IMG/VR virus record: IMGVR_UViG_3300047478_000083
Span: 1-42,334 of that record
Source: a virus
Length of the DNA stretch: 42,334 nucleotides
Reading direction: 5' to 3' (one strand)
Under the pieces are notes generated by a model that was not told the DNA's origin, searched no databases, and saw only the letters and a program-made list of their open reading frames with translations. The translations under genes were made by a program, and so were the position numbers. Below are positions 1 through 42,334 of the stretch, one piece after another. Positions within the stretch are counted from its first letter, which is position 1, and each line of letters opens with the position of its first letter.

Positions 1-738
1 GCATCAGTTCAAAATGTTGGTAATGGATGGCTTCGTGTTAGTTTAACTATTACCTCTAGTTTAACAATCGGCAACACTTTAAGGTATGGTATTTGTTTTG
101 TAGGTAACAACGAAACAGCAGGTGAATTTGCTTATGCATGGGGCGCACAACTAAACGAAGGTGCTTTACAGCCTTACTACTCAACAACTGTTAAGAATTT
201 ACTTGGATACAGCCAGAACTTTGAAAATGCGGCTTGGACTAAGAGTAATAGTAGTGTTCTTTATAACTTACTGACGTATTCAGAGCAGTTTGATGATGCG
301 GCTTGGGTGAAAACTAATACAACTGTTTCAGCAAATGTAACAACCGCTCCTGATGGGACTACAACTGCTGATAAACTAGAACCAGCGACAACAGCATCAA
401 CTTCCATATATCAAAGCGTAGTAATAGCAGCATCTTCTTATACCGGAAGCGTGTATGTTAAAAAAGGAAGTGGTGCTTCAGATGCTAATAGATTCTATTT
501 GAGAGACTCCACAACATCAACAACGCTACTCCAAGTTGCTATTGATTATGATACCTTGGTAATTACTTATATTATTGGTTCAACAGGCGCATCAGTTCAA
601 AATGTTGGTAATGGATGGCTTCGTGTTAGTTTAACTATTACCTCTAGTTTAACAATCGGCAACACTTTAAGGTATGGTATTTGTTTTGTAGGTAACAACG
701 AAACAGCAGGTGAATTTGCTTATGCATGGGGCGCACAA
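1..738 (+). repeat. 150-bp exact direct repeat (1-150 and 589-738)
   Basis: Bases 1-150 and 589-738 are identical, 588 bp apart and in the same reading frame of the fibre gene. The similarity stops just after a GCGCACAA motif (CTAAAC versus TTAGTT). The copies encode the end of one fibre module, including GNGWLR and AYAWGAQ. The left edge of the window coincides with the edge of the repeat, which fits an assembler stopping in a repeat. Confidence 0.85.
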
Positions 739-2370
739 TTAGTTCAAAGCACTTCACCGGAAGAATACACAGTTACAACATCAGCTTCAGCACCGATACA
801 AGCGATAGGGCCTTTTGGGTTTGATGGTGGGGAGAAGTTGGTTGAAGATACAGGCTCTGTCGCTCCCTACATTTCCGAGAATAGTGTAGTTAATGCAGGT
901 GTTCTGTACACAATATCTGTGTATGCAAAAGAATCTCAACAAACTCCAAAAAGGTATTTGGATTTACTTTTTCCAACTACACAGTTTGGTTCAAATAAAA
1001 GGGCAACTTTTGATTTAAGTGCTGGAACTTATGTAACTACTAACTCACCAGATTCAGCGTCTATAACACCTATTGGAAATGGATGGTATCGCTGCCAAGT
1101 GTCTGCTACTTGTGTAACATCTGGAACTACTAACACGCAGATTAGGATAGCAACAACATATCCTGATAATTTAACCCCATACACAGGCGATGGTACATCC
1201 GGTATCTACATCTTTGGCGCTCAGTTATCAGACTCAGCTTCACTAGACCCTTACAGCTATAATCCAGTAGCAGCACCAACTTCTACTGCTTACTACGGGC
1301 CAAGATTCGACTACGACCCTGCTACTTTAGCGCCAAAAGGTTTGTTGATTGAGGAGCAGAGGACTAATTTACTGACCTATAGTAGTGAGTTTGATAATGC
1401 GGCTTGGACTAAAGCTAATACAACTGTTTCAGCAAATGTAACAATTGCTCCTGATGGAACTCTAACAGCAGATAAGTTAGTTGAAAATACGACTACTGCA
1501 CAACACTTAATACTTCAATATTATGCTACTACACTAGGGCAAACATATACATACAGTATATACGCCAAAATGACATCTCCTGCCGAATGGACTGTATTTA
1601 GATTGCAGTTAGGCTCAGGAGGAGGTATAGGTACATTTGATTTATCGGCAGTAACTGCTTCAATAACAAATGCTAACGCTATTTCAGCCTCTATAACTCC
1701 AGTTGGTAACGGTTGGTTTAGATGTAGCTTAGTATCTACATCTAATGGTGATGGTAGTAACTTTATCTATAAAAATTCGGTAATCTATACTGGTGACGGA
1801 ACATCAGGTATTTATCTATGGGGCGCTCAACTAGAAGCAGGCGCTTTCCCAACCTCATACATCCCAACAAACTCAGCTACTGTAACTCGTGCGGCTGATA
1901 ATGCAAGCATGGTGGGTAGTAACTTTAGCAGTTGGTATAACCAGAGTGAGGGGACGTTTGTTACTAGCTTTGATATGTATTATGCGACCAGTACAATAGG
2001 TGCTTTCCCTAGAGTAATATCTGTCTCAAATGGCTCTAGCGCAAACCTTATTGATATACAAAGCACACAGTACAATAATGAAAATATGACTATTATTGAT
2101 ACATCAGTGCAACAATGCAGTATTAATGCCACGCAATTTGCGGCTAATACAACTGGTAAATTTGCAGGTAGCTTTGCAACTAATAATTTTCAAATCTCGG
2201 CTAATGGTGTTTTAGGGATTGCTGATACAGTTGGTACTGTCCCAATTGTAAATCAAATGCAGATAGGTAATCGTTGGGACTTAATACGTCCAATGTCAGG
2301 TCACATCCAATCTATCAAATACTACCCAACACGTTTACCTAACGGCACATTACAAGGGTTAACAGCATGA
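1..2370 (+). CDS. Tail fibre / adhesin with repeated lectin-like modules (5' partial)
   Basis: The frame is open from base 1 through the GTG at 307 to the TGA at 2368-2370, so the start lies outside the window and about 789 codons are visible. A signature of the form NLL-x-YS-x-x-F-x-x-AAW begins at visible residues 67, 89 and 456. Each copy leads into a Ser/Thr/Asn-rich beta-type stretch with GNGW motifs and a 'WGAQL' ending, as in the carbohydrate-binding-like modules of phage fibres. The C-terminal part (about 620-789) resembles a concanavalin-like lectin fold, an inference from its composition and the HIQSIKYYP ending. It probably sits outside the virion and binds host surface glycans. 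Bases 1-150 are an exact copy of 589-738, so modules have been duplicated recently or the assembly broke here. Its stop overlaps the next start. Confidence 0.7.
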   Translation, partial: ASVQNVGNGWLRVSLTITSSLTIGNTLRYGICFVGNNETAGEFAYAWGAQLNEGALQPYYSTTVKNLLGYSQNFENAAWTKSNSSVLYNLLTYSEQFDDAAWVKTNTTVSANVTTAPDGTTTADKLEPATTASTSIYQSVVIAASSYTGSVYVKKGSGASDANRFYLRDSTTSTTLLQVAIDYDTLVITYIIGSTGASVQNVGNGWLRVSLTITSSLTIGNTLRYGICFVGNNETAGEFAYAWGAQLVQSTSPEEYTVTTSASAPIQAIGPFGFDGGEKLVEDTGSVAPYISENSVVNAGVLYTISVYAKESQQTPKRYLDLLFPTTQFGSNKRATFDLSAGTYVTTNSPDSASITPIGNGWYRCQVSATCVTSGTTNTQIRIATTYPDNLTPYTGDGTSGIYIFGAQLSDSASLDPYSYNPVAAPTSTAYYGPRFDYDPATLAPKGLLIEEQRTNLLTYSSEFDNAAWTKANTTVSANVTIAPDGTLTADKLVENTTTAQHLILQYYATTLGQTYTYSIYAKMTSPAEWTVFRLQLGSGGGIGTFDLSAVTASITNANAISASITPVGNGWFRCSLVSTSNGDGSNFIYKNSVIYTGDGTSGIYLWGAQLEAGAFPTSYIPTNSATVTRAADNASMVGSNFSSWYNQSEGTFVTSFDMYYATSTIGAFPRVISVSNGSSANLIDIQSTQYNNENMTIIDTSVQQCSINATQFAANTTGKFAGSFATNNFQISANGVLGIADTVGTVPIVNQMQIGNRWDLIRPMSGHIQSIKYYPTRLPNGTLQGLTA

Positions 2371-2621
2371 TTGATTATTGCTTAAAGTTTAAAGACCAAG
2401 CTGAAGCTGACAAGGTATTAGCGGATATCAATGCATCGGTTGACATGATCGGTACAATCCATAAGCCGACTGGTAATATGCTGAAAGATGAAGATGGCAA
2501 CGAATACCCAGCGTTTGCAGCAATAGACGGCTATCATGTGAATGTCAGAGCGGGTGAAGAAATCCCTGCTTTAGATACTTACAAAATCGAACCAAAAACA
2601 CCGTTGAGGGTTTGGGCATGA
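2367..2621 (+). CDS. Small phage protein of unknown function, 84 aa
   Basis: Soluble 84-residue protein starting in an ATGA overlap with the fibre gene and ending in another with the next gene, so it is translationally coupled in the late operon. It begins MIDYCLKFKDQAEADKVLADI, has no membrane segment or metal motif, and contains a central stretch (HKPTGNML, EDGNEYPAF) like small proteins often found beside phage fibre genes. Function is not assignable; a fibre-associated or chaperone role is only a guess from position. Confidence 0.6.
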   Translation: MIDYCLKFKDQAEADKVLADINASVDMIGTIHKPTGNMLKDEDGNEYPAFAAIDGYHVNVRAGEEIPALDTYKIEPKTPLRVWA

Positions 2622-3349
2622 CGACATCAGGAACCAGCAGTTTTAACCTATCAATCACAGACATTGTCGAAGATGCTTTTGAACGCTGTGGGCAAGAACT
2701 CCGCACGGGTTATGATTTACGTACAGCTAGGCGTTCATTGAACTTGATGACAATCGAATGGGCGAATCGGGGTATTAATCTTTGGACAATCGAAGAAGGT
2801 GTTATCCCACTTTACCCTAATCAAATTACGTATGATCTGCCTGTAGACACCATTGATTTATTAGACCAAGTTGTACGTACAGGTTCAGGGCAACAGCAAA
2901 CTGACATCAACATTAACCGAATTTCATCCTCTACCTATGCGACTATCCCTAATAAGAACGCTACCGGTAGACCGATTCAAGTGTGGGTTAATAGACAGTC
3001 CGGTGCAACTTATCCGGTTACCGGCGTTGCAAATCCACAGATTAATGTGTGGCCTACACCAGATCAGGGTTCTGTATCTACTCCATACTATTACTTTGTG
3101 TACTGGAGACTACGCCGCATTCAGGATGCTGGTAATGGTGACGTTACACAAGATATTCCGTTTCGCTTTCTAAACGCGATGGTTGCAGGTCTGGCATATT
3201 ATTTATCGGCTAAACTACCTAACGTAGACCCAAATCGCATAGTTATGCTTAAAGCCGATTACGAGCAACAGTTCCAATTGGCAGCCGACGAGGATAGGGA
3301 TACCGCGTCTTTAAGGTTTGTACCTAGAGTTTTGTTTTACGGACGTTAA
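2618..3349 (+). CDS. Neck / head-tail adaptor-type structural protein
   Basis: 243 residues from the ATG at 2618, chosen over the in-frame TTG at 2612 because it makes an ATGA overlap with the preceding stop. The N-terminal half contains AFERCGQELRTGYDLRTARRSLNLM and WANRGINLWT, a pattern seen in adaptor/connector-like proteins of podoviruses such as pelagiphages and cyanophages that join portal to tail. The C-terminal half contains YYFVYWRLRRIQDAG and RFLNAMVAGLAYYLSAKLP, typical of the helical part of such proteins. A related but distinct protein is encoded at 4683-5336, so the neck may use two paralogues. Family assignment rests on motif resemblance; the precise position in the virion is inferred. 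Confidence 0.55.
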   Translation: MTTSGTSSFNLSITDIVEDAFERCGQELRTGYDLRTARRSLNLMTIEWANRGINLWTIEEGVIPLYPNQITYDLPVDTIDLLDQVVRTGSGQQQTDININRISSSTYATIPNKNATGRPIQVWVNRQSGATYPVTGVANPQINVWPTPDQGSVSTPYYYFVYWRLRRIQDAGNGDVTQDIPFRFLNAMVAGLAYYLSAKLPNVDPNRIVMLKADYEQQFQLAADEDRDTASLRFVPRVLFYGR

Positions 3350-3739
3350 ATGGCTACTAAATTTGCAGTTGGTAAATGGGCTTTTGGTTTTTGTGATATA
3401 TGCAATCAGCGGTATAAGCTTGCAGAGTTACGTAAACTAACAATTAAGACCAAACAAGTTAGCATTAAAGCTTGTCCCGAATGTTGGAACCCAGATCATC
3501 CCCAGTTACAATTAGGGATGTATCCTGTACAAGACGCTTGGGCTTTACGAGAACCTCGCCCAGACAACAGTTATCAAACATCAGGATTAGGTGTCGATGG
3601 GTATCAAGGTGAAGGTAGTCGAGTGTTTCAGTGGAATTGGAACCCTGTGGGGGGATCACGAGCAAGTGATATAGGTCTTACTCCTAACTATCTTATTGCG
3701 ACAACATCTGTTGGGGTAGTTTCTGTGGAGGTAGCATGA
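3350..3739 (+). CDS. Zinc-ribbon phage protein of the neck gene cluster
   Basis: 129 residues starting directly after the preceding stop. Two CxxC pairs (C15/C18 in FCDICNQRY and C42/C45 in ACPECWNPDHPQL) form an evident zinc-binding knuckle, followed by a low-complexity Gly/Asn/Trp-rich tail. Small proteins with this FGFCD-C ... C-CW-P-HPQ layout recur in podovirus structural operons beside adaptor genes; their function is not established. It may be a virion or assembly factor. Its stop overlaps the start of the HNH gene. Confidence 0.6.
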   Translation: MATKFAVGKWAFGFCDICNQRYKLAELRKLTIKTKQVSIKACPECWNPDHPQLQLGMYPVQDAWALREPRPDNSYQTSGLGVDGYQGEGSRVFQWNWNPVGGSRASDIGLTPNYLIATTSVGVVSVEVA

Positions 3740-4245
3740 AAATTTGCACAAGATGCAAAGTAGAAAAAGATCATGCGCATTTCTACAAACAAAAAGTAAA
3801 TAGCAAAGACGGGTACCAAAGCCATTGTAAAGCGTGTGATAATGCTAGAAAAGCTAAATGGAAAGTGAATAACCCCGATAAAGCTAAAAAGCACGAAAAA
3901 CAAGCTGAAATTAATAGGCTGCACAACAAAAAACGGAGACAGTATAGAAAAGAGCTTAAACAATTACCGCATATCAAAGCTAATCGAAATGCTTCATGCG
4001 CAAAAAGACGATCGGCTAAAATAAACAGAGTCCCAAAATGGGCAACAAAGCAAGATATTCTGGTAATTAAATCTTTATATGCTACAGCACAAATTTTAAC
4101 AAAAATCACTGGAGAAAAATGGCATGTTGACCATGCTATCCCTCTACAAGGTGTTTTAGTTTCAGGGCTTCATACACCTAATAACATGCAGCTTATGCGT
4201 GGTATTGAAAATGAAACTAAACGAAACGAATATACAGTATCTTAG
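3736..4245 (+). CDS. HNH endonuclease with N-terminal zinc knuckle
   Basis: 169 residues, ATG in an ATGA overlap with the upstream gene. The N-terminus carries C4-x2-C7 and C31-x2-C34, followed by a very basic helical stretch (roughly 35-110) suited to DNA contact. The C-terminus carries the nuclease core WHVDHAIPLQG (D132-H133), then VSGLHTPNNMQL and a closing ENETKRN, matching the Asp-His / Asn / Asn-type beta-beta-alpha metal fold of free-standing phage HNH enzymes. The gene interrupts a structural operon and is Lys-rich and AT-richer than its neighbours, both usual for a mobile homing-type endonuclease. Whether it cuts DNA for homing or helps packaging cannot be told from sequence. Confidence 0.75.
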   Translation: MKICTRCKVEKDHAHFYKQKVNSKDGYQSHCKACDNARKAKWKVNNPDKAKKHEKQAEINRLHNKKRRQYRKELKQLPHIKANRNASCAKRRSAKINRVPKWATKQDILVIKSLYATAQILTKITGEKWHVDHAIPLQGVLVSGLHTPNNMQLMRGIENETKRNEYTVS

Positions 4246-4254
4246 GAGTACAAC

Positions 4255-4449
4255 ATGGCATACAAATCAGCAGCAGACGGCATTACTAAATCAGGCAAAA
4301 CCAAAGGTAAAAACTTAGGTGACGACGGTGCTAAAAAAGGCATCGACGGCGACGTTGCTAAAGGCGGTAAAGCAAAAACCGTCACTAACCAAAACCTCCG
4401 TAAATTCGGTCGCAATATGGCCCGAGCTAAAAACCAAGGTGGCAAATAA
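4255..4449 (+). CDS. Small basic Gly/Lys-rich protein, 64 aa
   Basis: Preceded by a good AGGAG ribosome site. The protein is Lys-, Gly- and Asp-rich and hydrophilic (KSGKTKGKNLGDDGAKK), with a basic C-terminus, and is probably disordered. No catalytic motif or membrane segment. Its stop touches the next start (TAATGG). It could be a minor virion or DNA-associated protein; this rests on composition and position only. Confidence 0.5.
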   Translation: MAYKSAADGITKSGKTKGKNLGDDGAKKGIDGDVAKGGKAKTVTNQNLRKFGRNMARAKNQGGK

Positions 4450-4670
4450 TGGCTAAAGAAAACAAACCTGCATCAGCTTATGCTGGTCGTTACAAAGAAG
4501 TCGATATGGAAGGTGTTGTTACTAAGTCTGGTAATGGTATCTCTGAGTTGAATATCTCTGCCGGTAACGTGGGTAAGTATAACTATGCACCAGAAAAAAC
4601 TGATGGCATTAAAATCCGTGGCACAGGCGCTGCAACAAAAGGCACAATGGCTCGCGGACCTATGGCATAG
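4449..4670 (+). CDS. Small structural-operon protein, 73 aa
   Basis: Starts in a TAATG overlap with the preceding gene. It has a GNGISELNISAGNVGKYNYAP core and a Gly/Ala/Met-rich end (ATKGTMARGPMA). Similar short 'ATKG-MARGPMA' proteins occur beside adaptor genes in marine and freshwater podoviruses, from memory of such genomes. Function unknown; probably a minor virion component. Confidence 0.5.
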   Translation: MAKENKPASAYAGRYKEVDMEGVVTKSGNGISELNISAGNVGKYNYAPEKTDGIKIRGTGAATKGTMARGPMA

Positions 4671-4682
4671 GACTATACCACT

Positions 4683-5336
4683 ATGATGACCTACACCCAG
4701 CTTTGTACAAACATTCAAGACTATGTTGAGAATAGTTTTTCTGCAGACCAACTTGCGAATTTTACTCAGCAAGCGGAACAGCGTATCTACAATTCTGTGC
4801 AGTTACCTGCATTACGCAAAACAGCTACGCTGACTGCTACCTCAAGTAGCCCGTACCTAAACTGCCCTAATGACTACTTATCTACGTTTTCTTTGGCTGT
4901 TATTGATGCGCTGGGTGACTATTATTTCCTATTGGATAAAGATGTAAGTTACATCCGTGAGGCATACCCTAGCGCAGCTACAACGGCGCAACCCAAATAC
5001 TATGCGTTGTTTGGAGGTCAAGTGGCTGATGACGCAGAACTTAGGTTTATATTAGGGCCGACTCCTAACAGTGCGTACAGTTTAGAGCTTCAGTATTTCT
5101 ATTATCCAGAGTCTATTGTTACTACAGGGCAGACATGGTTAGGTGATAACTTTGATTCCGCTTTATTGTGGGGTTCGATTGTCGAAGCGTATCACTTCTT
5201 AAAAGGTGAACCTGACTTGTTAGTTGCATACCAAAAACGTTATGACGATGCATTAGCCCTGCTGAAAATGTTGGGTGACGGGAAAGAGCGTGGTGATGCA
5301 TATCGTGACGGTCAAGTTAAACTGAAGGTGATGTAA
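4683..5336 (+). CDS. Phage adaptor / neck protein, second copy type
   Basis: 217 residues; ATG at 4683 or 4686, with only a weak upstream AGGAC site. The N-terminus (YTQLCTNIQDYVENSFSADQL, FTQQAEQRIYNSVQLPALRK) and the Tyr-rich middle (YYALFGGQVADDAELRFI, LELQYFYYPES) match the adaptor-like proteins of podovirus necks. The C-terminal helix (LLWGSIVEAYHFLKGEPDLL, YQKRYDDALALLK) resembles the portal-contacting helices of head-completion proteins. With the 2618-3349 product it probably forms the ring between portal and tail. Confidence 0.55.
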   Translation: MMTYTQLCTNIQDYVENSFSADQLANFTQQAEQRIYNSVQLPALRKTATLTATSSSPYLNCPNDYLSTFSLAVIDALGDYYFLLDKDVSYIREAYPSAATTAQPKYYALFGGQVADDAELRFILGPTPNSAYSLELQYFYYPESIVTTGQTWLGDNFDSALLWGSIVEAYHFLKGEPDLLVAYQKRYDDALALLKMLGDGKERGDAYRDGQVKLKVM

Positions 5337-5337
5337 T

Positions 5338-5754
5338 ATGAGCTTAGTTCAGACACAAACCACAAGCTTTAAGGTTGAGCTGCCGCAAGCGATACACAAT
5401 CTATTAACGGATAACATTTACATCGCCCTGTACACAGCTGATGCAAGCTTAGATCAAACCACAACAGTGTATACAACAACGGGTGAAGTGGTTGCGTCAG
5501 GATACACTGCAGGTGGGCAGAGGCTCTTGTCTCCGAGCATTGGGTCATCAGGCGGTACAGCCTATGTAGATTTTGCAGATCCTTCATGGAGTGCGGCTAT
5601 TACAGCGCGTGGGGCATTAATCTATAATGCAAGTAAAGGTAATAAATCTATTGCGGTTTTAGACTTCGGTGCAGATAAATCATCGACACAAACATTCGTT
5701 GTGACTTTTCCAGCTAATACTGCAGATAGCGCGATATTGCGGTTTTCAAATTAA
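5338..5754 (+). CDS. Beta-rich structural protein, 138 aa
   Basis: Starts one base after the previous stop. The protein is beta-rich with few charges; it contains TNDNIYIALYTADASLDQTT-like and VVASGYTAGGQ motifs, then ARGALIYNASKGNKSIAVLDFG, a pattern repeatedly seen in small structural proteins next to phage fibre genes. No catalytic residues are apparent. Its place just before the fibre cluster suggests a fibre-attachment or decoration protein, which is inference. Confidence 0.5.
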   Translation: MSLVQTQTTSFKVELPQAIHNLLTDNIYIALYTADASLDQTTTVYTTTGEVVASGYTAGGQRLLSPSIGSSGGTAYVDFADPSWSAAITARGALIYNASKGNKSIAVLDFGADKSSTQTFVVTFPANTADSAILRFSN

Positions 5755-5765
5755 GGACATCATAG

Positions 5766-6740
5766 ATGGCTAACACATACTCCTCAAGCTTACGGCTGAT
5801 TATCCAGCAAGACGGGACCAACCAAGGTACTTGGGGTGGTTATACCAACACGAATATTGCCTCCTTAATCGAACAAGCGATTACAGGCGTAGGTGCTATT
5901 ACCGTGTCAGGTTCATCTAACTATACGCTGACTGTAACCAATGGTGCTTCTGACGAGGCTCGTAATGCTGTATTAAACATAACAGGCACACTAACTGCGG
6001 CAATCAATGTGATCTGCCCTACTGCGGCTAAAACATATGTCGTTAAGAACGGTACAACAGGTGGGTTTGCTATTACATTAAAGACTTCAGCAGGTACCGG
6101 TATTTCCGTGCCTAATGGGGAGACAACTTTTTTATATTGTGACGGAACTAATGTTGTTCGGTCTTTATCAGCGATTAGCGGTATCCCCGGTGCATTTACA
6201 ACTTTAAGTGCGTCAGGTACAGTTTCAGGTGTAGGGTTTAGCAACTACTTAGCCTCTCCACCAGCTATCGGTGGGACTGCGGCGGCGGCGGGGGCTTTCA
6301 CAACTTTAAGTGCGTCAAGTACGGTTTCAGGTGTAGGGTTTAGTAATTACTTAGCTTCTCCACCCGCTATCGGTGGTACGACGGCATCTACGGGCAGATT
6401 TACTACACTAACAGCCACTGCAGATTCGACATTCACCTCAACTGGTGCTGTAAAAGTCCCAGTAGGTACAACCGGAGAAAGACCTACAGGCACTGCAGGT
6501 AAGATACGGTTCAACTCAACACTGTCTCAGTTTGAAGGTTATAACGGCACTACTTGGGGTACAATTGGTGGCGGTGCTACAGGCGGTGGTGGTAACCAAG
6601 TTTTCTATGAAAACAGTCAAATTGTGACTACAAGCTACACAATCACATCAGGCAAAAGTGCCTCTAGCACAGGGCCTATTACAATCAATTCAGGGGTTAC
6701 GGTAACGATACCTTCTGGCTCACGGTGGGTGATACTCTAA
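5766..6740 (+). CDS. Tail fibre protein with tandem 34-residue repeats
   Basis: 324 residues. The N-terminal domain begins ANTYSSSLRLIIQQDGTNQGTWG and continues NTNIASLIEQAITG, the recognisable start of many phage tail-fibre proteins whose N-terminus docks on the tail. It contains two copies of a 34-residue unit (FTTLSAS-TVSGVGFSNYLASPPAIGGT) ending in Ala/Thr-rich spacers, then a trimeric-fibre-like 'VGTTGERPTGTAGKIRFN' segment. The latter is typical of knitted beta stalks near fibre tips. The gene ends in a TAATG overlap with a tip-like protein, so tip domains may be supplied by the separate downstream genes. Confidence 0.65.
   Translation: MANTYSSSLRLIIQQDGTNQGTWGGYTNTNIASLIEQAITGVGAITVSGSSNYTLTVTNGASDEARNAVLNITGTLTAAINVICPTAAKTYVVKNGTTGGFAITLKTSAGTGISVPNGETTFLYCDGTNVVRSLSAISGIPGAFTTLSASGTVSGVGFSNYLASPPAIGGTAAAAGAFTTLSASSTVSGVGFSNYLASPPAIGGTTASTGRFTTLTATADSTFTSTGAVKVPVGTTGERPTGTAGKIRFNSTLSQFEGYNGTTWGTIGGGATGGGGNQVFYENSQIVTTSYTITSGKSASSTGPITINSGVTVTIPSGSRWVIL
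6198..6401 (+). repeat. Two tandem 102-bp repeats inside the fibre gene
   Basis: Copy 1 (6198-6299) and copy 2 (6300-6401) align over their whole length with scattered third-position differences, keep the frame and encode a 34-residue unit. Their ends differ (GCGGCGGCGGGGG versus ACGGCATCTACGG), and a decayed third beginning follows. Fibre length could change by recombination here. Confidence 0.8.
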
Positions 6741-7153
6741 TGGCATACGGTTCAGTTTTAACAGACGTAGTGCAATCAAGCACAACAGGCACACCACCAC
6801 AGTTTAATGATGGTTCGGGCACTCAGATCGGAACTCTGTGTAGAGCTTGGGTGAATTTTAATGGTGTGACGACTGCAACTATTAACGCTTCGTTCAATGT
6901 ATCGTCAGTAACTAGACTTAATACTGGGTATTATCAGGTGAATTTTACAAACAATTTAACTGATGCCAATTATGCATTAGCGGGTTCAGCGCAAGACACA
7001 TTGGCAGGGGTATCTTCAAACTGCCCCGGCGTTTGCATTAGTTCTTCTGATTTAAGCCCAAAAAGTACGACACAAGTAAAAATTGATGTTGTTACTGCTG
7101 GTGGCGGATCCTATGTAGATACACTTAGTATTTCAGTCGCAATCTTCCGCTAA
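6740..7153 (+). CDS. Fibre-tip-like beta protein, copy 1
   Basis: 137 residues from the ATG at 6740, which overlaps the fibre stop as TAATG; the GTG at 6725 is less likely. Contains AWVNFNG, then NVSSVTRLNTGYYQVNFTNNLTDANYAL and a C-terminal VDTLSISVAIFR. This is the 'WVNFNG ... YxVNFT ... DANYA ... VAIF' layout of phage fibre C-terminal or tip domains that bind receptors. It is a clear paralogue of the next gene (7166-7579), in the same order and of similar length, so duplication and divergence of a receptor-binding tip is likely. Confidence 0.6.
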   Translation: MAYGSVLTDVVQSSTTGTPPQFNDGSGTQIGTLCRAWVNFNGVTTATINASFNVSSVTRLNTGYYQVNFTNNLTDANYALAGSAQDTLAGVSSNCPGVCISSSDLSPKSTTQVKIDVVTAGGGSYVDTLSISVAIFR

Positions 7154-7165
7154 GAGGTAACAAAA

Positions 7166-7579
7166 ATGGCAACAATTTTAAATGCAGTAAGCGGAACAGG
7201 TTTAACACAGACGGCTGATGGTTCAGGCGTGATTAAATTACAGTCGAATGGTGTGACTACAAATGCACTGGCTTGGGTGAATTTTAATGGTACATCTGCC
7301 ACACCAATCACACCAAGAGCAAACTACAACATCAGCTCTGTTACCAAAAACGGTACAGGCGATTACACGCTGAATTTTACAAGTGCATTGAGTGACGCGA
7401 ATTATTCAATTTGTGGGGTCGCAGACGCGGGTGGGTCAACTATTGCCGGCGGGATCTGTTTGTATACCAGTTATACACCAACGGTTTCTGCAGCGCGAAT
7501 TAATGCTTACAGTATCGGTTCATCCGCTAACGCGCTGATGGATAAAGCGTATATTAACGTAGCCATCTTCGGCAACTAA
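7166..7579 (+). CDS. Fibre-tip-like beta protein, copy 2
   Basis: 137 residues; AGAGG lies just upstream of the ATG. It shares with the preceding gene product the segments AWVNFNGTSATPI, YNISSVTKNGTGDYTLNFTSALSDANYSI and the ending AYINVAIFGN. Cys and Gly positions differ in the probable loops, as expected where receptor specificity diverges. A receptor-binding role is inferred from the family pattern and from its place between fibre genes. Confidence 0.6.
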   Translation: MATILNAVSGTGLTQTADGSGVIKLQSNGVTTNALAWVNFNGTSATPITPRANYNISSVTKNGTGDYTLNFTSALSDANYSICGVADAGGSTIAGGICLYTSYTPTVSAARINAYSIGSSANALMDKAYINVAIFGN

Positions 7580-7594
7580 TTAACAGGATAAACA

Positions 7595-8002
7595 ATGTCA
7601 AAAATCATCGCTTTTACAAACGAACTCGGTGGAGTTAGCATCTGCGTACCAACTGGCGAACTATCAATTCAAGAAGTTAAAGCCAAGGACACACCGTTAA
7701 ACTCTATCATCATGGATGCATCAGAACTGCCTGAAGCGGATAACGACTTCTTTAACTCTTGGGAATTGGTAGATGGTGTTGTATCGGTTAATATCGAAAA
7801 AGCTAAGCTACAAACTAAAGACCGACTAAGAGCAGAACGTGCGCCATTGTTAGCAGCACAAGACGTTGCATTTCAACGCGCATTAGAAGAAGGCAAAGAC
7901 ACTGCGGCTATCGTAGCTGAGAAGCAAAGACTGCGCGACATCACTACTCAAGTTGATACCTGTGCAACTGCTGAAGAACTGAGAGGGCTGTCATGTCAAT
8001 AA
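7595..8002 (+). CDS. Tail-fibre assembly / chaperone-like protein
   Basis: 135 residues. The second half is the helical signature DRLRAERAPLLAAQDVAFQRALEEG ... EKQRLRDITTQ, which resembles small proteins encoded beside fibre genes and often annotated as fibre assembly or chaperone proteins ('R-x-x-R-x-P-L-L-x-x-x-D ... KQ-LRD'). The N-terminal half is a small soluble domain. It would help fold or attach the adjacent fibre or tip proteins; this is inferred from resemblance and context. It overlaps the next gene by 10 bases. Confidence 0.5.
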   Translation: MSKIIAFTNELGGVSICVPTGELSIQEVKAKDTPLNSIIMDASELPEADNDFFNSWELVDGVVSVNIEKAKLQTKDRLRAERAPLLAAQDVAFQRALEEGKDTAAIVAEKQRLRDITTQVDTCATAEELRGLSCQ

Positions 8003-8334
8003 CTCTTGATGGAAGTTCAGGTGTAAATTACCCTGATGCGACAACACAAACAACCGCAGGTACTCAAAACTTAACGGGTAACGGGTACACCATATTGCCT
8101 AACGGGTTAATTATTCAATGGGCGTCTTTGAGCATTATGGCAAACCCTACGACTTGGACGTTCCCTATCCCATTTACTACTGCATGTTACAGTGTTAATG
8201 GGACTGCGCAAACATCTTCACAACGCTTCGTGACTGTGAGCGATTCAACAACCACCACTGCAACTGTTTACGGGTGGTCAGATGCAGGTGGTGGGTGGAC
8301 AGGTACTGCGTATATGATTGCTATCGGTAAATAA
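7993..8334 (+). CDS. Fibre C-terminal (gp53-like) tip protein
   Basis: 113 residues beginning ITLDGSSGVNYPDATTQTTAG, a common phage fibre start. It continues LTGNGYTILPNGLIIQWASLSI, TTWTFPIPFTTACYSVNGTA and ends GTAYMIAIGK. The 'NGYxxLPxGLIIQW ... FPxxFxxAxxSV ... IAIG' pattern is that of the gp53-like C-terminal tip domain of phage fibres. It starts 10 bases inside the preceding chaperone-like gene, with GAGAGGG as a ribosome site. It is probably a third interchangeable receptor-binding tip. Confidence 0.65.
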   Translation: MSITLDGSSGVNYPDATTQTTAGTQNLTGNGYTILPNGLIIQWASLSIMANPTTWTFPIPFTTACYSVNGTAQTSSQRFVTVSDSTTTTATVYGWSDAGGGWTGTAYMIAIGK

Positions 8335-8376
8335 AAGTAGCAATTTAAGTAAACATTCTTTATGAGGGTTAATAAC

Positions 8377-8541
8377 ATGAACAAAGTAATAGAAATTATT
8401 ATGCAACCGTCCACATGGCGTGGGGTTATTTGGATGTTAACTGCGGTCGGTATAAACCTAGAGCCTGAACAGTCTCAAGCAATCATCACTGCGGGTATGG
8501 GTTTGGCGGGTATTATTGGCGCATTTACCTCAGGTAAATAA
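8377..8541 (+). CDS. Holin-like membrane protein, 54 aa
   Basis: Small gene with ATG at 8377 and TAA at 8539-8541, preceded by GAGGG eight bases upstream. The product has a hydrophobic segment at about 16-26 (GVIWMLTAVGI), a short acidic turn (EPEQSQ) and a second segment at about 36-51 (IITAGMGLAGIIGAF), ending in Lys. Two short membrane helices next to an endolysin gene fit a small holin or other lysis membrane protein. It sits 32 bases before the M15 peptidase gene. Sequence motifs alone do not prove pore formation. Confidence 0.65.
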   Translation: MNKVIEIIMQPSTWRGVIWMLTAVGINLEPEQSQAIITAGMGLAGIIGAFTSGK

Positions 8542-8573
8542 AGCTCCTCCTAAACCAACACTGGTAAAACGTA

Positions 8574-9029
8574 ATGTCAACAAAATTGAGTGAACACTTC
8601 ACCCTCGCAGAGTTAACAGTATCTGATACTGCTAGACAAAAGGGATTAAACAACACACCAAAAGGTGAAGCGCTAGAAAACCTAACACGCCTAGCGGAAT
8701 TCTTAGAAGATGTTCGTGCGCTGTTTGGTAAGCCAATAATGATTAACTCTGCTTATCGGGGTCCTGAAGTTAATGCAGCTGTGGGTGGCGCTAAGAAATC
8801 TGACCATATGGACGGTAGAGCTGCTGACATTCGCGTTAAAGATGTACCTGTCGATGAGGTCGTGCAAGCTATTATCGGTTCAGACCTGCCATATGATAAA
8901 GTGATTAAAGAATTTGCTGACTCAAAAACCGGTGGTTGGACACATTTGTCCATTGCAGAAAAGGGTGCTGTCCCGCGTAAAATGAAACTGACAATCGACA
9001 GCAAAGGTCAACGTCCTTACGAGGGATAA
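8574..9029 (+). CDS. M15-family peptidase endolysin
   Basis: 151 residues with the Peptidase_M15_3 layout: an N-terminal SEHFTLAELTVSDTAR segment, INSAYRGPEVNAAVGGA, the zinc motif SDHMDGRAAD (H78 and D85) and a late GGWTHLS supplying H124. These are the three expected zinc ligands for a D,D- or L,D-peptidase that cuts peptidoglycan cross-links or stem peptides. There is no signal peptide, so it would need the holin-like protein just upstream to reach the wall. Typical length for single-domain phage M15 lysins. The lysis genes sit between fibre and tail genes rather than at the end of the operon. Confidence 0.85.
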   Translation: MSTKLSEHFTLAELTVSDTARQKGLNNTPKGEALENLTRLAEFLEDVRALFGKPIMINSAYRGPEVNAAVGGAKKSDHMDGRAADIRVKDVPVDEVVQAIIGSDLPYDKVIKEFADSKTGGWTHLSIAEKGAVPRKMKLTIDSKGQRPYEG

Positions 9030-9032
9030 ACC

Positions 9033-11138
9033 GTGATAAAAAAGTTAGTCCAACGACCCGGTGTTAATAGAGAAAACACCCGCTTCTATACAGAATCAGG
9101 CTACTACGACTGCGATAAGATTCGCTTTCGTCAAGGTACACCGCAGACTATCGGTGGTTGGGAACAAATCTCACCTTATCGTTATTTAGGTGTATGTCGC
9201 TCGTTGTGGAACTGGGAGACTTTATCTTTCATCAATTTCACCGGTGTCGGTACTAACTTAAAGTTCTATATCATGCAGGGGGGTGGTTACTACGACATCA
9301 CACCTATTCGTTCACAACAAGCGCTATCTAATCCGTTTACTGCAGCTAATGGTTCAACTACGATAGCTGTTCGTGCTGTAGCACACGGTGCTATTGATGG
9401 GGATTTTGTGACTTTTAACGGGGCAACAGGTCTGGGCGGTAACATCTCAGCGGCTGTGCTTAACGGTATAGGTTTCCAAATTACCTACGTTGATGCTGAT
9501 AACTACACAATCACAGTAAGTACACCTGCTAGTCCTGCAGATACGGGGCACGGTGGCACAGCGGTCAATGCTGTTTACGAAATCCATGTAGGCGCCGAAA
9601 CCGTTGTAGGTATGTCAGGTTGGGGCGCTGGCGCTTGGGGTTCAGGCACTTGGGGTTACAGCTTAACCTCTAATAATCCTATGCGGTTGTGGTCACAAGG
9701 CAACTTTGGTGAAGACTTAGTTTTCGGTCCTCGTGGTGGGGCGATGTATTACTACAATGCGAGCCAAGGCATTAACCCGATTTCTGCAACGATTTCTATC
9801 GCGTCACCTGCTGTCGTTAGTGCTATTAATACGCTGGTTGACTATGATCCTGTGTGCTTTACAACGACTGGTGCTTTACCTACAGGACTTACTGCAGGTG
9901 TGACTTACTATGCACGTAACGTAACAGGTACTCAATTTAACGTATCAGCTACACCAACAGGTGCTTTGATTACTACAACAGGAACCCAGTCAGGTAGCCA
10001 AGCGCTATCTATTAGAGGTGTAGCATTAACTTCACTTTACGGAGCTTCAGATGTACCGGTTGTTCAGAATTACCTCATGGTCTCCGACATTTATCGGTTT
10101 GTGTTTGCTTTTGGTTGCAACGATTATGGTAGCACTGACCAAAACCCATTGTTGATTAGGTGGTCAGACCAAGAAGATGTGACAAACTGGACGCCTTCTG
10201 CGACCAATCAAGCAGGTAGTTTACTGTTATCTCGTGGCTCTAAGATTGTTACGGCTACTCAAACTCGCCAAGAGATTCTCGTATTTACTGATACAAGTGT
10301 GTATGCCCTGCAGTATTTAGGTCCTCCATATGTTTGGGGTTCTCAGATCATGGGTGCCAATACCTCAATTATTAGTCAAAACTGCGTGTCTCAAGCAGCG
10401 GATGTTGTGTATTGGATGGGATATGACAAATTCTATAAATATGACGGCAGAACGCAAACCTTACGTTGTGACATTAAAGAGTACATCTTTAGTGATATTA
10501 ATCTTGGGCAGTCTGACCAAATCTTCAGCGGTACAGTAGAAAGGTTTAATGAGATATGGTGGTTTTATCCTTCAGCGGGCAGCACTGTGGTCGACAAGTA
10601 TGCGGTTTATAACTACCTAGAAGACATCTGGTATTACGGGACTATGGGTAGAACTGCATGGATAGACACGGGGGTTTTAACTGACCCGTTAGCAGCAACA
10701 TATACCAACAACCTAGTGTATCAAGAGTACGGCTTAGACGATAACGAGACGGGTACTGCGGCACCAATACATGCCTATATCACTACCTCTGAATTTGAGT
10801 TGATGCAAGAAGGACATCAGTTTGGTTTTGTTCGCCGTATTATTCCTGACTTAACCTTTAGAGGGTCTACTGCTGAAAGCCCATCAGCAACATTGACTGT
10901 TATCCCGCTTAATAACTCAGGCTCTGGGTATACGGATCCACCTTCGGTTGGCGGTGTTGATAACGGGTTAGTTACGCGGTCGGCTGTACTACCTATTGAA
11001 GCCTATACGGAGTATCTGTATATCAGGGTGCGTGGGCGTCAGTTTGCCTTTAAGATGGAGTCTAACCAGTTAGGTGTAGCTTGGCAGATGGGGGCAATGC
11101 GTTGGGAAGTTCAGGCTGATGGCCGGAGAAGTACATAA
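9033..11138 (+). CDS. Large tail / DNA-stabilisation structural protein
   Basis: 701 residues from a GTG start with GAGGGA just upstream. The N-terminus (VQRPGVNRENTRFYTESGYYDCDKIRFRQGTPQTIGGWE) and later motifs (GWGAGAWGSGTWGY, RLWSQGNFGEDLVFGPRGG, NLVYQEYG) are those of a widespread podovirus tail protein resembling P22 gp10-like packaged-DNA stabilisation proteins, which extend the tail tube below the portal. Two beta-rich insertions (about 100-185 and 250-325) break the conserved blades. The C-terminus (YLYIRVRGRQFAFKMESNQ, VAWQMGAMRWEVQADGRR) is well conserved in the group. Its stop overlaps the next start (TAATGG). Confidence 0.7.
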   Translation: MIKKLVQRPGVNRENTRFYTESGYYDCDKIRFRQGTPQTIGGWEQISPYRYLGVCRSLWNWETLSFINFTGVGTNLKFYIMQGGGYYDITPIRSQQALSNPFTAANGSTTIAVRAVAHGAIDGDFVTFNGATGLGGNISAAVLNGIGFQITYVDADNYTITVSTPASPADTGHGGTAVNAVYEIHVGAETVVGMSGWGAGAWGSGTWGYSLTSNNPMRLWSQGNFGEDLVFGPRGGAMYYYNASQGINPISATISIASPAVVSAINTLVDYDPVCFTTTGALPTGLTAGVTYYARNVTGTQFNVSATPTGALITTTGTQSGSQALSIRGVALTSLYGASDVPVVQNYLMVSDIYRFVFAFGCNDYGSTDQNPLLIRWSDQEDVTNWTPSATNQAGSLLLSRGSKIVTATQTRQEILVFTDTSVYALQYLGPPYVWGSQIMGANTSIISQNCVSQAADVVYWMGYDKFYKYDGRTQTLRCDIKEYIFSDINLGQSDQIFSGTVERFNEIWWFYPSAGSTVVDKYAVYNYLEDIWYYGTMGRTAWIDTGVLTDPLAATYTNNLVYQEYGLDDNETGTAAPIHAYITTSEFELMQEGHQFGFVRRIIPDLTFRGSTAESPSATLTVIPLNNSGSGYTDPPSVGGVDNGLVTRSAVLPIEAYTEYLYIRVRGRQFAFKMESNQLGVAWQMGAMRWEVQADGRRST

Positions 11139-12001
11139 TGGCTACCACCACTAATATCATCAGAAACCCGGCGGTACCTAACTTACCTTTAGCACCGGTT
11201 GGGTATGAGCGTCAGTATCAAGATCAGTTGAACAATGCTTTGCGGTTGTACTTTAACCAGCTAAACAACTTGAACTCTGTGCTTATTGGATCTACGGGTG
11301 GCGCATTTTTGCAGTTCCCTAACGGAGCTTGGCATCAGGACGGCTATACTACGTTGGCAGTTAGTTTAACAAACACGTCAACTACCCCCATTCAAGTCGC
11401 TTCTACTGCAGGGTTTTTATCTGCAGGTGCACTTATTATTGATTCTGAGTTAATTAAGTATACGGGAAAAACGGCCACCACATTTACAGGTATTACCCGT
11501 GGCGCTTATGGATCATCACAGGCTTCACATACGGCAGGGGTTTATGTCGCTGAGGCGCAACCTGTACCTTCATCAACGACAGAACTTGTCGTGAGTTTAA
11601 CTGCCACAGATACGGCAAATGGTATAGACCTTGACCCTACAGATATTACAAAAGTAGTTGCCGCTGTTGCAGGGTATTACAACATTCAATTTAGTGCGCA
11701 GTTGCTAACCTTTGACTCTTCTATAGATAATGTAACTTTGTGGTTTAGGCAGAATGGTGTTGATGTACCTTATAGTGCAGGTATTGTTTCTATCCCAGCC
11801 ATTCATGGTGGCAAACCCGGCGCTGCAATTGTATCTTGGAACCTAGTCATGGCGTTAAATGCGGGGGACTACTTCCAATTGGTAATGGCTTCAGAATCAG
11901 GTAATACGGTAGCAGCTACCTATCCTCCCGGAACAGCGCCTGTGCATCCGGCATCACCATCAATAATCCTAACGGCTACATTCGTCTCGGCACTCTATTA
12001 G
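11138..12001 (+). CDS. Structural protein, tail-associated, 287 aa
   Basis: Starts in a TAATG overlap with the tail protein, so the two are probably made together. The N-terminus is PNLPLAPVGYERQYQDQLNNALRLYFNQLNN, helical and reminiscent of an attachment coil. A middle beta module reads ASTAGFLSAGALIIDSELIKYTGKTATTFTGITRG, a phage structural motif seen in many virion proteins. The C-terminal third (NGIDLDPTDITKVVAAVAGYYNIQFSAQL to the end) looks like a C1q/TNF-type jelly-roll common in fibre heads. It is probably a virion appendage protein; exact role unknown. Confidence 0.55.
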   Translation: MATTTNIIRNPAVPNLPLAPVGYERQYQDQLNNALRLYFNQLNNLNSVLIGSTGGAFLQFPNGAWHQDGYTTLAVSLTNTSTTPIQVASTAGFLSAGALIIDSELIKYTGKTATTFTGITRGAYGSSQASHTAGVYVAEAQPVPSSTTELVVSLTATDTANGIDLDPTDITKVVAAVAGYYNIQFSAQLLTFDSSIDNVTLWFRQNGVDVPYSAGIVSIPAIHGGKPGAAIVSWNLVMALNAGDYFQLVMASESGNTVAATYPPGTAPVHPASPSIILTATFVSALY

Positions 12002-12016
12002 TGATATTATTGGGTT

Positions 12017-12436
12017 ATGAATAATTTAGCTGAACAAGGTAATACCCCTGCAATCTTGGCAATTGAAGCCATGATGAATGCTTTGCCACAAGAACATACT
12101 GATGCTGAGCATTATAAGATTAATGGGGTCTATGTCAGATCGCTGTTTATCCCTAAAGGGTATTTATTGACAGGTAAGATTCACAACCACGAAAGCATTG
12201 GTATTTTAGCTCAAGGTACACTACGAATCACCAACGGTGACACTGCGATGGTCGTATCAGCGCCTTATGTTTGTGTGGATAAACCGGGAATTAAACGTTT
12301 GGGGTATGCTGAAACAGACTGCACATTTATCACTGTGCATCGTACTGATGCTGTAGAAATTGACGAAATCGAGGACGAGTTAGTCTCCGATACTTTTGAA
12401 GAATTTGAACAAAAAAGATTAGGGAGACCCGTATGA
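12017..12436 (+). CDS. Cupin-like small phage protein
   Basis: 139 residues with a central double-stranded beta-helix feel: FIPKGYLLTGKIHNHESIGILAQGTLRITNGD followed by VVSAPYVCVDKPGIKRLGYAETDCTFITVH. The KIHNHE...G...G pattern (two histidines and a Glu) matches the first cupin motif, and the late H in TVH matches the second. It could bind a metal or small ligand. A cupin-like protein in this place recurs in podovirus late operons, with no established role. A GGGAG site for the next gene lies at its end. Confidence 0.55.
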   Translation: MNNLAEQGNTPAILAIEAMMNALPQEHTDAEHYKINGVYVRSLFIPKGYLLTGKIHNHESIGILAQGTLRITNGDTAMVVSAPYVCVDKPGIKRLGYAETDCTFITVHRTDAVEIDEIEDELVSDTFEEFEQKRLGRPV

Positions 12437-14001
12437 GTTTTATCGCATCAATGGTTAGTGCCGCTGTAGGCGGCGGGTTATTGGGTGGCGCTTTAGGTGT
12501 TGCTGCTACAGGCGCTGCTGGTGCAGGTCTTGGTGCTGGTATTGGCGCTGCTACAGGTGGTGATGCAGGTGAAGGGGCCCTGATGGGAGGTATTGGCGGG
12601 GTGTTGGCTGGTGGCGCAGGTCTTGCTTTTGCCCCCGCAGCAGCTACTGAAGGAGCCGTTGGTGCTATGGGCGCAGGAGCGGCTGCAGATACTGCAGCAG
12701 CAATAACCCCCCAATTAGCTTCAGTACCTGCCACAGTGGCTCCCGGTGCGGCCGCTGTAACTCCCGCTTTTACATCAGGGATAGGGGCTGTTGCGCCTAG
12801 CGCATCCAGTAGTGTTTTGGGGACGGCTGGTGCTAATGCAGTTAACGCTGCAGTGCCTACTGTGGGTACGATTGCCCCCGCAGGAATAGGTGCTATACCA
12901 GCAACGCCGTTCTTAGATACCTTAGCCGGTAAAGCGGTTACAGGTGCGGGTATAGGCGCATTAACTGGTGGTGTAACTAACCCTAACGACCCATTAAAAG
13001 GCGCTGCAATTGGTGCAGGTACAGGAGCTTTAGGTGGTTATGGTGCAGGTGCTTTAGCACAAGGTGCAGGTAGTAGCGTTCTACCGGCTGCTGTTGGTGA
13101 ATTTGCTGCTGCTCACCCAATAATTACTTCAGGGCTAATTAGTGTTCCAACGTCAATGGCATTAGATTCCATGACTGCACCAGATGCAACACCGCTACCA
13201 ACACAGGAACAACGAAAATCTCAGTTCACTTATAACGGACCTAAATACAACTACTCACCTGCAAATTACACACCTAACGTACCTGAATGGAACGTATACA
13301 AACCAACCTATTATGCAGCTGGTGGTATCACAGACTTAGACACTTATGCTTCGCAAGCGCAAAACATAGCAACAGGTGGCATCACACAGATACCTAACCC
13401 AGCAGAAGTAGCTGACCCAGAAGGCTACGGTCAAGAGTCTGTGCAAATGATGGCAGGTGGTGGCATCAGTAAGATAGCCGATAATTTAGTATCTATGTCC
13501 CCTATTGCATCTGCCTTTGGTTGGGACTCTGCTAGTGAAATACCTTTGATCGGGGGTTTGTTCAATAAACCTGATGCATTACCCGAAACTGCTACGCTGA
13601 CACCAGAAGAGAAACAAAAACTAATGGCTATGATGGCTGCGCAACAAGGGCAGCAAGCAGGGATAACTGCACAACAACCTCAACAAATGGCTCAAGGTGG
13701 TATTGCTGATCTTGGGGGTTATGCTACCGGTGGCAGACCTAACTTGCTTAACGGTGCTGGTGACGGCGTTTCCGATGATATTCCAGCTTCTATTGCGGGT
13801 AAACAACCTGCACGACTCGCAGCTGGTGAATATGTAATAAGTTCTCGTATTGTGTCTGAATTAGGTAACGGCTCTACTGATGCTGGTGCTCAAAGGTTAG
13901 ATGAGATGGTTAAGCGGATTCAAGCAGGGAGAAGTAAAACTATGGGTAAAGGTAAAGAATACGCAAAAGACACCAAACCATACAAACACTTGCCAGCATG
14001 A
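12433..14001 (+). CDS. Glycine/alanine-rich internal virion (ejection) protein
   Basis: 522 residues with a preceding GGGAG site. The first 240 are almost entirely Gly, Ala, Val and Thr, with repeated small-residue hydrophobic blocks such as GGGLLGGALGVAATGAAGAG, as in proteins that insert in the host envelope during DNA ejection. From about 260 the chain is hydrophilic with PTQEQRKSQFTYNGP and Tyr-rich repeats. The short motif A-x-GGI-x-DL or its variants appears at about 294, 315, 341 and 420 (AAGGITDL, ATGGITQI, AGGGISKI, AQGGIADL) and recurs in the two downstream virion proteins. It overlaps the next gene by four bases. Role in ejection is inferred. Confidence 0.6.
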   Translation: MSFIASMVSAAVGGGLLGGALGVAATGAAGAGLGAGIGAATGGDAGEGALMGGIGGVLAGGAGLAFAPAAATEGAVGAMGAGAAADTAAAITPQLASVPATVAPGAAAVTPAFTSGIGAVAPSASSSVLGTAGANAVNAAVPTVGTIAPAGIGAIPATPFLDTLAGKAVTGAGIGALTGGVTNPNDPLKGAAIGAGTGALGGYGAGALAQGAGSSVLPAAVGEFAAAHPIITSGLISVPTSMALDSMTAPDATPLPTQEQRKSQFTYNGPKYNYSPANYTPNVPEWNVYKPTYYAAGGITDLDTYASQAQNIATGGITQIPNPAEVADPEGYGQESVQMMAGGGISKIADNLVSMSPIASAFGWDSASEIPLIGGLFNKPDALPETATLTPEEKQKLMAMMAAQQGQQAGITAQQPQQMAQGGIADLGGYATGGRPNLLNGAGDGVSDDIPASIAGKQPARLAAGEYVISSRIVSELGNGSTDAGAQRLDEMVKRIQAGRSKTMGKGKEYAKDTKPYKHLPA

Positions 14002-14417
14002 TTAATGTACAACCTGTACCGTTAGAGTTCACAAACCAGACATGGCCTTTGGTGGAGCGCTATATTGCTGCTGCATTAGAAGAAGGTGATCTTGGGGAAC
14101 CGATGTATAATCTTAGCCATGTTAGGGGTTATGTAACTTCCGGTGCTTGGTTGCTTTTGGTGGCAGTTGATGAAAACAATGATATTCACGGTGCAGCTAC
14201 TGTATCTTTCACTAATCATCCTCTACATCGCGTGGCCTTTATTACTGCTATAGGTGGTAAGTTAATCTCTAATAAAGATACGTTTGCTCAATTGCAAAGT
14301 ATAGCCAGACAAAATGGCGCTTCTATATTACAAGGCTTTGGTAGACCTTCTATAGTTAGGCTATGGAAGCGTTACAATTTTGAATCTCGGAATACTCTTG
14401 TTGAGGTCCTTTTATGA
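13998..14417 (+). CDS. GNAT-like internal virion protein (T7 gp13-like size)
   Basis: 139 residues in ATGA overlaps at both ends. Sequence features are a GNAT-like fold: EFTNQTWPLVERYIAAALEE, then a beta strand WLLLVAVDENNDIHGAATVSF, VAFITAIGGKLISNKDTFAQLQSIARQNGAS and the C-terminal RLWKRYNFESRN, as in the 'YGF' end of acetyltransferases. T7 gp13 is an internal protein of nearly identical length at the start of its internal-protein cluster, which this position matches. No clear acetyl-CoA P-loop is visible, so it may be structural only. Confidence 0.55.
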   Translation: MINVQPVPLEFTNQTWPLVERYIAAALEEGDLGEPMYNLSHVRGYVTSGAWLLLVAVDENNDIHGAATVSFTNHPLHRVAFITAIGGKLISNKDTFAQLQSIARQNGASILQGFGRPSIVRLWKRYNFESRNTLVEVLL

Positions 14418-15526
14418 AACTACTTAGTGTGTTTAGACTCTTTTGGTTTGAGAACGGTTTGCTCCGTTGCTCGTTATCGCCTACATTTTTCGGCGGTGGC
14501 GGTGGCGGGCCACAACAGTCAACATCGACTGTGACAAACTATTCTATTCCTGAATGGTTAAGACCTCAAACTGAGGCTATGTTGGGTGCTGCTACTCAGC
14601 AAATTTTTAACACTGATGGTTCGGAAATTACAGGCATTAAAGGTTACACACCTTATAGTACTAATCCATCGGATTACGTAGCGCCTTTCAGCCCAATGCA
14701 GCAACAGTCGTTTGCTAATGTCGCCAACTTACAAACCCCGGGTCAATACGGTACTGCTAGTAATATGGTTACCGGTGCAGGTTTAGGTGGTTTGATGGCG
14801 GGACAGCAATACGGTAATGCTGTGACTAACCCGAGTGTAGTACAGAGCTATATGTCACCGTACCAACAAGCAGTAACTGACGTAGCTAAAACAGGCGCAT
14901 TGAGAGACTACCAAATTGGTCAAACTCTCCGTCAAGCCCAATTCGCGAAAGCAGGAGCTTATGGTGGTGGACGCCAAGCGATTGAGAATGCTGAAGCGCA
15001 ACGTAATTTAAACACCCAGCTGCAAAACTTAGATGTTCAAGGTCAGCAAAGTGCGTATAACGCAGCGATGGCTAATATCGGTAAGCAAGCTGATTTAGGT
15101 ATGCAAGGTTATGGCATAGCTGGACAAGCAGGTTCTGCATTGTCTAATATCGGTACAGCGGGTCTTGCTGCACAACAGAATATTATTAACGCACAGAACC
15201 AGTACGGTCAGCAACAGACCCAACAACAGCAAGATATTATCAACAACGCGATCCAGAATTACGCGAACGCTCAACAGTACCCGATGCAACAATTGGGGAT
15301 GTACAACGCATTACTACGTGGCTACGCTACACCGACATCGGCAGCGACACAATACCAAGCTGCGCCAAGCGCTCTATCTCAGTACGGTGGTTTAGCGGCA
15401 ACAGGGTTAGGTGCATATATGGCTAAGGCAGCTAAGACTGGTGGCGTGATCGACGAACCTAAAAAGTATGCCGGTGGCGGTCTAGTAGATTTAGCAATTG
15501 CAAACGCGATGGGAGACGCAGAATGA
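14414..15526 (+). CDS. Internal virion protein, Gln/Ala-rich
   Basis: 370 residues, ATG in an ATGA overlap. A Gly-rich stretch near residue 25-40 is followed by an adhesin-like SIPEWLRPQTEAMLGAATQQIF. Then comes a long Gln/Ala/Asn-rich helical zone (about 150-310) containing YMSPYQQAVTDVAKTGALRDY, FAKAGAYGGGRQAIENAEAQRNL and QYGQQQTQQQQDIINNAIQN. The C-terminus repeats the GG-[IVL]-x-D motif twice (TGGVIDEPKKYAGGGLVDLAIA). Similar 'TDVA...QAGAFGGSRQAIxxAExxR' proteins are annotated as ejection/internal proteins in podoviruses. It probably forms part of the DNA-ejection conduit. Confidence 0.6.
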   Translation: MKLLSVFRLFWFENGLLRCSLSPTFFGGGGGGPQQSTSTVTNYSIPEWLRPQTEAMLGAATQQIFNTDGSEITGIKGYTPYSTNPSDYVAPFSPMQQQSFANVANLQTPGQYGTASNMVTGAGLGGLMAGQQYGNAVTNPSVVQSYMSPYQQAVTDVAKTGALRDYQIGQTLRQAQFAKAGAYGGGRQAIENAEAQRNLNTQLQNLDVQGQQSAYNAAMANIGKQADLGMQGYGIAGQAGSALSNIGTAGLAAQQNIINAQNQYGQQQTQQQQDIINNAIQNYANAQQYPMQQLGMYNALLRGYATPTSAATQYQAAPSALSQYGGLAATGLGAYMAKAAKTGGVIDEPKKYAGGGLVDLAIANAMGDAE

Positions 15527-17592
15527 ATCCAATGAGCATTATGGCTAGTGCTGAAAAGCTTAGCGTTCCAGAACTGCAACGTTCCATTCAGAGTGGTGTT
15601 ATCCCTGCATTTATCGGTGTTCCTTTGCTTCAAGAGAAGGTTAAGCGAGCAAAGCAAATGCAGATGGGTATGGCTGCCCAACAACCAAAAAGACCGTCAG
15701 TTGCAGAACAAGTAGGCCAAGAAGCAAGACAAGCTTCTGTCGAAGATATGATGCGCGAACGCGCTCGTACGATGCAAGATGAGATGGGTCAGACGGGCGG
15801 TATCTCAGATTTCCTACCTAAACCTGCTGAAGAAGCTTATGCGAAGGGTGGTCCGATTGCTTTTCGTGATGAAGGTTATGTTAACCCAGACTTTTTAGAT
15901 GCTGCGTCTGATATGGATTTTGATACATGGAGAAGACGTCAAGGTATACCGGGTGGGCAGTTGCCATTTTCAGAGGATCAATTACCGCAAAGCGGAGCTC
16001 GTGCAACCATGCCAAGCGCAGCACTATATGGAAGCGATTTAGGTATAGACGAAGCAACTGCGTTACGCGCATTAACGCCTGAACAGTTAAATTACTATTC
16101 AACTTTACCAAACGGTAAAGAAGCAGCTATTGGTGCTGGCCGTAAAATCATGCAGCAAGCTGTACCACAGAGATACCGTAATGTATTGCCTACAGAAGAT
16201 ATAACAACAGATAAAACAACAAACGTCCCGTACTATAAGTCAGAAGCCCCAGTTAAAACGCCTTATGCAAGTGACATGCCTGAGATGCAAGTGCTGACCA
16301 AAAAGATTTTGGATAGACAGGCTAAACCTATAGACGCTAAACCACAGAGATACCGTAATATTGCTACTGATGAAGTAACAGCAGTACCAAAAGCTTTAGA
16401 CGTAGTGGCTCCTCAGCCACAACAGGTAACCCCACAAGTTGCACCATTACAAAAGCAACCAGCAGTAATAGTGCCCACTGGGCAACCAGCGCCTGTCATC
16501 GGCAAAGCTGAGTTAGTAAAACCACAAATAGGTGGTGCTGACCAGCGCACAATGGCAGAGCGTATGCAGTTAAGACCGACTCAAGTGGATAGAACTGCGC
16601 CTTCAAGAACACCTCACGAACAAGCCCTCCAACCATCAGCACCAGCTGTAGGTGCAGGTGCACCACCAGCTCAACAGGCACAGCCTCAACAACAGCAAGA
16701 AGAGCGAGATCAGTCTTTATCTGATTACATGAAGCAGTACCGCGAAGCAGCTGGTGAAAATAAAGGTATCGGTGCATTACAAAACCGATTGAGTGAAAGA
16801 GAGGCGAGATTAGCTAAGGAAGAAGATCGTGCACCTTGGTTGGCGTTAATGCAAGCAGGTCTAGCTACGATGGCAGGTACTTCTCCTAACGCTATGGCTA
16901 ACATCGGGCAGGGTGGTGTGGCAGGTTTACAAGCCTACACCCGCTCAATGAACAAACTAGAAGATGCTAAAGATAAGAGCTTTGACATCCAAGCTAAACT
17001 CGAAGATGCGCAACGATCTGAGGAATTAGCTGGCGTTAAATACGGTATTGATAGCATTAAAACCGATAAAGCAGCTAAACGCGCTTCAGACTTACAAGCG
17101 CAAAAAGATAAAAACGATATGGATATTGCCAAACTTCGAGATGCTACTGATAGGGCACAGTTGGCTATTACCGCTAGAAACGCGAACAGACCGAATGAAG
17201 GCACATTCCAACAAGCACTGTTTGATGATCTAGTGGCACATGGGGCTTCTAAAGCTGATGCTGCTAAACAAGTATTGTCCGCAGGACGTCCATACGGTGC
17301 AGGCAATACCTTTAAAACAGGTGTTGAACTTCGTGCACTTGTGGATGATTCACAAAAACGATTAGATGACTACGTTAAAAACTTGGGTTTCAGAGCCAAA
17401 CAGCCAAACTTTTTGGCTGCAGACGAAACCTATAAGCAACTATTAGCCGCACGAAATGATGCTGCTGCCGCACATAAACAATACATAGCAGCAAACTCTA
17501 GTTACTTAGGTGGGCAAGGCACTGTAACTCCGCCACCTGCAGGTGGTGTATCATCTGGTGGAGATGGTTGGGGTCAAGTTCAAGTTAAATAA
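15523..17592 (+). CDS. Internal virion / ejection protein, 689 aa
   Basis: Starts in an ATGA overlap. The N-terminus (PMSIMASAEKLSVPELQRSIQSGVIPAFIGVPLLQEKV) resembles the start of phage internal proteins that follow the Gln-rich one. Residue 102 onward has the AKGGPIAFRDEGYV copy of the shared GG motif. The middle (about 280-390) is Pro/Gln-rich and disordered. The C-terminal 250 residues are a strongly charged helical region (SLSDYMKQYREAAGENKG, REARLAKEEDRAPWLALMQAGLATMAGTSPNAMANIGQG). No enzyme motif is visible. It is encoded just before the 1741-residue protein and probably co-assembles with it. Confidence 0.55.
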   Translation: MNPMSIMASAEKLSVPELQRSIQSGVIPAFIGVPLLQEKVKRAKQMQMGMAAQQPKRPSVAEQVGQEARQASVEDMMRERARTMQDEMGQTGGISDFLPKPAEEAYAKGGPIAFRDEGYVNPDFLDAASDMDFDTWRRRQGIPGGQLPFSEDQLPQSGARATMPSAALYGSDLGIDEATALRALTPEQLNYYSTLPNGKEAAIGAGRKIMQQAVPQRYRNVLPTEDITTDKTTNVPYYKSEAPVKTPYASDMPEMQVLTKKILDRQAKPIDAKPQRYRNIATDEVTAVPKALDVVAPQPQQVTPQVAPLQKQPAVIVPTGQPAPVIGKAELVKPQIGGADQRTMAERMQLRPTQVDRTAPSRTPHEQALQPSAPAVGAGAPPAQQAQPQQQQEERDQSLSDYMKQYREAAGENKGIGALQNRLSEREARLAKEEDRAPWLALMQAGLATMAGTSPNAMANIGQGGVAGLQAYTRSMNKLEDAKDKSFDIQAKLEDAQRSEELAGVKYGIDSIKTDKAAKRASDLQAQKDKNDMDIAKLRDATDRAQLAITARNANRPNEGTFQQALFDDLVAHGASKADAAKQVLSAGRPYGAGNTFKTGVELRALVDDSQKRLDDYVKNLGFRAKQPNFLAADETYKQLLAARNDAAAAHKQYIAANSSYLGGQGTVTPPPAGGVSSGGDGWGQVQVK

Positions 17593-17605
17593 ATAAAGGG
17601 TCTTT

Positions 17606-20600
17606 ATGCCTACATACAGTATTACAGCGCCTAACGGCAAAACCTATTCTATTGATGGTCCTGAAGGTGCTACTAGAGCGCAGGTAATCGCAGCTATTCA
17701 AGCGCAAGTAGGTTCAGAGCTAAATGCTCCAGCCGTGCCAGCGGCACCCACTGCGGAGATGCCTGATCGTAGTTTAAGTGATATTGGTAGTGATATTGTT
17801 ACCGGTGCCGCTAAAGGTATTACAAGCGGTTTGCAGGGCATAGTCGGTCTAGCAGACATCCCGACAGGGGGCGAAGCAGGTAAGGCGCTTAAACCTTATC
17901 TTGACTTAGAAAAACTCCAAGAGGGTTATAGCCAGCACTATTCACCCCAACAACAAGCAGCTATTAAAGCAGTTCAAGAGGCTAAAGGCTTCGGTGGCAC
18001 GTTGGAGGCTTATGCTGAAAACCCTGCAGCTATTGCATCTACTATTGGTGAGTCTATCCCATCCATGCTAGTTGGTGGTGCGCTAGGTAAAGGAGCGCAA
18101 GCGATTAGAGCAGTTAAAGGCGCCGGTGCTGCCGGTGCATTAGGTGAAGGCTTAATAGGTGCAGGTTCTGCGGCTGAGAGTTTAAGAGAACAATCACCTG
18201 ATGAATTGCTGTCTGGTAAAGGCACCGTTGCTGCGTTAGGTGCAGGTATTGGTACTTCTATGTTCGGTTTGGCTGGCGCTAAGCTTGCAGATAAGTTTGG
18301 CGTAGTTGACCCTGACACATTGATAACAGGGGGCTTACAAGCCCTTAAATCTGAAAGTGTCAACGCTGGCGAAGCGGCTGCTAAAAAGAGTTTCCTCAAA
18401 CAGATGGTTGGTTCGGGCATATCTGAGGGTTTTTTCGAGGAGATGCCACAGTCCGCACAAGAACAGATGTGGGCTAACTTTGCTAATGACAAACCACTTA
18501 CTGAAGGTATTGGTGAAGCGGCTGCTTCTGGTTTAGTTGCCGGCGCTGCTATGGGCGTAGGTGCAGGTGGTATAGGTGGCGGGTTTAATACTGCCCAATT
18601 ACCTCCTCAAGATACAACCCCTCCTCCAGCTGAAGGTACAACGCCTCCTACCCCTCCGAAAGAAGATGAAACGGCTATTATGACCCCAACGGTCGAGGCT
18701 TTGACGCCTGAAGCTAAAGCCATTGAGCAAGAAAATTTGCTTAAAGAAAAAGAAGCCCGAGTGCGTGACTGGTTAGGCACGGATAAAACCAAGCTGTTCA
18801 GAGAAATTATGGCTCAAGACTTTGATACCCATGAGGGGTTAGATAAAGTCGAAGAGTTACTGGGTGGCACAGAAGACCAACTGGGTGCTAGAGGTCTAGG
18901 CATTGCCACAAAAGATTTACCACTACTGCGTAACAAGATCGACACGCAACCAGCCGCTACGCAACAAGAAGAAACCCGTTCCTTCAAAGAAGAGCCAGCG
19001 CCTGAAGTTCATCCTGATATTGTTGCTGCGCAAAGCGCACTTGATGCTTATGGCGCCAAGCCTAATGTCCCTGCTAATGTCCGTGCAGTTAACGAAGTGG
19101 CAACCAATCTAGGTATAGGTGGTGCTAAGCTTGAAGATAGAGTTACTGGTTTACAGAACGCTGTGGCCCAAGCACAAGCAGCACAACCCGAAGTAGCTGC
19201 TGCTGAACAGCAAGTGCAACCTGAGAAACAAGCAGACTTTTCCGCTGAAGTCACTGACACCCGCTCTGATGTAGCAGAGCCTAGCACAACCGCTAAGAAA
19301 GAATCCATAGCACCTGATGATTTTACAACAGATCAATCACGGGAAGAGTTTGGGCAAAAACTAGGTGCGAAAGTAGAACCCAGTGGTCGATTAGTACAAG
19401 CACCCAATCCAAAATTAGAGACAGCTATGCGTTGGCTGAAAGGTCAAGCAAGAACAGGTACAGTCAATAGACGAGCAACTTACCGTGATATTTCAATGGG
19501 TCATGCGCTTGATGCTTTAGATGCTAGCCCTAATCTTATTATTCGACAGCTTGCTGAGAAGGCTAAAAACCAACTCAAAGATATAGGATTTGATTTTGGA
19601 AAGACTTTACACAATGCAACAGGGCAATACACACGTTATGGGTCAGGCAGAGAGACTATTACCCTACGGGGGAATAACTATTGGAATGAAAAAACTTTAG
19701 CCCATGAAATCATGCATGGATTTGCTGCTATGGCTATCGATAACCCAACTGAAGCACAAAAGCCCGTCGTTAAGGCTATTACTGATTTGTACAACGCAGT
19801 AAAAAACACTCCGTCATTACGTGAGGGGCCGTTTAATTATGGCGAATATGGTATTAAGGATGTCCATGAATTTGTATCGGAAGGTCTAAGTAATCCTGAA
19901 TTTCAGTATAAGCTTTCCCAAATTAAATATGAAAACACTACTGCATGGGGTAAATTTACTCAGCTGGTTGCAGACTTATTAGGTATCCCACGAAATACTG
20001 CCTTTATGGAGCTCATTGCTCAATCCGAGCAATTGATGGAAACCGTAGACAAATCAAAAGGACCGAAAGTACCTGAAGCGCCTAGCGCTAGCATAGCAAA
20101 ACCACCAAAACAGCCTAAGCCACCTAAACAGCCTCCGGTCGCTCCACCAGTTGCTCCACCCGCGCAACCACCTAAACAACCTCCGGTCACTCCACCAGCA
20201 CCTACAATGCCACAGTTTAAAAAGACTCGGTTGCAGAAAGCGGTCAACTATGTAGAGAGTATGTTGTTTTCGTCTGAGGCAGCTTTAATTAATGATACCG
20301 CGCGGTCTATGCGGAATATGGGTGTGCCTTTTGCTGCGATTAAGAAAGTGATGCTAGCTTCCAGCATGGCTCAGGCAGTTCACTCTGCCTATTTGGGTAT
20401 GCAAGGTGTGGTTCAAGGCACACTAAAATATAACCCAATGACTTATACGTGGGATGCTCAAATGGGCACAACCATTGATAGTATTAAAGCTAAAGTGTTG
20501 CAGATCGGAAACCAGCACGGGTTAGATCCTAAAGAGGTGATGGAACAGTTCCAGAACTTAATGGAAGCTCGTAGGGTAAAAGAAATCCACGAGAAAGCCA

Positions 20601-22831
20601 CTCAGATACAAGACACCTATGAGCAGTTAAAAGCAACTGATCCTAAGAAAGCTACAGCATACCGTAAAGCGAATATCAAAACGCTGCAGTTATCTAAACG
20701 AATGAGTGATCTTCAAATGACTGAAGATGAAGCAGATGCCATCATAGATGAAGCACAACAATACCCTGAGTTTTTCGATACAGATGGCCCTATTGCTATG
20801 TGGGGTGAGGTGCGGGAAAACACAATTAAAGTGATGGTTGACTCAGGTCGATATTCAAGAAATCAAGCAGAAGCATTGATGGAAGCTGCCGCTTATGTAC
20901 CGTTCCAAAGGGTGATGGATGAACCTGATCCAGATAAAATGATTGAAAATATCCATAAGGGTATTGCCCACAGTTTGCTGGGTGGTCGTAAACAGTACGG
21001 CATCAAAGGTTCAGCTCGTGAGGTTAAAAACATCTTCGAGAATATGGAGCAGTGGCAAGCACATAGCTTTGCTATCGGTGTTAAGAATCATAAGGCTCTG
21101 CAGTTAGTTGATACTGCACGGATGTATTTACCTAAAGGCGCTACACAAGAAGTGAAAGCAGGTACTCCCGGCGCCATTATGCTCTATCGTCATGGTAAAA
21201 AAGAATACTACAAGTTTGCTGATCCTCTCTACTATCACGCATTTAATGGGATGCAAGGTATAACCACTGATTCACTCAGTTTCGGGGGTAAGTTTGCTTC
21301 GATGTACCAAAACCTTATCGTGCGAAACCCTATCTTTACCCTAGCGCAGTTACCGCAGGATACTTATGCAGCAATGTTTACATCGGGATTAAAAAACCCA
21401 ATGGCATTGCCTTTAGAAGTAGCTAAGCAGTTCTACAAAAACTTGGCTCAACAAGACACGAGATCAAGAAAAGCGCTAACCAAACGGGGCATAGTTGGTG
21501 ATACTGGGTTTAATGCCATTGACATCCATGAGATGAACACTGTGTTAGGTATAACCCCACCAAACACCACATGGCATAAAGCACAGAAGTTCTTGTCTCA
21601 TATCTCTGAGGCAGGTGATGGTGCCGTACGTCAGGCCGTGTTTGAACGGACTATGAAAGAGATGAAAGGTTTGCCTGATGCAGAAGCGATAGCTACCCAA
21701 AGAGCAGCGGATATTATTAACTTCCGTAGACAGGGCGCCAGTGCTATGTCTAATGCGATTCGCCAAGTTGTGCCGTTCTACGGTGCCTATCTCCAAGCCC
21801 AACGTGTGGCATTGAGAACACTTTCAGGTACAGGCATATCACCTACAGAGCGTAAAGCAGCATTAGGTGTACTAGCAATGACATCGGCTCAGATGATTGC
21901 ACTAGGTGCGGTCTATGCGTTTGTGGCAGGTGATGATGATCGGTTTAAAGAAATGTCACCCGCAGAGAAAGATCACAAGCTGTTGATCCCGGGTACTTCA
22001 CTGGAAATCCCACTGCGTAAAGACTGGACGCTGTTACCACACGTATTAGGTGTACACGCATACAATCAGATAATGAAGAAAGGTACAGAAGACCCAGAGA
22101 CCGCTAAGAAAGCGATGAAAGATGCGTTCTTAACAGCGGCGTTTTCTCTACCTACACCTGTGCCAGCTATCTTAAAACCTGCAGTTGAAGTTGCGATAAA
22201 CCACGACTTCTTTACCGGTAGAGACATCGAAACACAAGCAATGGATAAGCTAGACATAGAAGAGAAATTCACACCTTCTACATCGGTTTTAGGTAAGTGG
22301 GTTGGTGAAACTGGGATTATGTCGCCTGTGAACTTCGATCATTTGTTTAGAGGTTATACAGGGTCTCTTGGCGCGGGGCTTCTATTGGCTACAGATGCTG
22401 CACTTAGCAAAGCATCGGGTATTCCCTACACTGAAAAGACCGTAAGAGAGATGGCACGAGCGGTGCCGGGCATGTCAGTGTTTATCGGTAAAAAGGATCG
22501 GGGTGGTGATACTGCCAAGTATTACGAACTGTTGAACGAAGTCACTACTGCCTCTAGCACGTTAAAGCGTAAGGAAGAAAGAACCCCTGAGAAGGTGGAG
22601 AAGTATGCTGAAGAAAAAGGTAAGCTATTAGATGAAAATGTTAAAAGTGCATTGGGTGATATACGCCAACAGCTACATGATATAGCAGCCGAAGAGCGTC
22701 GTATCGGTAGCATACCTAACAAAGAGATGTCCCCTGCAGAAAAACGAGTTGCTATCGAAGAGCTTAAGCAGTACAAAAAAGAGGCCTTGTCAGGCATCCA
22801 AGATATACGAGACTACGTCTACCGTGACTGA
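17606..22831 (+). CDS. Giant polyvalent ejection protein with HEIMH metallopeptidase motif and LPD38-like region
   Basis: 1741 residues, with AAAGGG before the ATG. The N-terminal 35 residues (TYSITAPNGKTYSIDGPEG) are common at the start of phage ejection proteins. Residues about 120-330 are small-residue hydrophobic, suited to envelope insertion. A zinc-protease motif HEIMH occupies 700-704, with a plausible third ligand about 50 residues later in HEFVSEGLSNPEF (E755 or E759). A Pro-rich linker spans about 831-870. The C-terminal third (about 1230-1540) from MYQNLIVRNPIFTLAQL to VAINHDFFTGRDIE has the layout of large polyvalent-protein domain LPD38. These domains travel into the cell with the DNA. 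The last 150 residues are charged coiled coil. It ends the late operon at a terminator. Confidence 0.75.
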   Translation: MPTYSITAPNGKTYSIDGPEGATRAQVIAAIQAQVGSELNAPAVPAAPTAEMPDRSLSDIGSDIVTGAAKGITSGLQGIVGLADIPTGGEAGKALKPYLDLEKLQEGYSQHYSPQQQAAIKAVQEAKGFGGTLEAYAENPAAIASTIGESIPSMLVGGALGKGAQAIRAVKGAGAAGALGEGLIGAGSAAESLREQSPDELLSGKGTVAALGAGIGTSMFGLAGAKLADKFGVVDPDTLITGGLQALKSESVNAGEAAAKKSFLKQMVGSGISEGFFEEMPQSAQEQMWANFANDKPLTEGIGEAAASGLVAGAAMGVGAGGIGGGFNTAQLPPQDTTPPPAEGTTPPTPPKEDETAIMTPTVEALTPEAKAIEQENLLKEKEARVRDWLGTDKTKLFREIMAQDFDTHEGLDKVEELLGGTEDQLGARGLGIATKDLPLLRNKIDTQPAATQQEETRSFKEEPAPEVHPDIVAAQSALDAYGAKPNVPANVRAVNEVATNLGIGGAKLEDRVTGLQNAVAQAQAAQPEVAAAEQQVQPEKQADFSAEVTDTRSDVAEPSTTAKKESIAPDDFTTDQSREEFGQKLGAKVEPSGRLVQAPNPKLETAMRWLKGQARTGTVNRRATYRDISMGHALDALDASPNLIIRQLAEKAKNQLKDIGFDFGKTLHNATGQYTRYGSGRETITLRGNNYWNEKTLAHEIMHGFAAMAIDNPTEAQKPVVKAITDLYNAVKNTPSLREGPFNYGEYGIKDVHEFVSEGLSNPEFQYKLSQIKYENTTAWGKFTQLVADLLGIPRNTAFMELIAQSEQLMETVDKSKGPKVPEAPSASIAKPPKQPKPPKQPPVAPPVAPPAQPPKQPPVTPPAPTMPQFKKTRLQKAVNYVESMLFSSEAALINDTARSMRNMGVPFAAIKKVMLASSMAQAVHSAYLGMQGVVQGTLKYNPMTYTWDAQMGTTIDSIKAKVLQIGNQHGLDPKEVMEQFQNLMEARRVKEIHEKATQIQDTYEQLKATDPKKATAYRKANIKTLQLSKRMSDLQMTEDEADAIIDEAQQYPEFFDTDGPIAMWGEVRENTIKVMVDSGRYSRNQAEALMEAAAYVPFQRVMDEPDPDKMIENIHKGIAHSLLGGRKQYGIKGSAREVKNIFENMEQWQAHSFAIGVKNHKALQLVDTARMYLPKGATQEVKAGTPGAIMLYRHGKKEYYKFADPLYYHAFNGMQGITTDSLSFGGKFASMYQNLIVRNPIFTLAQLPQDTYAAMFTSGLKNPMALPLEVAKQFYKNLAQQDTRSRKALTKRGIVGDTGFNAIDIHEMNTVLGITPPNTTWHKAQKFLSHISEAGDGAVRQAVFERTMKEMKGLPDAEAIATQRAADIINFRRQGASAMSNAIRQVVPFYGAYLQAQRVALRTLSGTGISPTERKAALGVLAMTSAQMIALGAVYAFVAGDDDRFKEMSPAEKDHKLLIPGTSLEIPLRKDWTLLPHVLGVHAYNQIMKKGTEDPETAKKAMKDAFLTAAFSLPTPVPAILKPAVEVAINHDFFTGRDIETQAMDKLDIEEKFTPSTSVLGKWVGETGIMSPVNFDHLFRGYTGSLGAGLLLATDAALSKASGIPYTEKTVREMARAVPGMSVFIGKKDRGGDTAKYYELLNEVTTASSTLKRKEERTPEKVEKYAEEKGKLLDENVKSALGDIRQQLHDIAAEERRIGSIPNKEMSPAEKRVAIEELKQYKKEALSGIQDIRDYVYRD

Positions 22832-22839
22832 TAAAACTA

Positions 22840-22860
22840 AGCCCCTGAAAAGGGGCTTTT
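22840..22860 (+). terminator. Rho-independent terminator of the late operon
   Basis: A 7-bp stem AGCCCCT (22840-22846), GAAA tetraloop, AGGGGCT (22851-22857), then TTTTCTTT. It lies nine bases past the end of the giant ejection-protein gene. The GNRA loop reads correctly on the plus strand. The opposite strand has only a weak T tract, so it mainly serves the plus-strand operon and separates convergent transcription. Confidence 0.85.
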
Positions 22861-22863
22861 TCT

Positions 22864-25665
22864 TTACTTGATACTTATATCGGCAAACACAGAATCAGTA
22901 CCTTCTGTGTTAAATTCTAATACGTGAATAGGTGGGCTTGATACCGACATCCCTGCAGACAAGCGCTTAGCACCTCTACCTCTTAATAACCCAGCTATCT
23001 TTAACTTTTCACACAGGTTCTTATAAGGTATCTGTTTTTCTGCACACCAGTCTCTAAATACAGTCGAAGCAATATAGATTGTCTTAGTGTCAGGCTCATA
23101 GCGCATAAGCAGTTCGCCTCTCGGTTCACGAAGAGGCGCTGTAGTTAGCCCCTTATGGGTTATCCCCTCAATCACTAATAAGTTCTGCATGTGTGAGTTG
23201 ATAAACTCACCCAACATTGCTGGTCCGTCCTTAGCATCTTCGCTAAAGGTAGCAAGTGTTTTGCCTAGTGTGTCTAGCGCCCACTCTTTGACACGCGGGA
23301 TGTCGATGCTATGTAAACCACACCGTTGCGCTATCTCAAGACCTGTAAATGCAACGGCACAAGCAGATGAATAGAAACGTTCTTTCGCTTTAAAGTTCGC
23401 GCGTCTATCAAAGTCTTCACGAATTTCGTGCATTAGTGCCAAGCACTCTTCTTTATTCTTGATGATGTACTCCGCGATAACCTCACCGGCCATACCATAG
23501 TTATGCAGTAGCTGTTGTCCAAAGTACTTATCGGACTCTTGTTTAGCCAGCGAATTGTCTTGCTCGATATAAACCTCCAGTATCCGCATCAATTCCCCCT
23601 CAGGAAGAACCTTATTTGAATACAGTAAGTCGTGCAAACTATTGTTACCGGAAGTGATTACAGGCAAATCCCAAGTGGTGTTGTTTTTACGTATTGCGTT
23701 TACCTGAGACTGCATACGGTCACGACCTTTACCTTGGGTTACCATGAACGCAGTATGCCCTGCTTCTTCAGCGCCTAAGTCAGTAATCTCATCGATACAG
23801 CTAACGATGTTATTTAAAACACCAAACCGGTGCTGACGTGCCAAAGGCTTATCATCGAAGGTCAGCATAGTGTTAACCGGATGCCCCCACACACTGTTTG
23901 CAACGTGCTGGATAGTTGACTTACCTACACCTGATTTTTCATTGGTCAGATGCAAGATAAAACCCCGAATACCCGAGAACTTAACAAAGGGCGCACCAAA
24001 GCTTACACCCAAAGCAAATGCCCGTGCTTCATTGCCCGGTCTACCATATAGATCTGCAACTTCTGTCCATAAAGGCAAGTGTCCTTTGCTACCGTAGTGA
24101 AGCGCGACTTCTTCTGTCGCAACAGAAGGTGGACTATAGGTAACCCCTTCGCTAGAAATTTGACGCGTACCGATAAGGAACGTAGTATCGTTATCATGCC
24201 AACCAAACTGTGACCGTGCGATCTCTGCACGGGTAGTAACCTGCAACACCTGAACAAACCTTGTCAGGTAGTTCATAATCCCATCCATCTTCTTCTGCAT
24301 AGCCGCAACCCCATGATAAGCCAGAATCGCACGGGCTTTATCGCGCGATAAAATATCAGCCAGAGGTGCAGTGAACTCGCGGATACCATCGTTCTTTAAG
24401 ATAAGTTTAATCAGCACAACTTCGCCTGAATCAGGATCAGTCAACCGTTTTTCTACGAACAGATCAAACTCGTAAATCATTACTTCTTCAGCTTCTTCAC
24501 TCTCATCACCATTAGCTAAGGGTGACCTCTGCGTCATATACACGCCACCGTCCTTCTTTCTAAAGTAAGGAAACGGATACTCAGGGATAATAATGGTTGT
24601 CTCTTTTCCTAACCCTTCGTGTGTTGTAGTGAGGATGTTATCTTCGGGCGTAGCATGTTCAACAAACCGACCTAGTAAAATAGGGCTTTTAATCGAACCT
24701 TTAACAGGGCATTCAGTACACCCTAAAGGGTTTAAGTTTTCAAAAGTGGCGCATGTATGCGGGCCTTGGCATCGAGACGCCTTATCTTCAGTTTCTGTTG
24801 GGTCATACTCATCGCACTGATTTGATAACTTGTGTATTGCGACATCACGGTCTACGCAAAATTGGGCGATAGACAAACCTGCTCGCCATAGGGGTTCATC
24901 AATTGCGTTTTGATTTTTATAGATATGCAATAGCTGAGGACACCCATTACCTCTAGCACTCTTCTGCATAATCGTTGCGAATCTCGATGATACGCCACCC
25001 ATCAGTGCTTTGGTCATAGCGTCAACCCCACGGATAGTGGGCTCTGTAGCTACACCTTCGGCATAACCTAGTGCGTCTTTAAAGGCTTGGAAGTGTATCC
25101 GAGGACCAAAACTGATTACTTCTACCAGCTTAGGGTTTTCTCTATTCTTAAAATTATAGGTGCCAGGCACACGTAGCACACGTGCTGCATCAGCAGTTAC
25201 GGCAGGGTCAACGCTAAATTTCTGTTGGTTGCATATGACCTTTAAATAGTCAGCGACTGGCTTCCAGTCGTTGTAGGTAATCTCTTCTTCTAACACCCAA
25301 TAGCAATGCACACCATTGCCTGAATTAACTAGGGTAGGTTTAGGTAGCGCCATTGCTAGGCAAAAGCTTTTAAGGGCTGCTATGCCTTCGTCTTGCGTGA
25401 GGTACGCTTTATTGGGTCCGCAGTCGATGTCTAACCAAAACGATTTAAAATACTTAGCATTTTTCGCTTCTCGGCTGTAGTTCGTATTGTATTTGGCGCA
25501 GCCAAAATAAGTATCATACCCTTCTGCTACTAATGCTTCGCACGCTGCAACGGCTTCTTCGGGCGTGTCATGTAACACTTGAGGGTTTGCTTTCCCTTTT
25601 ATCCCGAAGGTGGCGTAGTAACCTTGCACGGGTAGAACGTAGTTTAAAAAATTAAGTTTATCCAT
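22864..25665 (-). CDS. Primase-helicase (AEP-like primase + DUF927-type ATPase)
   Basis: About 933 residues from the ATG at 25665 (an upstream in-frame TTG at 25677 is less likely). The N-terminal archaeo-eukaryotic-type primase core shows FWLDIDCG (catalytic D79 and D81), NSGNGVHCYW (His 120 of the sxH motif) and DAARVLRVPGTYNFK. A Cys-rich stretch (CQGPHTCATFENLNPLGCTECPVKGS) may bind zinc. The C-terminal half has a Walker A motif NEKSGVGKST (about 575-584), a Walker B/acidic VSCIDEIT (about 621-628) and a sensor-like ITSGNNSLHDLL, as in DUF927 superfamily 3-related helicases. It would prime and unwind phage DNA. It lies downstream of a strong terminator, so expression is probably lower than that of the upstream SSB-like gene. 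Confidence 0.8.
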   Translation of the reverse strand: MDKLNFLNYVLPVQGYYATFGIKGKANPQVLHDTPEEAVAACEALVAEGYDTYFGCAKYNTNYSREAKNAKYFKSFWLDIDCGPNKAYLTQDEGIAALKSFCLAMALPKPTLVNSGNGVHCYWVLEEEITYNDWKPVADYLKVICNQQKFSVDPAVTADAARVLRVPGTYNFKNRENPKLVEVISFGPRIHFQAFKDALGYAEGVATEPTIRGVDAMTKALMGGVSSRFATIMQKSARGNGCPQLLHIYKNQNAIDEPLWRAGLSIAQFCVDRDVAIHKLSNQCDEYDPTETEDKASRCQGPHTCATFENLNPLGCTECPVKGSIKSPILLGRFVEHATPEDNILTTTHEGLGKETTIIIPEYPFPYFRKKDGGVYMTQRSPLANGDESEEAEEVMIYEFDLFVEKRLTDPDSGEVVLIKLILKNDGIREFTAPLADILSRDKARAILAYHGVAAMQKKMDGIMNYLTRFVQVLQVTTRAEIARSQFGWHDNDTTFLIGTRQISSEGVTYSPPSVATEEVALHYGSKGHLPLWTEVADLYGRPGNEARAFALGVSFGAPFVKFSGIRGFILHLTNEKSGVGKSTIQHVANSVWGHPVNTMLTFDDKPLARQHRFGVLNNIVSCIDEITDLGAEEAGHTAFMVTQGKGRDRMQSQVNAIRKNNTTWDLPVITSGNNSLHDLLYSNKVLPEGELMRILEVYIEQDNSLAKQESDKYFGQQLLHNYGMAGEVIAEYIIKNKEECLALMHEIREDFDRRANFKAKERFYSSACAVAFTGLEIAQRCGLHSIDIPRVKEWALDTLGKTLATFSEDAKDGPAMLGEFINSHMQNLLVIEGITHKGLTTAPLREPRGELLMRYEPDTKTIYIASTVFRDWCAEKQIPYKNLCEKLKIAGLLRGRGAKRLSAGMSVSSPPIHVLEFNTEGTDSVFADISIK

Positions 25666-25688
25666 AAATCTGCCCAAAATTAAGGGTC

Positions 25689-25713
25689 AAAAAAGGGCGG
25701 TATGCACCGCCCT
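25689..25713 (-). terminator. Intrinsic terminator between SSB-like and primase genes
   Basis: On the minus strand AGGGCGGT pairs with ACCGCCCT around a GCAT loop (stem 25694-25713), followed by six T (25694 down to 25689). Eight perfect pairs and a T tract make a strong rho-independent terminator, 20 bases past the SSB-like stop and just before the primase. It should attenuate read-through into the primase gene. Confidence 0.85.
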
Positions 25714-25732
25714 CACTGATACCGCGATGGGA

Positions 25733-26608
25733 TTAATCCCAATCGTCTAGGACAGCTTCTACGCTCTTAGGAGTTGGGGTTTCAGTTGCTTTTTTAGACT
25801 CACGCTTAACAGGTTCTTCTGGTGAAGCCATAGCAACAACAGGTGCTTCTACTGGTGCAGGTGCAGGCGCCGCTTTACTTTTACCAGCATTATCTAATGC
25901 GGCGGGATCAAACGATATAGCATTTTGAGCTTCTTTACCCTGACCTTTCTCCATTGCTACTGCGTATTCTTCTTCGTTCAACGCACGAATAGCACGGAAA
26001 GTTAGCTTAGGTGTTGCTGAGTTAGTATCAAAGCGCATTTCAGTCACAACGGCTGAAACAGACACACCCTGACCACCTAGATAGCGAGCGTAAGATTCTA
26101 GTGGCAGCTTGCCGTTTTCGCCTTGACCAAAGATAGACTGGGCAGGCAATACTAACTGATAGATGTCACCGGTAATCAAATCGTTCTCTAACATAGCAGC
26201 TAAACGACGGCTATAACGACATGCGCGGCTTCCATTTTGACCTGAACCTGCGATGTTTTGCGGGCAAGCAGCACAACCTGAAGCTTGTGGGTTTTCGATC
26301 GACGCATCAGGAGTCACACCATCTGCACTAGTACAGTCCGGTCTTAACGCTTCGCCTTCTGTATAGGTTTTGCTGTAATAGGTACGCGCATTTTTAGGTG
26401 CTGCCGCTACGATAACAACATTCATCGCACGGTCTTCGTTCTTAGCCACTTCTTTACCGTTAACAACCATACGGAAGACTGACCCTTTGATAGAGATGCG
26501 TTTATAAGTGCCAGTACCACTACCCATCAGGGCTTTAGTTGTTTCGTCTAACTCAGCATTACGTAAGTGAGCAGGTAAACCGTTTGCAAATAAAGATAAT
26601 TCAGACAT
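25733..26608 (-). CDS. Candidate ssDNA-binding protein with zinc cysteines and acidic tail
   Basis: 291 residues. The core (about 30-225) is beta-rich with four cysteines, C92, C112, C115 and C130 (PDCTS, GCAACPQN, RACRYSRRL), that could hold zinc, as T4 gp32 does. A disordered Ala/Pro linker follows (about 235-275), and the chain ends VLDDWD, an acidic aromatic tip like those by which phage and bacterial SSBs recruit partners. It lies between the HTH gene and the primase, directly under a strong promoter and above a terminator, the expression pattern expected of an abundant SSB. The name is an inference from architecture and context, not from a recognised SSB motif. Confidence 0.5.
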   Translation of the reverse strand: MSELSLFANGLPAHLRNAELDETTKALMGSGTGTYKRISIKGSVFRMVVNGKEVAKNEDRAMNVVIVAAAPKNARTYYSKTYTEGEALRPDCTSADGVTPDASIENPQASGCAACPQNIAGSGQNGSRACRYSRRLAAMLENDLITGDIYQLVLPAQSIFGQGENGKLPLESYARYLGGQGVSVSAVVTEMRFDTNSATPKLTFRAIRALNEEEYAVAMEKGQGKEAQNAISFDPAALDNAGKSKAAPAPAPVEAPVVAMASPEEPVKRESKKATETPTPKSVEAVLDDWD

Positions 26609-26609
26609 G

Positions 26610-26798
26610 TTATTCTCCTTGTTGAGGTTTTAAAAATTCAGTTACTTGTTGTTTGGTAAATCTTAAAGCTCTGCCTATCTTGTAACTTTTTAGATTTCCA
26701 GCTCTGGCGTGGCGCAGTACAGTTTCTTTATGTACTTTAAGTAGTTCGGCTACTTCTGCAACGGTCAGCAAAGCCTCATCGGTAGATGCTTCACTCAT
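26610..26798 (-). CDS. Excisionase-type helix-turn-helix protein, 62 aa
   Basis: A single winged-helix-type HTH: LLTVAEVAELLKVHKETVLRHARAGNLKSYKIGRALRFTKQQVTEFL. This is the standard layout of the excisionase/MerR-like family (HTH_17), in which 'AGxLxxxKxGRxxRF' forms the wing. ATG in an ATGA overlap with the upstream gene. No integrase is visible, so a role in replication-origin binding or operon control is more likely than excision. DNA target unknown. Confidence 0.75.
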   Translation of the reverse strand: MSEASTDEALLTVAEVAELLKVHKETVLRHARAGNLKSYKIGRALRFTKQQVTEFLKPQQGE

Positions 26799-27190
26799 TT
26801 TGCTCTCCTTACAGATATGGAGTATTTACTGTCCTGATTTAAGCCTTCAGGCAATAACTCAGGGTTTTCAGACAAGAAGGATTTCATATTAGTCTGATGT
26901 ATCCGTTGTTCAAGGAGCTGAGGAATATTATGCTCCCTAATAAATCCATACATCGAAGACCAATCACTAGTCCAGTATCTTGTTTTAACTGTGCGAATTA
27001 CAGTACCTGTGCTGGTACGTAAGCTTTCTGCTCCGGTTTCTTTACACAATTCTAACAGCTCATTAGAAATTAAATCTAACTGTTCTTTGAGCACGTTGTC
27101 TTGCTTCTCATATTCTTGCAAAATTTCCGCACGTTTGTCACGGATTTTAATGTACGTAGCAGCTAATTTATCCGCTGTCACCTTACTCAT
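26795..27190 (-). CDS. Coiled-coil phage protein of the recombination region, 131 aa
   Basis: First gene after the consensus promoter, with AAGGAG eight bases before its ATG. The N-terminal 60 residues (KIRDKRAEILQEYEKQDNVLKEQLDLISNELLELCKETG) form an evident coiled coil. The rest (ESLRTSTGTVIRTVKTRYWTSDWSSMYGFI, ENPELLPEGLNQDSKYSISVRR) is beta then loop. This coiled-coil plus 'GTVxRxxKTRYWxxDW' pattern resembles small phage proteins near recombination or SSB genes, loosely like Gp157 or Gam types. Function is not assigned. Confidence 0.55.
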   Translation of the reverse strand: MSKVTADKLAATYIKIRDKRAEILQEYEKQDNVLKEQLDLISNELLELCKETGAESLRTSTGTVIRTVKTRYWTSDWSSMYGFIREHNIPQLLEQRIHQTNMKSFLSENPELLPEGLNQDSKYSISVRRAK

Positions 27191-27211
27191 AACGATCTCC
27201 TTAAATAAACT

Positions 27212-27228
27212 CTCCCGTTACGTGGGAG
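27212..27228 (-). promoter_or_regulatory. 5'-leader hairpin ahead of the SSB operon
   Basis: CTCCC and GGGAG pair around a 7-base loop between the promoter and the first start codon. It has no following T run, so it is not a terminator; it may stabilise the leader or be a processing site. A similar CCCG-CATAA-CGGGAG hairpin sits before the HNH gene at 29378. Confidence 0.5.
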
Positions 27229-27241
27229 GAACCGTATAGCC

Positions 27242-27270
27242 ATATTAGTTCTATTGTTGTCTTATGTCAA
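27242..27270 (-). promoter_or_regulatory. Consensus sigma70 promoter for the SSB-primase operon
   Basis: On the minus strand TTGACA (27270-27265), 17 bases, TAATAT (27247-27242). The -35 is perfect, the spacing ideal and the -10 differs from TATAAT at two positions. Expected start about 27235, giving a leader of about 45 bases to the ATG at 27190. It lies just past the helicase stop and should be read by host RNA polymerase. Confidence 0.8.
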
Positions 27271-27273
27271 CTT

Positions 27274-28833
27274 TTATTTTCCTCCTCGTATCTCCTCTTC
27301 ATATAGCGACATAATCGAGTCCTGCATTCTTTCTTTTTGCTCAAGCGCACGGTAAAGCTTATCTTCAACAGGGCTACCTGTTAAGTGTACAACCATGCAC
27401 GAATTCTTTTGCCCCGCTCTATGCACCCGAGCATTTGCCTGTACATAGGTCTCATAGCTGGTTACTGGTCCAAACCAAACGATCGTATTAGCTGCTGTTA
27501 ATGTCACTCCGTGCGCAGCCGACTGAGGCTGGATAACTAAAATTCTAGGTGCATTGGTTGTTTGAAACCTGTTAAATACGTCTGTCCTCACCCCGACAGG
27601 AACACCCCCGTGAATAACATCTACGCTATACCCTTGCTGTGCAAGATGCCGTTGTATCATTTCTATGCCGTGTCTAAAGTTGGCAAACACTAATACTTTA
27701 TGGCTGCTCTCGTCGATGATTTCTTCCAGTGCGTTTAAGCGGTTACTCGCATCAAACTCAAGCACCTCTTTGTTGTTAGTATAAATACTGCCCGACGCGA
27801 TTTGTAGCAGCTTACTTAAATTAACTGCAGCGTTTACTGCGGTGACCTCTTCGCCGGCAGCTTCGATTAACATCTGTTCCTTAAGCTGCTTGTAGTATTT
27901 GTTTTGCTGTGGGGTTAACGGTACTTCACGGGTGGTGTACAGCATTTCAGGCAAGTCTAAGCAATCCTCTTTTGTGTATCGGATTGCCGGCTGCAATAGC
28001 TTATGCACCATGTCCTCTGCGCCAAGCTTCGGGATATATTTGAACTGCGTTATCTTGGTCATTATGCTGTCTCTAAACGCACCATAGAACTTTGGCACAC
28101 TACTTGGGTTCATTAGTTTAGCCAGGCCATACGCATCCAACGGAGACTGTGACGCAGGGCTCCCCGTCATACCCCAAAGCCATGTATCGTTCTTAATCAA
28201 AGTGTTCATCACTTTCCAGCGCTTGCTTTGTGCGTTCTTATAGTGGTTGTATTCGTCAATAATGATTAAATCAAACCCGCTACGTGCGATGTCTTCCGCT
28301 ACTATCTCAATCCCATCATAGTTAATGATGATGATCTCTGTGTCTGAAGCAATGATCTTCTTGCGCTTATCCCGAGCGCCATGCGCGATGTCTACTGTTC
28401 TGTGCATCACACTCTTGAAAGCATCTGCTCGCCATGCTGAGTCCATAATCGATAGCGGACATACCACTAATACCCGTCTCACTAGCCCTTTGCTCATTAA
28501 GTAATCTGCTGCCCATAATGCTGAGCATGATTTGCCTGTGCCCATCTCGTTCAAACAATAAGCTCTACGGTGCATCGTAAGGAAAGCCGCAGTTTGTAAC
28601 TGATGCTCGAAAGGTTTGTACATACCGGGCCAGTTGTACCTGCCCAAAATGGGGGATGGTACATTTTTAATGCCTAAGTTTTTAAGCACCTGCATTTCTT
28701 CAAGCCCCCAATGCACCAGCACTTCGTAAACGCCATCATCCTCGCTGAGCACTTTGCTTTTGGGGATCACTTCTGTGATCCTATCTGGCTTTCTTACGCG
28801 CAATTTAACTGCGCGATTATCTATTATCTCCAT
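27274..28833 (-). CDS. SNF2-type superfamily 2 helicase/ATPase
   Basis: 519 residues, GGAGTG seven bases ahead of the ATG. Motif I is NEMGTGKS (95-102), motif Ia VLVVCPLSIMDSAW, motif II IIDEYN (D193-E194), motif III WGMTGSPASQ. The second RecA lobe carries VLVFANFRHGIEMI, VDVIHGGV, ILVIQPQSAAHGVTLTAANTIVWFGP (motif V) and ANARVHRAGQKNSCMVVHL (motif VI). These are complete SNF2/DEAD-like motifs, and 'RxHRxGQ' is the SNF2 signature. It probably remodels or unwinds phage DNA during replication or recombination. The C-terminus ends just before the strong promoter of the next operon. Confidence 0.85.
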   Translation of the reverse strand: MEIIDNRAVKLRVRKPDRITEVIPKSKVLSEDDGVYEVLVHWGLEEMQVLKNLGIKNVPSPILGRYNWPGMYKPFEHQLQTAAFLTMHRRAYCLNEMGTGKSCSALWAADYLMSKGLVRRVLVVCPLSIMDSAWRADAFKSVMHRTVDIAHGARDKRKKIIASDTEIIIINYDGIEIVAEDIARSGFDLIIIDEYNHYKNAQSKRWKVMNTLIKNDTWLWGMTGSPASQSPLDAYGLAKLMNPSSVPKFYGAFRDSIMTKITQFKYIPKLGAEDMVHKLLQPAIRYTKEDCLDLPEMLYTTREVPLTPQQNKYYKQLKEQMLIEAAGEEVTAVNAAVNLSKLLQIASGSIYTNNKEVLEFDASNRLNALEEIIDESSHKVLVFANFRHGIEMIQRHLAQQGYSVDVIHGGVPVGVRTDVFNRFQTTNAPRILVIQPQSAAHGVTLTAANTIVWFGPVTSYETYVQANARVHRAGQKNSCMVVHLTGSPVEDKLYRALEQKERMQDSIMSLYEEEIRGGK

Positions 28834-28878
28834 AACACTCCTTCATCAAGTTGCTTACGGCAACGAATCGGCAAACAG

Positions 28879-29103
28879 TTAGATTAAATCTTCGTCAATA
28901 TCTTCTAGTACGTCGAACAGCTGAGGTTTTGCAATCTCTTTACTGAAATACCACGCTCTAATGGCGCTTTTGCATATTTTACGCTCCCGCTGTGCCACGC
29001 TGAAAGTATAGGTGATTAATGCATCAATGTGACGCTCAACAATACTTTCAGGGATACCTGACTCAATCGCTAATTTAGATACTGCGCGTGTTGTTACTCT
29101 CAT
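28879..29103 (-). CDS. Small phage protein, 74 aa
   Basis: ATG in an ATGA overlap with the HNH gene. A compact helical protein (AVSKLAIESGIPESIVERHIDALITYTFSVAQRERKICKSAIRAWYF) ending acidic (LEDIDEDLI). No metal or membrane motif. A DNA- or replisome-associated role is only suggested by its place before the helicase. Confidence 0.5.
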   Translation of the reverse strand: MRVTTRAVSKLAIESGIPESIVERHIDALITYTFSVAQRERKICKSAIRAWYFSKEIAKPQLFDVLEDIDEDLI

Positions 29104-29378
29104 TTTTTCCGGTCATATGTTCGTTTAGGCTTGTGATTACTATCACGAGCATAGCTTTGGTTCTTTTTGGCGTCGCCTACAAAGTACCCATCTGTATTAG
29201 AGCCGCCCTTTGATAATGCTTTAACATGGCATACGTCTTTACCTTTACGGTCCACGCCTTTCTTATCCAGCGCTCTACGCGCCTTCTGCCTTTCCATTCG
29301 TGCTTTATGTGCTGTAGGTCTTTTCTTTTCTAGTGCAGTTTCGTGAGCATAGTCACGGTTTTCTTTCTTGATTGGCAT
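29100..29378 (-). CDS. Small HNH-like protein, 92 aa
   Basis: Start set at the ATG at 29378 because GGGAGAAACTAAT precedes it and the upstream gene ends at 29380; the longer in-frame reading overlaps that gene. Very basic chain with a degenerate HNH motif: KDVCHVKALSKGGSNTDGYFVGDAKKNQSYARDSN, where the usual DVDH is DVCH. The Gly-Gly-Ser-Asn loop and the later Lys-Asn match compact phage HNH proteins. With DVCH instead of DVDH, it may have altered or lost activity. Confidence 0.6.
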   Translation of the reverse strand: MPIKKENRDYAHETALEKKRPTAHKARMERQKARRALDKKGVDRKGKDVCHVKALSKGGSNTDGYFVGDAKKNQSYARDSNHKPKRTYDRKK

Positions 29379-29402
29379 ATTAGTTTCTCCCGTTATGCGG
29401 GC
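29376..29402 (-). promoter_or_regulatory. Hairpin-plus-ribosome-site element
   Basis: CCCG-CATAA-CGGG followed directly by AGAAACTAAT and the ATG of the HNH gene. The hairpin overlaps the end of the nuclease gene. The GGGAG at its 3' side doubles as the ribosome site, so folding could limit translation of the HNH protein. Confidence 0.4.
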
Positions 29403-30054
29403 ATGATAGCGCACCACAATATTGCTTGCATAGCCCATTGGGCTTAGGGTTCCACACATCCATTGCATAGGATGCTTCACGTTGTCTCAACGGAATGTCT
29501 AGCTTAGCAAAAATATCAAACCGACGATCAAACAGGTACTCTTCTTTAATGAACTCTTTAGCTACAACAAAGAGTAGCCCTGCTTTAATCACTTCGACTT
29601 CTGGAAACATTAAAAACACTGAAGCTGCCATTAGTGCCAACTGCTTAGTGTCCGCATACTTAGCGCTTTTACCGGTTTTGTAATCGATAATTCTAGCTTC
29701 TTTGCCATTGATAATAACAAGGTCAGCAACCCCTCTAAACCATACATCAGGTGCAAAGAAGTCACAGGCTTCTAATCGACCGTCTCGTTTAGCAATACCT
29801 ACCTTTAGCTCGCAATGCTTCTCACCGGGCAAAGCGTTAAGCTTATCTAGCATAGCTTGAATATAAGCGAACTGAGGTGGGATGGGTTTACCATCCCTAA
29901 TAAATTCTTCAGCGGCAAGATGAAGTTCCTTGCCGTAAAGCGTTGCTTCTGTGTCTGTAAATGGTACTTCTTTACTAACCTTCTCCGCATAGTATTTGCG
30001 TGGGCACGTAATGTACGTTGTAATTGAACTATATGACCAAGCTGGTAGAGACAC
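29380..30054 (-). CDS. Cas4/RecB-like PD-(D/E)XK nuclease with four cysteines
   Basis: 224 residues from a GTG start with AAGGAACGGG upstream. WSYSSITTYITCPRKYY at the N-terminus supplies C17. The nuclease core has E82, D111 (VADLVIINGKEA), then IIDYKTGK (D124, K126) and a downstream Q138 in TKQLALMA. The C-terminus supplies C209-x3-C213-x4-C218. This C...C-x3-C-x4-C pattern is that of Cas4/AddB-type nucleases that carry a 4Fe-4S cluster. It could act as a recombination exonuclease preparing DNA ends. It lies directly downstream of the polymerase gene. Confidence 0.8.
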   Translation of the reverse strand: MSLPAWSYSSITTYITCPRKYYAEKVSKEVPFTDTEATLYGKELHLAAEEFIRDGKPIPPQFAYIQAMLDKLNALPGEKHCELKVGIAKRDGRLEACDFFAPDVWFRGVADLVIINGKEARIIDYKTGKSAKYADTKQLALMAASVFLMFPEVEVIKAGLLFVVAKEFIKEEYLFDRRFDIFAKLDIPLRQREASYAMDVWNPKPNGLCKQYCGALSCPHNGRN

Positions 30055-30067
30055 AGAAACCCGTTCC

Positions 30068-30938
30068 TTATTTAATTTTCCCCATCTTAAAATCTAAACT
30101 CGGACCGTATCCACCTTCAGCATCTAACGGTATGTCAGGCATCCATGCTGGGGGAATTCTCAGCTGGTCAATAACAAACCGTAGAACATCATCAGCCTCA
30201 TCTTCACGGGCGAGTAAGTATGCAGCGTCATGGATCGTTAACAATACTCTATGTTTCTTTGCTATGCGGAGCATAGCTTCAGCGATGATACATCGCGCCA
30301 TAGCTTGTGTTAATCCTTGAAACACTTTACTACCATACAGTTTATCACGTTCTCTTTTGTTTTTCAGAACTGACCATTCTTTACGAAGACCATTGGATGT
30401 TTGCACTTCCGACTGACGCAAGTCAGGGTATCGCATATACAGCCCCGATGGCAGCAATGCACCTTCGTGCCCCATTACTTTTATGACGCCATTACGCCCC
30501 ATCTGCATATATTGGTTATCTCTGACAGCATGAAGTAAGGCATCGCCTTGCGTCCATGTAGATACAACCTCGGTATAGTCGCTCCGGTATAGGTCTACCA
30601 TCCGCTTAGCTTCAGATTCTCCGGTGTCAATACCGCTCATCTGTTTAGTCTGTTGTCGTAATTTGTTGTGTCCAGTACCGTAGATTAGTGACAATTGGGC
30701 TGTTTTACCCATAAATCGTTGAATGTCGTTAATTTCATTGTAAGGTATGCTATACACAGTCGCCGCAAAGTCTTTATACAAATCAACCCCACGCCCCAAG
30801 GCTTCTACTTTATCCATCTGCCCAGCGAACGCCAACCCCAACCGTAACTCAATGGCTGATAAATCAGCCCCAACAATGACGTAACCTTTCGGTGCAATGA
30901 TCGCGCTCTTCAGTTTAGATTTGCGGGGAAGATTTTGA
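30068..30938 (-). CDS. DNA polymerase family A, exon 2 (palm/fingers)
   Basis: The 3' part of the polymerase gene, reached by splicing across 30939-31227. The spliced protein continues V-QNLPRKSKLKSAI and shows motif A IVGADLSAIELR, motif B QRFMGKTAQLSLIYGTG and motif C ILLTIHDAAYLL-like (LTIHDAAYLLA). With exon 1 it makes 619 codons, stop included, and a 618-residue product, short for the family because there is no 5' nuclease domain. Motif C reads HDA instead of the usual HDE, an unusual substitution at a metal-site residue. The first base of this exon completes a split Val codon. The stop lies 14 bases before the nuclease gene's start. Confidence 0.85.
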
Positions 30939-31227
30939 CCTTATATTCAAGGAAAGTCGCTACACTTCCCTCCGTTCTCTTATGAACTGCTGTCTATTAC
31001 TAAACAGAGTAGACTATATCAACACCCTCTAGGGGTGATTACCATTTCCATTACCAATAGCTTGTAATGTACTCCCGTTTCAGGGATAGTCGTTAGGCTT
31101 TTAACTAAACAATATTTTTGTTTAGTATTTAGCACGGTAGGTTGTCCTTAGTATGCCTATAGGATTTTCCCCGTTTAGGTAATTTTCGATACGCTATTGC
31201 TAGCGTAAAGCCCTCTGCGGCTACGCC
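30939..31227 (-). ncRNA. Group I intron in the DNA polymerase gene (no ORF), 289 nt
   Basis: The polymerase frame breaks after GRWSATEKNNLN and resumes at QNLPR. Removing 31227-30939 restores the frame with a Val codon (GT|T). The 5' exon ends in T and the intron ends in G, the group I boundary rule. On the minus strand, an R-like sequence CCTAACGACTAT (31097-31086) and an S-like sequence GATATAGTCT (31020-31011) form P7 through GACTAT/ATAGTC. A CACCC/GGGTG hairpin (31023-31037) fits P8. A strong TACGCTA-GCAA-TAGCGTA hairpin with a GNRA loop (31190-31207) and ACTAAACA/TGTTTAGT (31104-31126) add to the fold. No reading frame is inside, so any homing endonuclease must act in trans. Splice sites are inferred from frame and boundary bases. 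Confidence 0.85.
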
Positions 31228-32213
31228 ACGTTAAGGTTATTTTTTTCCGTTGCGCTCCAACGACCTGTTCTAGCTCCGTAATACAACAACGGTACAGGTA
31301 ATAAGCTGCCTCTATTGGGGCGCTCAGCAATCGATATAAACCGCTGGGTGCGTGTTTCTTCTAATGTAGATTTTGTACCTAACCTAGCTGCTACGATTGC
31401 TTGTACGCGGGGATCATCATGTTCCGCAAGTGCTTTAAGCCCTTCGTCAGTCTTAGCAAACGCATACGAGGGTTGCCCTTTACTGTTAAGCTTCATAGGT
31501 GGTTCAACACCAAACGACTCTAGTACAGCAGCGAACTTCTGATTAGACATCAGGTCTTCTTTCTGGATACCGCACTCATCTAGTAGTCTTTCTTTCTGTG
31601 CTTTAACATCAGCCAGATGGTCATACAGCACCGCAGTGTCTAGCATCAGTTCCGGTTTAGTATACATCTGGATCGTCATATCAATCAGCTTCAGCTCAGC
31701 TGTTGTGAACTTAGGCAACATAGCTTTGAACAGTTTGTAAGTCAGCTCTACGTCATTGATGCAGTACCCACCATAAGCTTCGATCTGTGCTTGGGAGAAA
31801 TCAGCTCTTCGCATACCAATAGCGTTATGCACCTCGATACCTTTCTTACCCAGCTCATAGTACTCAGCCAATGCTGCAAGGCTACCCCCCACAGATACCG
31901 CGTGTAGCGCCCGTGCCATACTTAATGTGCAGACTATGGCTTTAGGGTGGATACCAAAACGCCAACCAAGAATAGCCCCGTCAAACATAGCATTGTGAGC
32001 AACAACCATACTATTAGCCCAATCATAATTTGAAAGCCATTCTTTAGTGTCATCAAGTGTGCCTGTAAACCATTGAGTCTCTTCATCATTTTTCTTAACC
32101 GCTATCCCAATCACCTCAAATTGAAAGTCATTCACATAAGCTTCTGTTGTCATCTTAGATAGCGAATAATCTTTTGAATAGAACGTTTCGTAGTCGAGCG
32201 TCAAAATATCCAT
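31228..32213 (-). CDS. DNA polymerase family A, exon 1 (3'-5' exonuclease and thumb)
   Basis: Start is the ATG at 32213, which overlaps the stop of the upstream small gene as TAATG; the in-frame ATG at 32276 lies well inside that gene and is less likely. The N-terminus holds the proofreading exonuclease: motif I TLDYETF (D7, E9), motif II VAHNAMFDG, motif III YCINDVE. It then runs through the thumb to YGARTGRWSATEKNNLN before the intron. Unspliced, it would stop at a TAG eight bases after the exon and yield an exonuclease-only fragment. The polymerase probably replicates the phage genome together with the primase-helicase and SSB downstream. Confidence 0.9.
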
Positions 32214-32458
32214 TAGAAGTACCCCATCGCATGAGCTGCCCACAACACATTTGTGACAACAAACCCTGCAAACCAAAACCTTACAATCCTTTGCATTACT
32301 AAGATGTGCCCAACTGCTTGGCCTATTAAGTCTTTATCCACTTCATCAATGCAATTATCAGACTCTCTGTAACCTAGCAAACACATAACCAATACGTGTG
32401 TTGATATAGAAGAGGCATACCCAACAGGTATTGTTTTGAAGTCATCAGTCTCTTGCAT
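32213..32458 (-). CDS. Small membrane-anchored protein, 81 aa
   Basis: Stop overlaps the polymerase start (TAATG). Hydrophilic N-terminal half, then one membrane segment near the C-terminus (about 57-77, RIVRFWFAGFVVTNVLWAAHAMGY). No recognised family. Its coupling to polymerase translation may simply keep spacing. Function unknown. Confidence 0.5.
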   Translation of the reverse strand: MQETDDFKTIPVGYASSISTHVLVMCLLGYRESDNCIDEVDKDLIGQAVGHILVMQRIVRFWFAGFVVTNVLWAAHAMGYF

Positions 32459-32657
32459 TTCTCATCTCCGCTAGATACTTGTCTGCCATTTGCACTGCCA
32501 CCTCTTCACCGATTAAAGCGGAAATATCTTGGCCTTTATGTCTAACTGCTTCTACCCAGCACTCTTCTGGATTCCCCGGATCTGACCACGTTTGCGCCTC
32601 AGCAGCTTCATAGTAAAAATCCACATCTAACTCGATACCTTCAAATATGAAATTCAT
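32445..32657 (-). CDS. Small acidic phage protein, paralogue of 40439-40657
   Basis: 70 residues; overlaps genes on both sides. MNFIFEGIELDVDFYYEAA at the start, then WVEAVRHKGQDISALIGEEVAVQMADKYLAEM. The gene product at 40439 has the same plan: M-x-x-x-EGI-(E/D)-(L/F)-D-(V/I)-(D/E) opening, a 'V-x-x-KG-x-DI-(S/T)' middle and a helical end. Two copies 8 kb apart imply ancient duplication. Role unknown. Confidence 0.55.
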   Translation of the reverse strand: MNFIFEGIELDVDFYYEAAEAQTWSDPGNPEECWVEAVRHKGQDISALIGEEVAVQMADKYLAEMRNARD

Positions 32658-32949
32658 TTCTCATCTCCTCCAGAACTTGTTTAAGTTCGTCTATATTGTT
32701 TTCGTTAACCACTAGCGATACACCACCCGCTTCTTTAATTAACCGCAGCTCTCTATCTTGCAGGGCTGTTGTCGTGCCTTTACCTGCCTTTGCTTCTATA
32801 CCTACGAATCTCCCATTTAAACAACCAATGAAATCAGGTACCCCCACTTTAGAATACATACCCCCAATAGGCATGAAGTAGTAGACCCCGTACTCTTTCA
32901 GCACTTTAGTTATCTTGTCTTTAACAAGCCCCTCTGGCGTCTTCGCCAT
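32641..32949 (-). CDS. VRR-NUC domain nuclease, 102 aa
   Basis: Single-domain protein of the usual size. GGMYSKVGVPDFIGCLNGRFVGIEAKAGKG shows the VRR-NUC signature: G-x-PD (D39) followed by an E-x-K pair (E52, K54). LQDRELRLIKEAGGV is the expected closing helix. Such stand-alone phage proteins are structure-specific nucleases, possibly cutting branched DNA such as Holliday junctions. Overlaps its neighbours by 29 and 17 bases. Confidence 0.85.
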   Translation of the reverse strand: MAKTPEGLVKDKITKVLKEYGVYYFMPIGGMYSKVGVPDFIGCLNGRFVGIEAKAGKGTTTALQDRELRLIKEAGGVSLVVNENNIDELKQVLEEMRNEFHI

Positions 32950-33130
32950 GCTTCCTCCTTTTGCTCTCTAGTGAGCGTTCAACATTTAATATCCGTGCAC
33001 ACACAGTGTGATATAGCTTATTGGGATAAGGGGTTTCCAAAACTTCCCCGCAGTATCCGCAGGTCTTCTTATAGACAACACCCTTCCTGCCCTTTCGTAG
33101 CATCACTCTAGCTTCATATGATAGAGGCAT
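32921..33130 (-). CDS. Small zinc-knuckle protein, 69 aa
   Basis: Starts GGAGATAAG-ATG, directly after the structured RNA region. Basic N-terminus (EARVMLRKGRKGVVYKK), CGYC (24 and 27), then YHTVCARILN, so C-x2-C...H-x2-C could bind one zinc. Lys/Arg-rich C-terminal helix. A nucleic-acid-binding role is plausible but not shown. Confidence 0.55.
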   Translation of the reverse strand: MPLSYEARVMLRKGRKGVVYKKTCGYCGEVLETPYPNKLYHTVCARILNVERSLESKRRKHGEDARGAC

Positions 33131-34012
33131 CTTATCTCCAGTCCCTTAGAGGGACGCAATTACAAACCATCAAGTGAATACCACTACGACCACGTTTCCG
33201 CATCCGACCTGTCCTTCTGTTACAGGCAGTGGTATTCCTTCATAGTGCTTGTCTTTCCAAGCTGTCACCGAACGATTACAAAAAACCCCGAAGCGGAGGG
33301 CCGTGTTAAGCTGATGGTTGCCAGTATTGATCTCTGGCTTACCTGTTATCCGAGACAGGCACGTTTCCTGAGCGTATCAACCTACGCATTAACCATCACG
33401 GCTGGCGACTATTCCGGTGCTAATCGACTCTCATGGTGTTCGTCTAGCTTACTAACCAATTCCTAGTGTCCGGTGCTTACGTTGTCTATAATCGCCATGC
33501 GTGATGGTGCTGGCCTTTAACATCGCCAGCGCGGATGTGATTGTCGTTAGCCCCATACTTTGCTAACACAACCAAACACCAATCTTTGCCCAGAGGGTCT
33601 TTACTGCTCGCCTTTTAACTCGCAGGATGAGGACTGCGTGGTGTTGTTTTCAAGCTCAAGAGTACTAACAATCTGATGGCTACTAGATAGAATCCCAGTA
33701 GTCGAGCCACATCGTTCACCATCAAGTGATTGGTATTTATTAGCGCATATCAGGCTTAAGCCCCGCTAACTGGTTCTTAAAATACCAATCCTTCATGATG
33801 CTGGTCACGTTATCCAGCTGCTAAATGTTTTCCGCCATTTAGTACGTAAGTACGACCGTCATCAATTGGAAATGAATCAAAACCAACGGAGCAAGATCAC
33901 TATGTAGAAACTTGGATGCCTTCGTACTCTCGGATTTTATAGGCCAATAACCGATACACGCCTGAGAACACTCCTAATGGAGAATTTACGCAATCGAACA
34001 ATCGATGACTTC
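33131..34012 (-). ncRNA. Candidate giant structured RNA (GOLLD/ROOL-like class)
   Basis: About 880 bases with no credible gene but dense nested perfect stems, in plus coordinates: 33176-33185/33228-33237 (10 bp) enclosing 33208-33212/33222-33226; 33313-33319/33391-33397 closing a junction with three hairpins (33320-33338, 33342-33359, 33372-33387); 33509-33514/33525-33530; 33546-33551/33562-33567; 33575-33581/33639-33645; 33680-33684/33697-33701; 33728-33738/33780-33790 (11 bp) enclosing 33740-33745/33764-33769; 33800-33804/33814-33818; 33821-33827/33836-33842; 33971-33982. A 12-base sequence at 33166-33177 recurs at 33718-33729 beside the two longest stems. Size and multi-junction form suggest GOLLD- or ROOL-type RNAs of phages. 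Minus orientation is inferred from the flanking genes and a promoter-like sequence upstream. Ends are approximate. Confidence 0.7.
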
Positions 34013-34018
34013 AGTTAC

Positions 34019-34047
34019 ACGATACTATTCACTATCACCTGTGTCAA
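34019..34047 (-). promoter_or_regulatory. Sigma70-like promoter candidate for the structured RNA
   Basis: Minus strand TTGACA (34047-34042), 17-base spacer, TATCGT (34024-34019). The -35 is perfect and the spacing ideal; the -10 matches 4 of 6. It overlaps the last codons of thyX and would start RNA near 34012, at the edge of the stem-rich region. Confidence 0.5.
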
Positions 34048-34609
34048 CAGGATTTCCAAAAATAATCGGGGCAAATGTTTGCAATTGTCTTTCTATCTCT
34101 GCGGCTACATCACGCACTTCTTTCTGCGCATGTTTGGTATTTCTAAGGGCGATAAAGTCTTTAAAGGCCTGATAGTTGCCAGCCACATACAGTTCGGTGG
34201 CTTGGGCTTGTGGTAGCCAGAACCGTGCATCTTGTTTAGACATACCGGTGCCCCGCAATTCGTTGTACAGCTTTCTGGCTTCTTGCTCAAACAAAATAAT
34301 AGAGTCTTTCACATCACCATTTAACTTATCAAACCCCGGCGGTCTTATGAATTCCGCGTCGCTTTCGTCACAATATCGGCTAGAGCGTACAAGGTAATCG
34401 AGATGTTTACTACGAGTAAGCTGAGCCAGACATACACGACTAATCCCCTCGACTCTAAATACGACATGACCGAAGCGTAAGACGCTAAGATGTCCAACAG
34501 AAATAATATGAGCCAGTCTAGCATCATCATTTCCTTCTCTCCCGTAACAAATTCCCGCAAAACGACCCAAGTTTGACGGGTCTGTGTATTGTTCTAATGT
34601 AACTTTCAT
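34025..34609 (-). CDS. thyX: Flavin-dependent thymidylate synthase ThyX
   Basis: 194 residues from the ATG at 34609, chosen because it forms an ATGA overlap with the preceding stop. ThyX makes dTMP from dUMP using FAD, NADPH and methylene-THF. Visible blocks: FAGICYGR, HLSVLRFGHVVFRVEGISRVCLAQLTRSKHLDYLVRSSRY, and the late RFWLPQAQATELYVAGN and LRNTKHAQKEVRD. The signature usually written RHR-x7-S appears as R66-S67-K68-x7-S76, a change at the flavin/substrate-binding motif; many phage ThyX proteins are similarly divergent. It probably boosts the dTTP supply during replication. Confidence 0.85.
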   Translation of the reverse strand: MKVTLEQYTDPSNLGRFAGICYGREGNDDARLAHIISVGHLSVLRFGHVVFRVEGISRVCLAQLTRSKHLDYLVRSSRYCDESDAEFIRPPGFDKLNGDVKDSIILFEQEARKLYNELRGTGMSKQDARFWLPQAQATELYVAGNYQAFKDFIALRNTKHAQKEVRDVAAEIERQLQTFAPIIFGNPVDTGDSE

Positions 34610-34878
34610 AACCCAAAACTCCATAGAATTAACTTACCAACAGCCAAGCCCGTCATTATTATGATGATGCAAAACATCGCATTAACTCTATCTCGTAGGT
34701 GTTCGACCAAAGCATGTGTTTGCTTATTTTCATATATGCCGTTCACATAATCGTTCCACAAGTTATTGTACAGTCGGGCATTTATCTTGTTCTCCTGTTG
34801 AACATCTTCATACCGAACAAACTCGCCTTGCTCTGATTCTTTCATTCGCCAAAAATGTTTTATTGTGTATCTTTGCAT
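34606..34878 (-). CDS. C-terminally anchored membrane protein, 90 aa
   Basis: Start at the ATG at 34878, which overlaps the previous stop as TGATG; upstream TTG and GTG codons are in frame but less likely. Charged helical body (FWRMKESEQGEFVRYEDVQQENKINARLYNN), then one membrane segment near the end (about 67-88, AMFCIIIIMTGLAVGKLILW). No family recognised. Confidence 0.6.
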   Translation of the reverse strand: MQRYTIKHFWRMKESEQGEFVRYEDVQQENKINARLYNNLWNDYVNGIYENKQTHALVEHLRDRVNAMFCIIIIMTGLAVGKLILWSFGL

Positions 34879-35051
34879 CACCAAACCTCCGTCCCTACTG
34901 TGTGTCTATTGTTAGCTTGCACTCGTTTCTTCCAGTTCAGGTGAGATTCTCTATTACTCACCATCGCTACAAATTTCCTGCGGTTCAATCGCGAATCTGA
35001 TAACACTATAGATAAAGTGCTGTTGGTTAGTCGGTATTCTTTTCTAATCAT
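34878..35051 (-). CDS. Small basic protein, 57 aa
   Basis: ATG at 35051 overlaps the previous gene's end; TGA at 34878-34880 overlaps the next ATG. The product is Arg/Lys-rich (LSDSRLNRRKFVAMVSNRES, LNWKKRVQANNRH) with no cysteines. It shares a faint W-K-(R/K)-x-(V/I) helix with the 51-residue product at 39310-39465. Continuous overlaps at both ends support it as real. Probably nucleic-acid binding. Confidence 0.55.
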   Translation of the reverse strand: MIRKEYRLTNSTLSIVLSDSRLNRRKFVAMVSNRESHLNWKKRVQANNRHTVGTEVW

Positions 35052-35277
35052 TCATTTTCCCCCGTTCTGCAAGCATTGCGTCTGCCATTGTGTAAGCGCT
35101 TTTTGCACAGCTAACACATGTTTGATAAGTCCAGATTAAAGTAGGATCAGTCAAAAAAGCTTGCATAGCCTTAGCCGCAAAATAATCGCGCATTGATAAG
35201 CCGCTATGCTCTTCAAAAGCGTTATCAGGATAAACTGTGTTGTGTGGAAACGCTGGCCCACCGTTTTTAATATTCAT
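35044..35277 (-). CDS. Conserved small phage protein ('GLSMRDYFAAKAM' type), 77 aa
   Basis: Contains GGPAFPHN at the start and EEHSGLSMRDYFAAKAMQAFL in the middle, a motif seen in very many small phage and prophage proteins of unknown function. The C-terminal helix carries SCAKSAYTMADAMLAERGK. Overlaps its neighbours by a few bases. Role unknown. Confidence 0.65.
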   Translation of the reverse strand: MNIKNGGPAFPHNTVYPDNAFEEHSGLSMRDYFAAKAMQAFLTDPTLIWTYQTCVSCAKSAYTMADAMLAERGKMND

Positions 35278-35804
35278 TCGTTTTCTCCCTTAGCTTTGGC
35301 AATTGCCCGAAGTGCATCACCTAGTACACCTTTCTTATCAGCGTAATAACTCATAGGTAGTTCATCACCTGTATGTAGATTGGGTAGAACATTGATTAAT
35401 GCTTGAAGCAACATATCCCGGTGTGAAGCCTTTATTTGCAATTCTGTCAGCTTATTTTCTGGCACTGTAACCGTGCTAAATTTACGCTCATAATCTTCCG
35501 GTGGTGTGCAGGTATGTGCCCAATCAGGGTTACCTGATAATCGTCTGCCACATCGTGGACAAAAGTTAAACCTTACCGCTTGCTCTTGGTCTGCCTGTCC
35601 TTGTATTCCCGCACCTTCAACATGCTCTCGAAACTTGCTTTCTCGTTGTCGTCCATCGCTTTCGGCAGTATGAACCCCTTCATCCAATTCGACCCTTTCT
35701 TCGGGGGTTTTTTTGTTAAATATAGCTTCGTAATTTTCATCGAATCGTCTCTTGTTTGTTGGGCGTGGGGTGCTACCCTTACCGCCGTGTGTTTGGCCTT
35801 TCAT
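35274..35804 (-). CDS. Zinc-ribbon phage protein, apparent fusion, 176 aa
   Basis: The N-terminus MKGQTHGGKGSTPRPTNKR-FDENYEAIF is, by itself, a common stand-alone phage mini-protein of about 50 residues. Here it runs into a linker, then a zinc ribbon (FCPRCGRRLSGNPDWAHTC) and a helical C-terminal domain (ELQIKASHRDMLLQALINVLPNLH...GDALRAIAKAKG). Two or three phage modules seem joined. Function unknown. ATGA overlaps on both sides. Confidence 0.55.
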   Translation of the reverse strand: MKGQTHGGKGSTPRPTNKRRFDENYEAIFNKKTPEERVELDEGVHTAESDGRQRESKFREHVEGAGIQGQADQEQAVRFNFCPRCGRRLSGNPDWAHTCTPPEDYERKFSTVTVPENKLTELQIKASHRDMLLQALINVLPNLHTGDELPMSYYADKKGVLGDALRAIAKAKGENE

Positions 35805-36040
35805 TCCACTCCCTCCTTAGCTACCTCAACCATCTTATAAAAGCGTCTATACTCTTCAAAGGGATCATCAGTACCTAAATCTGTAAACGATTTATACACT
35901 TTAAAAAGCAGCTCATCATCGGCTTGCCTGTCAGAACTTTTCTGTAACCCCATTGGACAGCTACTTAACACAAATGCATCAGTGAGCTGTGTGATTTTAC
36001 TCTCCAGTCTATCAAGACGTTTACTCAAGTCTTCACTCAT
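35801..36040 (-). CDS. Small coiled protein, 79 aa
   Basis: Begins SEDLSKRLDRLESKITQLTDAFVL, a short heptad-like coiled coil, then a charged acidic tail. Preceded by the repeated GGGGAG ribosome-site element. No catalytic motif. Function unknown. Confidence 0.5.
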   Translation of the reverse strand: MSEDLSKRLDRLESKITQLTDAFVLSSCPMGLQKSSDRQADDELLFKVYKSFTDLGTDDPFEEYRRFYKMVEVAKEGVE

Positions 36041-36423
36041 CGTATTCTCCCCGTTTCTTTTTTCTGTTTCTCAGCTTTGGCGATTTCAGCGGCGGCTCTT
36101 ACGATTGCTCGTCTTGTTGCGGCGTAAGGGTCGTCACCATGAGTTTCTGGATGTATACCAGTTAATTTTTGTTTAATGTGCCAAGGAGTTGTTACGTCGG
36201 TGACTGCACCCCAATGGCAAAATCCACCTATATTAATTGTCATATTAAGTTTCACCGCCAGTCTTAGCGCGTCTGCATCAGAGTTAAGAGGATTCCAACC
36301 CTGTGTATCACCATGGATCTTGTAGTAGTAATAGATAAACCCACCCTCATCCTTCCACTCCTCGGATAAAAGTTCAATCCCAACCGCCTTAGCTGCAAGT
36401 TCTAATAGCTCTTTGTCATTCAT
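36037..36423 (-). CDS. Phage protein of the 'DALRLAVKL' type, 128 aa
   Basis: MNDKELLELAAKAVGIE, then WNPLNSDADALRLAVKLNM and a C-terminal ATRRAIVRAAAEIAKAEKQKKETGRIR. This layout, with a 'WNPL-DD-DALRLAV' middle and an 'R-AIVRAA' helix, is common in phages and prophages; no function is established. Its last eight codons closely match the end of the next gene product, a sign of recombination at gene ends. Confidence 0.6.
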   Translation of the reverse strand: MNDKELLELAAKAVGIELLSEEWKDEGGFIYYYYKIHGDTQGWNPLNSDADALRLAVKLNMTINIGGFCHWGAVTDVTTPWHIKQKLTGIHPETHGDDPYAATRRAIVRAAAEIAKAEKQKKETGRIR

Positions 36424-36443
36424 CGTATTCTCCCCGTTTCTTT
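36038..36443 (-). repeat. Identical 23-base gene-junction element, two copies
   Basis: 36038-36060 and 36421-36443 are identical. Each holds the end codons of one gene, the ribosome site GGGGAG and the ATG of the next. Similarity continues for about 30 more bases into the upstream coding region, giving the shared KETGRIR ending. They look like hot spots for module exchange. Confidence 0.8.
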
Positions 36444-37223
36444 AATTTGTTTCTCGGCCTCGCGTCTTACTGCAACGGCTTCCTCTAATGTCTTAAACGT
36501 ACCTAAATTGTAGTCAATACTCTTATATTTAATACGCGCTGTGTACACTCCATGTGGTCGGAGCTGAACACCCTTCGGCAAGCCTTTTTTAACTGCTAAT
36601 ACAGCATTACTTAACTTGCCGTTAACCCTGAGTTCTTCTTCGGCATCGTTCCTAGCCTTTACTGCGTCGGCTAGTTTCTCATATGATCCTAAGTTGTACT
36701 CAACCCTGTTGAACTTAATCTTCACCCTGTAGGTGTTATGTGGTGTTTTATGCACCCCAGTTGGTAATCCGTTAGCGCCAATCACAGCAGGTCTAACGCG
36801 TCCTTTACTACGACCGTCTTCACAGGGTTTCATCGACCACTCAGACTCAATCGTCATCCGTGTTGTCTTTGGTTTGTTACGCTTAGCTAGTGCCAACATC
36901 GCTTCGCGCTTAGCCTGTGCTTCTTGTGGCAGGTATGCACCTTTCAGAAACGTTGATGCCATCTTATTGAAGGTTGGTTTAGCATCACCTTGGTTCGGGT
37001 ATACACCGTGCTTATCGAAGTACCGCTCTGCCGCTATTAGTGCCGCTACGTTATGATCTAGCATGAACTCTTCATACTCACGTTTGCTGAACAACGCTGG
37101 CTGTGTGCCTGATGTAACAACGACAGGTTCTGGCGCTCCGATACGCTTTCTAAATGCACGAAGGGTTGTATAGGGAAGCTTGAGTAGCTCAGCGGCTTCT
37201 GCATAAGTGATACGGTCAGTCAT
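36420..37223 (-). CDS. HTH and double AP2-domain DNA-binding protein, 267 aa
   Basis: The N-terminus ITYAEAAELLKLPYTTLRAFRKRIGAP is a HTH unit. Two AP2-like repeats follow: GVHKTPHNTYRVKIKFNRVEYNLGSYEKLADAVKARNDAEEEL and GVQLRPHGVYTARIKYKSIDYNLGTFKTLEEAVAVRREAEKQI. Each has the 'Y-V-I-N-x-L-G-x-F-x-x-x-x-A-V-x-R-x-A-E' AP2 plan. Phage AP2 domains usually sit at the end of HNH homing endonucleases; no HNH core is visible here. It may therefore be a nuclease-free DNA-binding protein or regulator, perhaps derived from such an endonuclease. Confidence 0.75.
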   Translation of the reverse strand: MTDRITYAEAAELLKLPYTTLRAFRKRIGAPEPVVVTSGTQPALFSKREYEEFMLDHNVAALIAAERYFDKHGVYPNQGDAKPTFNKMASTFLKGAYLPQEAQAKREAMLALAKRNKPKTTRMTIESEWSMKPCEDGRSKGRVRPAVIGANGLPTGVHKTPHNTYRVKIKFNRVEYNLGSYEKLADAVKARNDAEEELRVNGKLSNAVLAVKKGLPKGVQLRPHGVYTARIKYKSIDYNLGTFKTLEEAVAVRREAEKQIKETGRIR

Positions 37224-37452
37224 CGTTATCCCTCACTGCATACCCTGCTTTAAAACCTTCGTAGTGATACAGCCACATATTGGCATGTTGCTCACGGCTA
37301 AACGGTTGTTCTCCAATCTTTATCCAATGCTCTTCGGATTCGTTACAAACCCTGCTCGCATAATTGCTGGCTTTTAGATGTAGTTCTTCTGCTTTTGCCG
37401 TATGTATTTGCGCTCTTGCATCAGCTAGTGCTACTGCTGTTTCATGTTTCAT
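37216..37452 (-). CDS. Small phage protein, 78 aa
   Basis: Helical N-terminus (ETAVALADARAQIHTAKAEELHLKASNYASRV) followed by a Trp/His-rich stretch (EEHWIKIGEQPFSREQHANMWLYHYEGF) and an acidic end. Overlaps genes on both sides. Function unknown. Confidence 0.5.
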   Translation of the reverse strand: MKHETAVALADARAQIHTAKAEELHLKASNYASRVCNESEEHWIKIGEQPFSREQHANMWLYHYEGFKAGYAVRDNDD

Positions 37453-37796
37453 CGTTTAAAAGCCTCGATCTCTTCGTTAGTTAGTGGTATCGCATAATCC
37501 CATCTACAATCATTAACATCTACAAATCTACGGTAATTCCCCGACTCAACTTTGATGACAACATTAATTAACCCAATGTTTGGGTCTGGATCGTAGTCAT
37601 TTACCCAACACAGCACCCCACGCTCCGGTATGTTTTCCCACCATTCTGGCTCTTTTGGTTTTATGCGATACTCAAAATGAGGGTTAAATATATAAGTGGC
37701 TTCAACAACATCTCTCCATTCTCCTATATCGTTTGTCTGTATTTCTGCACCATCCGCCCAAGCGTGAATTAGGTCTGCGTGTTTGTGTTTAGTCAT
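37449..37796 (-). CDS. Mosaic paralogue A ('HADLIHAWADGAEIQ' family), 115 aa
   Basis: The N-terminus KHADLIHAWADGAEIQ, a middle YRIKPKEPEWWENIPERGVL and the C-terminal AIPLTNEEIEAFKR define a small-protein family common in phages and of unknown function. The 38345-38656 gene has the same three blocks, and 38058-38345 has the last two. DNA identity is highest at the ends, where the 'ATCGTTTAAAAGCCTCGAT' junction recurs. Confidence 0.65.
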   Translation of the reverse strand: MTKHKHADLIHAWADGAEIQTNDIGEWRDVVEATYIFNPHFEYRIKPKEPEWWENIPERGVLCWVNDYDPDPNIGLINVVIKVESGNYRRFVDVNDCRWDYAIPLTNEEIEAFKR

Positions 37797-37805
37797 CGTT
37801 CTCTC

Positions 37806-37952
37806 CTACCTCTGATGTTTAATTAACGATTGCTGTCCTTCGTCCAGCTCCCACGGATACTTCGTGCCGCAGTCAATGCACCACTTCATCCTGAGTGAGT
37901 AGAACAATCCCATCCCGACCTTGCATTTAGGGCAGATGTTTTTTGGGTTCAT
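37806..37952 (-). CDS. Zinc-ribbon mini-protein, 48 aa
   Basis: ATG at 37952, TAG at 37806-37808. C7-x2-C10 and C25-x2-C28 (ICPKCKVG and WCIDCGTKYPW) make a zinc ribbon, ending ELDEGQQSLIKHQR. This ending is widespread in tiny phage proteins, so the gene is very probably real. Its start lies inside the previous membrane-protein gene in another frame. Function unknown. Confidence 0.75.
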   Translation of the reverse strand: MNPKNICPKCKVGMGLFYSLRMKWCIDCGTKYPWELDEGQQSLIKHQR

Positions 37953-38061
37953 GCTTGCTCTCCATCTTAGGTAAGTTATCTATCCACTCGTCAGTTAAGT
38001 AGATGCCGTATAAAGCGAGTAGCCAGAAGACTAAAAGCAATCCGTTCATTAGGTTACTCAT
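37927..38061 (-). CDS. Single-pass membrane mini-protein, 44 aa
   Basis: ATG at 38061 overlaps the previous stop as ATGA; TAA at 37927-37929. MSNLMNGLLLVFWLLALYGIYL forms one membrane segment (about 7-22), followed by a charged tail (TDEWIDNLPKMESKHEPKK). It overlaps the zinc-ribbon gene by 26 bases. Function unknown. Confidence 0.6.
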   Translation of the reverse strand: MSNLMNGLLLVFWLLALYGIYLTDEWIDNLPKMESKHEPKKHLP

Positions 38062-38345
38062 CGTTTAAAAGCCTCGATCTCTTTGTTGGTTAATGTGGTA
38101 AAACTAAGTAACGCTTTTAAAGGTGATAATCCAAGGATTGCGCCAACACTTGATGCGGTTATGCGACCTTTTCTGGCGGCAAACCATTCTGGCTCTTTTG
38201 GTTTAATAGCCCATTGCTCCGGTGGAATCCTGTTAAACATTTCAAAAGAGCCGGATGACAACTTACCTTCTTTTGTTAAATGTATCTCGGAGCTGTACGT
38301 CAACTGCTGGCTTCGTAAAGTTTCTCCAGCTAATAAAGCTTCCAT
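38058..38345 (-). CDS. Mosaic paralogue B with a YqaJ-like fragment, 95 aa
   Basis: The first half (ALLAGETLRSQQ, GSFEMFNRIPPEQWAIKPKEPEW) is the middle of the neighbouring paralogue family. It then switches to FAARKGRITASSVGAILGLSP, the characteristic start of YqaJ-type viral recombinases/exonucleases. After only about 25 residues it returns to LTNKEIEAFKR, the family's C-terminus. No catalytic YqaJ residues follow, so it is a chimera or a remnant. ATG overlaps the previous stop (TAATG). Confidence 0.6.
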   Translation of the reverse strand: MEALLAGETLRSQQLTYSSEIHLTKEGKLSSGSFEMFNRIPPEQWAIKPKEPEWFAARKGRITASSVGAILGLSPLKALLSFTTLTNKEIEAFKR

Positions 38346-38656
38346 TATTTCTTTATGGTTTCTCGTCGTTTAAAAGCCTCGATTTCTTTGTTAGTTAGCG
38401 GTATCCATCTTCGTGGATTATTTGTTGCCGTTATTCGGACAATATTATCGAAAACATCTTTAACTAATACCCCATGCTCCGGTATGTTTTCCCACCAGTT
38501 TGGCTTGGCTCGGAACTTTAATAACTCACTGTCCCATGCGGGATTACTAGCGGGTTGCCACCCGCTATCATCTGGGTTGTCAATCGCATTGTGTTCAATC
38601 TCAGCGCCTTCTGCCCACGCATGAATAAGATCTGCGTATTTGTGTCTTTGTCCCAT
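38345..38656 (-). CDS. Mosaic paralogue C ('YADLIHAWAEGAEIE'), 103 aa
   Basis: Shares with paralogue A the start KYADLIHAWAEGAEIE, the middle WWENIPEHGVLV and the end IPLTNKEIEAFKR, then adds RETIKK. GGAG lies eight bases before the ATG, and a short CCC-TGAA-GGG hairpin lies just before that site. Function unknown. Confidence 0.6.
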   Translation of the reverse strand: MGQRHKYADLIHAWAEGAEIEHNAIDNPDDSGWQPASNPAWDSELLKFRAKPNWWENIPEHGVLVKDVFDNIVRITATNNPRRWIPLTNKEIEAFKRRETIKK

Positions 38657-38687
38657 CTCATTCTCCAGCCCCTTCAGGGAGCGATTC

Positions 38688-39029
38688 TTAATAAAATACT
38701 AGGTGTCCTGACTTAGTCAGCTTCTTGGGCGTTCGATACCTGCGCCCCATTTTATACTCGTTGAAGTACATATATCCAGTAAGCGTAGGCTTACGAATCT
38801 CTCTTACAGCTAGAACCTCGAAGGGTTTTAGCGAATCTTTAGCAACTGCATTGGGTTTTTTGTCCCAGTACCACGAGTAGGCTCTTGGCTTTCTCATACT
38901 ACTACATAGGGATACTTGCTCCTGCTTGGCGCGTTCGATGGCTACTGATGCAACGTACCGTTGCGTTAACTCAGACTCACCCCGACTTTCAAAAAACACT
39001 ATCATCGCCAAGCAGGTAGCAGACATCAT
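38688..39029 (-). CDS. SleB-type cell-wall hydrolase, 113 aa
   Basis: Starts MMSATCLAMIVFFESRGESELTQRYVASVAIERA, the Hydrolase_2/SleB signature 'CLA-x-x-V-(Y/F)-F-E-(A/S)-RGE'. E14 and E18 are the conserved acids, E14 the likely catalytic one. The rest (SMRKPRAYSWYWDKKPNAV... GYMYFNEYKMG) follows the family. It is a candidate peptidoglycan lytic enzyme, but it sits in the early-type minus-strand block, not with the holin. No signal peptide is seen. Confidence 0.75.
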   Translation of the reverse strand: MMSATCLAMIVFFESRGESELTQRYVASVAIERAKQEQVSLCSSMRKPRAYSWYWDKKPNAVAKDSLKPFEVLAVREIRKPTLTGYMYFNEYKMGRRYRTPKKLTKSGHLVFY

Positions 39030-39053
39030 CTGCGACCTCGGATCATATTTACC

Positions 39054-39344
39054 TCATTCTATGGGTGGGTTTACCTCGTTTTTGAGGTGAACACAGGGTT
39101 TCAGCTTAACCCGTTTCGTTGCAGGTAGCAATATTTTTTCACCTGTTTTTGGATTTACCCCCATACGTGCTGCTACGGATAGCGTAGTAAATGAGCCAAT
39201 ATCCTTCACGGTCACTATCTCTCCGGTGGCTATTTCCTTAGCAATGGTTTTAGCCAGCAAGTCTAAAACGTTATCAATATCTTTAAGGGTGACTGCCCCC
39301 CTAAGTTGGCTATGTATTACGGTCAATAGTTGTCTGTGTGTCAT
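39054..39344 (-). CDS. HU/IHF-like DNA-binding protein, 96 aa
   Basis: LKDIDNVLDLLAKTIAKEIATGEIVTVKDIGSFTTLSVAARMGVNPKTGEKILLPATKRVKLKP is a full HU-type sequence: helix-turn, the conserved Gly-x-x-Val-Gly-Phe-like turn (IGSFT), and the DNA-bending arm ARMGVNPKTGEKI (59-71). It would bend phage or host DNA during replication or packaging. Start overlaps the previous small gene by 35 bases. Confidence 0.85.
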   Translation of the reverse strand: MTHRQLLTVIHSQLRGAVTLKDIDNVLDLLAKTIAKEIATGEIVTVKDIGSFTTLSVAARMGVNPKTGEKILLPATKRVKLKPCVHLKNEVNPPIE

Positions 39345-39465
39345 GTTTGTTCTCTATTTGTCGTTTCCAGTTCATATAAGCAGTGACAGGGTTTTTAGCT
39401 ATACCCGATCGGTTCCGTCCTTTGCACCACCAGTAACCTTGTCGTTTAGTCAATCTTGGTTTCAT
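39310..39465 (-). CDS. Basic mini-protein, 51 aa
   Basis: ATG at 39465 overlaps the previous stop (ATGA); TAG at 39310-39312. Product begins MKPRLTKRQGYWWCKGRNRSG and is strongly basic with paired Trp. It overlaps the HU-like gene start. Continuous overlaps support it; likely nucleic-acid binding, function unknown. Confidence 0.5.
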   Translation of the reverse strand: MKPRLTKRQGYWWCKGRNRSGIAKNPVTAYMNWKRQIENKHDTQTTIDRNT

Positions 39466-39596
39466 CGTTTCTTCTTAATCTCTTCATAGCGTTCTGTCAC
39501 ATTGGCAAATGTCCACTTGTTAGGTCTCGGCTTTACTGAGCGTGGGGTTACCTTCTGCCACGGCAGATTCCAGAGATTAATCGGTGGTATCTTCAT
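39462..39596 (-). CDS. Mini-protein, Trp/Pro-rich, 44 aa
   Basis: ATG at 39596 lies 20 bases inside the previous gene; TGA overlaps the next ATG. Sequence MKIPPINLWNLPWQKVTPR then a basic helix (NVTERYEEIKKKR). Too short for family recognition, but both junctions follow the operon's overlap pattern. Confidence 0.5.
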   Translation of the reverse strand: MKIPPINLWNLPWQKVTPRSVKPRPNKWTFANVTERYEEIKKKR

Positions 39597-39873
39597 CACC
39601 AAACCAAAGCAAAAATATCAGACAGCAAATCGCATGAGCGGCATGGGGTAATTTACTTTCACAATCTAGCCACTCCCCATCTGAAAGGGCATTTAAATGT
39701 CTGTGTGCGGCTGCTCTATATCTACGCCTTGCGTCTGGAACGTGCTTCCAATTGTCTTTACCATATCCTTTGGTGAAAGCACCGAACATCAACACCTTGA
39801 CCACCTCATCCATCGGTTTCCACGGGACTAGCGAGTAGTCCAGTTTGTCGCTGTCAAACTTCTTGCCTTCCAT
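39577..39873 (-). CDS. dATP/dGTP-diphosphohydrolase-like (DUF5664) protein, 98 aa
   Basis: GKKFDSDKLDYSLVPWKPMDEVVKVLMFGAFTKGYGKDNWKHV, then RRRYRAAAHRHLNALSDGEWLDCESKLPHAAHAICCLIFLLWF: the complete 'K-D-K-x-x-(Y)-L-x-P ... FGA-KYG-NW ... RHL-x-x-x-x-GE-x-D-x-ES-LPH-AHA' pattern of the MazG-like family. Members hydrolyse dATP or dGTP and include MazZ of Z-genome phages. No PurZ is visible here, so base replacement is not supported. With ThyX it may tune the dNTP pools. Confidence 0.75.
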   Translation of the reverse strand: MEGKKFDSDKLDYSLVPWKPMDEVVKVLMFGAFTKGYGKDNWKHVPDARRRYRAAAHRHLNALSDGEWLDCESKLPHAAHAICCLIFLLWFGDEDTTD

Positions 39874-40067
39874 TACTGCCCTCCGAATATCTCGCTTAGT
39901 GCTACGCTTCGTGCTTGTAGAACAGGCACATCCTGTTCACTTATTAGCATCCATACCCTATCGCAGAATCGGTCAACATCGTCTGCTTGTGGCTTACGCA
40001 TCAGCTTGGTCATCTTGGTGTATAACCAGACTTCGTCTGCTTCTGCCTGTTCTAATTGATCGCTCAT
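39873..40067 (-). CDS. Small acidic helical protein, 64 aa
   Basis: Start set at the ATG at 40067, with GGGTAA just upstream and the previous stop five bases away; the longer reading from 40118 overlaps that gene. MSDQLEQAEADEVWLYTKMTKLM and FCDRVWMLISEQDVP are helical. Stop overlaps the next ATG (TAATG). Function unknown. Confidence 0.5.
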   Translation of the reverse strand: MSDQLEQAEADEVWLYTKMTKLMRKPQADDVDRFCDRVWMLISEQDVPVLQARSVALSEIFGGQ

Positions 40068-40072
40068 AAAAT

Positions 40073-40288
40073 TTACCCGCCCGATAAAAAAAGAAACCCG
40101 TTCTTCGCCCCTAGGCATAGCAAGACAGTAAGCGCGACTATATTAATAGTACGGCTCAACCACAGCTCTGCCCTCATCGATTCGATGGTTTGTTTGTCGG
40201 TGTATAGTATCCGATTAATGGCATCTGAGCGTAGCTTTTTTGCCTGTTCTATGCGTTCTTGCCTTGCAACAATCTCTACCGTATCCAT
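40073..40288 (-). CDS. Membrane-anchored coiled protein, 71 aa
   Basis: An AGGAATTAAG site precedes the ATG. Charged helix first (VARQERIEQAKKLRSDAINRILYTDKQTIESMRAELWLSR), then a membrane segment (about 48-69, TINIVALTVLLCLGAKNGFLFL). Layout suits a spanin-like or holin-accessory protein, but nothing proves it. Function unknown. Confidence 0.5.
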   Translation of the reverse strand: MDTVEIVARQERIEQAKKLRSDAINRILYTDKQTIESMRAELWLSRTINIVALTVLLCLGAKNGFLFLSGG

Positions 40289-40289
40289 C

Positions 40290-40439
40290 TTAATTCCTCA
40301 TGCTTATGAAGCTAAGTAAGCTAACTATTAACAGCCCTCCAAGCGTTATGTACGCCCCTCCACTCTCTTCTGGTATGGTGTTACCAATACTTGCGCCCAT
40401 ACTTATTAGTATGATGACCATCCCTATAAATCCTACCAT
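40290..40439 (-). CDS. Two-pass membrane mini-protein, 49 aa
   Basis: ATG at 40439 overlaps the previous TGA; TAA at 40290-40292. Two hydrophobic segments (MVGFIGMVIILISMGASI and AYITLGGLLIVSLLSFI) flank NTIPEESGG. Holin-like form, encoded next to another membrane protein, yet far from the endolysin. Function unknown. Confidence 0.55.
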   Translation of the reverse strand: MVGFIGMVIILISMGASIGNTIPEESGGAYITLGGLLIVSLLSFISMRN

Positions 40440-40657
40440 CACACACCCCACGCTTCGAGGCTGTCGAGTTCTGCATCGCGCTTGTTCTCTTCGCTCTCCC
40501 GCTCAATGGCTTGCATCATGGCAAGGTCGATCTTGTCTAACCACCGATCATTGATCGCATCGGTGATGTCCACGCCCTTGACGCTGACCTTATCAACATA
40601 GATTTCGGGATACCCCACTTCAATATCAAAATCGATACCTTCAACGGTTACTCGCAT
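40439..40657 (-). CDS. Small acidic phage protein, paralogue of 32445-32657
   Basis: MRVTVEGIDFDIEVGYPEIYVDKVSVKGVDITDAINDRWLDKIDLAM: same opening and 'KG-x-DI' middle as the gene near 32.6 kb. The C-terminal half is strongly charged (ERESEENKRDAELDSLEAW). Overlaps both neighbours. Function unknown. Confidence 0.6.
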   Translation of the reverse strand: MRVTVEGIDFDIEVGYPEIYVDKVSVKGVDITDAINDRWLDKIDLAMMQAIERESEENKRDAELDSLEAWGV

Positions 40658-40926
40658 ACGTCCACCACTTCTTTAATGGCTTCGATAACGGTATCCCAGT
40701 TATACCCAACCTCCGGATCATAGTTATCTTCCATTCGAGCTAGTACTTCTGCGGCTTTAACAAACGACATATCTATGCCGTTATCTGAGCAGTAGTCCTG
40801 TATATCATGGATGTTCCATGACACGCTTATTGAGTCGGTGATCTGGTCGATATAGGCACGAAGCGCGAAGGCTTGCCCTGACTTAACTAAATCATTGATA
40901 ACGGTGGTGTGATATATTTTTAGCAT
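40648..40926 (-). CDS. Paired helical protein 1, 92 aa
   Basis: Start at the ATG at 40926, just inside the upstream gene's end. Product: MLKIYHTTVINDLVKSGQAFALRAYIDQI, then VSWNIHDIQDYCSDNGIDMSF and NWDTVIEAIKEVVD. The next gene upstream has the same plan (FISTEL, VWSAEDIKDVAREMGIDIS, ITWTKVENLI), so the two are tandem paralogues. Function unknown. Confidence 0.55.
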   Translation of the reverse strand: MLKIYHTTVINDLVKSGQAFALRAYIDQITDSISVSWNIHDIQDYCSDNGIDMSFVKAAEVLARMEDNYDPEVGYNWDTVIEAIKEVVDVCE

Positions 40927-41201
40927 AGGGTTGCTCTCCAAGTATGGTTTAAAATTAGGTTCTCTACTTTTGTCCAAGTGATCTCGTAGTTACAGTCAAA
41001 GTAATTCTCTAAGGCAGTTAATATGCAAGCCACTATCTCATCGGATATGTCGATGCCCATCTCTCTTGCTACGTCCTTAATATCCTCGGCACTCCATACG
41101 TCAGCGACTTGATTCAGCTCAGTGCTGATAAACTTCTGTAATGCTCCTGCATTGGTCTTGAGCAGGGCGCGGATGTAGTCCTGTTGTTCTGCGGTTAGCA
41201 T
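40920..41201 (-). CDS. Paired helical protein 2, 93 aa
   Basis: GGAGGA precedes the ATG at 41201; the longer reading from 41237 runs through the DUF1737 gene. MLTAEQQDYIRALLKTNAGALQKFISTELNQVADVWSAEDIKDVAREMGIDIS parallels the downstream paralogue at the 'W-x-(A/I)-x-DI-x-D ... GIDIS' block. Function unknown. Confidence 0.55.
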   Translation of the reverse strand: MLTAEQQDYIRALLKTNAGALQKFISTELNQVADVWSAEDIKDVAREMGIDISDEIVACILTALENYFDCNYEITWTKVENLILNHTWRATLC

Positions 41202-41347
41202 GGTGCATCCTCCAAAATTATCGCTTGATAAAACCAACCATGCGCCCCCTGAAATGGGTTGCCATATAGCTTCCAGCCTTGATTCAATAATACAGTTACT
41301 CGATCCTGTAACTCTGGCAAGTGGTCAGCAATAATGTCGTACTTCAT
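41195..41347 (-). CDS. DUF1737-like mini-protein, 50 aa
   Basis: ATG at 41347 overlaps the pentapeptide-gene stop (ATGA); TAA at 41195-41197. Sequence MKYDIIADHLPELQDRVTVLLNQGWKLYGNPFQGAHGWFYQAIIL fits the DUF1737 pattern 'V-x-x-LL-x-x-GW-x-L-x-G-x-P ... QA'. Small proteins of this kind are common in phages; function unknown. Confidence 0.65.
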   Translation of the reverse strand: MKYDIIADHLPELQDRVTVLLNQGWKLYGNPFQGAHGWFYQAIILEDAPC

Positions 41348-42015
41348 TGTTTTTCTCCAGTCAGGTTAGCTCCAGTCAGGTTAGCTCCAGTCAGGTTAGC
41401 TCCAGTCAGGTCAGCTTCAGTCAGGTCAGCTTCAGTCAGGTTAGCTCCAGTCAGGTCAGCATAGTGCAGGTCAGCTTCAGTCAGGTCAGCTTCAGTCAGG
41501 TCAGCTCCGGTCAGGTTAGCTTTAGTCAGGTCAGCTTCAGTCAGGTCAGCTTTAGTCAGGTCAGCTTCAGTCAGGTCAGCTTCAGTCAGGTCAGCTTTAG
41601 TCAGGTCAGCTTTAGTCAGGTCAGCTTTAGTCAGGTTAGCTCCAGTCAGGTCAGCATAGCGCAGGTTAGCTCCAGTCAGGTCATCTTCAGTCAGGTCAGC
41701 TTCAGTCAGGTCAGCTCTAGTCAGGTTAGCATTAGTCAGGTTAGCTCTAGTCAGGTTAGCTTTATACAGGTTAGCTCCAGGCAGGTCAGCATATCGCAGG
41801 TTAGCTCTAGTCAGGTCAGCATAGCGCAGGTCAGCTCCGGTCAGGTCAGCATAGCGCAGGTCAGCATAGCGCAGGTTAGCTCCGGTCAGGTCAGCATAGC
41901 GCAGGTTAGCTTTAGATTTAACGGCAAGTGTTAAGGTTTTAGCTAAGGTATTATCTGGTGCATCATGGTCGAATAGCACCGCTTGAGTGTATCTATGTTT
42001 GATTTCAATTAACAT
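41344..42015 (-). CDS. Pentapeptide-repeat protein, 223 aa
   Basis: After a short head (MLIEIKHRYTQAVLFDHD), about 36 consecutive A-(D/N)-L-x-x units run almost to the end (TGANLTGEKQ). Such proteins form right-handed quadrilateral beta-helices, often dimers; some mimic DNA and protect gyrase, others have unknown roles. Few units deviate (one EDDL). The 15-base units are so alike that the opposite strand is also open. It overlaps a second, nearly identical gene by seven bases. Confidence 0.9.
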   Translation of the reverse strand: MLIEIKHRYTQAVLFDHDAPDNTLAKTLTLAVKSKANLRYADLTGANLRYADLRYADLTGADLRYADLTRANLRYADLPGANLYKANLTRANLTNANLTRADLTEADLTEDDLTGANLRYADLTGANLTKADLTKADLTKADLTEADLTEADLTKADLTEADLTKANLTGADLTEADLTEADLHYADLTGANLTEADLTEADLTGANLTGANLTGANLTGEKQ

Positions 42016-42334
42016 GGTTTTTCTCCGGTTTGGTCAGCTTCAGTCAGGATAGCTCCAGTCAGGTCAGCATAGCTCAGGTTAGCTTTAGTCAGGTCAGCCC
42101 CAGTCAGGTCAGCTTCAGTCAGGTCAGCTTTAGTCAGGTCAGCTTTAGTCAGGTCAGCTTTAGTCAGGTTAGCTCCAGTCAGGTCAGCATAGCGCAGGTT
42201 AGCTCCAGTCAGGTCATCTTCAGTCAGGTCAGCTTTAGTCAGGTCAGCTTTAGTCAGGTCAGCATTAGTCAGGTTAGCTCTAGTCAGGTTAGCTTTATAC
42301 AGGTTAGCTCCAGGCAGGTCAGCATATCGCAGGT
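41356..42334. repeat. 15-base tandem repeats of the pentapeptide genes
   Basis: Plus-strand unit of the form GTCAGGTCAGCTTCA, repeated for most of 980 bases with changes at a few positions and interrupted by the gene junction near 41.9-42.05 kb. Larger blocks repeat too: the stretch around 41729-41802 matches the last part of the window. Repeat slippage or recombination can change gene length, and the window ends inside the array. Confidence 0.85.
42009..42334 (-). CDS. Second pentapeptide-repeat protein (5' end beyond window)
   Basis: Frame open from the right edge to the TAA at 42009-42011; 107 full residues are visible. Units include RYADLPGANLYKANLTRANL and TEDDLTGANLRYADL, the same runs as in the neighbouring gene, so this is a recent tandem duplicate. 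The tail differs (GAILTEADQTGEKPC). It overlaps the next ATG by seven bases, implying coupled translation. Confidence 0.85.
   Translation of the reverse strand, partial: LRYADLPGANLYKANLTRANLTNADLTKADLTKADLTEDDLTGANLRYADLTGANLTKADLTKADLTKADLTEADLTGADLTKANLSYADLTGAILTEADQTGEKPC

Follow-up and report, generated by a model that had tools for sequence, protein, structure and literature searches.

A predicted modular noncoding RNA in the gap beside thyX of a virus genome, and host-RNA-like modules in its relatives

A gene-free gap between thyX and a 69-aa open reading frame, in a virus record of 42,334 bases that was analysed whole and is referred to here as the window, raises a question of identity; namely, whether the gap encodes a large structured RNA and, if so, to which kind of RNA it belongs and what it might do for the phage.

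A gap without genes and its predicted RNA

An earlier note, made from the sequence of the window, had described the gap as a giant, ornate noncoding RNA candidate read from the minus strand. As that note had claimed, there is no credible gene between the 69-aa ORF and thyX, and the conserved protein frame that would speak against an RNA did not appear: the stop-free frames differ between homologues and none is common to them. On the minus strand, the gap folds with −289 kcal/mol against a shuffle mean of −261 (z −4.1), and 0 of 20 dinucleotide shuffles equalled this value; the plus strand reaches z −1.8, and both z-scores rest on just 20 shuffles per strand. The proposed strand is upheld on two grounds. 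The tRNA-like, tmRNA-like and CRISPR-repeat modules of relatives (see below) all lie in the minus-strand sense, and a promoter-like site is found on that strand, which is weak evidence alone because the scan gives 2 sites in the region against 1.7 expected by chance. As this site ends at 34019, transcription would start near 34012, the boundary drawn in the earlier note. In contigs L182, L183 and L184, TTGCAC-N17-TAGTAT stands upstream of the same head as in the window.

The two longest stems reported previously, GATTGGTATT/AATACCAATC and GAATACCACT/AGTGGTATTC, are present on the minus strand, and each is followed by ACTTGATGGT, the common sequence that had suggested a duplicated module. The duplication proved correct and was exceeded: the RNA has three arms of one design (M1, M2 and M3), with a small connector hairpin before each (Table 1).

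Table 1. Features of the RNA gap and its neighbours in the window
Feature	Position	Strand	Description
thyX, flavin-dependent thymidylate synthase	34025..34624	minus	upstream neighbour; Thy1 E 1.9e-38
Sigma-70-like promoter TTGACA-17-TATCGT	34019..34047	minus	within the thyX 3' end; 10/12 matches
RNA gap	33131-34012	minus	69-aa ORF on one side, thyX on the other
5' head domain	33800..33958	minus	hairpin, long interrupted stem, connector hairpin GCTGG-ATAACGTGA-CCAGC
Arm M1, TCATGAAG-GATTGGTATT ... AATACCAATC-ACTTGATGG	33718..33801	minus	L183 arm 98% identical; fold z −4.7
Core domain, conserved	33506..33716	minus	last element is connector hairpin GCTGGC-GATGTTAAAG-GCCAGC; identity 85-89% to L003, L004, L006, L095 and L096
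Arm M2	33392..33510	minus	acceptor-like stem GGCGATT/AGTCGCC; 100% identical in L182 and L096
Three-way junction with kissing loop	33310..33402	minus	loop GTTGAT pairs with the other loop ATCAAT
Linker	33249..33308	minus	98% identical in L184
Terminator-like hairpin in linker	33286-33298	minus	CTCCG CTT CGGGG TTTTTT, from a terminator scan
Connector hairpin in linker	within 33249..33308	minus	AGCTTG-GAAAGA-CAAGC; near-identical copy, standing alone, in Pseudanabaena phage Pan5
Arm M3, TATGAAG-GAATACCACT ... AGTGGTATTC-ACTTGATGG	33166..33248	minus	94-99% identical arms in other arrays; type I-F CRISPR repeat in the same arm of relatives, absent from the window
3' hairpin GTCCC-TCTAA-GGGAC	33141..33155	minus	GTCAC-TTTGA-GTGAC instead in L003/L004/L006, compensatory
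69-aa ORF	32921..33130	minus	downstream neighbour; directly after thyX in relatives without RNA here

Compensatory changes, the check that had been proposed for the stems, are frequent in homologues of both the head and the junction. In the head alignment (A2, 11 sequences), 95% of cells are paired and there are 13 compensatory pairs (46 cells), a result seen in 0 of 500 shuffles, and slid controls give at most 3 pairs. The three-way junction with its kissing loop was aligned in 14 sequences, eight of them from cultured phages, after removal of its variable middle; here 97% of cells are paired, with 10 compensatory pairs (34 cells; 0 of 500 shuffles) and at most 3 pairs in slid controls. The structures were drawn with the same sequences in view, so that the slid control somewhat favours them, and related sequences can beat all shuffles even without structure; the stronger point is the number of distinct both-sided changes among unrelated phages. 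Consensus folding of the raw set of close relatives was not taken as proof, given how similar those sequences are. The kissing loops pair as GCTGAT/ATCAGC, as ACTGAT/ATCAGT in Iodobacter phage PhiPLPE and as GTTGAT/ATCAAT in the window. The earlier note had also drawn a junction with 33313-33319/33391-33397 as its closing stem; it is confirmed here, and the unit that contains it (33310-33402) is conserved more widely than any other. A model with seven cultured phages only in its seed (R2) finds it at 33309-33402 of the window with 39.8 bits and a rough E value, from a short calibration, of 8.5e-10; the match comprises two capped hairpins with pairing loops, enclosed by a stem of the type TSATGGT/ACCATSA. 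The gap almost certainly encodes a structured noncoding RNA of ~880 nt that is a member of a modular phage family.

Elsewhere in the window, the Rfam gathering scan has a single match, a group I intron (30990-31243, minus strand, 61.8 bits) between two DNA polymerase A frames (31221-32276 and 30068-30841), and the polymerase gene thus appears to be split by the intron. A 223-aa pentapeptide-repeat protein is encoded close to the record end (41344-42015).

A mosaic of modules across phages

A search for close relatives through ThyX in viral contigs yielded ten loci. The RNA has a version of ~560 nt in L003 and L006 and of ~340 nt in L004, and in all three it stands after a gene like the 69-aa ORF, not between thyX and that ORF. 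In L005 and L007, thyX is joined directly to the 69-aa ORF and the RNA lies elsewhere in the same phages, after a helicase gene; the RNA is therefore kept while its place changes. Motif scans uncovered larger arrays in contigs L174-L184. These follow a common grammar of a small connector hairpin, an arm closed by CACCATSA...TSATGGT, a junction or linker and then the next arm, and members of the family differ in module number and in length, the shortest being about 340 nt and the longest more than 1000 nt. Two exact motifs sought in 84,980 bacterial and archaeal genomes were found in none, the L182 array was found in no plasmid, and loci anchored on nuclease and helicase genes held no further RNA copies near such genes.

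The best Blast matches of the window modules are scattered: the head is closest to L178 (90%), arm M1 to L183 (98%), the core to L096 and L095 (89%), arm M2 to L182 and L096 (100%), the junction to L182 (100%), the linker to L184 (98%) and arm M3 to L176 (99%). By these comparisons the window RNA is a mosaic, its module copies being 89-100% identical in different phages at different genome positions. An array of DNA cassettes, bounded by inverted repeats and spreading by recombination with no function as RNA, would fit the mosaic modules, their varied positions, the insertion of ORFs between modules of L176 and of L179, and the ACCATCA/TGATGGT inverted repeats at module edges. We nevertheless consider this very unlikely, since compensatory changes preserve pairing in heads, junctions and kissing loops, and both the T-arms described below and the fold energy of most arms are biased to the sense strand.

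In cultured phages the RNA lies in noncoding gaps, often beside tRNA genes. Alcaligenes phage CASP1 has a family member in a gap of about 880 nt (L186 2345-3227), directly upstream of tRNA-Met and tRNA-Arg. The junction unit or a recognisable part of it occurs there and in gaps of Klebsiella phages KP591P3, ZCKp20p and RCIP0108, E. coli phages HC6 and Bas80, Salmonella phage IME207, PhiPLPE and Aeromonas phage KLEA5, as well as inside a nine-tRNA cluster of Pseudomonas phage ZC08 and between the antiterminator and holin genes of an E. coli prophage. No tRNA gene was called in the stretches read for PhiPLPE, RCIP0108 and the prophage, and none is annotated in that of KLEA5. The family is common: with the HC6 RNA as query, matches were found in 958 of 50,697 phage records and in 1203 of 5426 complete E. 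coli genomes, many of them covering only part of the RNA, and among the matches listed most are unannotated. Members occur in the E. coli laboratory phages Bas77-Bas81, which makes deletion tests feasible.

Some loci of cultured phages have further features. ZCKp20p encodes a TnpB-family RNA-guided endonuclease (L192 2112-3035) near its tRNA-adjacent RNA. Long stretches without annotated genes, of about 1.6 to 2.5 kb (L206 640-3109, L203 840-2423 and L197 220-2306), belong to Kuttervirus ECML-4, Serratia phage 3M and the N4-like phage IME11; that of ECML-4 has T-arm-like elements and that of IME11 two tRNA-like genes.

Such neighbourhoods bear on a second explanation, in which the RNA serves tRNA and late operons as a leader or spacer, with units that control processing or polymerase passage and arms that are degenerate tRNA genes. 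Many cultured relatives do stand among tRNA genes or immediately upstream of them, or else between the genes for an antiterminator and a holin, and the RNAs contain internal terminator-like hairpins and T-arms without anticodon arms. However, tRNA genes are absent from the window and were not found in the array loci scanned, the same modules stand at several kinds of site, behind thyX and behind a helicase gene among others, and a leader needs neither covarying kissing loops nor a CRISPR repeat. We regard this explanation as unlikely.

Host-RNA-like modules in the relatives

The type I-F CRISPR repeat CTGCCGCATAGGCAGCTTAGAAA is present in arm M3 of four contigs (L003, L004, L006 and L096), representing two genomic sites. 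It scores 31.4 bits against an Rfam cut-off of 35 bits; its E value is 0.003 when all of Rfam is searched and 3e-7 to 1e-6 when the family is searched alone. The insert is bordered by a TGTAACA direct repeat, and the window resembles the insert-free form. Solitary I-F repeats in small phage RNAs are anti-CRISPR RNAs that bind Cas6f and Cas7f (PMC10651486). The arm at L003 5168-5289 and those of L004, L006 and L096, each a solitary I-F repeat in the arm of a giant RNA, are candidate RNA anti-CRISPRs.

T-arms occur in the RNAs nine times in sense and never in antisense, whereas shuffles lead to an expectation of 0.6 and a maximum of 4. The T-arm model of tmRNA matches L176 (E 1.1e-6) and L174 (1.9e-5), and L183 resembles tRNA-Sec with 28.5 bits, the cut-off being 47. 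ARAGORN calls no tRNA or tmRNA in the arrays, in which the tRNA-like arms fall below Rfam thresholds; some of these arms may be decayed tRNA genes. Inserts of a tRNA-like kind are possible at the position of arm M2 in relatives, and the acceptor-like stem of this arm reads GTTGATT/AGTCAAC in L175 and L183. In the window, AATAGTCGCC was considered as the start of a tag and rejected, as the acceptor-like stem accounts for it.

A tmRNA-like tag frame is present in the heads of HC6, ZCKp20p, KP591P3, IME11, Bas80, SJ46, Moogle, Serratia 3M, ECML-4, Carvaje, 4HA13 and an E. coli prophage. These heads match at E 0.0013, below Rfam cut-offs, and carry tags such as ANDDVVLMAA, ANEEMYLAVA, ANDNVFLAVA, ANDDLMMVAA, ANDNAFLMAA and ANDNTFLAVA. 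Upstream of the tag, a pseudoknot stem read by eye is CTTTG/CAAAG, replaced in Serratia 3M by TTATG/CATAA. An ARAGORN tmRNA call in Moogle was discarded, as it runs across adjacent tRNAs instead of marking a clean gene. The tmRNA-like pseudoknots with 10-residue tag frames are located at L190 1121-1230 and in L192, L195, L196, L197, L198, L200-L204 and L206, and their carriers are enterobacterial phages, a P1-like phage, Kutterviruses and an E. coli prophage; they lie in noncoding regions with no tmRNA annotation. The three-way junction model is not matched in every tag-bearing record, and the tag head is therefore an adjacent module that may exist by itself as well.

The heads of HC6, Bas80, IME11, ECML-4, the E. 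coli prophage and others, with pseudoknot and 10-residue tag frame, might suggest a phage tmRNA, with ribosome tagging and rescue as the role of the RNA. This is extremely unlikely: of the tRNA-like domain, pseudoknot and tag frame of a tmRNA, the cultured relatives have the tag half alone, with no alanine-accepting tRNA-like domain seen at the ends of the tag-bearing RNAs, whereas the window head has neither pseudoknot nor tag and the window gives no match to the tmRNA model. The core of the window RNA was also suspected by eye to be a relative of the tmRNA pseudoknot and was dropped when the tmRNA model gave no match.

Every recognisable module copies an RNA that is bound or cut by host proteins, and from this we infer, as the best of the explanations considered but tentatively, that the RNA could be a scaffold that presents decoys of host RNAs for counter-defence; for the I-F repeat, the small phage RNAs cited above provide an experimental precedent. 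A noncoding RNA of ~880 nt would be transcribed on the minus strand from about 34012, and its conserved scaffold (the head, the connector hairpins, the three-way junction locked by a kissing loop and the long closing stems) carries exchangeable arms. In relatives, arms and heads imitate the tRNA acceptor stem and T-arm, the tmRNA pseudoknot and tag frame, and the I-F CRISPR repeat. During infection these mimics would be presented to nucleases and RNA-binding proteins of the host, as decoys or as substrates, including in counter-defence, and arms would be swapped through recombination as hosts change. The idea rests on the relatives because the window copy has no I-F repeat, T-arm or tag; transcription, decoy action, and the models and targets of the three window arms are all putative, and we are much less confident of the decoy mechanism than of a real structured RNA of a modular family. 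Conservation is higher in the scaffold than in most arms, so the scaffold may have an independent role. It is possible, if somewhat less likely, that mosaic display RNAs form a widespread and hitherto unrecognised system in phages, in which cartridge-like arms that mimic host RNAs are exchanged on one folded scaffold to disarm RNA-guided or RNA-cleaving defences. To our knowledge, no function has yet been assigned to the large RNAs of phages, GOLLD and ROOL included, and related RNAs with recognisable host-RNA mimics in swappable arms provide a testable clue.

Likeness to known systems

The gap matches no family in Rfam 15, and the one result of a permissive scan of the region, a SECIS-like match (19 bits, E 1.4), was dismissed as chance. 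Neither Rfam 15 nor the open full texts searched gave us a description of the modular RNA family; preprints and most subscription papers fall outside this coverage. The earlier note had likened the RNA, in size, phage location and ornate form, to GOLLD and ROOL. The GOLLD model (RF02032; conserved 3' region, 416 positions) has no match at E<=10 in seven records, comprising the window and six others that carry the RNA; the ROOL model (RF03087; 574 positions) has none in the same seven, a weaker negative, the control having rung in no control genome. Both are also absent from permissive whole-Rfam scans of the window region and relatives. The giant, ornate minus-strand noncoding RNA and its duplicated module thus stand and membership of either class does not, although a resemblance in kind remains in size, phage origin, tRNA neighbours in relatives and variable arms.

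GOLLD assembles into a 14-mer cage. The RNA described here might work like GOLLD and ROOL and self-assemble into a cage or another multimer, with its arms as the variable parts of the particle; size class, phage origin, the tRNA neighbourhood in relatives, kissing loops and a conserved scaffold with variable inserts are shared. We think this doubtful, however: neither family is matched by sequence, the kissing loop lies inside one junction and can form within a single molecule, and a closed shell of fixed form is hard to reconcile with a module number that varies and with lengths between about 340 and more than 1000 nt.

The putative decoy-presenting RNA can be set beside several known systems. 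Like GOLLD, it is large, ornate and phage-borne, is often near tRNA genes, and has a variable and a conserved part and kissing loops; unlike GOLLD, whose model is unmatched, it has another conserved unit, its family repeats and swaps modules, and relatives hold tmRNA-like and CRISPR-repeat modules. GOLLD linkers sometimes hold tRNAs (PMC12286853). ROOL is also a large phage RNA near tRNA islands, whereas its model is unmatched and the family here is without a fixed overall architecture. The Racr anti-CRISPRs (RacrIF1, PMC10651486) share the lone I-F repeat hairpin and 3' CTTAGAAA handle with the four relatives, in which the Racr match covers model positions 6-28 of 28 below the cut-off; here, however, the repeat is embedded in the arm of a giant RNA, not in a small RNA, and both repeat and Racr membership are missing in the window. 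With tmRNA (RF00023, RF01850 and RF04321), cultured relatives have in common an H-type pseudoknot (by eye), then AUAAAU and a 10-residue tag frame with AA or VA as final residues, but the canonical tRNA-like domain was not found, scores are under Rfam cut-offs and these features are absent from the window. Phage ICP1 has a noncoding transcript of ~800 nt, its most abundant phage transcript (PMC7567579), which also comes from an orf-less region and is of similar size, a likeness by description. The RNA is a large covarying phage RNA that is neither GOLLD nor ROOL and belongs to a known kind, the large ornate phage RNAs.
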